DNA of 43,027 nt from a virus: positions 1 to 43,027 of IMG/VR virus record IMGVR_UViG_3300049027_000043; one strand, 5' to 3'. This document shows positions 1-43,027 of this stretch, one piece after another; the first letter of the stretch is position 1, and each line of letters starts with the position of its first letter. Both the position numbers and the translations under genes were made by a program. Below the pieces are notes generated by a model. The model was not told where the DNA came from. It made no database searches and worked only from the letters and a program-made list of their open reading frames with translations.

Positions 1-127
1 TCTCGACCTCATCGAGCGCCGCATTCATGGCGGAGATCGTCTCGCCGCCCGGATCTCCATCGGCCCCGAATTTCGGCAGCGGAAAGCCGAGCGCGATCAA
101 GCGCCGCTGCAGAGACTGCACGGTCGT
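1..127. repeat. Terminal overlap, left copy (circular contig)
   Basis: These 127 bases are identical to 42901-43027. The repeat lies inside the endolysin gene, whose reading frame continues across the junction without a break. A 127-base overlap equals a common maximum assembly k-mer, so the simplest reading is a circular genome of 42,900 bp. It is unlikely to be a biological terminal repeat. Confidence 0.95.
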
Positions 128-133
128 TTTCAT
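1..133 (-). CDS. Endolysin (amidase), N-terminal piece cut by the window edge
   Basis: First 44 codons of the endolysin, starting at the ATG whose complement is 131-133. An AGGAAA ribosome site lies just upstream, so MKTTVQSLQ is the likely N-terminus. The piece has a peptidoglycan-binding-like start (LQRRLIALGF, then GADGDPGGETISAM). The gene follows the tail-fibre accessory gene on the same strand with a gap of about 20 bases, so it ends the tail block of the late operon. On the circle the protein is 222 residues. The rest is the entry at 42365-43027. Confidence 0.9.
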   Translation of the reverse strand, partial: MKTTVQSLQRRLIALGFPLPKFGADGDPGGETISAMNAALDEVE

Positions 134-154
134 CGTCGATTTTCCTAAGGGATG

Positions 155-631
155 TTAAAGGTCGGCCGCAGCCGCCCACATCTCATCGATCTGCTCGTCA
201 GATAATCCGAGAGACCCACCGACTGCGGCAATCAGCGGGTGCGTGCGGTTGAAAGTGGTGGCGTATTCCCATTCGATCTGGGCGGTGTCTTTGTCTGGCC
301 CATCTGGCATGGCCTCGATGACGGCAGCCACCTGCGGTAGTGTAAACCCGTTGCCTAGAAGGCCAAGGCGAAGCTGACGAGCTGATAAGGAGGGCATCGC
401 CTCTCTGATCTGTTCCACCGTTGGCGACTGATAGGGATCGATGGGGAACGATGGGTTCTCGGCCATCCACTGTAGAAGAGTTGGCGTCAGGCCGTAGGGG
501 TCCTCTGGGCGAACGGTCGAAACGGCATCGAATTTCTCGCCGTTCGTATCAGTAACGTTGCAATTGATGACGTAAACACCGGTTTCCTGAGTAGAGGTGA
601 CTTTGTAGACGAAGTTCAACGACACAACCAT
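155..631 (-). CDS. Tail-fibre-associated small protein
   Basis: 158 residues. The ATG at 631 overlaps the tail-fibre stop codon (TAATG), and AGAGGG lies just upstream, so the longer in-frame extension to 694 is not used. The C-terminal half has the pattern seen in many phage proteins encoded next to tail fibres: SARQLRLGLL, then IEWEYATTFNRTHPL, and GLSDEQIDEMWAAA at the end. The exact role is not established. A chaperone or fibre-assembly function is inferred from position. No signal peptide or membrane segment is seen. Confidence 0.8.
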   Translation of the reverse strand: MVVSLNFVYKVTSTQETGVYVINCNVTDTNGEKFDAVSTVRPEDPYGLTPTLLQWMAENPSFPIDPYQSPTVEQIREAMPSLSARQLRLGLLGNGFTLPQVAAVIEAMPDGPDKDTAQIEWEYATTFNRTHPLIAAVGGSLGLSDEQIDEMWAAAADL

Positions 632-2325
632 TATGCAACCCTCTGCATGAGGTAGAAGAAATTCCCATCTTCTGCCCTGCCTCTCTGGCGCCATGTGCCG
701 GATAATGCGGTCCCTGCAGATGGGTGAGTGCTATTGAAAAACTGCTGAGTGTCGGCGGACGAGAGATTGACCCCGACGCTAGCGTTGCGATTGATGGTCT
801 CGGTGGATCTGATCGCGATTATTGAACCTACCGGGAATACTGTGTTTGACGTACTAGACCCAGTGTAAAACAGGTCCGTTAGATTCATCGCCGCGAGGGT
901 TCCAAGGGTGGTGTTCGCAGCGTGGAAGACAGTACTGCCATTGTACTTGAAGTCATCAACTCCGGGGCCGCGGATTTCTATGACCCCAGAGTTTGCACCT
1001 GTTCCCTGCACATAACGGCGCATGTACAGAGTGTCAGCAGCCGTGTCGAACCATATACGCGCGACGCGTACCCCGTTTGCGTTTAATGTATATTCCGGGC
1101 CGGTAGCGTCCGAAACACTGACGTATCTGCCGGAAGCTGTAGTTCCAGAGGTGGCGAGCCCGCCAGTGGCGGTTATGCTTCCCGACGTGCTCGCTCCATC
1201 TGGTCCGATTTGGACCAAGCCGCCATCGCCCTGCAGAATTAGCGGCGACGTAGCCCCGTTATTACGCGCCATGATCTCGTTGTTGTCGGCGATTATGTTT
1301 ACGCTGCTAGTGTCGCCGATCTGGAAGGGATGGGCGGTAGACGACAGGGAAGCATCGTTGTTGTCCAAAAGGCGGACTTTCCCGTACTCCAGAGTTGTGC
1401 CGCCGATCGAGGTGTCAGAAAAAAACGAGTACGTGTTGGTGCTGTCGTCGTAGGAAATATAGTCGTTTCCACCTCCGGTGGTGAAATCAAGCCTGGTACC
1501 CGTTGCCAAGCGCAAATCACTGAAAGTCTGCGTCGTTGACCAGGTCCTGGCGGCGTCTAGCCCCGACACGTTCCCAATGGGGATTGCTGACGCCTCCGTC
1601 CAGACCTTGTACCAGCTAGACCAGGTGCCAGAGACATTGCAGCGCTCATAGATGATGTTGCTGGAGTGCCGCATGCAGATCTGGCGGGCCTGAGTATCAG
1701 ACCACGCGACGTGCATTAGAAGAAGGGTCGCCGTTTCAGGCGCGTTGGCTGAGCTGGAGTTGACGCGATACCAACCAGTTTCGGTGACGGCGTTACAGTC
1801 ATTTATCGCTGTTGGCTGGTTTTGAAGACGCGCGGGGAGAATGCTGTTCGCGGTCGTCCCGGTCGTAAGGTTCGACGCATTGTTTGCGCCTAGCGTCGCC
1901 CGCGCCGTCGCCGCTGACGTATCATCCAGCAACGTTTGGATAAACGTCGAGACGCCAAGCGTCGTTAAAACGGAGCCAGCAGTCGTGTCATCGAGAAGGG
2001 TCCGCGCAAATGGCGTCAGCGCCGTGGTCGCGTATACATCCGATGCCGTCGTGTAGATCATCCGATCGGCAGCAGTAGTGAGGCCTGCGATGGAGGCAAG
2101 ACCCGCATCGTAGGCTTGCACGTTCGTCCCGATGGCGAGACCGAGAGCGGTGCGGGCGGCACTAGCCGATGTCGCCCCCGTCCCGCCTGCCGTGATCGGG
2201 CGTGCGGCGTTCGCATCCGCCGTCAGGTCATCCACAAGCGCGTTGTAGGGCACACTCTGAATGGTCGTGTTGGACACGCCTTTCGTGCCGGCCGGGGGCG
2301 AGTAGACTCCGCCAGTCCTTGGCAT
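631..2325 (-). CDS. Tail fibre protein
   Basis: 564 residues from the ATG at 2325 (MPRTGGVYS), which has GGAG seven bases upstream; the ATG at 2331 sits directly on that site. The N-terminus (YNALVDDLTADANAARPITAGGTGATSA) is the usual virion-attachment stretch of phage fibres. It is followed by low-complexity Thr/Ser/Ala repeats such as LLDDTTAGSVLTTLG and LLDDTSAATARATLG, typical of trimeric beta-rich shafts. The C-terminus (FPVGSIIAI, then SGTWRQRGR and FFYLMQRVA) resembles the collar and tip of tail-collar fibres. It probably binds the host surface. No lyase or peptidase motif was recognised. Confidence 0.85.
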   Translation of the reverse strand: MPRTGGVYSPPAGTKGVSNTTIQSVPYNALVDDLTADANAARPITAGGTGATSASAARTALGLAIGTNVQAYDAGLASIAGLTTAADRMIYTTASDVYATTALTPFARTLLDDTTAGSVLTTLGVSTFIQTLLDDTSAATARATLGANNASNLTTGTTANSILPARLQNQPTAINDCNAVTETGWYRVNSSSANAPETATLLLMHVAWSDTQARQICMRHSSNIIYERCNVSGTWSSWYKVWTEASAIPIGNVSGLDAARTWSTTQTFSDLRLATGTRLDFTTGGGNDYISYDDSTNTYSFFSDTSIGGTTLEYGKVRLLDNNDASLSSTAHPFQIGDTSSVNIIADNNEIMARNNGATSPLILQGDGGLVQIGPDGASTSGSITATGGLATSGTTASGRYVSVSDATGPEYTLNANGVRVARIWFDTAADTLYMRRYVQGTGANSGVIEIRGPGVDDFKYNGSTVFHAANTTLGTLAAMNLTDLFYTGSSTSNTVFPVGSIIAIRSTETINRNASVGVNLSSADTQQFFNSTHPSAGTALSGTWRQRGRAEDGNFFYLMQRVA

Positions 2326-2353
2326 TGGCATTCTCCATTGCTTGAGATAGGAT
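2325..2353 (+). promoter_or_regulatory. Candidate sigma70-type promoter for the lipoprotein gene pair
   Basis: TTGGCA (2325-2330), 17 bases, then TAGGAT (2348-2353) matches the housekeeping consensus at 5/6 and 4/6. Predicted transcription start is near 2360, about 24 bases before the plus-strand ATG at 2384. It gives the inserted plus-strand genes their own start inside the minus-strand late block. It overlaps the first codons of the tail-fibre gene. Confidence 0.45.
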
Positions 2354-2357
2354 TCCC

Positions 2358-2371
2358 GCCTCAATTGAGGC
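2358..2371. promoter_or_regulatory. 14-bp perfect palindrome at predicted start site
   Basis: GCCTCAATTGAGGC is a perfect palindrome lying on the predicted transcription start of the plus-strand promoter and just upstream of the tail-fibre ATG on the other strand. It could be an operator. No cognate regulator can be named. Confidence 0.4.
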
Positions 2372-2383
2372 TGAGGAGAAAAC

Positions 2384-2740
2384 ATGAAACGTATGGTGGC
2401 TGCTGCGCTTGCAGCTCTTTCACTGTCTGCGTGCCAAGGAACGCCAATCGGTGACGCCATGATCGGCGAAGGGAAGCTCGCCCAAATGGACGATCAGTAT
2501 TGCCAGTCCATCGGCGCCGCGCCCAAGTCACAGGCCTATGTTCAGTGCCGGATGTTCCGGACGGGACAGCGCGAGGAGAGCCACAGGCAGGCCTTCCAGC
2601 GCGCGGGAGCGGGTTTCGCAGCCGCCGGAGCAAACATGCAGCAAAGCGCCGCATCCTACCGGCCGACCAATTGCACATACACGCCGGTCAGCACCTGGGT
2701 GGGTGGCCCAGTGCGCCAAGTCAACGCGTCGTGCTACTGA
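2384..2740 (+). CDS. Small lipoprotein (candidate lysogenic-conversion gene)
   Basis: 118 residues with a lipoprotein signal: MKR, a hydrophobic run, then LSAC with the lipid-attached Cys at residue 17. The mature part has further cysteines (YCQSIG, QCRMF, NCTY, NASCY) that could form disulfides, and a helical middle (REESHRQAFQRAGAGF). GGAG precedes the ATG. It is transcribed against the surrounding late genes and overlaps the next gene by TGATG, so the two form a pair. An outer-membrane or periplasmic role, for example altering the surface of lysogens, is inference. It does not look like a spanin, having no coiled coil or proline-rich region. Confidence 0.8.
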   Translation: MKRMVAAALAALSLSACQGTPIGDAMIGEGKLAQMDDQYCQSIGAAPKSQAYVQCRMFRTGQREESHRQAFQRAGAGFAAAGANMQQSAASYRPTNCTYTPVSTWVGGPVRQVNASCY

Positions 2741-3048
2741 TGAACACCATCGATCACGATCCGAACGAGCCGCCCCGAGATGACGACGGCATCCCTTTCC
2801 CGCTGGCCTGCGCGTTCATCGGCATTGCCGTCGCCGGCTACAGCGCCACGCACGGCTCCATCTTTGCCTACAGCCATGGGCCGATAGACAGTGCTCTCGG
2901 GATCGCCTCCCTGGTGTTCATAGCGTGGCTGCTATCGAGCCGGCGTTCCGGCCTCGTGAGCACCGATGCCCATGAGGAGACGCGCAAGAGCCTCGCGTTT
3001 CGACTGGGCAAGTCTCTGAACGGCGTTTGGCGCGGCCTTCGTCGCTGA
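2740..3048 (+). CDS. Small two-helix membrane protein, partner of the lipoprotein
   Basis: 102 residues, starting at the ATG that overlaps the lipoprotein stop (TGATG). An acidic N-terminus (NEPPRDDDG) is followed by two hydrophobic segments (PLACAFIGIAVAGYSA and SALGIASLVFIAWLL) and a basic tail. The last 117 bases overlap the 3' end of the convergent ejection-protein gene at 2932, which is unusual in such a compact genome. The tail may therefore be shaped by the other strand. Function unknown. The coupling suggests an envelope protein acting with the lipoprotein. Confidence 0.55.
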   Translation: MNTIDHDPNEPPRDDDGIPFPLACAFIGIAVAGYSATHGSIFAYSHGPIDSALGIASLVFIAWLLSSRRSGLVSTDAHEETRKSLAFRLGKSLNGVWRGLRR

Positions 3049-4557
3049 CGCATTGCCGCCGGCGAGGATGATCTTCGTCAGTTCCTCGACGTTCTTCTTC
3101 GTCAGCGAGTCTGCCGCTGCTTTCGCTCCCATGCCGCCAAGCGATAGAGCACCAACAGCAGGATTGACCATAGCACCACCGACGCCAAGGGCCGCCATAA
3201 GGCCGTTCCCAGAAGGCGAGAGCTTGCCAGCAAGCCGAAGAGCATTCTGCGTGGGAGTGCCGCGCACCACCGCTTCAAGGGCCTTGCGTTCATCGGCGGT
3301 CAACCCTCTCGGCTTTTCGAGGATGCGGCGCAGGTTCTGACGCGTCGCGTTGTCGGCATTCCCGCCCGATCCGGTCGAGGCCGCGCGCAGTTCCGCCTTC
3401 GATACGGCTTCCTCAACCTTGCTGTTCTTGGCTACGCGAGAGGCCAGAGAGCGCGCTTCCTTCAACGCACCAGCGGCAGCCGGGCCGTTCCCCATGAGGA
3501 CATCGCCCGCCCCGGCGTTGTCTATCAAGTCGTCGATCGAGTTGACGATCTTCGACACCGCGGCATTGTTCGCCTTGTTCCCGGGAATGAAGCCGTTGCT
3601 GGCAATCTTCCGGATGGTGTCGAGGCCGGTCAGCGTGACGTTCTGGCCTTGCAGATCATGGAGGCGCTTGACCGCTACCGACGCGCCCGGCATCAACGCC
3701 GGGTCATAGCCGAGGTCTGTAAGCTCCTGAACGACCTTCGCGTTGATCTTGTTGACCGCCTGCGGGGTGTAGGCGACGCCCGCCGAGTCCGCGCTCTTGT
3801 AGGCGGCATCTTTCAGGGCAACGAGTTCATCCGGGGTCGGGATCGCTGGCTTTTTGTTGAAGAGACCGGCCACCTTGTTGACGCCGGCTGAAATCCCCTC
3901 GCCCGCCACGTTGCCGAGCGCGCCGCCGAGAAAGCCATAGCCCGCGCCCTGGGCGATATCCTGATCGTTGCCGGCGGCCGTCAGAGCGCCATAGCCCGCA
4001 CCCTCGGCGCCCATCAAGCCGGAGCGAGCGGCGAGCCCCTTCGCGCCTTCCATTGCGCTTGTCCCGAGCCGCCCAGCAAACGTGAGCCCCTTGCCGGCCA
4101 TCTTGACAGGCCCCGCGATAGCTCCGGCGAGTTCTGCCGTCGTGCCCGCCCATCCTGCCCGGTCGCGCGCCCTGTCGGTTTGCGCCCGCATGCCTTCGAG
4201 TTCTTCCTCATAGGTCTTATCGGTGAACGGCGCGCGGAGCCCTGCAGCCAGTTTGTTGCCGAATCCGAACGAAGCGCCATTGGCGGCCAGATCGGCGGTA
4301 TCTGCCGCAGCGACAAGCGGCTTTTGCCATGCAGGCATTGCCTCATAGCGGGCAGCCGCGAGATTGCCGCCCGGAAGCTCGCCGGTCATGCCCTGCGTCA
4401 TTGCTGACATTTCGGACATGGCGTCGGTCGCCGCCTGCGTCTCCGGCTGGGAGGACGTGCCCAAATGCTGCTGCAGCGCCTGCAACGCGCCTTCGGCATT
4501 CTCGCCGCTGACGCGGTAGCTCTTGCCATCAGGGCCGGTGATCTTGAATGTGGGCAT
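2932..4557 (-). CDS. Ejection / internal virion protein
   Basis: 541 residues from the ATG at 4557, which overlaps the upstream stop (TGATG). The N-terminus (FKITGPDGKSYRVSG) resembles a short module found at the start of many podovirus internal proteins. The middle is Ala/Gly-rich with amphipathic or membrane-active stretches (AGAIAGPVKMAGKG, GYGFLGGALGNVAG, GLMAALGVGGAMV). The C-terminus is helical. Size, composition and position after the transglycosylase protein fit an internal protein released into the host during DNA ejection. No enzyme motif was seen. Confidence 0.7.
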   Translation of the reverse strand: MPTFKITGPDGKSYRVSGENAEGALQALQQHLGTSSQPETQAATDAMSEMSAMTQGMTGELPGGNLAAARYEAMPAWQKPLVAAADTADLAANGASFGFGNKLAAGLRAPFTDKTYEEELEGMRAQTDRARDRAGWAGTTAELAGAIAGPVKMAGKGLTFAGRLGTSAMEGAKGLAARSGLMGAEGAGYGALTAAGNDQDIAQGAGYGFLGGALGNVAGEGISAGVNKVAGLFNKKPAIPTPDELVALKDAAYKSADSAGVAYTPQAVNKINAKVVQELTDLGYDPALMPGASVAVKRLHDLQGQNVTLTGLDTIRKIASNGFIPGNKANNAAVSKIVNSIDDLIDNAGAGDVLMGNGPAAAGALKEARSLASRVAKNSKVEEAVSKAELRAASTGSGGNADNATRQNLRRILEKPRGLTADERKALEAVVRGTPTQNALRLAGKLSPSGNGLMAALGVGGAMVNPAVGALSLGGMGAKAAADSLTKKNVEELTKIILAGGNASATKAAPNAVQRLAQSKREALARLLMGIGAHEAGTPAR

Positions 4558-6857
4558 CAATCGACCTCTTCGATGGTATAGCCGCCGATGCTTACCGGCC
4601 CGCGCTTCTGCTGGGACGGCTGCTCTGAGGGAACAGCGAAAGCCGCGCCTTGCCCGGCGCTGATTTTCAGGCCCTGGATCGTGGTCTCGCGGTTCTTACG
4701 CTTCTGCTCGATCACTTCCGGACCGTCTCCCGGCTGCGGGAAATATTGCTTTTCCGCATTGGAAAACTCCTCCGGCGAGATGACAGCGCCAGATTCACGG
4801 CGAAGGACAGCATTGATGTAATCCCGCTTCGCCTGATCGTACTTTTGCGCGTCCTCACTGCGGAGATAGTTGCCGGCAACGGGGACGTTTCCAACGGTGT
4901 TGTTCCAAAGGCTGGTTCCTTCGCTCTCCAGATCGTTCAGGAGTTTGTGAGACTCCACGCCGCGTCCATAGAAGCCCGAATTGCGGCCTTCTGCCTCTGT
5001 CAGCTTGGGAAGACCCCCGATTGCGCCTTCAGTCAGCGTCACAGTCCCATCCGGGTTGGTCGTGAGTTGCATTCCTGAGCGGGCCTTGACGCCGCCGACG
5101 CGCTCATATTCCCGCGTTTCAGGGTTCCAAGTGGCCTTATACGGCTGCCCGGTTGCCTCGTCGAATAACTCCACGACTTGCGGCGGCTTGGTCCCCCCTG
5201 TCGGCGACGATATCCACTTCTGTGTGTTCGGGTCGAAGACCTGGCCGTCGCCCGCATTGATGAGCGGCTGTTGCTTCGGCTTCTTCGCGTCCTCCAACTC
5301 GATACGGCTCTTTTCCAAGCCGATCTGATAGGCCGGATCGTTCCGCTGGGCCTCCTGCTCGTAGCGCTGGCGCTCCATCCATGTCTGCTGATCGCGGGCC
5401 GCCTCCTGCTCCTGTACCTGCTGCTGATAGAGCGTCTGCAGGACCGCCCGCTGTTCCTGGCTCAGGAACGGATTGCTGAGAGCCCGAAGCAACGACATCT
5501 GGTCCGGGGCGCCCTGCTGTTGCGGCTGCGGCTGCGGCTGCTGCTGGCCCATTGCCTGCGCCTGGGCGACTTGCTCGGGCGAAGCGGGCGAACCGCCCAT
5601 GAGCGCCGGCATGATGCCGCCTTGCGCGTTGGCGAGCTGCGCCGACTGGTCGAAGGGCGACGGAATGCCTCGGGCCTGAGGACCAGCGCCAGCGCCGCCG
5701 GCATTCGACCGGGCCCGGGCGGCCTGCTCTGCCTCTTGCGCAGAACGGAAGCGCTGGAACGTCGGGCCGTTCTGAGACTCGTAGGTCTGCATGGCTCCAA
5801 GGATGCCCTGCTCGTCATCCGGGTTGAACTGTTGCGGACCGTTCTGACCCATCCAGAGCGACGGCACGTTGACCCATTCGCCGCTTGGAAGTTGCCAAGT
5901 CGTCGTCAATTCAGTCGAGAAAGAGCCGTCAGTATTCGGGCGCTTCTCGCCTGCCTGGAATGGTCGAAGACTTGCGCCGCCGCCGACATTCTGGCTCGGG
6001 AACTGTGACTGATATTGCGGCGTCTGTTCGAAGGCGGCGACCTCATCGGAGAGAGACGGCGGAGGAGCGCCACCTCCGGCAGCCATGGCGTTGACAGCTC
6101 CCGCCGCCGTCTGCGGAGGCATGCCGGCGGACGGATCAAGGCTGGCGACCTCCTGCGGCTGGCCTTGCGGACCAAGCGCGTTCATGAACTTGCGACCATA
6201 GGTGCCGACATCGGTTCCGAGCGAGTCCTTGCGATTTGTCTTGCCGACGCCGCCGGGACCTGCGAACCACGCCTGAGCTGCGCCCTCGGGCCCGAACTGC
6301 TGCACATAGCCGTTGAACTTGTGATCGAAAATGGCATCCTGAAGCTGCGGATTGGATATGAACTCTTCCGGCGTCACCTCGCGGCCGAGCGCCTCGCGAG
6401 ACCAAGGGCCTATATTGGCCTCCATGATCTGGTAGCGACCGAGCGCGCGGCCCATCTTCGGATGCGTCGGGCCGACAGCCTTGTAATCGCCGCTGCCTGC
6501 GCTCTCGATCGAGGCAATGGCATCGCGATAGGAACCCGAACCGCCCGCCGCGCCGCTGCCGCTTGTCGGCTTGATACCAGGCGAAAGCATGCTCGACGCG
6601 CTGACATCGGGGGCTTGGCCGGTGATCTTGTTGAACAGATCATCCGCAGCGCTGCGCCCTGCCTTCTCGGCTTGGCCGGTGCGATAGTTGCCGACTCCGA
6701 CCGCGGCCCCCTTCAGCATGGCGCCGATGCCTTCATAGGCGTTCTTCGGCGTCTCGCCCATGACCTGGGCAGACAGCGCCTCAATCATTGCGCGCTTGCG
6801 GGCGAGCGTCTGGGGCGTCTCCTTGGTATCGCCGCCAAACAGGAACGAATAGGCCAT
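4557..6857 (-). CDS. Internal virion protein with lytic transglycosylase domain
   Basis: 766 residues. Residues about 108-226 form a transglycosylase-like domain: AIASIESAGSGDY supplies the candidate catalytic Glu118, GRALGRYQIM matches the second motif, and AAQAWFAGPGG the third. The rest is Gln/Pro-rich and helical, including QAMGQQQPQPQPQQQG near residue 440. The ATG overlaps the preceding stop (TAATG). By analogy with podovirus ejection proteins it should nick peptidoglycan during genome entry. It lies between two other probable internal proteins. Confidence 0.82.
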   Translation of the reverse strand: MAYSFLFGGDTKETPQTLARKRAMIEALSAQVMGETPKNAYEGIGAMLKGAAVGVGNYRTGQAEKAGRSAADDLFNKITGQAPDVSASSMLSPGIKPTSGSGAAGGSGSYRDAIASIESAGSGDYKAVGPTHPKMGRALGRYQIMEANIGPWSREALGREVTPEEFISNPQLQDAIFDHKFNGYVQQFGPEGAAQAWFAGPGGVGKTNRKDSLGTDVGTYGRKFMNALGPQGQPQEVASLDPSAGMPPQTAAGAVNAMAAGGGAPPPSLSDEVAAFEQTPQYQSQFPSQNVGGGASLRPFQAGEKRPNTDGSFSTELTTTWQLPSGEWVNVPSLWMGQNGPQQFNPDDEQGILGAMQTYESQNGPTFQRFRSAQEAEQAARARSNAGGAGAGPQARGIPSPFDQSAQLANAQGGIMPALMGGSPASPEQVAQAQAMGQQQPQPQPQQQGAPDQMSLLRALSNPFLSQEQRAVLQTLYQQQVQEQEAARDQQTWMERQRYEQEAQRNDPAYQIGLEKSRIELEDAKKPKQQPLINAGDGQVFDPNTQKWISSPTGGTKPPQVVELFDEATGQPYKATWNPETREYERVGGVKARSGMQLTTNPDGTVTLTEGAIGGLPKLTEAEGRNSGFYGRGVESHKLLNDLESEGTSLWNNTVGNVPVAGNYLRSEDAQKYDQAKRDYINAVLRRESGAVISPEEFSNAEKQYFPQPGDGPEVIEQKRKNRETTIQGLKISAGQGAAFAVPSEQPSQQKRGPVSIGGYTIEEVD

Positions 6858-8449
6858 TATTTCTTCCTTCCTGCGTCGAAGAGAGCGCCGTAATCCACCC
6901 GCCGAAACCCATCAGAGCCCTTGCGCACGGCATCGGGGCGGACCTTCTCCACCTCCTGCGCCATGACACCGATCCGCTTGGGAGCGTTCTTGCCCTCGCC
7001 CTTGTAGCGATACTCGTAGAGGCCGCCGACCTTCTTGATGTCCTTCTTCGCGGTCCTGTCGGAGAGCGTGAACAGACCGGCGAGGCCGCCCATCATGCTA
7101 CCGATACCGGCCTGATTCTGCTGGTATGCCCCCATCTTGTTGGCATAGTCCTGCTGCACCAGCCCGGCATAATCGACGGTCGGCATGGGGTTGCTCTGGG
7201 TCGGGACGAAACTCGGGCTGTTGACCTGCGCACCGGACATGAGGCCGATGATTTCGTTGATCGGCTGGTTGCGCTGCGCGTAGAGCTCGTTCAGGTACTG
7301 CGCCCGCTGCTGGTTCTGCAGATTGAACTTCGACTGTTGAGCGTTGAAGCCCTGATCGGCCAGGGCATTGTTCCCAGCCGTCGCCGTGTTCTGGTTCTGG
7401 TACTGCTGCTGCAGAGCGTCGTTGCCGAACTGAGCGCCCGCCAGCCCCTGCGAGAACTTCTGCTGCTGGGCGGCGTTGTTGGCCTGCTGCTGCGCCTGGT
7501 TCTGGCCAAACTGCTGCTGCTGGGCCGCGTTCCCCATCTGCATGTTGTTCGCGTTTTGCGCATACTGCTGCGCCTGCGCGGAGTTGGCGAACTGACCGGA
7601 GCCGAGCATCTGGTTATAGGCCTGCTGCTGGGCGGAGTTCTGGAAGGTGGCGGACTGGTTGGCGAGCCCGGCGAGGCGAGACTGTTCCTGTCCGGCGCTC
7701 AGGATGGCGCCGAGCCTTGCGTCGGTGGATGACCGGTTGGCCTCGTCGATCGCCCGGTTATAGGCCTCCGAGCCGGGCTGCAGGCCCTGGTTGGTCAGTC
7801 GCGTCTCAAGCGCCGCGCGATCCCGCTCCATCTGCGGATTGAGGCGCTGCATCAGCGCATCCTCGACCTTCTGGCGGTCGGCGCTGAAATCCGTCTCATA
7901 GTTGCGGGTGATGTCCCCGGCATTGCCGAGCGAGTTTTGGATCTGGCCGCTATTGGCCACCTGGTTCTGAATGCTGCCGGCGCCAGCGATCGAGCTTTGA
8001 ACGTTGCCGTAATTGCCGAGGCCGGTCTGTAGCTGCGGGCCGCCCTGGAATTGCTGATACTGCGGCAGACCAATTGCGCCCGCATTGCCGGCTGCTGGCG
8101 CCTTGGAGATGTCAAGCGGGCTGCCAAGCAGGTTGTTCAGCTTTCCGGACTGATTGTTGGCGAGCGTCGCCATGTTCAGCTCGGCGCCGTCTGTCTGGTT
8201 CTTGATGGCCTGCTGCTGCTGGGAAAGCGTCTGCGTGGCGGTCGGGACCTGCAGATCGTATTCCTTGCCGCTAAGCGGGTCTTTCCACTTCTGCGTCGTG
8301 TAGGTGTACGTCAGGTTGCCATCCGGCGTGACCTGGTTGACGTTGCCCATGACGTTGTTGGCGACGGAAGTCCCGATATTCGTCGCCGTCTGTGCGGAGG
8401 CTGTTTCCTGCGGGTCAGGAGCTTCCGGAGCGCTACCGTAAAGGCCCAT
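6857..8449 (-). CDS. Gln/Asn-rich virion protein with S74-type chaperone C-terminus
   Basis: 530 residues. The middle is extremely Gln/Asn/Ala-rich (NAAQQQQFGQNQAQQQANN) with repeats such as NSGQIQNSLGNAGDI. The last 70 residues match the intramolecular chaperone/peptidase S74 domain: SDRTAKKDIKKVG, YRYKGE, RIGVMAQEVEKV, and RRVDYGALF. Family members usually cleave themselves just before SDR after trimerising. This domain is normally on tail spikes, so its place among ejection proteins is notable. The start has AAAGGA upstream. Confidence 0.75.
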   Translation of the reverse strand: MGLYGSAPEAPDPQETASAQTATNIGTSVANNVMGNVNQVTPDGNLTYTYTTQKWKDPLSGKEYDLQVPTATQTLSQQQQAIKNQTDGAELNMATLANNQSGKLNNLLGSPLDISKAPAAGNAGAIGLPQYQQFQGGPQLQTGLGNYGNVQSSIAGAGSIQNQVANSGQIQNSLGNAGDITRNYETDFSADRQKVEDALMQRLNPQMERDRAALETRLTNQGLQPGSEAYNRAIDEANRSSTDARLGAILSAGQEQSRLAGLANQSATFQNSAQQQAYNQMLGSGQFANSAQAQQYAQNANNMQMGNAAQQQQFGQNQAQQQANNAAQQQKFSQGLAGAQFGNDALQQQYQNQNTATAGNNALADQGFNAQQSKFNLQNQQRAQYLNELYAQRNQPINEIIGLMSGAQVNSPSFVPTQSNPMPTVDYAGLVQQDYANKMGAYQQNQAGIGSMMGGLAGLFTLSDRTAKKDIKKVGGLYEYRYKGEGKNAPKRIGVMAQEVEKVRPDAVRKGSDGFRRVDYGALFDAGRKK

Positions 8450-8452
8450 GTG

Positions 8453-8914
8453 TCAATCCTTTATCCAGTCTTCGACGGTCTCTCGCGAGCCGGAATGGCA
8501 GAGTTCGAAAAAGTCTTCGGTTGTGGTTTTGGCGTGGTCGTAGCCGCCGACAATGGCCGCGACCGCGGTGACGATCGATCCGACAGCCTCGCGCATGACG
8601 AATCCGAATTGCCGCTTCAGGGCGTCCCGCGAGGAGCGCCACTCATCGCTTAACTGCCATTGCACGATGACGTTGTTGATGAGCGGCGCCAGGGCAGCTA
8701 CATGGCGATTGAAGAACGGGTTCTGCGGCAGTCGCGTGAGGGTCCTGGTCAGCAGCCACGCAACGTTTCTCTGCCTGTTTGCATCCTCGTCCACGATGTC
8801 ATCAGCAAGCCGGGCAATCTCGGCAATCTCATTGAGGAAGTCGGCCGCGGCCTCGTCGCCAAGTGTCCAGCGCAGCAGCGCGGCGCGAACGTGTTCCGGA
8901 TCGCTCGGCAGCAT
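8453..8914 (-). CDS. Conserved podophage protein of unknown function
   Basis: 153 residues, ATG overlapping the preceding stop (TGATG). Largely helical with a motif-like FLNEIAEIARLADDIVDED near residue 26 and an amphipathic segment VGSIVTAVAAIVGGYD near residue 112. Proteins of this kind are often found between the nozzle and internal-protein genes of short-tailed phages. I cannot assign an activity. Position suggests a virion or DNA-ejection role. Confidence 0.7.
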   Translation of the reverse strand: MLPSDPEHVRAALLRWTLGDEAAADFLNEIAEIARLADDIVDEDANRQRNVAWLLTRTLTRLPQNPFFNRHVAALAPLINNVIVQWQLSDEWRSSRDALKRQFGFVMREAVGSIVTAVAAIVGGYDHAKTTTEDFFELCHSGSRETVEDWIKD

Positions 8915-10530
8915 CAGGCGCTCGCCTCCCCGATCGAGACCTGGACCGTGGCGAGGTCCACCTCGATATCAAGCTTGAAGTCGCCGCCAGAGGTGATCAC
9001 ACATCCGACAGCGAGCATGTCGCCGCTAGCCCGCACGTTCTGACGGAAGTCGAAGCGCTGGACCTGTGAGACGCCATCCCAAATCGCCACGTCCCACAGG
9101 CCAACATCCCACTCCGACGAGGTTGCATCGCCTTCGGTCGCGGTGGCGAAGGTCGGCGTAGACCGGTCATAATCCGCTCTCGCGAACAGCCTGACTTTCG
9201 GCTTCGTCTTCGCCCTGAAATACATATGAGCGAGCGTGGCGTTTGCCCTCTGGCCGAACTGACCGGCAGGGGAAAATTGCGAAAGATACGTCGCCGAGAA
9301 GGTAAGCCCGTCATCCGTGCCGCCCGCATCGCCCTGCCAGACATAGCCGTCGAGCGAGCCGAAGAAGAGCCCGCCTTGCAGGGTCTCGTAGCAAAGCGCC
9401 TGCCAGTTGCTGATCGTAGCCCACCGCCCGGTGAGCACGTTCAAGACATAGGTCGTGTCGGTGACCACGGTGTTTTCCGGAAATGCCACGAAAACGAGGT
9501 TTTGCTCGGGCCATTGTTTCAGCGTCCAGCCAGTCCCGGTGGCGTTGGCAGCCTTGCGCCAATCATCCTCGATCGGGCGTGAGACGGAAACGAGGGAAAG
9601 GGCCTGCCGGTCGCGCTGGAATACTTGCGACATTGGCGTGAGGCCGTCCGTAGTGGCAATGAGGATGTCACCCCCTGCCCTGATCCAGGCGTTTTTGCCG
9701 AGCGGCTTGCCGATCTGGTAGACGCCTTTCAGAGCGAAATCCGAAGCGCTCGACGGGTCAGAGCCGGCATAGACCGCAATCTCGCCCTCTGTCGAGACGA
9801 ACACGCACATGTCGTTGAGGCCGTCGCCGCTCTCCAGCGACCAGGAGAAGCCCGTCAGCAGCGAGCCGCCCTTCTTCATCACGCCGCCAAGGGGAAAGAG
9901 AGAGGCAGCGCCACCGACCGCGTTGACCGCCAGGTAATAGGCGTCAAGCGTGCCGTTCTTCAGGAAGAACTCCCGGTTCTTGAACAGCCAGCCATAATTG
10001 AGCTGCGGCATCGTCGTGCCATCGGTGAAGGTGATGGCGGGCGCCGTCGTCCAGCTCGTGCCGTTGTAAAGCTGCCGGTCGTTGGCGCCGTTCACGCACA
10101 CGAGATAGGACGTGCCGGCATTGGTATGCTGGAAGGCGCACCAGTCACCGCCGCTCATACCGGAAACATCCGCCGCGGTCGTGGTCGGAGGCGCGGCCGG
10201 CGAGGTCATGTTGTAGATGCCGGCGTTCGTCGCCATGAACAGCTTTTCGTTGCTGCCGTATTTGTATTTGAAGGCGCTCCTGATATCGCCGCCGTCTACC
10301 GCAAGGCCTTTCTTCTGCGAGCCGCCACGGATCTTGCAGCCCATCAGCGTCGGAAAGAAGTTGCGCAGAACGGTTGCCGAGCCCGGCTCTTGCGATGCCA
10401 TGTCCGCCGTGGTGACAAGGCCTCCCTTGGGTGCAGGGAAGGTCACCGGCTGCGATGACTGCTGCCGGCCGATGGATACCGCCCCGCGATTGGATTGCCC
10501 TATACGGGCCGGCCTTGGCTGAATTCTCAT
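8914..10530 (-). CDS. Tail nozzle / stabilization protein
   Basis: 538 residues, beta-rich, overlapping the upstream gene by ATGA. After a basic N-terminus comes FPAPKGGLVTTADMASQEPGSATVLRNFFP, a stretch typical of phage tail-nozzle or gp10-like stabilization proteins. It is followed by repeated blade-like segments (GIYNMTSPAAPP, YLVCVNGANDRQLYNG, FVAFPENTVV, VLNVLTGRWATI). It should close the portal channel below the adaptors and carry the fibres. Family placement is by pattern recognition only. Confidence 0.75.
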   Translation of the reverse strand: MRIQPRPARIGQSNRGAVSIGRQQSSQPVTFPAPKGGLVTTADMASQEPGSATVLRNFFPTLMGCKIRGGSQKKGLAVDGGDIRSAFKYKYGSNEKLFMATNAGIYNMTSPAAPPTTTAADVSGMSGGDWCAFQHTNAGTSYLVCVNGANDRQLYNGTSWTTAPAITFTDGTTMPQLNYGWLFKNREFFLKNGTLDAYYLAVNAVGGAASLFPLGGVMKKGGSLLTGFSWSLESGDGLNDMCVFVSTEGEIAVYAGSDPSSASDFALKGVYQIGKPLGKNAWIRAGGDILIATTDGLTPMSQVFQRDRQALSLVSVSRPIEDDWRKAANATGTGWTLKQWPEQNLVFVAFPENTVVTDTTYVLNVLTGRWATISNWQALCYETLQGGLFFGSLDGYVWQGDAGGTDDGLTFSATYLSQFSPAGQFGQRANATLAHMYFRAKTKPKVRLFARADYDRSTPTFATATEGDATSSEWDVGLWDVAIWDGVSQVQRFDFRQNVRASGDMLAVGCVITSGGDFKLDIEVDLATVQVSIGEASA

Positions 10531-11129
10531 TGGGCGCCCCTGTCGGCGTTGATCTCCTGCGCGAGGTCGGCTTCGAACTCAGCAAGGTTGTCCTCGTAGG
10601 AGAGGCCCTTTTGACGCTTCCAACGCCAGATGATGCCCTTCACCAGCAGGCGCTCGGGAAAGAGCGTGGTGTCGTCGTCCGCCGAGAATGTCGCCTGCGG
10701 CCCATCCGGATCGTGCAGGATCCAGTTCTTCGAGACGTAGTCGATGACGGCGCTCGCAGCGGCCGACGCGGGAGAAACCAGCACTTGGCCGCCTTTGATG
10801 AAGAAATAGGGTTGCGTCGAGGGAATGCCGACGATGACCGCCCATTGGCCGCTGTTGGTGACCGGCCGAATGAAGGCGCCGGCCGAAGTTCTGATCGAGC
10901 CGCCCGGCGTCAGGCGTTGAAAGTCGCTCGGAAGGTTCTCGGGGGACGCGGTGAGGGTGTGGAATTTCAGCGTCTTCTGCCAGTCGGCGCGGCGGGCAAT
11001 CTCGTCGCCGGCTTCCTGTGCCATGGCAACCATCGTCTGGGCGTTCGGCTCGTCGGAGCCGTAGACGTTGTCGAATTGGGAGAGGGAAACGATGTCGCAC
11101 GCTTCATTGATCGCGGTAAGCAGGCTCAT
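10527..11129 (-). CDS. Tail adaptor / tube-like protein
   Basis: 200 residues, start overlapping the upstream stop (ATGA). The order QTMVAMAQEAGDEIARRADWQKL-like helix, then a beta region, then LLVKGIIWRWKRQKGL and a terminal helix is that of phage proteins stacked between adaptor and nozzle. No catalytic motif. Position between the adaptor and nozzle genes supports a structural role in the short tail. Confidence 0.7.
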   Translation of the reverse strand: MSLLTAINEACDIVSLSQFDNVYGSDEPNAQTMVAMAQEAGDEIARRADWQKTLKFHTLTASPENLPSDFQRLTPGGSIRTSAGAFIRPVTNSGQWAVIVGIPSTQPYFFIKGGQVLVSPASAAASAVIDYVSKNWILHDPDGPQATFSADDDTTLFPERLLVKGIIWRWKRQKGLSYEDNLAEFEADLAQEINADRGAQ

Positions 11130-11725
11130 GGCGTGACGCCTCCAACGACCAATTGCGCGTTGCCCCAGCGGCTGCGCTCGTCCTCGATCTTCAAGCCGCT
11201 CAGCGCCAACATCAGAAGCTGCTGCGCGGCGCTGGCACCGTCGACATCCTTGCCCCAGATGGCAATTTCGTTGACCAGCGCGAAGAGGTAGACGTCGGCC
11301 GCCTTATCCAGCAGCCAGTTCGTCGGATTCGACGGCGTGAGCGCCGGGATGCGGGCGTAATAGGTGACCGTCAGATCCTGGTCATTGATCGGCCGCGCCT
11401 TGAGCGTGCTCCCGACGATGGCATATCCGGTCGGAATGCCGCTGCGGCCCATATAGCTGCTGGTGAGCTGTTGGAGGGACACCGCGCGAATGGGAATGCC
11501 GGCGGCCGTCTTCACCTCGCGCGCCTCGAGGAAGTCCGCCGGAAGCGTCCCGTCGCCGTCGATCAGCGCGATTTCGTCCGTCACTTCCATGTCGGCGACG
11601 CGAAGCCCGCGGTTGAGCTTCAGCTCCGCAAGTCCGAGGAAGCGCGGGAAATTGTGCGCGATGTCCTCCCGTCCGGAATACTCGCCGGCATCCACCAGAA
11701 GGGACGCATAGTCCGAAATGGTCAT
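11126..11725 (-). CDS. Head-tail adaptor protein
   Basis: 199 residues, overlapping the neighbouring genes by ATGA at both ends. The pattern IAHNFPRFLGLAELKLNR, then LPADFLEAREV, GTLKARP-like beta strands, and LLDKAADVYLFALVNEIAIW is that of the adaptor proteins that dock under the portal in SU10/P22-like phages. Expected to form a dodecameric ring. No sequence search was possible. Confidence 0.75.
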   Translation of the reverse strand: MTISDYASLLVDAGEYSGREDIAHNFPRFLGLAELKLNRGLRVADMEVTDEIALIDGDGTLPADFLEAREVKTAAGIPIRAVSLQQLTSSYMGRSGIPTGYAIVGSTLKARPINDQDLTVTYYARIPALTPSNPTNWLLDKAADVYLFALVNEIAIWGKDVDGASAAQQLLMLALSGLKIEDERSRWGNAQLVVGGVTP

Positions 11726-12045
11726 AGATGGCCTTCCTTGGTCCGCCAGGCGCGGTTATCCGGGTTGTTGAGGAACCGTTTCACAAAGCGGTCGTCGCCC
11801 TCTGAGTGGGCCCTCACGAGGCCGGAATGATGGGCGACGTTCAGCGGAACGGACGCGACGCGATGCCAGTCGCCTTTCCAAGCGCGCTCGGCGCTGTTCC
11901 TGACCGACTGGTTCTCGCTGATCAGGTTGTCGACGGGGTAGTCGACGCGGAAAACGTCCTTCTCCCCGTCGAAATAGTGCCAGACGGAGCGGCCGGTCAT
12001 CATGTCGTGGTCGTAGAGCGTCCACCCTCCGTCTCGGATGATCAT
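11722..12045 (-). CDS. Small conserved virion-region protein
   Basis: 107 residues, ATGA overlaps on both sides. It is polar and aromatic, with WTLYDHDMMTGRSVWHYFDG near the N-terminus and a basic C-terminus (RFVKRFLNNPDNRAWR). It occupies the capsid-adaptor gap. I do not recognise the family. A minor structural or completion role is inferred from position only. Confidence 0.65.
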   Translation of the reverse strand: MIIRDGGWTLYDHDMMTGRSVWHYFDGEKDVFRVDYPVDNLISENQSVRNSAERAWKGDWHRVASVPLNVAHHSGLVRAHSEGDDRFVKRFLNNPDNRAWRTKEGHL

Positions 12046-12218
12046 TCGGCGTCTCCGGGCAGCGGGTCGGCGCGCTCGGCCTTGCCGGCGGCAATGAGCT
12101 TCTTCGCCTCCGAAACCGGAACTTCGAGCACCGTGCCGGCGGGCGTGCGTTTGCCTTCCTCAAGCCACACGGCATAGAGCAGCTTGACGGGCGTGGTCTT
12201 CTCTCTGGCTTCCGCCAT
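12042..12218 (-). CDS. 58-residue protein downstream of capsid gene
   Basis: A short frame starting at the ATG at 12218 with AGGAG five bases upstream and ending by ATGA overlap with the next gene. The sequence has VKLLYAVWLEEGKRTPAGTV and VPVSEAKKLIAAGKAERA, a fold-like pattern common in small proteins beside capsid genes (a head-fibre or decoration-like short beta-hairpin and helix). Its function is unknown. Strong ribosome site and coupling make it real. Confidence 0.75.
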   Translation of the reverse strand: MAEAREKTTPVKLLYAVWLEEGKRTPAGTVLEVPVSEAKKLIAAGKAERADPLPGDAE

Positions 12219-12232
12219 GGTCTCATCTCCTG

Positions 12233-12262
12233 AAAATGGAAAGGGCGAGCCGAAGCCCGCCC
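12233..12262 (-). terminator. Hairpin with UUCG loop after capsid gene (likely attenuator)
   Basis: On the minus strand an eight-pair stem (complement of 12243-12250 and 12255-12262, one G-U pair) closes a TTCG tetraloop, followed by TTTCCATTTT. It sits between the capsid stop and the next ribosome site. Partial termination here would make capsid mRNA exceed that of the tail genes. Confidence 0.55.
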
Positions 12263-12287
12263 CTCTGTTGGGTCATGGAAGAGCCGA

Positions 12288-13283
12288 TTAGCTCGCGGCG
12301 GTAAGCCCGAAGAGGTCGGCAGCGACGCCGAGGCCCTTCTCGTTCTTCACCTTGAGCGTGCCTTCACCGATGATCACGCCCTTGTCGGCGTCTCCGGTCT
12401 TGGCAACGTCCTTGTCTTCCTGGATTTTCCGGAGCCAGAGGAATTCCAGCATGTCGGTGTCGAGGAAGAAGGCATTCCGCGCCGTCGTCGCATTGGCGGC
12501 CTGCACGCGGTTCGGATGGATCATGACCGTGCCGAACGGGCCTTCGTAGTAGTCGGCCGTCGCGATGATGGTGTTGCGCTCGCCGCCCTTGGAGACGGCA
12601 TAGCGGAACGGTGCCACGTTGGCGTCCGACATGAAGGTGACGAACACGCTCTTGACGTAGGGCGAGACCGAGACGTGCCGGAAGTTGGCACCGCTCTGGT
12701 AGCCCTGCTGCATCACGTCGTCCATGATGGCCTTGGTGAATGCACGCTGCGTGCCATCGGTCGGGGCGACGGTGAGGCCGGTAGCTTCGTCGAAGCCACC
12801 ATTGGCGCCGCCGGCGCCGCGGGAGACGTTGGTCTCGATCCAGGTGTTGAGCGAGCCGAATTCGCGCGTGGCACCAGCAACCGAGGCGTTGGTGTCGACA
12901 ATCGCGTATTCGACATCCTTGCGGATCTCGACGCCCTTCTTGAGCTTCTGGTATTTCCGCTTCTGGACGTTGCCGGCTTCGGAAACGACTTCCTGCGTGC
13001 CGGAGATGATCCAGTCCTTACGCATGATCTGGGTATAGTTGCCCATGCGGTCGGGCGGGGTGATGGCGCCGAACGAATATTCGTCACCTTCCGTCTTGAT
13101 GTTCGCGCCGGGCGCGGCGAGTTCATCCGTTTCCCATTCGGGATGGATGGACACACACTTGCCCTTTTCGATCAGCGAATAGATGGGGGTGTCTTCCGGC
13201 GTGATGCGCGACACCACGTCGGAGAGTTCTTCACGATTGCCAACCGCGCTCGTGGTCAGGAAGGTATTGGCGAGAGCTGCCAT
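12288..13283 (-). CDS. Major capsid protein (SU10 type)
   Basis: 331 residues. The N-terminal VVSRITPEDTPIYSLIEKG and middle NYTQIMRKDWIISGTQEVV are characteristic of the SU10-like/DUF5309 major capsid family, which has the HK97 fold. AAGGA lies eight bases before the ATG. The scaffold gene is immediately upstream and the adaptor genes downstream, which is the standard order. A hairpin terminator follows the gene. No separate head protease is visible; maturation may not need cleavage. Confidence 0.88.
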   Translation of the reverse strand: MAALANTFLTTSAVGNREELSDVVSRITPEDTPIYSLIEKGKCVSIHPEWETDELAAPGANIKTEGDEYSFGAITPPDRMGNYTQIMRKDWIISGTQEVVSEAGNVQKRKYQKLKKGVEIRKDVEYAIVDTNASVAGATREFGSLNTWIETNVSRGAGGANGGFDEATGLTVAPTDGTQRAFTKAIMDDVMQQGYQSGANFRHVSVSPYVKSVFVTFMSDANVAPFRYAVSKGGERNTIIATADYYEGPFGTVMIHPNRVQAANATTARNAFFLDTDMLEFLWLRKIQEDKDVAKTGDADKGVIIGEGTLKVKNEKGLGVAADLFGLTAAS

Positions 13284-13307
13284 GGTTCTGATCCTTTGAA
13301 GATGGGG

Positions 13308-14276
13308 TTATTCAAAGTCGATCGACATTGCGTCCTTGATCGACCCGGTTTTCGCCAACCTCTTCATCGCATCCTGATTCTTCCGCGCCTGCGGGTTCAC
13401 CGCGCCGTTCGGCTTGGCCTTTACGGCTGCCGGTGGAGCGTTCGCCACCTTCGTCAGGGCCTTGTTCTTCGCCTGCTCTGCCTGGAGACCGAGCATGGCG
13501 TAGTGCATGACCTTGAAGTAGCGGTGATCGGTGAATTTCTGCATCTCGTCCTGGCTGAAGCCGAGATCCTGACCGACCCGAAAAGCGTCGGTGAAGAATT
13601 TCTCTCGGGCATCGTCCTTCGACAGATGCGGGAAGGCTTCGAGCAGCTTGGCGTTTTCGGCCGCTAGAGTTTCCTCGGTCGCGGTCTGGCTGAGTTCGCC
13701 TGCGACGTTCTGCGGCTCCTGCCCCAGGCTGACAACCTGATGCACGCGAGCCAAGGCCGCATCGTAAACCGCCTTCTTCCGGGTGTATTCGCTGGGATTC
13801 TGGATCGCCATCGAATAATCCGGCTCGTCCGGTAGCTGTTCGACCAGGAATTGCGCGATGGCGTTCGCCGTATTGGCGACGCGGGTTGTCATCGCCTCAA
13901 GATTTCGGCCCTTATTGCCGAGCTCCTGAGTTTTCCGGCGGTAGTCACTCTCCCGCAAATAGCCCTGTTTCAGCTCCTCGAGAGGAACCTGCTCACCGCC
14001 TTTCAGGGTGATGATCGTGTCCGAGGCTTCGTTGGTCTCCTCGCCCTCTTCTTCGGGTTCGGCAGACTCGTCGCTTTCGGCTGCGGGATCGTCGGTCTCT
14101 TGGCCATCTTCAGAGGCCTCATCCGTCGCATTCGTCGATTGCTGCTCTTCCTCTTCCGGCTCGTTGGTCTCGGAGGACTCGGCGAAGTCGAGGTTTACAG
14201 CGTCATCGAAGCTGAGTGCGGGGCGACCGCTATCACTCTCGCCGGAAAACGGCGAGTTGGTGGCTGCGTCTGTCAT
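13308..14276 (-). CDS. Scaffolding protein
   Basis: 322 residues. The first 90 are extremely acidic (NEPEEEEQQSTNATDEASED and similar), followed by GGEQVPLEELKQGYLRESDY, a motif widespread in podovirus scaffolds. A long helical region follows, and the C-terminus is basic (KALTKVANAPPAAVKAKP; RKNQDAMKRLAKTG), suited to contacting the capsid shell. It lies directly before the capsid gene. It should guide procapsid assembly and then leave the head. Confidence 0.85.
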   Translation of the reverse strand: MTDAATNSPFSGESDSGRPALSFDDAVNLDFAESSETNEPEEEEQQSTNATDEASEDGQETDDPAAESDESAEPEEEGEETNEASDTIITLKGGEQVPLEELKQGYLRESDYRRKTQELGNKGRNLEAMTTRVANTANAIAQFLVEQLPDEPDYSMAIQNPSEYTRKKAVYDAALARVHQVVSLGQEPQNVAGELSQTATEETLAAENAKLLEAFPHLSKDDAREKFFTDAFRVGQDLGFSQDEMQKFTDHRYFKVMHYAMLGLQAEQAKNKALTKVANAPPAAVKAKPNGAVNPQARKNQDAMKRLAKTGSIKDAMSIDFE

Positions 14277-14309
14277 GTCTGGCTTTGCCTTTTAGGTTTG
14301 GCCGCGGCC

Positions 14310-14549
14310 CTATGCCGGGGCGCCCTTCCCATCGGCAGAGGATTGTCCCTCGGCGAGGAACTTGATCTTGCCTTTGAGATTTCGGATGGCCCGCACTTCG
14401 GCCGCAAAGGCGGCGCGGGCATCATGATCTGTGTTCTTGGCGTTGACGCAGCCGTTGACGGCGCCCGCCTCGAGCTCGTCCATCAGCAGATGAAACAGCG
14501 GCATGTCGATGAGCACGCGGGCGGCTGCGGTCTTGTCTTCCTGCCGCAT
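14310..14549 (-). CDS. Small protein between portal and scaffold
   Basis: 79 residues starting at the ATG that overlaps the portal stop (TGATG). Mostly helical (KTAAARVLIDMPLFHLLMDELE, then AAFAAEVRAIRNLKGKIKFL). Similar small proteins lie at this place in many short-tailed phages. Function unknown. Confidence 0.65.
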   Translation of the reverse strand: MRQEDKTAAARVLIDMPLFHLLMDELEAGAVNGCVNAKNTDHDARAAFAAEVRAIRNLKGKIKFLAEGQSSADGKGAPA

Positions 14550-16606
14550 CAGCCCGGGTCCCCGCCGATGTTCACGCTGGAGACCGGATCCCGCGTCAGC
14601 ATCTGCATGGCGCTGGTCTGCCGCTTGAGCTGAATTTCCTGCTCGATCTGGTAGCGCTTCAGCGCCATTTCCTGCTGAATGCGCTGCGTCTCAAGCTGCC
14701 CCTCCTGCTGCATCTTCTCCCGCTGTAGCTGGGCGTCGAGCTGGGCCTTCTGCGTGTCGGCCTGCGCTTTGATCTTGACCTTCTCCATTTCAGGATCGGG
14801 CTTGTTCGCCTGCGCCTTCTGCAGTTGATCGATCTGCTCGGGCGTCGGCTTGGTGAAATACAGGTCCGGAGTTCGCAGCCCTGCTGCCTCGACGCCGCGC
14901 GAGACTGAATTCCAGATGTTCTCTGCCGAAACATACGGGTTGTTGACCGGGCCGTAAGCCGCGAGCAGCTTCTCCTGCTGCTGGCCAACCACCTGCATCA
15001 TCATCATGTCCCGTTCGCGCGTGCCGGCGCCCAGGCCGGTGTTTACGGTGCAATCCATGTCCGCATTCCACTGACGCGGATCGAAGGTCACCCACTGATT
15101 GCGCAGCCGAACCGTGCGGGGCTTGTCCTGGTGCTTGATGACGAGACGCAGGAGGCCCTGAAACACCCGCTTGAGGCCTTGCGCGAACGTGCGGACCATC
15201 AATTCGGTCTGGCCGATGCCGGCAGCCTCGATCATCGCTGAGGCCTTGGCGGTCATGTTCTGCAGCGCGTCGGGCGCCATGCCGCTCGATGCATCGGAAA
15301 TGCCGGTCCGGTCGGTCGCTTCCTGGTCCATATAGGCCAGCATGCCGAAGGACTGCTCGGCGACGAATGGTACGGTGTTGTAACCGACCGCGGCGCGCAC
15401 GTCTGTACCCTGGCCCACCCGGATCGGCTGCCCGAACTTCGGGTTCAGCACGCTCTCGGGATTCTGAATGACGCCTTCCTGGACGATGGGCTGCTGGTTG
15501 TTCTGCCAATAAAGGTTATCCAGCGTCTGGCGCATCAGCACCGTCTTGACCCGCTGGATTTCGGCCATGTCGTCGGTGACCGAATTACCCTCCCGCTGAT
15601 GCGGCCGACGTTCGGTGATCAGATCGGCGAACGGGACTTCATCCCACTCCTCGTCTTCGAGGAGGTTGGCCTCCGCCAGGCCGCCGGCAAAGACCATGCG
15701 GCGCAGTTCGGCAATGCCGTCGTCATCCGCATCGATCTTCACATAGAGCTCGTAATAGTCGACCTCCTGCAGGGCCTTCATGATGGAGTCGTTCTCGTCG
15801 AAGGCATCACGACGGCGGGTGAATTCCTCCTCTTCCTCGTCGATGTCAGAGCCGGAAGCGGCGAAGCTGTAGACCTTGTCCCGGTCATAGCCCATCGCGA
15901 CCAGGTCGGAGCGCCGCAGCCGGGTCTTGAGGCCGGTGATCGGGCTGTCCTCGATCGAGATGGCATCGGGGTGGATCAGGAACTCTTCGAGCGGGACGGC
16001 GGCGAGCTTCGTGCAGCCATATTCCGTGGTGCGCCTGATCTTGACGTTGAAGAGCGCGACCGGCTGCTGCCCTTCCGGCGTGTCGATCTGCTCCTCGTAC
16101 TGCTCCTGCTCCAGGACCTGCACGTCATCATCGGCGACGAGCTGGACAAGCGCCTGTTCGTCAAGGCCGGTATGCTTCGACACCTGGACCTTTCGCTTCT
16201 TGTCGTACCACCAGCGGATAACGCCATTGCGCAGCTTCAGAGCGTCGTGCGCCGCGTCCTGAACCGCGTCATATCCATCGCTCTCGGGGAACACGACGAA
16301 GTTGACGTAATCCGTTGCCTGCTCGGCCGCTGCCTCGTCGCCCTCGTTGACCGGCTGGTATTCCACCACCTTGTCATTGCCGAGGATCGTCCGGATCAGC
16401 GACGGCAGCACCTTTTTGATGGCGGAGCGGACATCGCGAGAGACCACCTTCGACCGGTTGGCATCGGCCGGCACGTCCTTCATGGTGCCGTCGTAATACT
16501 CCATCGCCTTGATGCGATCGACGGACAGCTCGTCGCGATAGTTATCGCAATCCTTCACGAGCTGCGAGACCTGGGCCGCAACCTGCTCTTTCGACATCGC
16601 AGCCAT
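14549..16606 (-). CDS. Portal protein
   Basis: 685 residues, the size of podovirus head-tail connectors. Features are an N-terminal helical region ending in RDVRSAIKKVLPSLIRTILG, EEFLIHPDAISIEDSPITG typical of P22-like portals, MDQEATDRTGISDASSGMAP in the stem/wing region, and a C-terminal charged coiled coil (EMEKVKIKAQADTQKAQLDA and on) that can form the barrel. The ATG overlaps the TerL stop (TAATG) and GGAAGG precedes it. It forms the dodecameric DNA channel. Confidence 0.88.
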   Translation of the reverse strand: MAAMSKEQVAAQVSQLVKDCDNYRDELSVDRIKAMEYYDGTMKDVPADANRSKVVSRDVRSAIKKVLPSLIRTILGNDKVVEYQPVNEGDEAAAEQATDYVNFVVFPESDGYDAVQDAAHDALKLRNGVIRWWYDKKRKVQVSKHTGLDEQALVQLVADDDVQVLEQEQYEEQIDTPEGQQPVALFNVKIRRTTEYGCTKLAAVPLEEFLIHPDAISIEDSPITGLKTRLRRSDLVAMGYDRDKVYSFAASGSDIDEEEEEFTRRRDAFDENDSIMKALQEVDYYELYVKIDADDDGIAELRRMVFAGGLAEANLLEDEEWDEVPFADLITERRPHQREGNSVTDDMAEIQRVKTVLMRQTLDNLYWQNNQQPIVQEGVIQNPESVLNPKFGQPIRVGQGTDVRAAVGYNTVPFVAEQSFGMLAYMDQEATDRTGISDASSGMAPDALQNMTAKASAMIEAAGIGQTELMVRTFAQGLKRVFQGLLRLVIKHQDKPRTVRLRNQWVTFDPRQWNADMDCTVNTGLGAGTRERDMMMMQVVGQQQEKLLAAYGPVNNPYVSAENIWNSVSRGVEAAGLRTPDLYFTKPTPEQIDQLQKAQANKPDPEMEKVKIKAQADTQKAQLDAQLQREKMQQEGQLETQRIQQEMALKRYQIEQEIQLKRQTSAMQMLTRDPVSSVNIGGDPG

Positions 16607-17940
16607 TAAACAACCTTCCGATCAGCAAATTTGTCCCAGCCCTTGGCTGAAGCCGGTTCTTTGTAGACGACACACATCAAGCCAAATGCGTCGGCGCCGT
16701 GCGATGCCCAATCGTGATTGGGGCCAAGCCCGATACCGCGCTCTGCGTCGCGCTTCTCGTGATACCAGCCGAGAGCATCCCTGCCCGGCTGCGTCGGCGC
16801 TTCACTGAACCACATGGACGGGAAGAGCCTGCGCCCAGCTTCGATGCGCTGCGAAGCTGCCCCCGCACCCTGGTTAGGAACGACCGTGACGGCATACCCA
16901 GCCTGTCTCAATGCAGTTTCCCATGATGCATCGCCGACCGGATGAATTGGCGCCCCATCGTGAGGAAGCCACATGCTCGCTTTGTCTGGCGTGTAGCCTT
17001 TCGACCTGCACCAGTTGAGATGCGCAGCCAGCGGCTGTCCTTGCGCCTCGTAATAATCAAGAACGCGTATCTCCTTGCCGATGAATTGAGCAACCCAGAT
17101 TGCCGTTGCGTCCGACTTCGCGCCGCGCCCGCCCAAGTCCCAGAAGAGGCGCAGCGTCATGAGCGGGTCTGCAGCTACACGACCGATGCGGCCTTCAGCC
17201 TTCGCGGCGCTGAGGCACTTCGCATAATAGGCGCCTTCGACAACACTCACGTAGGAACCCTCCCAAACGTGCTCGTAGTCATCGGGCGTCATACGGAGGC
17301 AGTCGGCGCGCTCTTGCTCGAGCTCTGCCGTGAACCACGGATTGTCACGCCAATTGGCATTGACGACGATGGCCCCGGTTGGCTTTTCCGGGCCACGAAG
17401 CATGACGTCGACAGGGTCAGTCTTTCGGCGGGCATTCCAGCTCCACCACATCTGGGCCCCTGGCGCGCGCATCGTCGGCCGCAACAGCTTTATGGAGTTC
17501 GCCGTGGCCGTCTGTGCCTCTTCCCACCAAGCCCGCTTGAAGCCTTCCAGCGACTTGACCGACTCTGCCGTATAATCCTGCATGCCCTTGAAGAGAAGCA
17601 GCCCATCTCCCGGCGTCTCGATCACGTCCTTGAAGATACGGAAGCCGGCGGCCTCGCCCAACCGGAATTCGGCCAGCTTCTTTTCGATCAGCGCCTTAGA
17701 TGACTGCTGCAGATCCTTCTGCACTTCACGAATGCAGATGCCGCGGAGCCCTTCGCCGCTTGTCCCCGGCTCTGCCAAGCAATCCTCAATCAGCAGCCCG
17801 GCGAAGAAATGCGACTTGCCAGAGCCTCGGCCGCCCCAAGCGCCTTTATCGCGTGCCGGCTCCAGCAGTGGGGCGAAGACCTCAGCTGTTGGTATCTGAA
17901 GGACGGACAATGCGGCGCTCGATCGTGTGGACGATTTCAA
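16606..17940 (-). CDS. Terminase large subunit
   Basis: 444 residues if translation begins at TTG 17940; a second TTG at 17910 is equally possible, and neither has a good ribosome site. The conserved part starts at LQIPTAEVFAPLL. GGRGSGKS (residues 36-43) is Walker A, and FKRAWWEEAQ supplies Walker B and the catalytic Glu. The C-terminal nuclease carries LFWDLGG, LPHDGA and HDWASHGADAFGL, giving its acidic residues. It overlaps the small-subunit gene by about 59 bases. It pumps DNA through the portal and cuts it. Confidence 0.88.
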   Translation of the reverse strand: MKSSTRSSAALSVLQIPTAEVFAPLLEPARDKGAWGGRGSGKSHFFAGLLIEDCLAEPGTSGEGLRGICIREVQKDLQQSSKALIEKKLAEFRLGEAAGFRIFKDVIETPGDGLLLFKGMQDYTAESVKSLEGFKRAWWEEAQTATANSIKLLRPTMRAPGAQMWWSWNARRKTDPVDVMLRGPEKPTGAIVVNANWRDNPWFTAELEQERADCLRMTPDDYEHVWEGSYVSVVEGAYYAKCLSAAKAEGRIGRVAADPLMTLRLFWDLGGRGAKSDATAIWVAQFIGKEIRVLDYYEAQGQPLAAHLNWCRSKGYTPDKASMWLPHDGAPIHPVGDASWETALRQAGYAVTVVPNQGAGAASQRIEAGRRLFPSMWFSEAPTQPGRDALGWYHEKRDAERGIGLGPNHDWASHGADAFGLMCVVYKEPASAKGWDKFADRKVV

Positions 17941-18289
17941 TCGGGTTGTCGGTTATGCCGCCGATCTGATGGCGCACGACCGCATGCGAGCCTTGCATCT
18001 TGTTCGCCTCGGCAATGGCGGCGATGGCGGAGCGGGGGTCCTTACGGATGTTCCCTTTTGCTATGATGGCGAGCATTCGGAGACGATCAGCAGAGCGCCA
18101 TTCGGCCTTTTCGGCAATGCGTGTCTTGATCTCATCCACTCGTGTTGAAATGTGTTGCTTTCTCGCAAGGGCGGCCGCGTTGTGCCGGTTTGGCTTGAAC
18201 CCGGCATTCGCATACGCTTCGTCAGCCGTTTTGCCCGCGGCCAGCCCCTGCGCGAAGGTCTCGTGCTTGGCGTTTTTCAGGACTGGCAT
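17882..18289 (-). CDS. Terminase small subunit
   Basis: 135 residues. KNAKHETFAQGLAAGKTADEAY, followed by AGFKPNRHNAAALARKQHI, is the classic HTH DNA-recognition start of TerS, then a helical oligomerisation region. AAGGTGA precedes the ATG. It recognises the packaging site on phage DNA and hands it to TerL, whose gene overlaps its 3' end. Confidence 0.82.
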   Translation of the reverse strand: MPVLKNAKHETFAQGLAAGKTADEAYANAGFKPNRHNAAALARKQHISTRVDEIKTRIAEKAEWRSADRLRMLAIIAKGNIRKDPRSAIAAIAEANKMQGSHAVVRHQIGGITDNPIEIVHTIERRIVRPSDTNS

Positions 18290-18354
18290 TTCGTCACCTT
18301 GGAATTATTTTTCATCTGACCGCTGAGGCCATCGCATTCCGCGATATGAATTTT

Positions 18355-18639
18355 CTACTTCTCCCGCACTTTCAGCCTGACGGTCTGGTCATACGTCCTG
18401 CCTCCGGCTGTCACCACGCGGTTGACCAGGGCGTAATTCGTCCCGTCTGTACCCGCGGAGAGCCATATCGTGGCTTCTGTGGTGCCGTGGCTGTCGCTAT
18501 CGATCACCAGACCGGAGCCCTCGTCTACCGTCCATGTGGAGCTCGTGATCGTATCGGACGCGCCGAGGAGTGCGGACCAGTCCAGGCTGTAATCCTTGAC
18601 CTCGTTGGGGTCTTTGATGGCAGGCCACGTCAGCGCCAT
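18355..18639 (-). CDS. Fibre-tail adaptor-like protein
   Basis: 94 residues, AGAGGA upstream of ATG 18639. The order WPAIKDPNEVKDYSLDWSALLG, TITSSTWTVDEGSGLV, TTEATIWLSAGTDGTNY and NRVVTAGGRTYDQTVRLKVRE is that of a small beta-sandwich family annotated in other phages as fibre-tail adaptor. It lies between the repeat-rich protein and TerS, so it probably joins the repeat-rich protein to the virion. Confidence 0.75.
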   Translation of the reverse strand: MALTWPAIKDPNEVKDYSLDWSALLGASDTITSSTWTVDEGSGLVIDSDSHGTTEATIWLSAGTDGTNYALVNRVVTAGGRTYDQTVRLKVREK

Positions 18640-18652
18640 GTCGAATCCTCTT

Positions 18653-20002
18653 TCATGCCGCCGCGCGCCGGGTTTCGGCTCTGGCTGATGCAGTCCTGAC
18701 TTCTGCCTTCACGGAAGCCGTGCGCGTCTCTGCGACGACGGCCGCTGTTCTGTTCTCTGCCGGAACAGCGGCGCTTCTCTCATGCGGGCTCGATACCAGG
18801 ATCGGGACGGCGCGAGCCGTGATGATGTCCCCAGCCTCTGCGATGGCGGCCACGCCCTTGACCAGCGGACCTGCAGCGGTCGCGAGGGTATCGCCTGCCT
18901 CCGCAATGCTGGCGCTTGCCTTGAGAGCGAGAGCGTTCGCGCTTGCGAGCGTGTCGCCCGCTTCGGTGATGTCGGCTGATCCGGCGCGCGAGGCCAAAAC
19001 GATGGTCGCCGCCGCGGAAAGGCTATCGGCCTCCTCAGTTATTGAGGCGGCGCCCTGTGTCGCGACCTTGCCAGCGATCGAGAGCGTATCGCCGCTTTCG
19101 CTCAGGGAGGCCGCAGCAGCGAGGTTTACCCTTGACGAGGCCGAGACACTGTCCGACCCCTCAGCCGCAGCCAGCGAGGCGCGTAGGGCAATTGCCGCTG
19201 TAGCGGCGGCGGTGTCTGCCTCTTCCGTTACCGAGAGCGCTCCGGCTATGCCAGGGACGACGGCCCCGGTAGCCGTCAGCGCGTCGTTTTCCTCAGAGAG
19301 AGTCGCAGCGCCAGCGATGCGGAGCGCCGCAGACCCGGCGACGGTGTCACCCGCTTCCGTGATCGAGGCAGATCCGGATATCGCGCCGGCGGCAGTTGGC
19401 TCCTTGATCTCCAAACCGTAGGCAATCGTGTCGACAACGTTGGAGTCCCACGTCAGCGCATTGCCGGGGCTGGTCAGATCGTAGCAAGCCGACTGCCGCA
19501 GGTTGGTCGCTAGGTCGCTATCGAAGATTTCCGTATAGCCCGAGGGCGAAGCGTAGTTCGCCCCGGCGTTCGTCGTGATGAAGCCCATGCACGCGGAATT
19601 GGCCGCGAAGGCGTCCATATTGACCGTCACATCTGAAGTGGCCGCTTGGGTGAAGTGGAAGTTGCTCCAGTCGGTGTCGGCTCCACTGATATTGAAGATC
19701 GACATACCAACTTGGTTCGCACCCACGCAGCTAACCGTGACGGTCCGAGCGGCCGGCGAGGCCGGGACGACCTGATAGTAGAGGTTCGCCTGAATATGGC
19801 CTTGCTCCAGCCCGGCTTCAGGGAACTGGATCCACGTGCTGCCGATGCTGTCGGAGATGGTCGGAACCGAAGCCCCAGAGGTGCGAGCCGAAAGGAAGGC
19901 GATCAGGACGTCGCCTTCGGTCGGGGTGAAGCTCGCGCTGGCTGCTGATGTGCCAGTGGCGCCGACGTTAGCGGTAGCAAGGGCGGGCGTGCCGATCGCC
20001 AT
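18653..20002 (-). CDS. Repeat-rich virion surface protein
   Basis: 449 residues in three parts. Residues 1-200 form a beta-rich domain (SDSIGSTWIQFPEAG, YYQVVPASPAARTVTVSCVG, MSIFNISGADTDW) of the type seen in phage surface proteins. Residues 210-398 hold nine repeats, mostly 21 residues, built around ASITEAGDTL. Residues 409-449 hold five 9-residue repeats of the form RTAxVxAEx. GAGGGG lies seven bases before the ATG. It is probably an elongated appendage or decoration protein. No enzymatic motif was found. Confidence 0.75.
   Translation of the reverse strand: MAIGTPALATANVGATGTSAASASFTPTEGDVLIAFLSARTSGASVPTISDSIGSTWIQFPEAGLEQGHIQANLYYQVVPASPAARTVTVSCVGANQVGMSIFNISGADTDWSNFHFTQAATSDVTVNMDAFAANSACMGFITTNAGANYASPSGYTEIFDSDLATNLRQSACYDLTSPGNALTWDSNVVDTIAYGLEIKEPTAAGAISGSASITEAGDTVAGSAALRIAGAATLSEENDALTATGAVVPGIAGALSVTEEADTAAATAAIALRASLAAAEGSDSVSASSRVNLAAAASLSESGDTLSIAGKVATQGAASITEEADSLSAAATIVLASRAGSADITEAGDTLASANALALKASASIAEAGDTLATAAGPLVKGVAAIAEAGDIITARAVPILVSSPHERSAAVPAENRTAAVVAETRTASVKAEVRTASARAETRRAAA
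18656..18778 (-). repeat. Five 9-residue coding repeats at C-terminus
   Basis: Arg at residues 409, 418, 427, 436 and 445 mark an exact nine-residue period (RTAAVVAET, RTASVKAEV, RTASARAET). Comparable Arg/Ala/Glu nonapeptide tails occur in other phage proteins. Confidence 0.8.
18809..19375 (-). repeat. Nine 21-residue coding repeats (ASITEAGDTL type)
   Basis: Conserved Asp residues at 219, 240, 263, 284, 305, 326, 350, 371 and 392 of the protein mark the register, giving spacings of 21, 23, 21, 21, 21, 24, 21 and 21. The DNA copies have diverged, so this is an old array at about 63 bp spacing and not a recent tandem duplication. Confidence 0.85.
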
Positions 20003-20023
20003 GACCTACCCCTCGCGGTCCGA

Positions 20024-20431
20024 CTATGCGTTGCCGGCCGTGAGCGTGAACCCGGTGACCGTGAAGGCCTGCCCGCTGGCAAAGCTGGTGTTGTCTACGG
20101 TCATGTCGCCGCCGCCGCCGGTCGCCGTCACCGTGCCCTGAGCATGGCAAGTGGTGCCGTCCGAGGCATAGAGGCGGAAATGGGCAGCCGTGCCGGCGGC
20201 GTCGGCGCTGGTGTCTTCCCAGGTGCCGGACTTGGCCTTGGTGCCGCCCGATGCAGCCGCCATCCAGTCGGCGGGAAGGTTGCAGGTCGCGAGCACCGTG
20301 CCGCTGTCCGCGGTTGCGCAGTTGGCCGGCGCCGCACCCGTCCGGATCTTCAGAACGGCAGACGCGCCGATCGTCGTTTCTACCGCGTCAAGCTTGGCAT
20401 TCCTGACTGCTGTCGAATACTGCAGAGCCAC
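20024..20431 (-). CDS. Putative minor virion protein at head of late block
   Basis: 135 residues from a GTG at 20431 with a full AGGAGG six bases upstream. The N-terminus (MALQYSTAVRNAKLDAVETTIG) and the beta-rich, Ala/Thr/Gly-rich rest (GTWEDTSADAAGTAAHFRLY, FTVTGFTLTAGN) match a family of small phage proteins found near surface-protein genes. It opens the late block and precedes the repeat-rich protein by 21 bases. Function unknown. Confidence 0.75.
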   Translation of the reverse strand: MALQYSTAVRNAKLDAVETTIGASAVLKIRTGAAPANCATADSGTVLATCNLPADWMAAASGGTKAKSGTWEDTSADAAGTAAHFRLYASDGTTCHAQGTVTATGGGGDMTVDNTSFASGQAFTVTGFTLTAGNA

Positions 20432-20651
20432 GTTGGCCTCCTGTGTTGAGTGATCCCGACTTGCCCACTTGACGCCGTATGATGAGGGTGTGACGTCCCC
20501 GGAGCGGCGGCGTTGGCTTCTACAGCCACGAGTGCAGGCCTTGTTCCTCGCGTCGGTTGTCGAGGTGAGGAGTACCCCGCTCCTGCATGAAACTTTTCAC
20601 TTGCCGGGCTTCGGCTTTGGGCATCCCCAAAAGGGTCCGATCCAGCCCGGC
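20432..20651. other. Intergenic stretch before late genes, with long-range hairpin
   Basis: This 220-bp gap separates the last early-side gene from the late block, so a late promoter would be expected here. I could not find a convincing -35/-10 pair on the minus strand. GCCGGGCT at 20603-20610 pairs with AGCCCGGC at 20644-20651, enclosing a smaller CCC-TTTT-GGG-like stem. It directly follows the stop of the 20652 gene and lacks a run of U, so it is a structure and not an obvious terminator. Confidence 0.4.
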
Positions 20652-20825
20652 CTATGCTGCGGCTTCGACATCGGCGCGTCTGAAGATCAGCACCCACTCA
20701 TACGTCGAGCAGCGGACGGCCTGGTGGAGATCGTAGCCCTCCGCTGCCTTCTCGTTGATGAGGTCTTGCATGCCCTTGAGGCCGGTTGGGCCTTTGTCGA
20801 AGGAGAGGACGAGGTATTCGGGCAT
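20652..20825 (-). CDS. Small DUF4177-like protein
   Basis: 57 residues from ATG 20825 with AGGAG five bases upstream. YLVLSFDKGPTGLKGMQDLINEKAAEGYDLHQAV, then WVLIFRR, has the compact beta-alpha-beta pattern of the DUF4177 group of small proteins of unknown function. It stands alone between the replication operon and the late block, with a hairpin on each side. Confidence 0.7.
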   Translation of the reverse strand: MPEYLVLSFDKGPTGLKGMQDLINEKAAEGYDLHQAVRCSTYEWVLIFRRADVEAAA

Positions 20826-20845
20826 CTCATCTCCTGAAATGATGA

Positions 20846-20876
20846 AGCCCCGCACACCAGTCACGGTGGCGGGGCT
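20846..20876 (-). terminator. Strong hairpin after replication operon (weak terminator)
   Basis: AGCCCCGC (20846-20853) and GCGGGGCT (20869-20876) form a perfect eight-pair stem. On the minus strand it is followed by TCATCATTT, a poor U tract, so termination may be partial. A second short hairpin (GCCACC/GGTGGC) lies at about 20960-20977, just after the stop of the preceding gene. Confidence 0.4.
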
Positions 20877-20982
20877 AGTAGGTGCTCCTGTCCGGACAGA
20901 AGACTTCGCGGAGACGATCCTCGCTGGATCTCAGTGGATCGCTAGGGCCGCGCGCCCCGCCACCATTTCAGGTGGCAACCTG

Positions 20983-21615
20983 TTACGCCGCCTTTTTGCT
21001 CTCGCGTTGGCGGCGCCGTTCGTTTCGCTTGTCTGCCCAGTCGAACCCGCCGAGGTCGGTATCGAAATCGCAGGCCATCGGCCTAGCGCCTTCGGCCATC
21101 CAGTTCTTCGGCGCGTCGTCGTCCAGGATGACGCTTTTATCGCCGATTTCCGGGGTGTCTGGCAACAGGGTGGAAACGTTAATTTCGTTATGCTGCAATG
21201 GCTTGCGGTCAAGAGCTAACAAAATACGCAAGATTGCCCGCTCTTTTCGCCGCCGGCCGGTCTCCGGATGGACGCGCTCTCGCTTGCACCAATCCTTGAA
21301 TGTCCCCTCCAGCGCCATGCACCTTGCCCACGAGGTGAGGCATTTCCGCTCGCTCTCATCGGGGACGTGAGAGAGCCACCCCATGGTCTCCTCTGCCTGG
21401 CTGATCTCCCATGGCTTCGGAGCGTTGTTGATCGAGTTCCAGAAGGCTTGACGCTCGGCGGCGAGGCGTTCCGATCCCCAGCCGTTCTTGTCGGCTTGAG
21501 TGTAGGGGATGTTGAACCATGCGGAACCGCCTCCACCGGGGCCGACGCGATAGAGCCCTTCCATGATCTGCACGGCACGAATGAAACGCTCTCCGATTTC
21601 TCGACCTGTGATCAT
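20983..21615 (-). CDS. Conserved phage protein, DUF6362-like
   Basis: 210 residues; ATG at 21615 overlaps the preceding stop (ATGA). The pattern ITGREIGERFIRAVQIMEGLY, SAWFNIPYTQADKNGW, SQAEETMGWLSHVPDESER and GTFKDWCKRERVHPETGRRR resembles proteins labelled DUF6362 in rhizobial phages. It is the last gene of the coupled replication cluster. Function unknown. A DNA-related role is inferred from its position only. Confidence 0.7.
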   Translation of the reverse strand: MITGREIGERFIRAVQIMEGLYRVGPGGGGSAWFNIPYTQADKNGWGSERLAAERQAFWNSINNAPKPWEISQAEETMGWLSHVPDESERKCLTSWARCMALEGTFKDWCKRERVHPETGRRRKERAILRILLALDRKPLQHNEINVSTLLPDTPEIGDKSVILDDDAPKNWMAEGARPMACDFDTDLGGFDWADKRNERRRQRESKKAA

Positions 21616-22070
21616 GCTCGCCTCCTGTCGTCCAGCAAATCGGGTTGAGCGGCCATGGCGCCGAACCGGCGTCTCATCCTCTCGTATACCATGCCGCCTA
21701 GCGCGTGTCGTTTCGAGATGACGCCGTCTAGGTCTAGGGCCCAGAATTGTAGCCATCCCAGCGGGAGACCATCCCAGAAGGCGAACCAGGCGGAGACGTT
21801 GTTGTCGACGAGCTCGGGATAGTTCTTCTCGGCCGCGCGGACCATATCGCTAACAAGCCACAGGGAGGTCTCGTCGATGAATGCGCGGTTGTTGGCGGTC
21901 TCTGCAAGCGTCATGACCACGAAACGCGCGTGCGCCTCTCCATGGCGGTTTCTGATGCGGTCCAGCGTGGCGATCGCCCTCGTCTGCCCGATGGCCGGCA
22001 TGACGTTGGCCGGCACCACCTCTATTCCGTATTCGGCGAAGATCGCTTCGGCTTGCGGGTGCTGGATCAT
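21612..22070 (-). CDS. Hypothetical protein of the replication cluster
   Basis: 152 residues starting at ATG 22070, which overlaps the stop of the DnaA-domain gene. Notable segments are QAEAIFAEYGIEVVPANVMPA, RHGEAHARFVVMTLAETANN, and WFAFWDGLPLGWLQFWALDL, unusually rich in Trp. It sits directly after the initiator gene and may act with it. I do not recognise the family. Confidence 0.7.
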   Translation of the reverse strand: MIQHPQAEAIFAEYGIEVVPANVMPAIGQTRAIATLDRIRNRHGEAHARFVVMTLAETANNRAFIDETSLWLVSDMVRAAEKNYPELVDNNVSAWFAFWDGLPLGWLQFWALDLDGVISKRHALGGMVYERMRRRFGAMAAQPDLLDDRRRA

Positions 22071-22567
22071 GCGGCCGCCTTCCAATTCGGGTTGCCGCGG
22101 GGCTTCTTCGTCCCGCCTACCTTGCGGATGGCGTGCAAGACCGTCGTGTGATCACGTCCGCCGAACATCCGGCCGATCTCCAGCAGCGACTTGTTGAAGT
22201 AGGTGTAAACCTCGAACATGATCTTCTGCCTGGCAGCGACGATATCCCGCCGGCGAGAGGGTCCGGTGATCTCTTCCACGGTGAACCCGAGACTGACCGA
22301 ACGCCGCTTGACGTGGAGCTTTGCCTTATCGGCGTTCTTGACGAAGAGATATTCCCGATAGGTCGCCACATGCTGGTCGAAGCGGACATCGCTTGTTTGC
22401 CACGCTGGAGCCCGCCGGCTGCGTTCTTGCTCGTATGGGTCCGCTGGCTGCTGCACCACGACTTCGCGCTTCGGCAGGCCCATCAGACGGCGGCGCGTGG
22501 CGGCGGCGTTGGCTATCATCTCTGCGGCGGTCGTAAACGTCTCGGCTTTGAGGGGCTGGTAGTTCAT
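22067..22567 (-). CDS. Stand-alone DnaA domain IV replication initiator
   Basis: 166 residues. The last 70 match the DNA-binding domain IV of DnaA: VEEITGPSRRRDIVAARQ, LLEIGRMFGGRDHTTVLHA (GGRDHTTVLHA at 136-146 is the signature loop). The AAA+ ATPase domain of DnaA is absent. The first 100 residues are unrelated and basic. Related short proteins occur in rhizobial phages. It probably binds the phage origin and directs host factors or the neighbouring DnaB there. Alternatively it may be a transcription factor. Confidence 0.85.
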   Translation of the reverse strand: MNYQPLKAETFTTAAEMIANAAATRRRLMGLPKREVVVQQPADPYEQERSRRAPAWQTSDVRFDQHVATYREYLFVKNADKAKLHVKRRSVSLGFTVEEITGPSRRRDIVAARQKIMFEVYTYFNKSLLEIGRMFGGRDHTTVLHAIRKVGGTKKPRGNPNWKAAA

Positions 22568-22998
22568 GCCAAACTATCCCCCATCCTGGATATCCACTCT
22601 CCGACCTCTTGATCGCACTTTTCCAGATGGGCTTGTTCCTCGTCCGTCAATTTATCGGTTGGCTTGAAGAACATGCTGCGGCTCGGGCTTTCGACGCAGT
22701 CGCCATAGGAGATGTACGGATCAGAGAAGAAGGCCGACCATATTCCCGTCGAACCAATCTGGCAGACCGCGAAGGTGCTTCCATCACGAGGGCAATAGAC
22801 GGACTCGCGCCAGCCGAGTTCCCTCATACGGTCCTTGGCGCTTAAAAACGACGACAGGCACGACTGGACGTCTGGCAGTCGTTCAGCGCGTTCTTTCTGG
22901 GCCCGCTCCGCTGCATCCCAAAGGGCTTTTGCTTCATCCGCCGACAATGCCACGCGGCTGCCATCGGCCATCCTCATGCTTCCGTGATACTCGCTCAT
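22564..22998 (-). CDS. Hypothetical phage protein
   Basis: 144 residues, coupled on both sides by ATGA. Opens with MADGSRVALSADEAKALWDAA, then a central region with several aromatic residues (CQIGSTGIWSAFFSDPYISYG) and a helical acidic C-terminus. Cys residues are spread, with no zinc-site pattern. Function unknown. Operon position suggests an accessory of DNA replication. Confidence 0.65.
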   Translation of the reverse strand: MSEYHGSMRMADGSRVALSADEAKALWDAAERAQKERAERLPDVQSCLSSFLSAKDRMRELGWRESVYCPRDGSTFAVCQIGSTGIWSAFFSDPYISYGDCVESPSRSMFFKPTDKLTDEEQAHLEKCDQEVGEWISRMGDSLA

Positions 22999-23297
22999 GC
23001 GCCAACCCTCCGTTTCTCAACCTGGATAACTTTTCCGCCCTTGCGGATCGGCCGGAGCTTGAACAGAGCATCCGCCGCGGCGAACCGCTCGGCCTTGGCG
23101 CCGTCGCGCAGGTATTCGCCGTTGAAATATTGGAATGCGTGCTTGAGCACGGCTTTGGTCGCCGACAGTTCATCCGGGAAGACGAGCGGCTTGTCCTCGG
23201 GGCCCATAAGCGGTTTTGGCCGGCCATCCTTGGCAAAGCGCAGCATTGCCCACCAGCCGCCGCGGATCGGATGTGCGTATCCGGAATAGTGGTTCAT
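22995..23297 (-). CDS. Hypothetical protein after DnaB
   Basis: 100 residues; the ATG at 23297 overlaps the DnaB stop (TGATG). Basic and aromatic, with GGWWAMLRFAKDGRPKPLMG and KHAFQYFNGEYLRDG. The sequence suggests a small beta-alpha protein. I do not recognise a family. The tight coupling to helicase suggests a replication-related role. Confidence 0.65.
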   Translation of the reverse strand: MNHYSGYAHPIRGGWWAMLRFAKDGRPKPLMGPEDKPLVFPDELSATKAVLKHAFQYFNGEYLRDGAKAERFAAADALFKLRPIRKGGKVIQVEKRRVGA

Positions 23298-24769
23298 CAA
23301 ATGTCCATCCTTGGCTGCGGATCGTTCTTTTGCTCCGACACGTAGCGCGTCAGTCGCTCGTCGAAGAGGACGTGTTTCTTTTGCCGGGGGTCCCCGAAGC
23401 GAAGCTTCAGACAGCCTAGTTCCGCCCTGCCCTCGACCTTTCCTCCGAAGGTCTGGTAAAAGCGGGCCCGGATGGAGTCGGCGTCGTTGGCGTCCTTCGC
23501 CGTGTCAATCTGCCGGTTCATGTGCATCTCGGCGCGGTACAGATAGAAAATCGTGTCGAAGGGCTGGCGGGCGGCTTCCCCTCCGTAGAGGTCGGCGGCG
23601 ATAGGCCGGGGATTGGCGCGGAGCATGCCGGAGCCGGAGCGCTGCTGCAGGACGAGGACGGCGGCGCCGGTGTCCTTCGCCAGGGATTTAAGCCGCTGGG
23701 CAATGGTGAGGGCCTTGGTTCCCTCGTCGGCCGGGCCGCCGTCCCATTTGATCGCCCGGATATGATCAATGACGATCAGGGGCGTCTTGCCGTTGGCGTT
23801 CTTCTTGATGAAGCGCTTGGCCTTGACGCAAAGCTTCTCGACGGTGTCCTTCTCGCCGCAGTCGATGACCTCGAAAGGCTTCTCAAAAACCTTCCGGGCG
23901 AAGGCGTAGCACTGCTCCACCTCGTTCGGGTTCAGCAGGTTTTCGAGCTGGCGCCGGAGTTCGGTTCCGAGGTTCTGCGCCGCCATCTGGGCAACACACT
24001 CCTCGCGCGTCTGGTCGTAGCTGAGGATGAGGACTGGGTGACCTTCCTCGATCGCCTTGTAAACGATCTGCATGGTGAGGCTGGTCTTGCCCTCTCCCGA
24101 ACTGGACAGCAGCCCTATCAGGCGCTTCTCGCGGAAGAGGTGGTCGCTCAGAACGACTTGCAGTTCCTTGAGGGGTATCGGGACGCCGACGCTTGAATCG
24201 CCTGTGCGACCGCTGGTGATCGCCTTGAGGTAGGCTTCCGCCGCATCCGCCCCGCGCTGCTCGTCGCCCTCCAGGGCCTTCACGACATCTTCGAACTTAC
24301 CCCTGAGAGTGTCGACCTGATCCATGAAGTCGATATCGGGGGAATAGGCAACCTCGCCGATCTTCTCGCCAAGAGACACGCATGCCCGGCGGGCGGCCGC
24401 ATCGATCACGGCTGTCGCGAAATGAGGAGCATTGACGACGGATACCGCATTCGCCGCCAGATAGGCGAGGTATTGCGCCGTGCTCATGTCTCCGACCACG
24501 CCCGCAGTGATCAGGTTCTTCATGGTGACAGAGTCGATAAGGCGGCCGGCGCGGCGCTGGTCTAGCATGGCCTCGAAGATTTCGCGGTGCAACTGTTCGA
24601 AAAAGTGCCGGGGCTCGAGCGATGACGGAATGGCGTCGAGGGCGTCGTTATTGACGAGGACCGCCCCTAGCAATTGCTGTTCCGCCTCGATGTTGTTCGG
24701 CAGTTCCCTTGCCGGCTGGCCGAATGAGATGGGTTCGGATTCGGAGAGGTCGCGCGGGTGGGCGTTCAT
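23297..24769 (-). CDS. dnaB: Replicative DNA helicase, DnaB family
   Basis: 490 residues. The N-terminal domain begins PNNIEAEQQLLGAVLVNNDAL, the standard DnaB start. Walker A is SSGEGKTS at 223-230, SYDQTREECVAQM contributes to the ATPase core, and LIVIDHIRAI is Walker B. The C-terminal VLQQRSGSGMLRANP, then DLYGGEAARQPFD, matches the hexameric helicase core. It should unwind phage DNA and recruit host primase. No phage primase or polymerase is encoded. Coupled to the methyltransferase gene by ATGA. Confidence 0.9.
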   Translation of the reverse strand: MNAHPRDLSESEPISFGQPARELPNNIEAEQQLLGAVLVNNDALDAIPSSLEPRHFFEQLHREIFEAMLDQRRAGRLIDSVTMKNLITAGVVGDMSTAQYLAYLAANAVSVVNAPHFATAVIDAAARRACVSLGEKIGEVAYSPDIDFMDQVDTLRGKFEDVVKALEGDEQRGADAAEAYLKAITSGRTGDSSVGVPIPLKELQVVLSDHLFREKRLIGLLSSSGEGKTSLTMQIVYKAIEEGHPVLILSYDQTREECVAQMAAQNLGTELRRQLENLLNPNEVEQCYAFARKVFEKPFEVIDCGEKDTVEKLCVKAKRFIKKNANGKTPLIVIDHIRAIKWDGGPADEGTKALTIAQRLKSLAKDTGAAVLVLQQRSGSGMLRANPRPIAADLYGGEAARQPFDTIFYLYRAEMHMNRQIDTAKDANDADSIRARFYQTFGGKVEGRAELGCLKLRFGDPRQKKHVLFDERLTRYVSEQKNDPQPRMDI

Positions 24770-25923
24770 GCTGCCGCCTCTTTGTCTTGCGTTGCCTCGA
24801 TGCGCCGTATCGCGATGTCGGCATATTCCGGATTGAGCTCGACGAGGATGCTGCGAAGCCCGAGCTGCTCGGCCACCAGGCCGACTGTGCCGGCGCCGCC
24901 GAAGGGGTCGAAGACCGTCCCCGGTTCACGTCCGAAAACTTCGCAGATCGGTCCGCACCCGCTCGGGGCGCCGCAGCAGCCGCACACGGTCTTTGGTGTA
25001 CCTGCTTTGATGCATCGCTCGGCCAACGCCGGCGGGAATGTCGCGAAATGGGCATCGCGGAAGGCCTTTGGAGCGATAGTCCAGACATTCCTGGAATTAC
25101 GGGTGTCGACCAGAGCGGCGGTGCCTTCGGCGAACGAGCGCTTGGATTTGACCATCGCATCGCCTTCAGCGGCGAACTTCCTCGATCGAGGAACCCGGTC
25201 GACGTTCTGGCGCGAGTTCGGCCCTACCTTACGAACAACCGCTTTCATCGGACGGTCGGCGCGGGTTCCCCCATTGGCCCTAGCGGATCCCGCCTGATCG
25301 TCGATGTTCTGCGCCATCCGAGCGTGGGTGTTTGGGCTGCAAGGCTCTCTTATGGCCTCGTGGTCGTAGAAGTAATCCACCCCCTTGGTGAGCAGGAAAA
25401 CCTTCTCGTGGGATGACGTGGGCCGGTCATAAACGCTCTCCGGCATGGGGTTCGGCTTGTGCCAGATGATTTCGGAGCGAACCCACCAGCCTACCTCTTG
25501 CAGCGCGATAGCCAGGCGGTTCGGGATCATGCACAAATCCTTAGGCTTCAACACGCCGCCAACCGTCGAGAACGGCTTGTCTCTGAACGTTCGGTCGTCG
25601 TCGCCTTCGGCCTTGTAGGCTGCCGCGGACTTGCCGTTCGGTGTCGTGGCGTAGCAGTCGCCGTAATTCAGCCAGAGCGTCCCTTGAGGCTTGAGAATGC
25701 GCCACACCTCATGGAATACCTTGACCATCACGTCGAGGTGTTGCCCAAGCGTCGGCTCGAGCCCGATCTGCCCTTCGACGCCGTAGTCGCGCAGTCCCCA
25801 ATAGGGCGGGCTCGTGACAACGCAGTCGACCGATCCGGAAGGCATTCGGTGCATGGCCTCCATGCAGTCGCCGACATGAATGGTGCAACGGCCGTCAAGT
25901 ATGGAGCGGGTTTCGACCGTCAT
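24766..25923 (-). CDS. Site-specific DNA methyltransferase (beta class, amino-methylating)
   Basis: 385 residues. VTSPPYWGLRDYG (TSPPYW at 37-42) is catalytic motif IV, and DPFGGAGTVGL (from 339) is the AdoMet-binding motif. That order is the beta class of N6-adenine/N4-cytosine enzymes. CGCCGAPSGCG just before motif I looks like a small zinc knuckle. No restriction nuclease is adjacent, so it is an orphan enzyme, likely protecting phage DNA or mimicking a host methylase. The target sequence cannot be read from the protein. Confidence 0.88.
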   Translation of the reverse strand: MTVETRSILDGRCTIHVGDCMEAMHRMPSGSVDCVVTSPPYWGLRDYGVEGQIGLEPTLGQHLDVMVKVFHEVWRILKPQGTLWLNYGDCYATTPNGKSAAAYKAEGDDDRTFRDKPFSTVGGVLKPKDLCMIPNRLAIALQEVGWWVRSEIIWHKPNPMPESVYDRPTSSHEKVFLLTKGVDYFYDHEAIREPCSPNTHARMAQNIDDQAGSARANGGTRADRPMKAVVRKVGPNSRQNVDRVPRSRKFAAEGDAMVKSKRSFAEGTAALVDTRNSRNVWTIAPKAFRDAHFATFPPALAERCIKAGTPKTVCGCCGAPSGCGPICEVFGREPGTVFDPFGGAGTVGLVAEQLGLRSILVELNPEYADIAIRRIEATQDKEAAA

Positions 25924-26645
25924 GCCGCAGCCCCTCCGAACAGATCTCCGCCGACATGCGAATTGCGCTCAGACCTGTTGTTGCGGGTTTGAAGGAAGGC
26001 CTGGAACCGGTCATGGTATCGACCGGCAAGTATTTTCGCGCCGCGCCAGCATATGGCTACAAGGGCTGCCTCTGCCGCATTGTCGCGTGTCGCCTTGAGA
26101 GACGGGAGCTGTATGCCCTCATCCTCGCATTTGCGGATGGCGGCGCCCTTCCAGTCGGGATCTCCGTACTTCTTCTGTCCGGTCTTGCGATCAACCGTAA
26201 CCTTCGGCTCGGGCTTCCAACCTTCCCCAAAGTGCATCTTGCGCCACGTGCTGTCAGCGATCACACCCCACGCGATACCGAAGTTGCTGAGGGTGGCTAA
26301 AACCGCGCCGTGCAAAAAGCATGACGATATGGTCGATCCGCTGCCTTTGAGTTGGGCCTTCTTCGCCATTTCAATGACAGCGAAGTTGATCTCGCGAGCG
26401 TATTTTTTGCGCTTACGCTCATTACCTTGATCGTCAACATAGGATTCGAAGTAGGCATGTCGTTCCCGATATTTCCTGATCAGGTCGGTGACCTTCAGGC
26501 CCATTTGGTCGGCACAATATTCGATTGTGGCCTTCTCTGGAAATTCGAACACTCCGCATTCGATCGATGAGAAGTCTCTATCAGTTTCCCAGATAGCCCA
26601 ACCGCAATGCTTCGAAATATCCAAGGCGAGGATGACAGGTCTCAT
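25920..26645 (-). CDS. RuvC-like Holliday junction resolvase
   Basis: 241 residues from ATG 26645, overlapping the preceding stop (ATGA). The RNase H-fold start is ILALDISKHCGWAIWE (Asp9 is the first catalytic acid), a middle strand is near FAVIEMAKKAQLKG, and RDNAAEAALVAICW near the C-terminus carries the final acids. It should cut branched DNA made during replication and recombination before packaging. Family level is clear; exact substrate is inferred. Confidence 0.8.
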   Translation of the reverse strand: MRPVILALDISKHCGWAIWETDRDFSSIECGVFEFPEKATIEYCADQMGLKVTDLIRKYRERHAYFESYVDDQGNERKRKKYAREINFAVIEMAKKAQLKGSGSTISSCFLHGAVLATLSNFGIAWGVIADSTWRKMHFGEGWKPEPKVTVDRKTGQKKYGDPDWKGAAIRKCEDEGIQLPSLKATRDNAAEAALVAICWRGAKILAGRYHDRFQAFLQTRNNRSERNSHVGGDLFGGAAA

Positions 26646-26854
26646 GCCCGCGCCCTCTTCGTTGCCGGCCGCCCGCGGCGCCTGATCTGGAAGCTTTCGA
26701 CATCGACCCCGACCAGCATCGTGTGCACGAGACCTTCGCGGCAGACGGTGTCGAGGATTGCCTTTGCCATTGCCGTGGCGGTCACACCGTAGTGCTCTGC
26801 CTCTTTTTCGAGGATCGCCGCCGTCTTGGCCTGAATGACTGGTTTGATGCTCAC
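26642..26854 (-). CDS. Small helical protein with GTG start
   Basis: 70 residues. The GTG at 26854 follows AAGAGG with five bases between, a good spacing. Sequence SIKPVIQAKTAAILEKEAEHYGVTATAMAKAILDTV, then a basic tail RRRGRPATKRARA like an AT-hook (GRP). It may bind DNA as a small regulator. Its ribosome site lies in a hairpin. Family not recognised. Confidence 0.65.
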   Translation of the reverse strand: MSIKPVIQAKTAAILEKEAEHYGVTATAMAKAILDTVCREGLVHTMLVGVDVESFQIRRRGRPATKRARA

Positions 26855-26859
26855 GGAAA

Positions 26860-26876
26860 CCTCTTGGAAGAAGAGG
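26860..26876 (-). promoter_or_regulatory. Hairpin that can hide the ribosome site of the 26854 gene
   Basis: On the mRNA, CCUCUU pairs with AAGAGG across a five-base loop. AAGAGG is the Shine-Dalgarno sequence of the GTG-start gene. Six perfect pairs would reduce initiation unless ribosomes or a protein open the stem. Confidence 0.45.
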
Positions 26877-26898
26877 CCGCATTCGCGCGGCTTAGGTG

Positions 26899-26927
26899 GC
26901 CTGCCGCCTTGGGAGGACGCGGCAGGC
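26899..26927 (-). other. Nine-pair hairpin in an operon gap
   Basis: GCCTGCCGC (26899-26907) and GCGGCAGGC (26919-26927) form a perfect stem with an 11-base loop in the 84-bp gap after the 26939 gene. No U run follows on either strand, so it may be a processing or stability element and not a terminator. Confidence 0.4.
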
Positions 26928-26938
26928 TGGGAGGGAAC

Positions 26939-27493
26939 TCAGTGCATGGTGTCCGCGTCGGGGAACGGGTCTTCGCCAGCTTCGGCCGGCGGCTCCTCGT
27001 TGGAGCGCTCGCGGAGCTTCTTCTCCATGGCCGACTGCAGGTTGTCTCGGGCAATGCGCTGGCCGTCGTCGTACCCTGAGAGCCATGCCTGATCCTCGGG
27101 ACTGGCGGCGCCGTATTTCGAAACTCGATCGAGGGCGGCAAGACCGGCTTCAACGCCGGCCGCAAAAATCATCTGTTCGTTGGTGACGCGATCGGCCAGA
27201 AGATCGGCCTTGCGATCATCGGCGATCAGCCCGAGCCGGATCCGGTTCCGCTTCAGCATATTGAACTGATCGACCTTCTTCTGGGGGTCGTCGGTCAACA
27301 TGCAGTCGAGGAAGTCTTTCAGCTCCTTCTCGGAGATGCCGTCATTCTTGGCGTCGGCCTTGAGGGCCTTCTCCTTCGCCTTCAGAGCCTCGTTTTCTCG
27401 ATGGACCCCGATGCGGTTCCTGATGTGGTGAGCCCATAGAGCCTGGCGCTCTTCCTCGGTGAGTTGCGAATTGTGGCCGGCGGTTGCCGTCAT
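26939..27493 (-). CDS. Conserved phage protein with RMF-like C-terminal motif
   Basis: 184 residues, start overlapping the upstream stop (ATGA). The N-terminal two-thirds is charged and helical (ENEALKAKEKALKADAKNDG). IFAAGVEAGLAALD, then QAWLSGYDDGQRIAR, resembles the ribosome-modulation-factor-like segment found at the end of several rhizobial phage proteins. The acidic tail is EDPFPDADTMH. Function unknown. Confidence 0.7.
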   Translation of the reverse strand: MTATAGHNSQLTEEERQALWAHHIRNRIGVHRENEALKAKEKALKADAKNDGISEKELKDFLDCMLTDDPQKKVDQFNMLKRNRIRLGLIADDRKADLLADRVTNEQMIFAAGVEAGLAALDRVSKYGAASPEDQAWLSGYDDGQRIARDNLQSAMEKKLRERSNEEPPAEAGEDPFPDADTMH

Positions 27494-27840
27494 CCCGTTA
27501 TCCTTTCCTTTGCCAGCCGAACCTTTTCAGCCAGCGCTTGAGCTTCAGCTTCCAGATCGTGAAGATCGCCATTGTCCTCGTACCGGTCCCGGTCGCGTTG
27601 GATTTCATGCTGCAGGGCCCGGACCTCGGCCTCGCAGTACTCTAGGTACGCCCGCCGAATAGACGTGAACGCGTCTACGGTGATTGATTTCGCCCTGCCC
27701 GCTCGCAGGTGCGTGATTTGCCAGAAAGAGAGACCGTGCTTGCGAGCCAGACGACGGATGGCGTTCTCGACGTCCCCGTTACCCGCTGTCTCGCGGGCTA
27801 CCATCTTCCTCACATACTCTGCCGCTACTGCCGTACTCAT
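27490..27840 (-). CDS. Conserved rhizobial-phage protein, possibly DNA-binding
   Basis: 116 residues from ATG 27840; ATG 27879 or GTG 27939 would extend it, and none has a good ribosome site. I chose 27840 because related proteins, as I recall them, begin just before a segment like AAEYVRKMVARETAGNGDVE. It continues NAIRRLARKHGLSFWQITHL, an HTH-like stretch, and ends in a long charged coil (EVRALQHEIQRDRDRYED). A gap with repeats lies upstream. Confidence 0.65.
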   Translation of the reverse strand: MSTAVAAEYVRKMVARETAGNGDVENAIRRLARKHGLSFWQITHLRAGRAKSITVDAFTSIRRAYLEYCEAEVRALQHEIQRDRDRYEDNGDLHDLEAEAQALAEKVRLAKERITG

Positions 27841-27857
27841 GGCTTTGTTGCCCCGTT

Positions 27858-27940
27858 CGTGAATGTGATGCTCTGACATCGTGAATGCCGTCCTTGCTGG
27901 TTTTGATAGGTTGAACCCATCGAACCGGCGGGCATTCACG
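27858..27940. repeat. Iteron-like repeats CGTGAATG
   Basis: CGTGAATG occurs at 27858-27865 and 27880-27887, exactly 22 bp apart, and inverted (CATTCACG) at 27933-27940. The second and third copies extend to a 10-bp inverted repeat (CGTGAATGCC / GGCATTCACG). This sits in the only sizeable gap of the otherwise coupled leftward operon. Confidence 0.55.
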
Positions 27941-27950
27941 AAGAGAGGAG

Positions 27951-28175
27951 TTACACCCGCCCCGCATAGGCAACCCGGCGGATTTGCCGAGGTGCACTAC
28001 CCGCAACCGCGGGACGAGAATTGATTGAATAAGGATCAGGAAGACCGAGATGGGCGCTGCGCTCGCTGGACACTTGCTTAAGCGCCTCTTCCTCGGAAAT
28101 TCTGAGAATGCATGCGATGTCCGAGGTATCCCGGCCAGCGCGAAAGAGTTGAAGGGCCGAAAGAGGCCTCGTCAT
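27951..28175 (-). CDS. Small HTH-like protein
   Basis: 74 residues, ATGA-coupled to the gene upstream. SALQLFRAGRDTSDIACILRISEEEALKQVSSERSAHLGLPDPY is a pattern I recognise from short rhizobial phage and chromosomal proteins. The segment from RAGRDT to QVSSER reads as a helix-turn-helix of the sigma-70 region 4 or homeodomain-like kind. It may be a transcriptional regulator. Targets unknown. Confidence 0.65.
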   Translation of the reverse strand: MTRPLSALQLFRAGRDTSDIACILRISEEEALKQVSSERSAHLGLPDPYSINSRPAVAGSAPRQIRRVAYAGRV

Positions 28176-28420
28176 TGGAAGCGAGCCGCCATTTCCAGGC
28201 GGCGCTGATTAGCAAGCCGATACTCAAGGACAGACGCCTCCATCTGCATTTCTGCTTCGAAGAGGTCCATGTCGATTTCCGGCTCGGGCTCAACGTAGCC
28301 GTTGCGATTGAACTCGCCGTTCAGATAGCGCCGGCCGAGGATGAAGATCATCCAACCGATACCGATATTGAACGCGACAAGCGCGCTGAGGGTATCGAAT
28401 GAAGTGCCGAGGATTGTCAT
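28172..28420 (-). CDS. Small single-span membrane protein
   Basis: 82 residues, ATGA-coupled on both sides. One membrane segment (LSALVAFNIGIGWMIFILG) near the N-terminus, then an acidic stretch (VEPEPEIDMDLFEAEMQMEA) and a helix. Early-expressed phage membrane proteins may affect superinfection or host physiology. That role is only inference. Confidence 0.65.
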   Translation of the reverse strand: MTILGTSFDTLSALVAFNIGIGWMIFILGRRYLNGEFNRNGYVEPEPEIDMDLFEAEMQMEASVLEYRLANQRRLEMAARFQ

Positions 28421-28716
28421 TGCCCACTCCCTGCGTCTTCGAGAATTGGAAGGTGAACGTCATGCTGTTCGACAGGACGAACTCCAGGGTGCGCAGGCCA
28501 AGGCGTCCAAGCGATGGGTTCTTCGCCCTTCTTGAACATGCACCAGCGCTCTTGATCCGGAATCCAGTAGGACAGCGTTACCTTGCCGCACTTGCTGGCG
28601 AGGATGACTTCCTGGCGCTCGAAAACCTCGAAGGTCTTGACGCCATCGTTCGTGTTCACGGTCTTAGAGACCGTCTTGCCGCGCGGTGCGCTGGCGATGT
28701 CGAAATTCCATCCCAT
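28417..28716 (-). CDS. Hypothetical early protein
   Basis: 99 residues from ATG 28716 (a GTG at 28752 would add 12 residues without a ribosome site). MGWNFDIASAPRG, then KTFEVFERQEVILAS, VTLSYWIPDQERWCMFKKG and EPIAWTPWPAHP suggest a small beta protein; the ending around WTPWP is shared by many small phage proteins of unknown function. Confidence 0.65.
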   Translation of the reverse strand: MGWNFDIASAPRGKTVSKTVNTNDGVKTFEVFERQEVILASKCGKVTLSYWIPDQERWCMFKKGEEPIAWTPWPAHPGVRPVEQHDVHLPILEDAGSGQ

Positions 28717-28778
28717 GACGTTTTGGTCCTTCGAGAAATTGAGCGAGTTCACTGCATCGACCTGCGCGAGGTGCTGTG

Positions 28779-29039
28779 ATGCCGAAGAGCACCACCGGCA
28801 CCGTGGGAAAGATCGAGCACGAGGGCGAATGGCTGGTCGTCTTCGACCGAGGCGCCCCGAGCTACTTCGCCGACCTGATTTCCGAACTCAGCGAGAGCAA
28901 GGGCATCGTGCGCATGTCCTTCGCCGCGATCTCCACCAACGGAGACGGAATCCCGAAAGCGACGGTTGTCGCGCGCCTCCGGATGCCCGCCGACGCGGCT
29001 CGGGAGTTCTGCCGGGCCCTGACGAAGCTGCAGGAATGA
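28779..29039 (+). CDS. Plus-strand protein inside the leftward operon
   Basis: 86 residues from ATG 28779 with GAGG seven bases upstream. GTVGKIEHEGEWLVVFDRGAP, DLISELSESKGIVRMSFAAI and KATVVARLRMPADAAREFC read as a real alternating strand-and-helix protein, and the opposite strand has no gene between 28717 and 29041. It points against the leftward operon and its stop is three bases from that of the Cro-like gene. Function unknown. No promoter was identified. Confidence 0.65.
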   Translation: MPKSTTGTVGKIEHEGEWLVVFDRGAPSYFADLISELSESKGIVRMSFAAISTNGDGIPKATVVARLRMPADAAREFCRALTKLQE

Positions 29040-29041
29040 AA

Positions 29042-29239
29042 TCATTCTGCTGCCTCCCTGGCCTCAAAGAACGACTTCGGCTCGACCGCCCCGCCAGTAG
29101 CGCGGCAAATCTCTTCAATGACGCTCTTGCTCAGATTCTCACCGCGCATATACCGGTGCACTTGTGCCCGGCTTTTGCCCAGCAATGCCGCAAAAGCTGT
29201 TACAGTCGTGTGCTCGTGGATGTAATCTTCAAGGGTCAT
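29042..29239 (-). CDS. Cro-like HTH protein, first gene of the leftward operon
   Basis: 65 residues from ATG 29239. MTLEDYIHEHTTVTAFAALLGKSRAQVHRYMRG is a helix-turn-helix of the Cro/YdaS kind, followed by SKSVIEEICRATGGAVEP, the usual next helices. It starts right at an inverted repeat and opposite the repressor gene, the classical Cro position. The predicted transcription start falls on or next to the ATG, so its message may be leaderless. A longer form from 29275 is less likely. Confidence 0.78.
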   Translation of the reverse strand: MTLEDYIHEHTTVTAFAALLGKSRAQVHRYMRGENLSKSVIEEICRATGGAVEPKSFFEAREAAE

Positions 29240-29257
29240 GTAGCAATTACTGCTACA
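29239..29257. promoter_or_regulatory. Operator: perfect inverted repeat TGTAGCA-N5-TGCTACA
   Basis: A perfect 7-5-7 inverted repeat overlapping the start codon and -10 region of the Cro-like gene. The half site TGCTACA recurs at 31335-31341 and 31377-31383, and its variant TGTTACA at 29282-29288 (as TGTAACA) and 31409-31415. Probable binding site of the CI-type repressor or of Cro. Confidence 0.65.
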
Positions 29258-29275
29258 CTTTTGCGCCACTGTCAA
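29246..29275 (-). promoter_or_regulatory. PL-like early leftward promoter
   Basis: On the minus strand TTGACA (complement of 29270-29275) lies 18 bases before AGTAAT (complement of 29246-29251). The -35 is perfect and the -10 is moderate. The start would be at about 29240, next to the ATG at 29239. The block is an inverted near-copy of the one at 31377-31417. Confidence 0.55.
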
Positions 29276-29289
29276 CAGCAGTGTAACAT
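29261..29289 (+). promoter_or_regulatory. Candidate repressor promoter
   Basis: TTGCGC (29261-29266), 17 bases, TAACAT (29284-29289). It overlaps the leftward promoter on the other strand and would start about 30 bases before the repressor ATG at 29328, allowing mutual exclusion of the two transcripts. Confidence 0.45.
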
Positions 29290-29327
29290 TTTATGGCATA
29301 GAAGATGCCGCGAATCTGGCGGATAAG

Positions 29328-30089
29328 ATGCCAATGACAAAGAATTGGCTCGATCCTTTCCTCAAAGCCTCAAAATTCGCCTCTCAAGAGGAACTCGCCG
29401 AAGCCCTCGGCGTCTCGCGCGCGACCATCAACCGCCTGGCTAACGATCACACGCAGCTAAAGCGTGATCGGGCCAAGGTGCTGGCGGAACTGCTGGGGAC
29501 ATCTGTTGAAGCGCTATTGCTGAACCGGCCGCCCCGAAGTTCTTTGGTCTCGAGTTTTGACCCGGACACGGAAGAGGGGTCTCACGAGGAAGGCGACCGA
29601 GGCGGCTACACGCGTGAGCACTGGCGAGCGCACATCGATGGGGCGGTTCCAGAGCTCGATGTGAAGCTAGGGGCTGGTGAGGGGGTCGTAGGAGACGTCA
29701 TCAACATCCCCGTAGGCCACGAGAGCACATCGGGCCATCGCGTTGTCGCGGAATGGCTTATACCCTCAGACTACTTGCGCAGCGAAGCGAAGGTTTCGGT
29801 TAATCACACGGTCGTCATGGAGATTGTTGGCGAATCAATGCAGCCAGACTTCCTCCCCGGTGACCGTGTGATTGTCGACTTGTCGCAGACACAATGCCTG
29901 CACGATGGGATCTACGCCTTCAGCGACGGCATATCGCCCCCTCAGGTGAAGCGGTTTCAGAGAATCCCCTTCACCAATCCGCCAGAAGTTAGAATAATGT
30001 CCATAAATCCTGGCTACCCGTCGTTCCAAGTTGAGCTTCATCGCGTCAACATTATCGGTCGGGTCTGCGGCCACGTTACCCGCAAGTAG
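29328..30089 (+). CDS. CI-type phage repressor with S24 peptidase domain
   Basis: 253 residues. SQEELAEALGVSRATINRLAND (19-40) is the helix-turn-helix. The C-terminal domain has VGESMQPDFLPGDRVIVD with the nucleophile Ser170, and PQVKRFQR with the partner Lys208, both intact, so RecA-stimulated self-cleavage is plausible. The linker around GAGEGVVGDV has no unambiguous Ala-Gly or Cys-Gly cleavage site apart from GAGEG. It lies opposite the Cro-like gene across shared operators and maintains lysogeny. Confidence 0.88.
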   Translation: MPMTKNWLDPFLKASKFASQEELAEALGVSRATINRLANDHTQLKRDRAKVLAELLGTSVEALLLNRPPRSSLVSSFDPDTEEGSHEEGDRGGYTREHWRAHIDGAVPELDVKLGAGEGVVGDVINIPVGHESTSGHRVVAEWLIPSDYLRSEAKVSVNHTVVMEIVGESMQPDFLPGDRVIVDLSQTQCLHDGIYAFSDGISPPQVKRFQRIPFTNPPEVRIMSINPGYPSFQVELHRVNIIGRVCGHVTRK

Positions 30090-30092
30090 CGT

Positions 30093-30452
30093 CTAGGCCG
30101 CTCCTCGCAAAAACCGTTCGTCACGCGTCCGGATATCGGCCACAACAATCGCCGTCACCAGCTCTTCAAACTTGTCGAGGGGGAGGTGGTACTTCTCGTC
30201 TCGCCTGTTTTCTTGGAACAGCACGAGGCCGCCCTTTCCGTCCATGTTGTTCATCACACGGAATAAATCGAGCCCGGCACCCGCGTGCACTAAATAGATG
30301 CCCTCCCCTGTGTACTGGCTCACCGGCGCCAACAGAGCGTAATCTCTGCCACCGCGAAGTGTCGGCTCCATGGCGTCTCCTTTAACCGCGTGCACGCGGA
30401 AACGGCCAGAAAGTACATTCTCAGGCGGAATATCCGGAATAAGATCATGCAT
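30093..30452 (-). CDS. S24-fold protein without catalytic residues
   Basis: 119 residues from ATG 30452 (GAGGG upstream); ATG 30488 would add 12 residues. There is no helix-turn-helix. FRVHAVKGDAMEPTLRGGRDYALL matches the LexA/CI peptidase motif GDSMEPTL with Ala in place of the nucleophile Ser, and the segment that normally carries the Lys reads LDLFRVMNN. It is convergent with the repressor gene, with three bases between stops. It may pair with the repressor and change its activity; that is inference. Confidence 0.75.
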   Translation of the reverse strand: MHDLIPDIPPENVLSGRFRVHAVKGDAMEPTLRGGRDYALLAPVSQYTGEGIYLVHAGAGLDLFRVMNNMDGKGGLVLFQENRRDEKYHLPLDKFEELVTAIVVADIRTRDERFLRGAA

Positions 30453-30488
30453 CATGCCCTCGTTGATCGTTATCAACACCCCCAGCAT

Positions 30489-31298
30489 CAGAGTGCGCGG
30501 GCACGTTAGCGCGCGATTTATGGTCGGCGATACTCCGTTTTAGCTATGGCTGAATATTGTGGATTGTCACAATTCCGCGTTTTCTTGTCATCAACCGCAC
30601 CTCGGCAAATGCCGGACGCCTCGACTCATGACAGTTTTGCGACAGTCCACAGAAAAGAACCCCTGCCAATCTAGGGAGGCCGATCGGTTTTCGTGGTGAT
30701 GTTGCTGATTTCGCACGGTGAGAAAAGCCGGAAGCGGGGCGGTCACATTTTACGACGGCGTGTCAAGTTCCGTGACGTTGGGCATAACCTAGGCATTAGG
30801 ATGGTCTCTAACACAGAGACATCCAACCCTGCGCCGGTCTCGCCGACACCTAGCATCCGTGGAACCAACCTCTCCTGAAGCTCGGTTTGATATCCCAGCC
30901 GCTCACTGGGTCTAACACCGGGGGAAGTCTTTTTCTCGAGCTGGTCAGGCTCATTTATCCCCGATACGTGCATCGCCCCTTTTCTTCGGGGAGACGGTAT
31001 AAGCTGCTTCAGTTTTCCCGGAGCGTTGCAAACGCTTTTCCCCGGCAGGCCATCAACCCTGTGGTTCCGTTCGGTGAGCCTGGCACCGACACCGCGAGGG
31101 ATTTGATTTGCCGGATCGATCGGCGGCGCGGGAACAACCCCGGAAAAGACCGCTGCCATTGCGCCTCCGAACACATCATCTTGGCGGGAACCTCCGAGCA
31201 GACCCAAGATTTTGTGCTTTTCAGCACCTGACAGCGACCAAACCGATTGCGTTTATAGAGCAGTTCTGCTAAACAATCGGCAGCACTTGGAAGCCATC
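30489..31298. other. Long stretch without a convincing gene
   Basis: About 800 bp between the S24-fold gene and the terminator at 31299. Open frames on both strands exist (for example minus 30743-31207 and plus 30887-31231) but have mixed codon use, weak starts and no recognised family. The 5' end of the minus frame (SGAEKHKILGLLGG, FGGAMAAVFSGVV) reads more protein-like than the rest, so a decayed gene is possible. The stretch could hold untranslated leader, an antisense RNA or an origin. Confidence 0.5.
30556..30573. promoter_or_regulatory. Inverted repeat ATTGTG-N6-CACAAT
   Basis: A perfect 6-6-6 inverted repeat about 100 bp upstream of the S24-fold gene. It contains TGTGGATTG, close to a DnaA box (TGTGGATAA on this strand). 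AGTCCACA at 30644-30651 is another partial match. Operator or origin element; neither is established. Confidence 0.4.
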
Positions 31299-31335
31299 AG
31301 CCCCGGTCGGATCGTCCCGCCGGGGCTTTTCTTTT
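31299..31335 (+). terminator. Intrinsic terminator, plus strand
   Basis: AGCCCCGG (31299-31306) and CCGGGGCT (31320-31327) form a perfect eight-pair stem followed by TTTCTTTT. It ends plus-strand transcription just before the rightward early promoter, most simply that coming from the repressor gene at 29328. Confidence 0.8.
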
Positions 31336-31376
31336 GCTACATCCCAGCCCCCATGTCAAATCTTTGCATCATTTTT

Positions 31377-31417
31377 TGCTACACACTGGTTGACAGTGTC
31401 GCATAAACTGTTACATT
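31377..31417 (+). promoter_or_regulatory. PR-like early rightward promoter and operator
   Basis: TTGACA (31390-31395), 16 bases, TACATT (31412-31417). The -35 is covered by a perfect inverted repeat ACACTG-N5-CAGTGT (31383-31399). TGCTACA at 31377 and TGTTACA at 31409 flank it. Start near 31424, 28 bases before the first ATG of the rightward operon. Repressor control is inferred from the shared sites at 29239-29288. Confidence 0.7.
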
Positions 31418-31451
31418 CGTTCTCATCAACACCGGCAAGCGGGCCGGGCAG

Positions 31452-31751
31452 ATGGGGATGACGAAGATGGCACGGATCAAATATTTCAACGGCGAAAACG
31501 AGCTTCAGGGTGTTCACGAACGCAACGGCAAGCTTGTTGGCTACGTGTCCAAGGACGAGCTTTTCTTCGTCCCCGGTCAGGGCTGGCAGGGTTACACCGC
31601 CGTAGAGCGCACCGTCGAATACAAGACCAATCCTTCCCGTCATGAGTGCGACGCTCGGTGCGTGAACGCCACCGGCCGCATCATGAAGTGCGAATGCTCC
31701 TGCGGCGGCAAGAACCACGGCAAGGGCTCTTTCATGGCGGTGGCAGCATGA
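31452..31751 (+). CDS. Zinc-knuckle protein, first gene of rightward operon
   Basis: 99 residues; ATG 31458 and 31467 are other possible starts and none has a clear ribosome site. The C-terminal third is Cys-rich: HECDARCVNATG, then KCECSCGGKNHG. This HxCxxxC...CxCxCxGxNHG pattern recurs in small proteins of many phages and is likely a zinc site. It is coupled by ATGA to the next gene. Role unknown. Confidence 0.7.
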   Translation: MGMTKMARIKYFNGENELQGVHERNGKLVGYVSKDELFFVPGQGWQGYTAVERTVEYKTNPSRHECDARCVNATGRIMKCECSCGGKNHGKGSFMAVAA

Positions 31752-31972
31752 GCACCGCCGTTATGACTAAGGCCGATCAAGCCGTTGCTCACGCTCTGCG
31801 CGCGATCCGGGACGACGGCCGCAAGGCCTACCTGATTGGCTACGGCTCCCGCACCTTCGATCTTCTGACTGAGGCCTACGCTGAAGCCAATGGCCTCGAT
31901 GTCGAGAAATTCCGAAATGATTTCTGGTCTGAGTGCCGGCCAGAGCGCGTCGTCGTCAAAGACAAAGACTGA
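31748..31972 (+). CDS. Small hypothetical protein
   Basis: 74 residues from ATG 31748, overlapping the preceding stop (ATGA). VAHALRAIRDDGRKAYLIGYGSRTFDLLTEAYAEANG is a compact helix-strand-helix pattern; the tail is basic (RPERVVVKDKD). Same family unknown elsewhere to me. Coupling supports that it is expressed. Confidence 0.65.
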   Translation: MSTAVMTKADQAVAHALRAIRDDGRKAYLIGYGSRTFDLLTEAYAEANGLDVEKFRNDFWSECRPERVVVKDKD

Positions 31973-32034
31973 TCCCCTTCGGCGTCGGCCTTCGGGCCGA
32001 GTTCGAAAGCGATCCTCCCATCAGGAGATACGAA

Positions 32035-32271
32035 ATGCCAATGGTTACAAGATTTCGCGTCGAAGACTCCCGCGGCCGCGTCCTGACCGGCGAAGGCTGG
32101 TTCTCGACCGAGACCGACGACGCGCTCCGTTTCTGGGACGAGGATGCAGCCCACGAGGCGGCAAGCGAACATCCTGGAGCGACGGTTGAAAGCTTTCAGT
32201 GCCTGTCCGAGTTCGGCGGCTTCTCCGCGCACCGCGAGGCTGTTGGAGAGTTTCTCCGGAGGGCTGGATGA
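32035..32271 (+). CDS. Small hypothetical protein
   Basis: 78 residues from ATG 32035 with AGGAG upstream. FRVEDSRGRVLTGEGWFSTETDDALRFWDE reads as a small beta domain. The ending is GEFLRRAG. It is coupled by ATGA to the next gene. Function unknown. Confidence 0.65.
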   Translation: MPMVTRFRVEDSRGRVLTGEGWFSTETDDALRFWDEDAAHEAASEHPGATVESFQCLSEFGGFSAHREAVGEFLRRAG

Positions 32272-32468
32272 TGCACAACATGCACACCTTCCGCCTGTTC
32301 CTGGCCGCCCGATCGCTCTCCGAATACCTGTTGATCAAGTACGGCGAGGAAGTCTCCCAGCCCAAGCGGCTCGTCCACACCGAAATCGGTATCCACGAAG
32401 AGTTCAAGAAGCTCGCCGACGCCCTCGGTTACGAGATCGTCGAGAAGCATAGGGAGGCCGCGGAATAA
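32268..32468 (+). CDS. Small helical protein
   Basis: 66 residues from ATG 32268, overlapping the previous stop. Mainly helical (FRLFLAARSLSEYLLIKYGEE; EEFKKLADALGYEIVEKHRE). The stop overlaps the next ATG (TAATG). Function unknown. Confidence 0.65.
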   Translation: MMHNMHTFRLFLAARSLSEYLLIKYGEEVSQPKRLVHTEIGIHEEFKKLADALGYEIVEKHREAAE

Positions 32469-32740
32469 TGGCCGACGTGAAAATCACCCCGAAAATCCAG
32501 TGCGACAACTGCGGCGCCGTCGAGGAGAAAGCCTCCGATACGATGATGGGCCGGTCATCGCCCACCTATAGCAGGCCGCGCACGTGGGGCTCATGCAAGA
32601 TCGAGGGCGGCCGGTCCACCGACAGCTATGGTGGCAAAGGGCGCCTCGACTTCACCGACCTGTGCCCGTCGTGCGCGAATGCGGTGATCGATGCTGCAGC
32701 AGCCGCTTTGAAGTCGGCGAGACGGGAGGATGAGCAATGA
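32468..32740 (+). CDS. Small zinc-ribbon-like protein
   Basis: 90 residues. Two Cys pairs, CDNCGAVEE near the N-terminus and LCPSCANAV near the C-terminus, can form a zinc ribbon around a polar loop. Coupled to both neighbours. The type is common in phage early operons. Partner unknown. Confidence 0.65.
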   Translation: MADVKITPKIQCDNCGAVEEKASDTMMGRSSPTYSRPRTWGSCKIEGGRSTDSYGGKGRLDFTDLCPSCANAVIDAAAAALKSARREDEQ

Positions 32741-32859
32741 CCCTCCCTCCCTCTCGCGTGATCCAGCTTCTCCCAGCCAACGAGCCCGACCCGCCGAACT
32801 TCTATTGGCTCGATCCCGCAGCCCTCGCGCTGCTGTTCCTGCAAATCCTGTTTTTCTGA
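32737..32859 (+). CDS. 40-residue protein with hydrophobic C-terminus
   Basis: ATG 32737 overlaps the preceding stop (ATGA). Residues 1-26 are polar with LLPANEPDPPNFYWLDP; the last 14 (ALALLFLQILFF) are hydrophobic and could insert in a membrane. It ends eight bases before the exonuclease ATG. Too short for a family call. Confidence 0.5.
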   Translation: MTLPPSRVIQLLPANEPDPPNFYWLDPAALALLFLQILFF

Positions 32860-32866
32860 GGTCATC

Positions 32867-33868
32867 ATGTCAAACGTAATAGACAAGCAGCAGGCATCGA
32901 TCCTCGGCTCGCTGGTAGAAGGCATCGTTGAAGGTTTCCGCCAGGAGCGCCAATACACCGGCGAGCAGATCAAGCTGCGCGGAATCTATGCCGGCGTGCC
33001 GATCGAGACCTATCACGGCGACACGAACCTGTTTCCCGAGTTCTCGATTTCGAGCTCCGGACTTCGCGCCGTCCTGCGCCGGCCGTCCGAGTACTGGGCG
33101 TTCTCGCCTTACAATCCGAAGGCATTCGAAAAGCCGAGCAGCGACAATCTCGAGTTCGGTAAAGCAGCCCACATGCTCTTGCTCGGGGAAGACGGGTTCA
33201 AGGAACGCTATTCGCTCCGCCCGGCCACGTATCCCGACGACAAGGGCGGCGAGAAGCCTTGGAACGGCAATTCGAACTGGTGCAAGCAGTGGCTGGAGAA
33301 GCAGCGCGGCGCCGGCAAATCGGTCATCACCGAAACCGAGATCGACCATATTCGGAACATCGCCGACGCGCTGAAACGGAAGGAGCCGATCCGGCTTGGC
33401 ATCCTGAACGGACGCATAGAGCGATCGATCTTCGCCAAGCACGGCAATATCTGGCTGAAGGCACGGCCCGACGTCGTGCCGAACGATAGCGGCGACTTCG
33501 TCGACTTGAAGACTGCGGCGTCGGTCGATGACGAAAGCCTGTCCAAGGCGATCTACAGCCACGGTTACCACGTTCAGGCCGGGCTTCTCCGGATGATCGT
33601 CCGCGACGTTCTCGGGCCGGAGGCATTCACTTCGTTCACCTTCGTGTTCGTTGAGAAGGCACCGCCCTACGACGTGCGCGTGCTGCAGCTCAAGGACGAG
33701 GACATCGACCTCGGCGAGCGTCAGGCACGCAAGGCAATCGCAACCGTCGAGGAATGCCTGAAGCGCAAGCGTTGGCCCGGCTTCGACGGCTTCGACAAGG
33801 AATTCGGATGGGTCGAAATGCCCGGCTGGGCCAAGACCCGGATCAACATCGATTTGGAGGCCGCGTGA
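32867..33868 (+). CDS. RecE/exonuclease VIII-like DNA exonuclease
   Basis: 333 residues with GAGG six bases before the ATG. LEFGKAAHMLLLGED, then WLKARPDVVPNDSGDFVDLKTAA (the D...DxK core of a PD-(D/E)XK nuclease), and SHGYHVQAGLLRM follow the motif order of the DUF3799/exonuclease VIII family. It should resect double-strand ends to leave 3' overhangs for the Bet annealase encoded two genes on. Together they form a phage recombination pair. Confidence 0.85.
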   Translation: MSNVIDKQQASILGSLVEGIVEGFRQERQYTGEQIKLRGIYAGVPIETYHGDTNLFPEFSISSSGLRAVLRRPSEYWAFSPYNPKAFEKPSSDNLEFGKAAHMLLLGEDGFKERYSLRPATYPDDKGGEKPWNGNSNWCKQWLEKQRGAGKSVITETEIDHIRNIADALKRKEPIRLGILNGRIERSIFAKHGNIWLKARPDVVPNDSGDFVDLKTAASVDDESLSKAIYSHGYHVQAGLLRMIVRDVLGPEAFTSFTFVFVEKAPPYDVRVLQLKDEDIDLGERQARKAIATVEECLKRKRWPGFDGFDKEFGWVEMPGWAKTRINIDLEAA

Positions 33869-34440
33869 TGGAACTGACCAGAAATCTCCGGGCGGCTTGC
33901 CGAATCAATGTTGCGTCGTTTGCATTCCCGACTCATCGAGAATTTCGCGATCTGACGTTCGAGCGCTTCGGCAGGCTGCTCGTCCAGCGCTACGCCTGCT
34001 CGTCCCCGAAGAAGAAGGGGCGCCGGCACTATTGGGTATGCACATGCGATTGCGGCGGCTGGGCTGTCGTAGAGTCGACCACGCTTCTTGCTAACCGGAC
34101 AACGTCGTGCGGCTGCAGGCAATCTGAGGTCACGGTCGAGCGCAATCTCGACATGGCAACCCACGGCGACAGCGGCTCCATCGAGTACCAGACATGGGCC
34201 CGCATGAAGGCCCGCTGCGATAACCCGAATTACCCAAAATATCATCTGTATGGCGGCCGCGGCATCAAGGTCTGCGCTCGTTGGGCGGACAGCTTCGAGG
34301 CATTTCTCGAAGACATGGGACGCCGACCTCCAGACAAGACGTCCATAGACCGGATGGACGGCGACAAAGGTTATGAGCCTGGGAATTGCCGCTGGGCCGA
34401 CGATTTCGAGCAGAACCGCAATAGGAGATTTGACCGATGA
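33868..34440 (+). CDS. HNH-like endonuclease with zinc site
   Basis: 190 residues; ATG 33868 overlaps the exonuclease stop (TGATG). CTCDCGGW and SCGC give a four-Cys zinc site. The C-terminal part (MKARCDNPNYPKYHLYGGRG, VCARWADSFEAFLEDMG, SIDRMDGDKGYEPGNCRWA) is a recurrent phage module usually annotated as HNH-type or homing-like. It separates the exonuclease from its annealase, as an inserted homing gene would. Nuclease activity is inferred. Confidence 0.65.
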   Translation: MELTRNLRAACRINVASFAFPTHREFRDLTFERFGRLLVQRYACSSPKKKGRRHYWVCTCDCGGWAVVESTTLLANRTTSCGCRQSEVTVERNLDMATHGDSGSIEYQTWARMKARCDNPNYPKYHLYGGRGIKVCARWADSFEAFLEDMGRRPPDKTSIDRMDGDKGYEPGNCRWADDFEQNRNRRFDR

Positions 34441-35510
34441 ATCAAGTAGCTACGCTTCCCAAGCGGTCTCTCGTAGACTCCATGGCCGCTAAATATGACA
34501 TGGAGCCGGCCGCCTTCGTCAACGCGATCAAGGCCACGGTGATCAAAGGTGATTGCTCGAACGAACAGTTCGCCGCCTTTCTGATGGTCGCCAAGGAATA
34601 CGACCTGAACCCGCTGACGAAGGAAATCTATGCCTTCCCGGATCGTGGAGGCATCACGCCGATCGTGTCGATCGATGGCTGGATGAACCTGATCAACTCG
34701 CATCCGCAGTTCGACGGGATGGAATTTACCGACACGCACGGCGACGACGGCAAACTGGCGTCGGTCGAATGCCGGATGTACCGTAAGGACCGTGCTCGTC
34801 CAGTCTCGGTCATCGAATACATGTCCGAGTGCTTCCGGCAGACCGACCCCTGGAAGAAATGGCCGAACCGAATGCTGCGCCACAAGGCCGCTATCCAGTG
34901 CGCGCGTTATGCCTTCGGATTCTCCGGCATCATGGAGCCTGACGAATACGAGCGGATGAAGGATATCACGCCGGCCGCATCGCAGCCGACCGTCCTTGAC
35001 CGCCTCAAGTCTGCTCAGAGCGCCACGACGTTGCCGCAGGACGAGCGCGAAGGCTTCGACCCGGATCATGTGACCCGAGAGACATCAGACGCTCTCACAG
35101 GCGAAATTCTAGACACCCCAGATACCGGCGCGGAAACGTCCCCTTCCTCCGTCCCGCCGGTAGATGATGCAGGCTCCGCCCCTGCATCCGAGGACGACGG
35201 CCAGACCGCCTCCGAGCCGTCGTCCTCTCCTATTCCCGAAGCCGATCTCCAGAAGCTTCGCACCTATGCCAAGGACCTGTTTGTCCGGGCTGCCAAGCCT
35301 GAGACCGATGCGGCTCTGATGAAGGCGATTGAAAACCGATGGGCCGGCGACATCGAGAAGCTTTCCGAGGAAGGCAAAGCCGCCGCCCGGTCGATCAGCC
35401 TCTCCATGAGGGCAATCCTCAAGGGCGAGGCGTCCTTCGAGGCGGCCGTGGCGTTCCATGCTGAAGGGCTGGGTTGCGAGCCGGAAGAGATCGGGGGCGT
35501 CAATGGCTGA
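34437..35510 (+). CDS. bet: Bet/RecT-family single-strand annealing protein
   Basis: 357 residues; ATG overlaps the upstream stop (ATGA). The first 190 residues match phage Bet proteins: FLMVAKEYDLNPLTKEIYAF, ITPIVSIDGWMNLINSHPQFDG, and MLRHKAAIQCARYAFGFSGI. The C-terminal half is acidic and Ser/Pro-rich, ending in a helical region, as in longer Bet relatives that bind partners. It anneals strands produced by the exonuclease. It overlaps the DUF5131 gene by eight bases. Confidence 0.88.
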   Translation: MNQVATLPKRSLVDSMAAKYDMEPAAFVNAIKATVIKGDCSNEQFAAFLMVAKEYDLNPLTKEIYAFPDRGGITPIVSIDGWMNLINSHPQFDGMEFTDTHGDDGKLASVECRMYRKDRARPVSVIEYMSECFRQTDPWKKWPNRMLRHKAAIQCARYAFGFSGIMEPDEYERMKDITPAASQPTVLDRLKSAQSATTLPQDEREGFDPDHVTRETSDALTGEILDTPDTGAETSPSSVPPVDDAGSAPASEDDGQTASEPSSSPIPEADLQKLRTYAKDLFVRAAKPETDAALMKAIENRWAGDIEKLSEEGKAAARSISLSMRAILKGEASFEAAVAFHAEGLGCEPEEIGGVNG

Positions 35511-36396
35511 CGAAACCCTTATCTCCTGGGCGGACATGACTTTCAATCCGTGGGTAGGTTGCACGCGCGTCAGCCCCGCCTGCGACGGCTGCTATGCAGC
35601 ACATCTGATGGAAACACGCATGGGGCGCGTGAAGTGGGGCGGCCCAGGCGTTGGCGCCGGCACGCGCGATCGGACGAGCGCTTCCAACTGGCGGAAGCCT
35701 CTCGCGTGGGACAAGAAGGCGGCGAAGGAGGGAAAGCGGCCGTTCGTGTTCTGCTCCTCCCTTGCCGACGTGTTCGACAATGAAGTGCCGACGCATTGGC
35801 GCCGAGACCTGTTCGAGCTCATCATCAAGACGCCAAACCTTGTCTGGCTTCTTCTGACGAAGCGGCCGGGAAACATCGTGAGGTTCTTTGACGAGATCAG
35901 CCACACGCGCCTTGAGTGGCCCAGAAACGCGGCGATAGGCACGACCGTGGAGGATCAGAAGCGAGCGGACATGAACGTTCCCGCGCTCCTGGTAGCCAAG
36001 ACAGAATTGCAGCCGGCTTTCGCCTTCCTGTCGTGCGAGCCGCTTCTCGGGCCGATCACCGTCCCCATGATCAAGCACGTCGATTGGGTGATCACCGGAG
36101 GCGAGACCGATCAGGGCGGACACAAGGCGCGTCCGACGCATCCCGACTGGTTCAGGAGCCTACGCGACCAATGCGCCGCGGCAGGAGTAGCTTTCCATCA
36201 CAAGCAGAATGGCGAGTGGCGTCATGCGCCGGACCGGGCTCATTTCAAGGAACTGATTTCCGAGCCTTGGTCTCGAGTAGACTCTCAGCTCGAGGGTGTG
36301 CGTCCCGCATTTGTCGTCAAGGAGGGCAAGAAGCGCACCGGGCGCCTGATCGATGGCGTCGAGCACAACGGCTTCCCAGCAGTGAGGGCGGCATGA
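35503..36396 (+). CDS. DUF5131 (phage Gp37/Gp68) protein
   Basis: 297 residues from ATG 35503. NPWVGCTRVSPACDGCYA is the family signature, with Cys20, Cys27 and Cys30 in a CX6CX2C arrangement that recalls an iron-sulfur site of radical-SAM-like enzymes. FVFCSSLADVFDNEVP, LLTKRPGN, EPLLGPI and DWVITGGETD are further conserved blocks. The reaction is unknown. It is coupled to Bet in front and an HNH gene behind, suggesting a role in DNA metabolism or modification. Confidence 0.85.
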   Translation: MADETLISWADMTFNPWVGCTRVSPACDGCYAAHLMETRMGRVKWGGPGVGAGTRDRTSASNWRKPLAWDKKAAKEGKRPFVFCSSLADVFDNEVPTHWRRDLFELIIKTPNLVWLLLTKRPGNIVRFFDEISHTRLEWPRNAAIGTTVEDQKRADMNVPALLVAKTELQPAFAFLSCEPLLGPITVPMIKHVDWVITGGETDQGGHKARPTHPDWFRSLRDQCAAAGVAFHHKQNGEWRHAPDRAHFKELISEPWSRVDSQLEGVRPAFVVKEGKKRTGRLIDGVEHNGFPAVRAA

Positions 36397-36794
36397 CGCG
36401 CGCTCTTCCCGAATGGATTGCCAAGCACGACGACCAGAAGGTCCCGGATCGGGTGAAGCTGCGCATCCTCGAGCGCGAGAACTTCACCTGCCACTTGACC
36501 GGCCGGAAGATCGATCCCGTTCGCGACGAGTTCGATTTCGATCACCGCGTGTCGCTGATCCTCGGCGGAGAGCACAGGGAGGCTAACCTATTCCCTGCCC
36601 TCCGAGAAGCCCACCGCCGCAAGACGGCCGTCGAGATGCAGGTCAAATCGAAGATCGCCCGGGTTCGCAAAAAACACCTCGGGATCACCAAGCCGAAATC
36701 TAGCCTGTCTCACCCGCGCTTCAAGCGCTGCATGGACGGCTCCGTCGTCGATCGGCGGACGGGAGAGGTTGTCACCGGAAGGAACGAGAGATGA
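36393..36794 (+). CDS. HNH endonuclease
   Basis: 133 residues; ATG 36393 overlaps the DUF5131 stop (ATGA). KLRILERENFTCHLTGRKID, then FDFDHRVSLILGGEHREANL and REAHRRKTAVE is the HNH core, with DH as the catalytic pair and only one Cys where zinc-bound forms have two. A short basic tail follows. Could be a recombination or packaging nuclease, or a free-standing homing enzyme. Confidence 0.78.
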   Translation: MTRALPEWIAKHDDQKVPDRVKLRILERENFTCHLTGRKIDPVRDEFDFDHRVSLILGGEHREANLFPALREAHRRKTAVEMQVKSKIARVRKKHLGITKPKSSLSHPRFKRCMDGSVVDRRTGEVVTGRNER

Positions 36795-37051
36795 CGAGCA
36801 AGATCAATCACGGTGGGTTCGCCTTCCCTACTCCAGAGCTTCGCGCCCCGGACGGAAGAGTGTTGTCGGCCGGCGGCGACGGCATGAGCCTTCGCGACTG
36901 GTTTGCCGGTCAGGCGCTTGTCGGCCTTCTCGCGGCTGGCGCGGAGGATGACCCGACTATCAACGTTCCGGTGCGGGCCTATTCGATAGCAGATGACATG
37001 CTCCGCGCTTCCCTCCGGGAGCCCAGAGAGACGGGAGAGGAAAGCAAATGA
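36791..37051 (+). CDS. Small conserved phage protein
   Basis: 86 residues, ATGA-coupled at both ends. MSLRDWFAGQALVGLLAAG, then AYSIADDMLRASL is a segment found in small proteins of many proteobacterial phages and prophages. Function unknown. Confidence 0.7.
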   Translation: MTSKINHGGFAFPTPELRAPDGRVLSAGGDGMSLRDWFAGQALVGLLAAGAEDDPTINVPVRAYSIADDMLRASLREPRETGEESK

Positions 37052-37644
37052 CCAGATCCATGACACCAAACCAATACGCAGCGGAATACGAGTTCCGCGG
37101 AGACGGCGGCGATTACACGCCCACCGATGGCGAGCGCACCATGATCGAGGATGCCATTCACGGATACCTCGGACAATTTGACGAGCCCACCAGCGCCGAA
37201 CGCTCGGCAGTGGGGGTGAAGGAAGGCTGGCAGTTGGTGCCGAAGACGATGACGCACGACATGCTTTCGAGACTGGCAAACATGCCGGTTGAACAGACTT
37301 CGCGGCGTTTTACCGATCAGCAGGCCCAAAACGAGGTCGTCGGCTACGAGAGAGCCGAAGCGATCTATTCTGTCTTGCTCGCCGCAGCGCCAGTCCCGCC
37401 CGTTCTGGAGACGGCAGAGGCGCCGACTTGCCCCCACTGCGCCGGAACTGGCGACGCTTCAGAGAAAGGTCGCGTCGAACAGTGCTGCGCATGTCATGGA
37501 ACAGGAAAAGTGCTGCCAGCGCCAGACGAGAGGATGGAAACGGCCATAGCGAAATTCATCGAGCAGTACGACTTCGGCATCAAGACGCTTGCCGCCGGCG
37601 AGTTTCGGCGCGCTCTCGCCGCAGTGAAGGAGGCCGGGGAATGA
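37048..37644 (+). CDS. Protein with DnaJ-type zinc fingers
   Basis: 198 residues. Near residue 130, CPHCAGTGDA and CCACHGTGK form a pair of CxxCxGxG knuckles like the DnaJ zinc-finger module, without a J domain. EGWQLVPKTMTHDML before it is a common phage segment. Coupled to both neighbours (ATGA). Unknown function. A zinc-stabilised adaptor is the most that can be said. Confidence 0.7.
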   Translation: MTRSMTPNQYAAEYEFRGDGGDYTPTDGERTMIEDAIHGYLGQFDEPTSAERSAVGVKEGWQLVPKTMTHDMLSRLANMPVEQTSRRFTDQQAQNEVVGYERAEAIYSVLLAAAPVPPVLETAEAPTCPHCAGTGDASEKGRVEQCCACHGTGKVLPAPDERMETAIAKFIEQYDFGIKTLAAGEFRRALAAVKEAGE

Positions 37645-37901
37645 CGAGCCTTGTCGAGAGATTGCGCTGGTGGGGCGCTAAGCGAAAGCCACCGAAAGGG
37701 ATGGATACACTTCCGTCTGACTGCCGGGAGTCAGCCGACGAGATCGAGAGGCTGAGGAAGGCTCTTGAGCCGTTTGCTAACTCCGTCTTCAACGACAATG
37801 GCGACATAACCGTAGATAGGTCATTTGCGACCTACGACGACTTTGCTCGTGCGTATTTCGCGCACAAGGACACCCTCCGAGCCAAAGCGGAGGCAGAGTG
37901 A
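37641..37901 (+). CDS. Small hypothetical protein
   Basis: 86 residues from ATG 37641, overlapping the preceding stop. Contains PSDCRESADEIERLRKALEPFAN, a segment frequent in small phage proteins, and a helical C-terminus (ARAYFAHKDTLRAKAE). Function unknown. Confidence 0.7.
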   Translation: MTSLVERLRWWGAKRKPPKGMDTLPSDCRESADEIERLRKALEPFANSVFNDNGDITVDRSFATYDDFARAYFAHKDTLRAKAEAE

Positions 37902-38053
37902 TGAACTGCTGCAAGTTCTGTCGGTTCTCACGCAACGGCACCTGTCATTGCCCACGCTTTGGGGTTGGTCTCTTAAACTGCCGCGGAGTCTACTTCCATC
38001 CTCGGGGGCTGTTCGGCCTTACGCTGTCATGGCTTCTGTGGAGAGACCCATGA
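37901..38053 (+). CDS. 50-residue Cys-rich protein
   Basis: ATG 37901 overlaps the previous stop (TGATG). Six Cys in the first 27 residues (CCKFCRFSRNGTCHC, NCRG) suggest one or two metal-binding knuckles, followed by a hydrophobic tail (GLFGLTLSWLLW). Family not recognised. Confidence 0.55.
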   Translation: MNCCKFCRFSRNGTCHCPRFGVGLLNCRGVYFHPRGLFGLTLSWLLWRDP

Positions 38054-38055
38054 GA

Positions 38056-38280
38056 TCATCCCTCCCCCTCCTCCCGCTTCGGATTGTTGAAAATGGGTTT
38101 GCGCCTGTTGCGAGCGGCCGGCTCTTTCTTGCCGGGGCTGACATCGGAAATGGCATCCTCTCGCACGGTCACAGGGTAATCCAAAGATCGCAACCAGACG
38201 CTTATTCGGCCATCCGGCCATATCTTCGAGACGCGTCCTTCGATCTTAACCGTGTCGCCGGGGGAAATCTTTTTAGCCAT
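38056..38280 (-). CDS. Minus-strand small protein within the rightward operon
   Basis: 74 residues from ATG 38280. KKISPGDTVKIEGRVSKIWPDGRISVWL, then PVTVREDAISDV reads as a real SH3/OB-like small beta barrel of a kind I recognise from rhizobial genomes, and the tail is basic. The plus strand here has a frame with a composition that looks like its shadow. No good ribosome site is visible. It faces against the operon that surrounds it. Confidence 0.6.
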   Translation of the reverse strand: MAKKISPGDTVKIEGRVSKIWPDGRISVWLRSLDYPVTVREDAISDVSPGKKEPAARNRRKPIFNNPKREEGEG

Positions 38281-38315
38281 AGCGAATATTTGGAGTTCAG
38301 AGGAGTTTCGGCAAG

Positions 38316-38603
38316 ATGAGCAAGCACACACCAGGGCCGTGGAAGGTCATCGCATCTGGAGATGGAAGTTTTGCCATCGAGGATCATGCCGAGGTCTACA
38401 TTATTGCACAAAGGAACTCGTGGCCTTCGAGGATTCCTGAAAGCCAAGCCAACGCCTCTCTGCTGGCCGCCGCTCCCGAACTTCTGGCCGCCTGCAAGGA
38501 AGTCTACGAGTGGATGAACCGCCTCCCCATCCCGACTGAAGGATGCCTTCCAAAGATGCAGGTTCTGCATGACGCCATCACCAGAGCCGAGCCCCGCCCA
38601 TGA
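38316..38603 (+). CDS. Small conserved phage protein (HTPGPW type)
   Basis: 95 residues. Begins SKHTPGPWKVIASGDGSF and continues ANASLLAAAPELLAACKEVY, the hallmark of a widespread family of small phage early proteins of unknown role. AGGAG lies upstream at a slightly long spacing. Coupled by ATGA to the next gene. Confidence 0.78.
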   Translation: MSKHTPGPWKVIASGDGSFAIEDHAEVYIIAQRNSWPSRIPESQANASLLAAAPELLAACKEVYEWMNRLPIPTEGCLPKMQVLHDAITRAEPRP

Positions 38604-38764
38604 CCTACACCCCCGAGACAGAGGCATTTTACGCCCTCCCCGCCGAGATACGCGAGCGGGCCGAAGAACTCGCCGGTCCTATCAGGGAGATGACGAGGAT
38701 CGAGGTGTTGTTGGCGATTGGGAGGGCCCTGGTCGAGGCCCGTGAAAGACGAGGTGACAAATGA
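38600..38764 (+). CDS. 54-residue protein
   Basis: ATG 38600 overlaps the preceding stop (ATGA), and its own stop overlaps the next ATG. Helical: ALPAEIRERAEELAGPIREM and IEVLLAIGRALVEARER. Too short for a family call. Coupling on both sides supports expression. Confidence 0.6.
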   Translation: MTYTPETEAFYALPAEIRERAEELAGPIREMTRIEVLLAIGRALVEARERRGDK

Positions 38765-39102
38765 ACAGCATACCGGACTCAGAAGTCAAAAACCTCGCTG
38801 TCGGAGACATATTCTACGAATGCGAGATGTTCATGAATGTCGAAGCGCGCGTGACCGAGGCGCCAGTGCCGGCCGGGGAGATGGACGGCAGACAGCAATG
38901 GCGCTGGAAGGCTGAGAATACCCAGACAGGACAGAGCATAAGCTATCTCTTGACCGAAGGCCTCTCGCACTATGGCCCGCGACTTTATCGCACGCCGCAG
39001 TACGCTCGCGTCGTTGACGGCAAGCCCGTGTTTAGTCTCGTGGGGGCCGAATGTCCTCCCGATCCCGCCGACCGGGAAGCCGCAAAGAGAGGTGAAGGAT
39101 GA
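38761..39102 (+). CDS. Small hypothetical protein
   Basis: 113 residues. VKNLAVGDIFYECEMFMNVEARVTEAP, then RQQWRWKAENTQTGQSISYLLTEG is a beta-rich pattern. The end (CPPDPADREAAKRGEG) is polar. ATGA-coupled at both ends. Function unknown. Confidence 0.65.
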   Translation: MNSIPDSEVKNLAVGDIFYECEMFMNVEARVTEAPVPAGEMDGRQQWRWKAENTQTGQSISYLLTEGLSHYGPRLYRTPQYARVVDGKPVFSLVGAECPPDPADREAAKRGEG

Positions 39103-39317
39103 GCCGAGCTGCTTTCCGACAGGCCGATATGGAGCGCATCTTCCGCGCGGCCCGTCGTGAGGGCTTCGCCGTGCAGATCGACATCCGCTCCCTGGTTGTT
39201 ACCGTTATCCCCAGCGCCGTGCCGGCTGAAGCTGTTGACACGGCCCAGCCGCAAGGAGGCATCCTGCCATCGGGCAATCTTGCCCCTGATGGAAAGGAAA
39301 ATTGGGATGAGGACTGA
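39099..39317 (+). CDS. Small protein preceding integrase
   Basis: 72 residues. FRQADMERIFRAARREGFAVQIDIRSLVVTVIP resembles short proteins often found immediately before integrases in rhizobial prophages, where an excisionase would be expected, but no winged-helix motif is obvious. It overlaps the integrase start by 11 bases. An excision role is only a positional guess. Confidence 0.65.
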   Translation: MSRAAFRQADMERIFRAARREGFAVQIDIRSLVVTVIPSAVPAEAVDTAQPQGGILPSGNLAPDGKENWDED

Positions 39318-40449
39318 CAGACCGGGCTACCAGTACCGGCTGAACAAGGACGGAAGTACCGTCCATTACTGGAATCCGAAGCGGGCGGTTAAGGGCGCCC
39401 CGGATTATCTGACCACCATTCGACTTGCTGATGGCCTTGAGGACGAGGCCATCGCCGCGGAGTGCCGGCGTCTCACCGACCAATTGCGCGACGACCTGCG
39501 CAACATCGACGCCCCGCCCAAATATGACGGCACCATAAAAGCTTTGATCGATTGCTATCGCCACGACAAGACGAGCACGCTGCACAGCGTCAAGCACTCG
39601 ACGCGGATCAGGGACTATGAGCCCAGCCTTCGCGTGCTCGAGAAAAACGTCGGGGGCCGGCGCGTGGATGCTCTCAAGGCATCTGACTTCCGGGAGTGGT
39701 TTGCCAAGTGGCGCAAGAAAGGCCACAGAAGGGCGTCAGGCGCGATCAAGCTTCTGCGGGTGATTGTCTCGTATGGAGCGGGGGAACGCCTCAGCGGCTG
39801 CGGACAGGCTCGCCTGATCCTATCCGACCTGCGTTTCGAGCAGCCGGAGGCCAGAACGGTCACTATGACCTACGAGCAATGCCTGGCGATCGTGAAAAAG
39901 AGCATCGAAATGGAATGCCCCTCGATCGGGTTCGTCGAGGCGCTGAAATTCGAATCAGCGTTGAGGCGAATTGACGTGATTGGGGAGTGGGCCCCGCCGC
40001 CTGAAGGTGGCGCGTTCCGCTGGCGCGGACTGACGGGGAAGGACATCTCGCGGGATCTGATCTTGTCGATCAAGACCAGCAAGACGGGAGCGGCTGCGGC
40101 GCGCGACCTGAAGGTCATGCCGCTGGTGCAGGAAGCGCTGAAGGCTTTCCGCATACCCGATATCGGGCCTGTGGTTGTCGACGAGGACAACGGCAAACCG
40201 TACTGGGAAAATCGCTATACGGAGAAATTCCGGAAGGTGAGAGATGCTGCCGGCGTGCCGTCGAATGTCTGGTCGATGGATTCGCGGGCGGGTGCTGTGA
40301 CCGAAACGGTAGAGGCTACCGGTTCCCTGGAAGACGCCAGCAATCTGGCAACGCACAGCACCACAAAGACCACTCGGCGCTATAGCCGAGGCGATGGTTT
40401 GGAAAAGAGCCGTCAGATTGCAAAGGCTCGCGCCGAAAAGCGCAAGTGA
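39307..40449 (+). CDS. int: Tyrosine integrase
   Basis: 380 residues from ATG 39307 (GGAAAGGAAA upstream). The catalytic domain carries ESALRRIDVIG (first Arg), IKTSKTGAA (Lys), a variant of the HxxR box reading MDSRAGA, LATHSTTKTT (second His) and RRYSRG (Tyr nucleophile). The Met in place of the first His is a feature of a rhizobial integrase subgroup. It inserts the phage at a tRNA-Gly gene using attP, which begins at its own stop codon, and is the last gene of the rightward operon. Confidence 0.88.
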   Translation: MRTDRPGYQYRLNKDGSTVHYWNPKRAVKGAPDYLTTIRLADGLEDEAIAAECRRLTDQLRDDLRNIDAPPKYDGTIKALIDCYRHDKTSTLHSVKHSTRIRDYEPSLRVLEKNVGGRRVDALKASDFREWFAKWRKKGHRRASGAIKLLRVIVSYGAGERLSGCGQARLILSDLRFEQPEARTVTMTYEQCLAIVKKSIEMECPSIGFVEALKFESALRRIDVIGEWAPPPEGGAFRWRGLTGKDISRDLILSIKTSKTGAAAARDLKVMPLVQEALKAFRIPDIGPVVVDEDNGKPYWENRYTEKFRKVRDAAGVPSNVWSMDSRAGAVTETVEATGSLEDASNLATHSTTKTTRRYSRGDGLEKSRQIAKARAEKRK

Positions 40450-40581
40450 CACGCAGTGAAACGAGTGACACGCCGTTCTGCTAAGTCATTGAAAATGCTG
40501 GAGCGGGTAGCGGGAATCGAACCCGCGTATTCAGCTTGGAAGGCTTCGGGAACAGTGAATGTTTTCAATGCGGCGTGTCAC
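40446..40581. other. attP region with arm-type repeats
   Basis: GTGACACGC occurs at 40446-40454 and again as GTGACACGCCG at 40465-40475, and inverted as CGGCGTGTCAC at 40571-40581. CATTGAAAA (40487-40495) is matched by TTTTCAATG (40562-40570). The two flanks are thus inverted copies around the tRNA core, the left with an 11-bp insertion between the two words. They are probably arm sites for integrase. Confidence 0.75.
40499..40545 (-). other. attP core: 3' half of tRNA-Gly(TCC)
   Basis: On the minus strand the sequence runs from AGCCTTCCAAGCTGAATACG through GCGGGTTCGATTCCCGC (T arm) to TACCCGCTCCA, which is a tRNA-Gly from its anticodon loop (TCC) to the CCA end. There is no 5' half, so it is not a working tRNA gene. 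It would restore the host tRNA gene at one end after integration. Confidence 0.85.
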
Positions 40582-40585
40582 TGAT

Positions 40586-40620
40586 GGTCCGGGGCGTTAC
40601 ATAAGCGCCTCGGGCCTTTT
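40586..40620 (+). terminator. Intrinsic terminator after integrase/attP
   Basis: GGTCCGGGGCG (40586-40596) pairs over 11 positions (two G-U) with CGCCTCGGGCC (40606-40616), followed by TTTT. It ends the rightward operon and shields the lysis genes from antisense transcription. Confidence 0.8.
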
Positions 40621-40636
40621 GACATGAGTCGGCAGG

Positions 40637-40927
40637 TCATGACGGGATGTGCAGCCCGCCCCTTGTGATGAACGTCATGAAGGCTCCGAGCAGGCCCAGA
40701 ACGATCGCAAGCACGATGGTCACCAGATAGCCGTTGATCTTGTCGAGCTTCTTGTCGAGGCCGACGAACTTCTCGAGCATGTTCTTCCACTGCTCCTCTT
40801 TTCGGGCGTCGGCGATGTCGCCCTGGACGAAGCGCTGCTCCATCCCCGTCAGCCTCTGATCTGTCGCAGCCTGCTTGTGTTCAAGAGAAACCACCCGAGA
40901 GCGGAGGTCGGCGTCTATCGTGTTCAT
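40637..40927 (-). CDS. Coiled-coil protein with C-terminal membrane anchor (holin-associated type)
   Basis: 96 residues from ATG 40927 (a TTG at 40948 would add seven residues). A long coiled-coil region (LEHKQAATDQRLTGMEQRF, WKNMLEKFVGLDKKLDKI) is followed by one membrane helix (YLVTIVLAIVLGLLGAFMTFI). The shape is that of XhlA-like proteins that work with holin and endolysin. Position in the lysis region supports this. A terminator separates it from the holin-like gene upstream. Confidence 0.7.
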   Translation of the reverse strand: MNTIDADLRSRVVSLEHKQAATDQRLTGMEQRFVQGDIADARKEEQWKNMLEKFVGLDKKLDKINGYLVTIVLAIVLGLLGAFMTFITRGGLHIPS

Positions 40928-40979
40928 TTCGTCGGTTCCGCTGTTCAAAGCCCCTGCCCTCGTAAATGCAATGCGGTCG

Positions 40980-41010
40980 AAAAAGATCGGGGCGCCGACG
41001 TGGCCCCGAT
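40980..41010 (-). terminator. Intrinsic terminator after holin-like gene
   Basis: ATCGGGGC (40986-40993) and GCCCCGAT (41003-41010) form a perfect eight-pair stem with a nine-base loop. On the minus strand a C and TTTTT follow. It lies eight bases past the stop at 41019. Confidence 0.8.
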
Positions 41011-41018
41011 GGATTACT

Positions 41019-41396
41019 TCATTCCCCGATCGGCTTTCGCGCCTTGAACCTGCCGTAGATGGCGAAGAGCCCGCCCACAGCAGCCCCAGCAGCGGCCAGA
41101 GCGGACGCTATGGCGTCTTGCTCCTCGTCGCTGATGGTCACCGTCTCCCCGATCGCCCACGACAGCAGCGGGGCAACGAGGGGCGCGGCGATGGCGACGA
41201 TCGAGCCCCACATAACGCGAGACCTGTACCATTCCTCGTTATTCGTCGCGGCGATGATCTCCGGCGCGATCTTGTTCGTCACGGCGTTGATGATCGGAGC
41301 AGCGGCCGACGGTTGCGCCGGGGTCGTCGGATCGCCTACAGCCGTGATGACCGCCGCGGCGATCTTCCGCTCGAGATTTTCTTGTGCCTGGTTCAT
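41019..41396 (-). CDS. Holin-like membrane protein
   Basis: 125 residues from ATG 41396 with GGAG six bases upstream. After a polar helical N-terminus (NQAQENLERKIAAAVITAVG) come two hydrophobic segments (MWGSIVAIAAPLVAPLLSWA and AIASALAAAGAAVGGLFAIYG) separated by an acidic linker, then a basic tail RFKARKPIGE. This topology, with neighbours in a lysis cassette, fits a holin. Family not recognised by name. Confidence 0.72.
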   Translation of the reverse strand: MNQAQENLERKIAAAVITAVGDPTTPAQPSAAAPIINAVTNKIAPEIIAATNNEEWYRSRVMWGSIVAIAAPLVAPLLSWAIGETVTISDEEQDAIASALAAAGAAVGGLFAIYGRFKARKPIGE

Positions 41397-41407
41397 GGCT
41401 GTCTCCT

Positions 41408-41728
41408 TTATTCCGCGGCCTTGGCTTCGCGCAGGGCGAGCGTGATGGCTGCATAGGCCTCTGCTGCCCGGACGAGCGCCGTCGCTGCTGTGACGCTCCC
41501 AGGGTCCTTGCAGATGGCATCCAGCGCGGCATAAGCCGCCGCCTCGCGTGCGACGGTGCGTTCCCGGATGTTCCCGGTGCTGGCGACGATCACGAAGGCC
41601 GAGTGAGCCGTCGCGGCCGCAGAGCATATCTGCGGGAGGTTGCGTTGAATGGCGCCGTCGATAGACGTCGTTTGGCAGGCGGACAGCGCAAAGGCCGCCG
41701 CTGCCACGATTGGCAGAGACTTGAACAC
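41408..41728 (-). CDS. Lysis-region lipoprotein
   Basis: 106 residues from a GTG at 41728 with AAGGA eight bases upstream. Signal MFKSLPIVAAAAFALSAC, with lipid Cys at 18, then a helical Ala-rich mature part (REAAAYAALDAICKDPGS, ALVRAAEAYAAITLALREA). It lies eleven bases before the holin-like gene. An outer-membrane spanin component is possible, but no partner inner-membrane spanin or proline-rich region is seen. Other rhizobial phages carry similar lipoproteins next to holins. Confidence 0.72.
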   Translation of the reverse strand: MFKSLPIVAAAAFALSACQTTSIDGAIQRNLPQICSAAATAHSAFVIVASTGNIRERTVAREAAAYAALDAICKDPGSVTAATALVRAAEAYAAITLALREAKAAE

Positions 41729-41764
41729 TCTGGGATTCCTTCTGTTTCGGGAAGTTGTATGCTA

Positions 41765-41805
41765 CAAAAAGCAAACGCCCCGGATGCTGGACACATCGCG
41801 GGGCG
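41765..41805 (-). terminator. Intrinsic terminator between endolysin and lysis lipoprotein
   Basis: CGCCCCG (41776-41782) and CGGGGCG (41799-41805) form a seven-pair stem; on the minus strand TTTGCTTTTT follows. It would end the late transcript after the endolysin, once it has passed through the antisense of the HNH gene. Confidence 0.72.
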
Positions 41806-41838
41806 CTCTAACCAAGCCAACCTTCAGGAGAGGTCGAA

Positions 41839-42393
41839 ATGGCTGACAAATCGATATCACTTACTCAGATCCGGCTCAAAGAGCTTCTGCACTACGATCC
41901 GGAAACCGGCGTCTTCACTTGGCATTTCAGGCCGCTATCGGATTTCGCCAACAAGAACGCACACGGAACTTGGAATTCCCGATACGCGGGGAAGCGCGCG
42001 GGAGTGGATATCGGTCATGGGTACAGGAAGATATCCATCAACAACCGCCGACATTATGAACACCGATTGGCTTGGCTGTACATGACTGGAAAGTGGCCGG
42101 CGGCACTGATTGACCATCGAAACGAGAACGGGTCTGACAACCGCTGGGACAACCTGAGAGAGGCGACGAAAGTTACCAACGGCGCGAACCGCCACGCCCC
42201 GTGCGTCAACAACAAAACAGGATTTCGCGGGGTTACTCCCAACAAGAACAAATACATGGCCCAATGCCATACTCGTGGAGGCCCGCATTACCTCGGGTTA
42301 TTTGACACGCCGGAGGAAGCTCATGCGGCGTATGCTAAGGCGTTGACGGCCCGCGTTGGAGAATTCAGTCCGTTCGGGAAATCAAACCGCTAA
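41839..42393 (+). CDS. HNH homing endonuclease with AP2 domain
   Basis: 184 residues with AGGAGAGG before the ATG. RRHYEHRLAWLYMTGKWPAA, then IDHRNENGSDNRWDNLREAT is the HNH nuclease core. The C-terminus (KTGFRGVTPNKNKYMAQCHT, GLFDTPEEAHAAYAKA) is an AP2 DNA-binding domain. This fusion is typical of free-standing phage homing endonucleases. It lies on the strand opposite the lysis genes and overlaps the endolysin 3' end by 29 bases, consistent with insertion. Confidence 0.88.
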   Translation: MADKSISLTQIRLKELLHYDPETGVFTWHFRPLSDFANKNAHGTWNSRYAGKRAGVDIGHGYRKISINNRRHYEHRLAWLYMTGKWPAALIDHRNENGSDNRWDNLREATKVTNGANRHAPCVNNKTGFRGVTPNKNKYMAQCHTRGGPHYLGLFDTPEEAHAAYAKALTARVGEFSPFGKSNR

Positions 42394-43027
42394 GCGGATC
42401 TTTCCTGACGTCGAAGGATGGGCAAGCTTTGGCCGCATATTGGTTATGGCCTGTCACCTTCTCGACGGTTGGATACTTTGCGATCAACGCCTTCACAAGA
42501 TCCAGCAACGCCGCCTTTTGTGCTGGCGTTCTCGTGTCCTTGGGCGTCTTTCCGTCTTTCGCCACCCCGCCTACATAGACGACGCCAATCGTGCCCGTAT
42601 TGTGCCCAGAGACATGCGAACCGATCTGATCTTCCGGCCTCCCGGGTTCCACCGTGCCGTCGAGCATGACGACGTAATGGTAGCCGATATCCTTCCATCC
42701 CTGCCCTTTATGCCATCCGCGGATCGTGTCTACGGATACGTTCCGACCTTCTGGTGTTGCAGTGCAGTGGACTATGATTTCCTTTATACTTCTGGCCGCC
42801 TTCGGCTGCTTCAGGATCACCATGGAGGTGATTGCCGCCGCCTGGGGCGTGGATGAGGTCGGGATTGGCTTCGGCGCCGGCGGCTTCCCGCCCCGCAGTT
42901 TCTCGACCTCATCGAGCGCCGCATTCATGGCGGAGATCGTCTCGCCGCCCGGATCTCCATCGGCCCCGAATTTCGGCAGCGGAAAGCCGAGCGCGATCAA
43001 GCGCCGCTGCAGAGACTGCACGGTCGT
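42365..43027 (-). CDS. Endolysin: N-acetylmuramoyl-L-alanine amidase (main piece)
   Basis: This piece carries all but the first two codons of the 222-residue protein; the start codon is seen only in the left copy, at 133. An N-terminal peptidoglycan-binding-like region is joined by a Pro/Lys-rich linker (GKPPAPKPIPTSS) to an Amidase_2/T7-lysozyme domain. Zinc ligands are the His of IVHCTAT, the His of VTGHNQYA and the Cys of KACPSFD; GYHYVVMLDG carries the catalytic region. It cuts the bond between muramic acid and L-alanine. No signal peptide, so a holin is needed. Confidence 0.9.
   Translation of the reverse strand, partial: TTVQSLQRRLIALGFPLPKFGADGDPGGETISAMNAALDEVEKLRGGKPPAPKPIPTSSTPQAAAITSMVILKQPKAARSIKEIIVHCTATPEGRNVSVDTIRGWHKGQGWKDIGYHYVVMLDGTVEPGRPEDQIGSHVSGHNTGTIGVVYVGGVAKDGKTPKDTRTPAQKAALLDLVKALIAKYPTVEKVTGHNQYAAKACPSFDVRKDPLSGLISRTD
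42901..43027. repeat. Terminal overlap, right copy (circular contig)
   Basis: Exact second copy of bases 1-127. When the copies are merged, the endolysin gene reads from its ATG at 133 down through base 1 and on to a stop at 42365. Confidence 0.95.

Follow-up and report, generated by a model that had tools for sequence, protein, structure and literature searches.

A small gene at positions 30093 to 30452 (minus strand) of the window, by which we mean the whole stretch of 43,027 nucleotides of DNA from an IMG/VR virus record analysed here, encodes a stand-alone S24-fold protein of 119 amino acids (supported by the open reading frame, structure and homologues). As judged from its predicted structure, this protein is a truncated, catalytically dead relative of the C-terminal half of the very repressor that is encoded beside it. 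We propose, with a probability of about 0.45 and by analogy with the phage P22 antirepressor Ant, that the dead S24 protein binds the S24 domain of the repressor as an inactive partner and tunes the phage switch.

The protein begins MHDLIPDIPPENVLSGRFRVHAVKGDAMEPTLRGGRDYALLAPVSQYTGEGIYLVHAGAGLDLFRVMNN and ends VVADIRTRDERFLRGAA. Translation was assigned to the ATG at 30452, which is preceded by a Shine-Dalgarno sequence, GAGGG (30457 to 30461, minus strand), and is the aligned start in nearly all homologues; it agrees exactly with the coordinate given in the first-pass annotation. A longer reading frame starting at 30488 was rejected, as its upstream stretch aligns as a leader and the Shine-Dalgarno sequence and ATG at 30452 are conserved; the stretch from 30488 to 30452 is probably an untranslated leader. 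A chance open reading frame is ruled out because there are dozens of homologues, dN/dS is low and synteny is conserved. The start at 30452 leaves approximately 16 residues ahead of the first S24 strand, and neither Pfam nor PHROG profile searches gave a helix–turn–helix (HTH) match to the 119-residue protein, which bears out the claim of the first-pass annotation that there is no DNA-binding domain. Residue 27, where the nucleophilic serine is expected, is alanine (GDAMEP), and residue 64, where the catalytic lysine is expected, is phenylalanine (LDLFRV). The protein has neither the DNA-binding domain fused to S24 of a CI or LexA repressor nor the Ser-Lys dyad of an active S24 peptidase, and it differs from a UmuD-like protein in that the dyad is absent and its neighbour is a repressor rather than a translesion polymerase gene.

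A Pfam search with the window protein alone did not recognise it, no PDB entry matched it by sequence, and Pfam, NCBIfam and PHROGs offered no named family beyond weak matches. Among 26 family members, 12 matched PF00717 weakly (best E 0.019) and 25 matched PHROG 6201 (best E 1.2e-5; window protein, E 0.02). This S24-only profile, named 'CI-like repressor', is the nearest in the phage library, albeit a weak match, and the repressor role that the name implies is unlikely because the protein has no DNA-binding domain. An AlphaFold model with homologues only in the alignment (pLDDT 67) had LexA as its top PDB match (E 0.03). When distant homologues and repressor C-domains were added, the model reached pLDDT 82 and pTM 0.75 and best matched LexA C-domains (E 6e-4, TM 0.62/0.72), then UmuD' and the lambda CI C-domain; this second model depends in part on the repressor sequences in its alignment, without which the first was built. 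With the LexA C-domain as the best structural match of both predicted models, the S24 fold claimed earlier is upheld, and the protein is predicted to share the S24/LexA-CI C-domain fold. D26, M28 and P30 of the G-D-x-M-x-P motif are nearly invariant in the aligned homologues.

The survey of catalytic loss covered 52 aligned rows, made up of the window protein and 51 distinct homologues. The catalytic lysine position is F in 30 rows and Y in 19, otherwise I, L or R; Lys occurs there in no aligned homologue. At the nucleophile position there is A in 29 of the 52 rows and T, G, E, V, R or H in others, with Ser in two of the 51 homologues (L115 and L061/L079); a further case, L163, lies outside this alignment. 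The invariant loss in the family is that of lysine, and alanine at the nucleophile position is not fixed. The proposal that both catalytic residues are replaced therefore stands as a family trait so far as lysine is concerned, but not for the particular alanine, which is one of seven residues found there besides the rare serine. Homologues with serine had been named as the finding that would reduce the alanine to a sequencing or local change. Such copies exist, but they count in a trivial sense only, being still without lysine, and the worry about a local change is answered by the conservation of the layout across many phages.

IMG/VR yielded 46 loci with related genes, which also occur in many genomes of Rhizobiaceae; a homologue is carried by 12 of the 33 species of the genus Sinorhizobium, and the genome of Sinorhizobium glycinis has the dead S24 gene and repressor layout (L052). 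With the protein as query 48 loci were recovered, one of which ends before the repressor; S24-only proteins beside S24 repressors, which the first-pass annotation had considered worth seeking, thus recur in 47 of 47 loci with enough flanking DNA, always convergent with an S24 repressor that has both Ser and Lys. The distance between the stop codons in this main clade mostly ranges from an 11 bp overlap to a 34 bp gap, and is 420–430 bp in six loci (e.g. the extra DNA at L008:4376-4805 and L019:4361-4780). In L008 the insert, which lies downstream of cI, seems to encode a small protein with the look of a secreted one and may be a lysogenic conversion gene. A search from the repressor side found the companion gene always in the same place, in 25 of 38 loci of type I and 25 of the 27 of type II when intact and decayed copies are counted together, although these loci overlap the protein-side set and include near-identical records, so that the counts are not independent. 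Roughly one in three of the type I repressor loci (12–13/38) has no companion, as do 2/27 of type II, and in companion-less loci other genes, some of them secreted-looking, often take the slot. It is strongly linked to the repressor, yet dispensable for it. One repressor reading frame, L017:4394-4798, is only 134 amino acids long and has no in-frame HTH, possibly through a frameshift or a cut at the contig end.

In the window, the CI-type repressor gene occupies 29328 to 30089 (plus strand) and encodes an HTH and an S24 C-domain (PF00717 5.5e-12; HTH_3 4.9e-10; PHROG 4, 'transcriptional repressor'). Its GESM and VKR motifs keep Ser and Lys intact, and a possible Ala-Gly cleavage site lies within the sequence KLGAGEG. 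The dead S24 gene is convergent with it, the stop codons being 3 bp apart; the first description of the neighbouring repressor, as convergent and keeping Ser and Lys, is borne out. No clear terminator was found between these two genes in the window. Divergent from the repressor gene is a Cro-like small HTH gene at 29042 to 29239 (minus strand; PHROG 35, 'transcriptional repressor', 1.3e-8; HTH_26, 1.3e-4), the matches being scored for the open reading frame to 29275 and the start at 29239 being our assignment. Putative repressor operators were called from motif and palindrome matches. Two fall in the cro/cI control region, TGTAGCA-N5-TGCTACA at 29239 to 29257 (0 mismatches) and a weaker one at 29282 to 29300 (2 mismatches), and two more (31365 to 31383 and 31397 to 31415) overlie the rightward early operon's promoter, which has TTGACA at 31390. 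The motif TGTnRCA-N5-TGYnACA has nine matches in the window against a mean of 2.5 in shuffles. None of the putative operators found by the window motif scan lies at the promoter of the dead S24 gene, and direct control of this gene by the repressor in the window was rejected on that ground. We note that a block of about 500 bp without convincing genes, within 30750 to 31335, recurs in part in several related phages and ends in a terminator-like hairpin near 31314 to 31334 (plus strand); the only known RNA matched in this non-coding block was Rfam sX11 (E 0.09, far below the gathering score).

Two kinds of candidate control element adjoin the dead S24 gene in different loci. An Arc-like ribbon–helix–helix gene lies divergent beside the companion in L016, L041-L048 and L142-L144 (PF03869, with E between 2e-9 and 9e-11 for the four that were tested), and L161 has three Arc-like stretches upstream. 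The window has no Arc-like gene near its dead S24 gene. It has an operator-like element, TTGTGACAATCCACAA (30557 to 30572, minus strand), 105–120 bp upstream of the start codon, an inverted second copy, TTGCGACAGTCCACAG (30637 to 30652, plus strand), 80 bp from the first, and a conserved GCTAACGTGCC (30500 to 30510, minus strand), approximately 50 bp upstream of the start codon, which from the alignment may be the -10 region of a promoter. One or two inverted copies of TTGYGACARTCCACAR are mostly present in the same upstream region of Arc-less loci, and the element was found in 0/9 of the Arc-bearing loci tested. On the strength of these upstream sequences, the Arc-like gene and the TTGYGACARTCCACAR pair look like two alternative ways of controlling one and the same gene. 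The spacing of paired copies is 79–80 or 69–70 bp between loci, a difference of about one helical turn, which suggests a helical-phase constraint such as DNA looping; in many loci a second TGTCA box lies about 11 bp from each TTGYGACARTCCACAR copy. Control by LexA was rejected, as no LexA box (GTTC-N7-GTTC) occurred within 330 bp upstream in any homologue checked.

Remote homologues were sought in roughly 400 genomes from the family, as many again from the order and 33 from the genus; neighbouring genes that had no Pfam call were read by eye. A remote homologue often has no S24 repressor within about 5 kb. Several are found beside antirepressor genes, namely an overlapping AntA gene (L080), AntA with KilAC (L082), KilA-N (L077) and Rha with KilAC (L084), and it is only these neighbours that match Ant, AntA, KilA-N or Rha Pfam domains, which are absent from the dead S24 protein and its relatives. 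L078 and L079 are convergent with S24 repressors 0.7–0.8 kb away, L170 belongs to what looks like an early operon, with an Arc-like gene nearby, L171-L175 are near small HTH genes (translations read by eye) and L176 and L177 have no evident partner gene. The dead S24 gene thus often occupies an antirepressor slot, as indicated by Arc-type control, antirepressor neighbours and its place in the immunity locus. Contig C14 of genome G347 carries two different dead S24-only genes (L079 and L080) about 33 kb apart, one convergent with an S24 repressor and the other overlapping the AntA antirepressor gene. At L077, the KilA-N gene and the dead S24-only gene are within 3 kb of a gene for a repressor-like HTH protein (L077:9143-9982), in whose S24 region GNAN and VRR replace the Ser and Lys motifs; from these motifs the protein looks uncleavable.

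Over the 131 pairs for which dS was usable, the dead S24 family had a median dN/dS of 0.11, compared with 0.033 for the C-domain of the repressor, values that are approximate given the NG86 method and the shared ancestry of pairs. A neutral relic is excluded for the family as a whole. Between type I and type II loci, companions are 50–61% identical and repressor C-domains about 30%; a finely co-evolved contact is unlikely because the companion is more conserved across locus types than the repressor C-domains. The repressors bear several unlike DNA-binding domains, one of which (TKNWLDPFLKASK...) is paired with both C-domain types. Companion distances correlated with repressor distances at a Mantel r of 0.63 for the C-domain and 0.40 for the N-domain (partial 0.58 versus 0.29), although the C-domain end of cI is physically nearest the companion and linkage alone could yield part of this correlation.

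S24 domains dimerise, as is established for LexA, CI and UmuD, and pairing with the S24 domain of the repressor is for this reason the simplest molecular route by which the protein could act. The dead S24 domain would pair with that of the neighbouring CI-type repressor via the S24 dimer surface, and this pairing would alter the amount of active repressor and the ease of its RecA-triggered self-cleavage. The outcome would be a tuning of the lysis/lysogeny switch, for which inhibition and protection are both possible, as with P22 Ant. Binding to the repressor is favoured by the convergent layout of all 47 loci, the tracking of the repressor C-domain, the low dN/dS, the LexA/CI fold, the Arc-like gene and the antirepressor neighbours, and is weakened by the type I and type II loci that have no companion and by the loss of Ser and Lys from the only repressor-like protein near the gene in L077. 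The idea of mixed dimers is complicated by the higher identity of companions than of C-domains between locus types, by the remote homologues without an S24 repressor and by the operator-free promoter. The antirepressor role suggested in the first-pass annotation has thus gained independent support from the Arc-type and AntA/KilA-N/Rha neighbours, but it fits less well with a promoter at which the putative repressor operator is absent; expression in the lysogen is then possible, and a strong antirepressor would be harmful there. A wider version of this proposal, tentative and at rather less than even odds, is that a phage protein family built from the self-cleavage domain of a repressor, without DNA binding or catalysis, controls repressors by direct mixed pairing, as a dominant-negative or cleavage-blocking subunit that sits in an immI-type antirepressor slot and moves between phages with unlike repressors.

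The closest parallel is the immI region of P22, in which Arc and Mnt control ant. Ant binds the C2 repressor; on overexpression it inhibits C2, and it also shields C2 from cleavage that depends on RecA (PMC11016777). The likeness lies in a small regulatory gene whose product acts on the main repressor (demonstrated for Ant, and what we infer here), in the divergent Arc-family repressor gene that adjoins the dead S24 gene of one subgroup and in the AntA, KilA-N or Rha antirepressor genes that adjoin some remote homologues. Unlike Ant, the dead S24 protein has the repressor's own fold and not an Ant/KilA-N/Rha domain, and the main-clade gene is directly beside the main repressor and not in a distant second immunity region. 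UmuD keeps its Ser-Lys dyad and acts with a polymerase. UmuD' and HumD resemble the dead S24 protein as S24 domains without a DNA-binding domain, and UmuD' is among the structure matches; the dead S24 family differs in never having the lysine and in its repressor neighbour. As the first-pass annotation had supposed, family libraries and the openly accessible papers searched yielded no named system of this kind of layout, and S24-only or inactive repressor companions were likewise not described in those papers. The collection of phage genomes searched had no clear homologue (cultured phages and plasmids gave only weak matches, E 0.05 or worse), which places the gene outside the set that has been studied. 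The classic connection of DNA damage with prophage induction runs through self-cleaving S24 repressors. A widespread dead S24 copy beside the intact repressor would offer a natural way of testing how the mixing of subunits sets the stability of the switch. Many prophages of nitrogen-fixing soil bacteria carry such a gene beside the repressor that keeps them dormant, and the family would be a new class of protein among the antirepressors.

An alternative, unlikely in our view but the best of those considered, is that the protein is a RecA decoy that protects lysogeny, the dead domain occupying the RecA filament or forming uncuttable mixed dimers and slowing cleavage. RecA acts as co-protease on S24 C-domains and is itself conserved from host to host, which would account for the association with unlike repressors, and a promoter with neither a putative repressor operator nor a GTTC-N7-GTTC box fits expression in the lysogen. 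The precedent is Hex of phage 434, a small immunity-region protein that protects its repressor from RecA-stimulated cleavage (PMC3564112). Hex is likewise encoded beside the repressor, although its gene overlaps the repressor gene on the same mRNA. However, Arc-type control and antirepressor neighbours suggest regulated rather than steady expression, and L077 keeps its dead S24 gene though the nearby repressor looks unable to self-cleave.

More doubtful still is that the protein acts on a different S24 target, for instance LexA of the host, a UmuD-like protein or a competing prophage's repressor, with adjacency to cI a matter of historical linkage. The remote homologues without a nearby S24 repressor and the conservation of the companion beside unlike C-domains would fit, and the Gifsy antirepressors act in trans on the repressors of other prophages (PMC3121763). 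The Gifsy antirepressors GfoA and GftA, which bind and inactivate repressors, are also small prophage proteins; unlike the dead S24 gene they are LexA-controlled and lie outside the immunity region. This reading has difficulty with the tight convergent linkage, which holds throughout the main clade and for two types of repressor. It is improbable that the gene acts through its transcript, with convergent transcription or antisense RNA lowering cI expression: in most loci the genes meet at their 3' ends or overlap there by up to 11 bp, and the window has no clear terminator between them, but the dN/dS indicates selection on the protein, six loci separate the genes by more than 400 bp and convergence with cI is missing in several remote homologues. 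A functionless, decaying leftover of a repressor C-domain is scarcely credible beside dozens of intact copies that have a low dN/dS and share their start site and upstream elements, even though some copies are broken, by one inserted G in L004, L005, L011 and L051 and by other damage in L049, L053 and L065. In the first four, which are closely related prophages, the same inserted G breaks the frame after the first strand and the repressor is intact.
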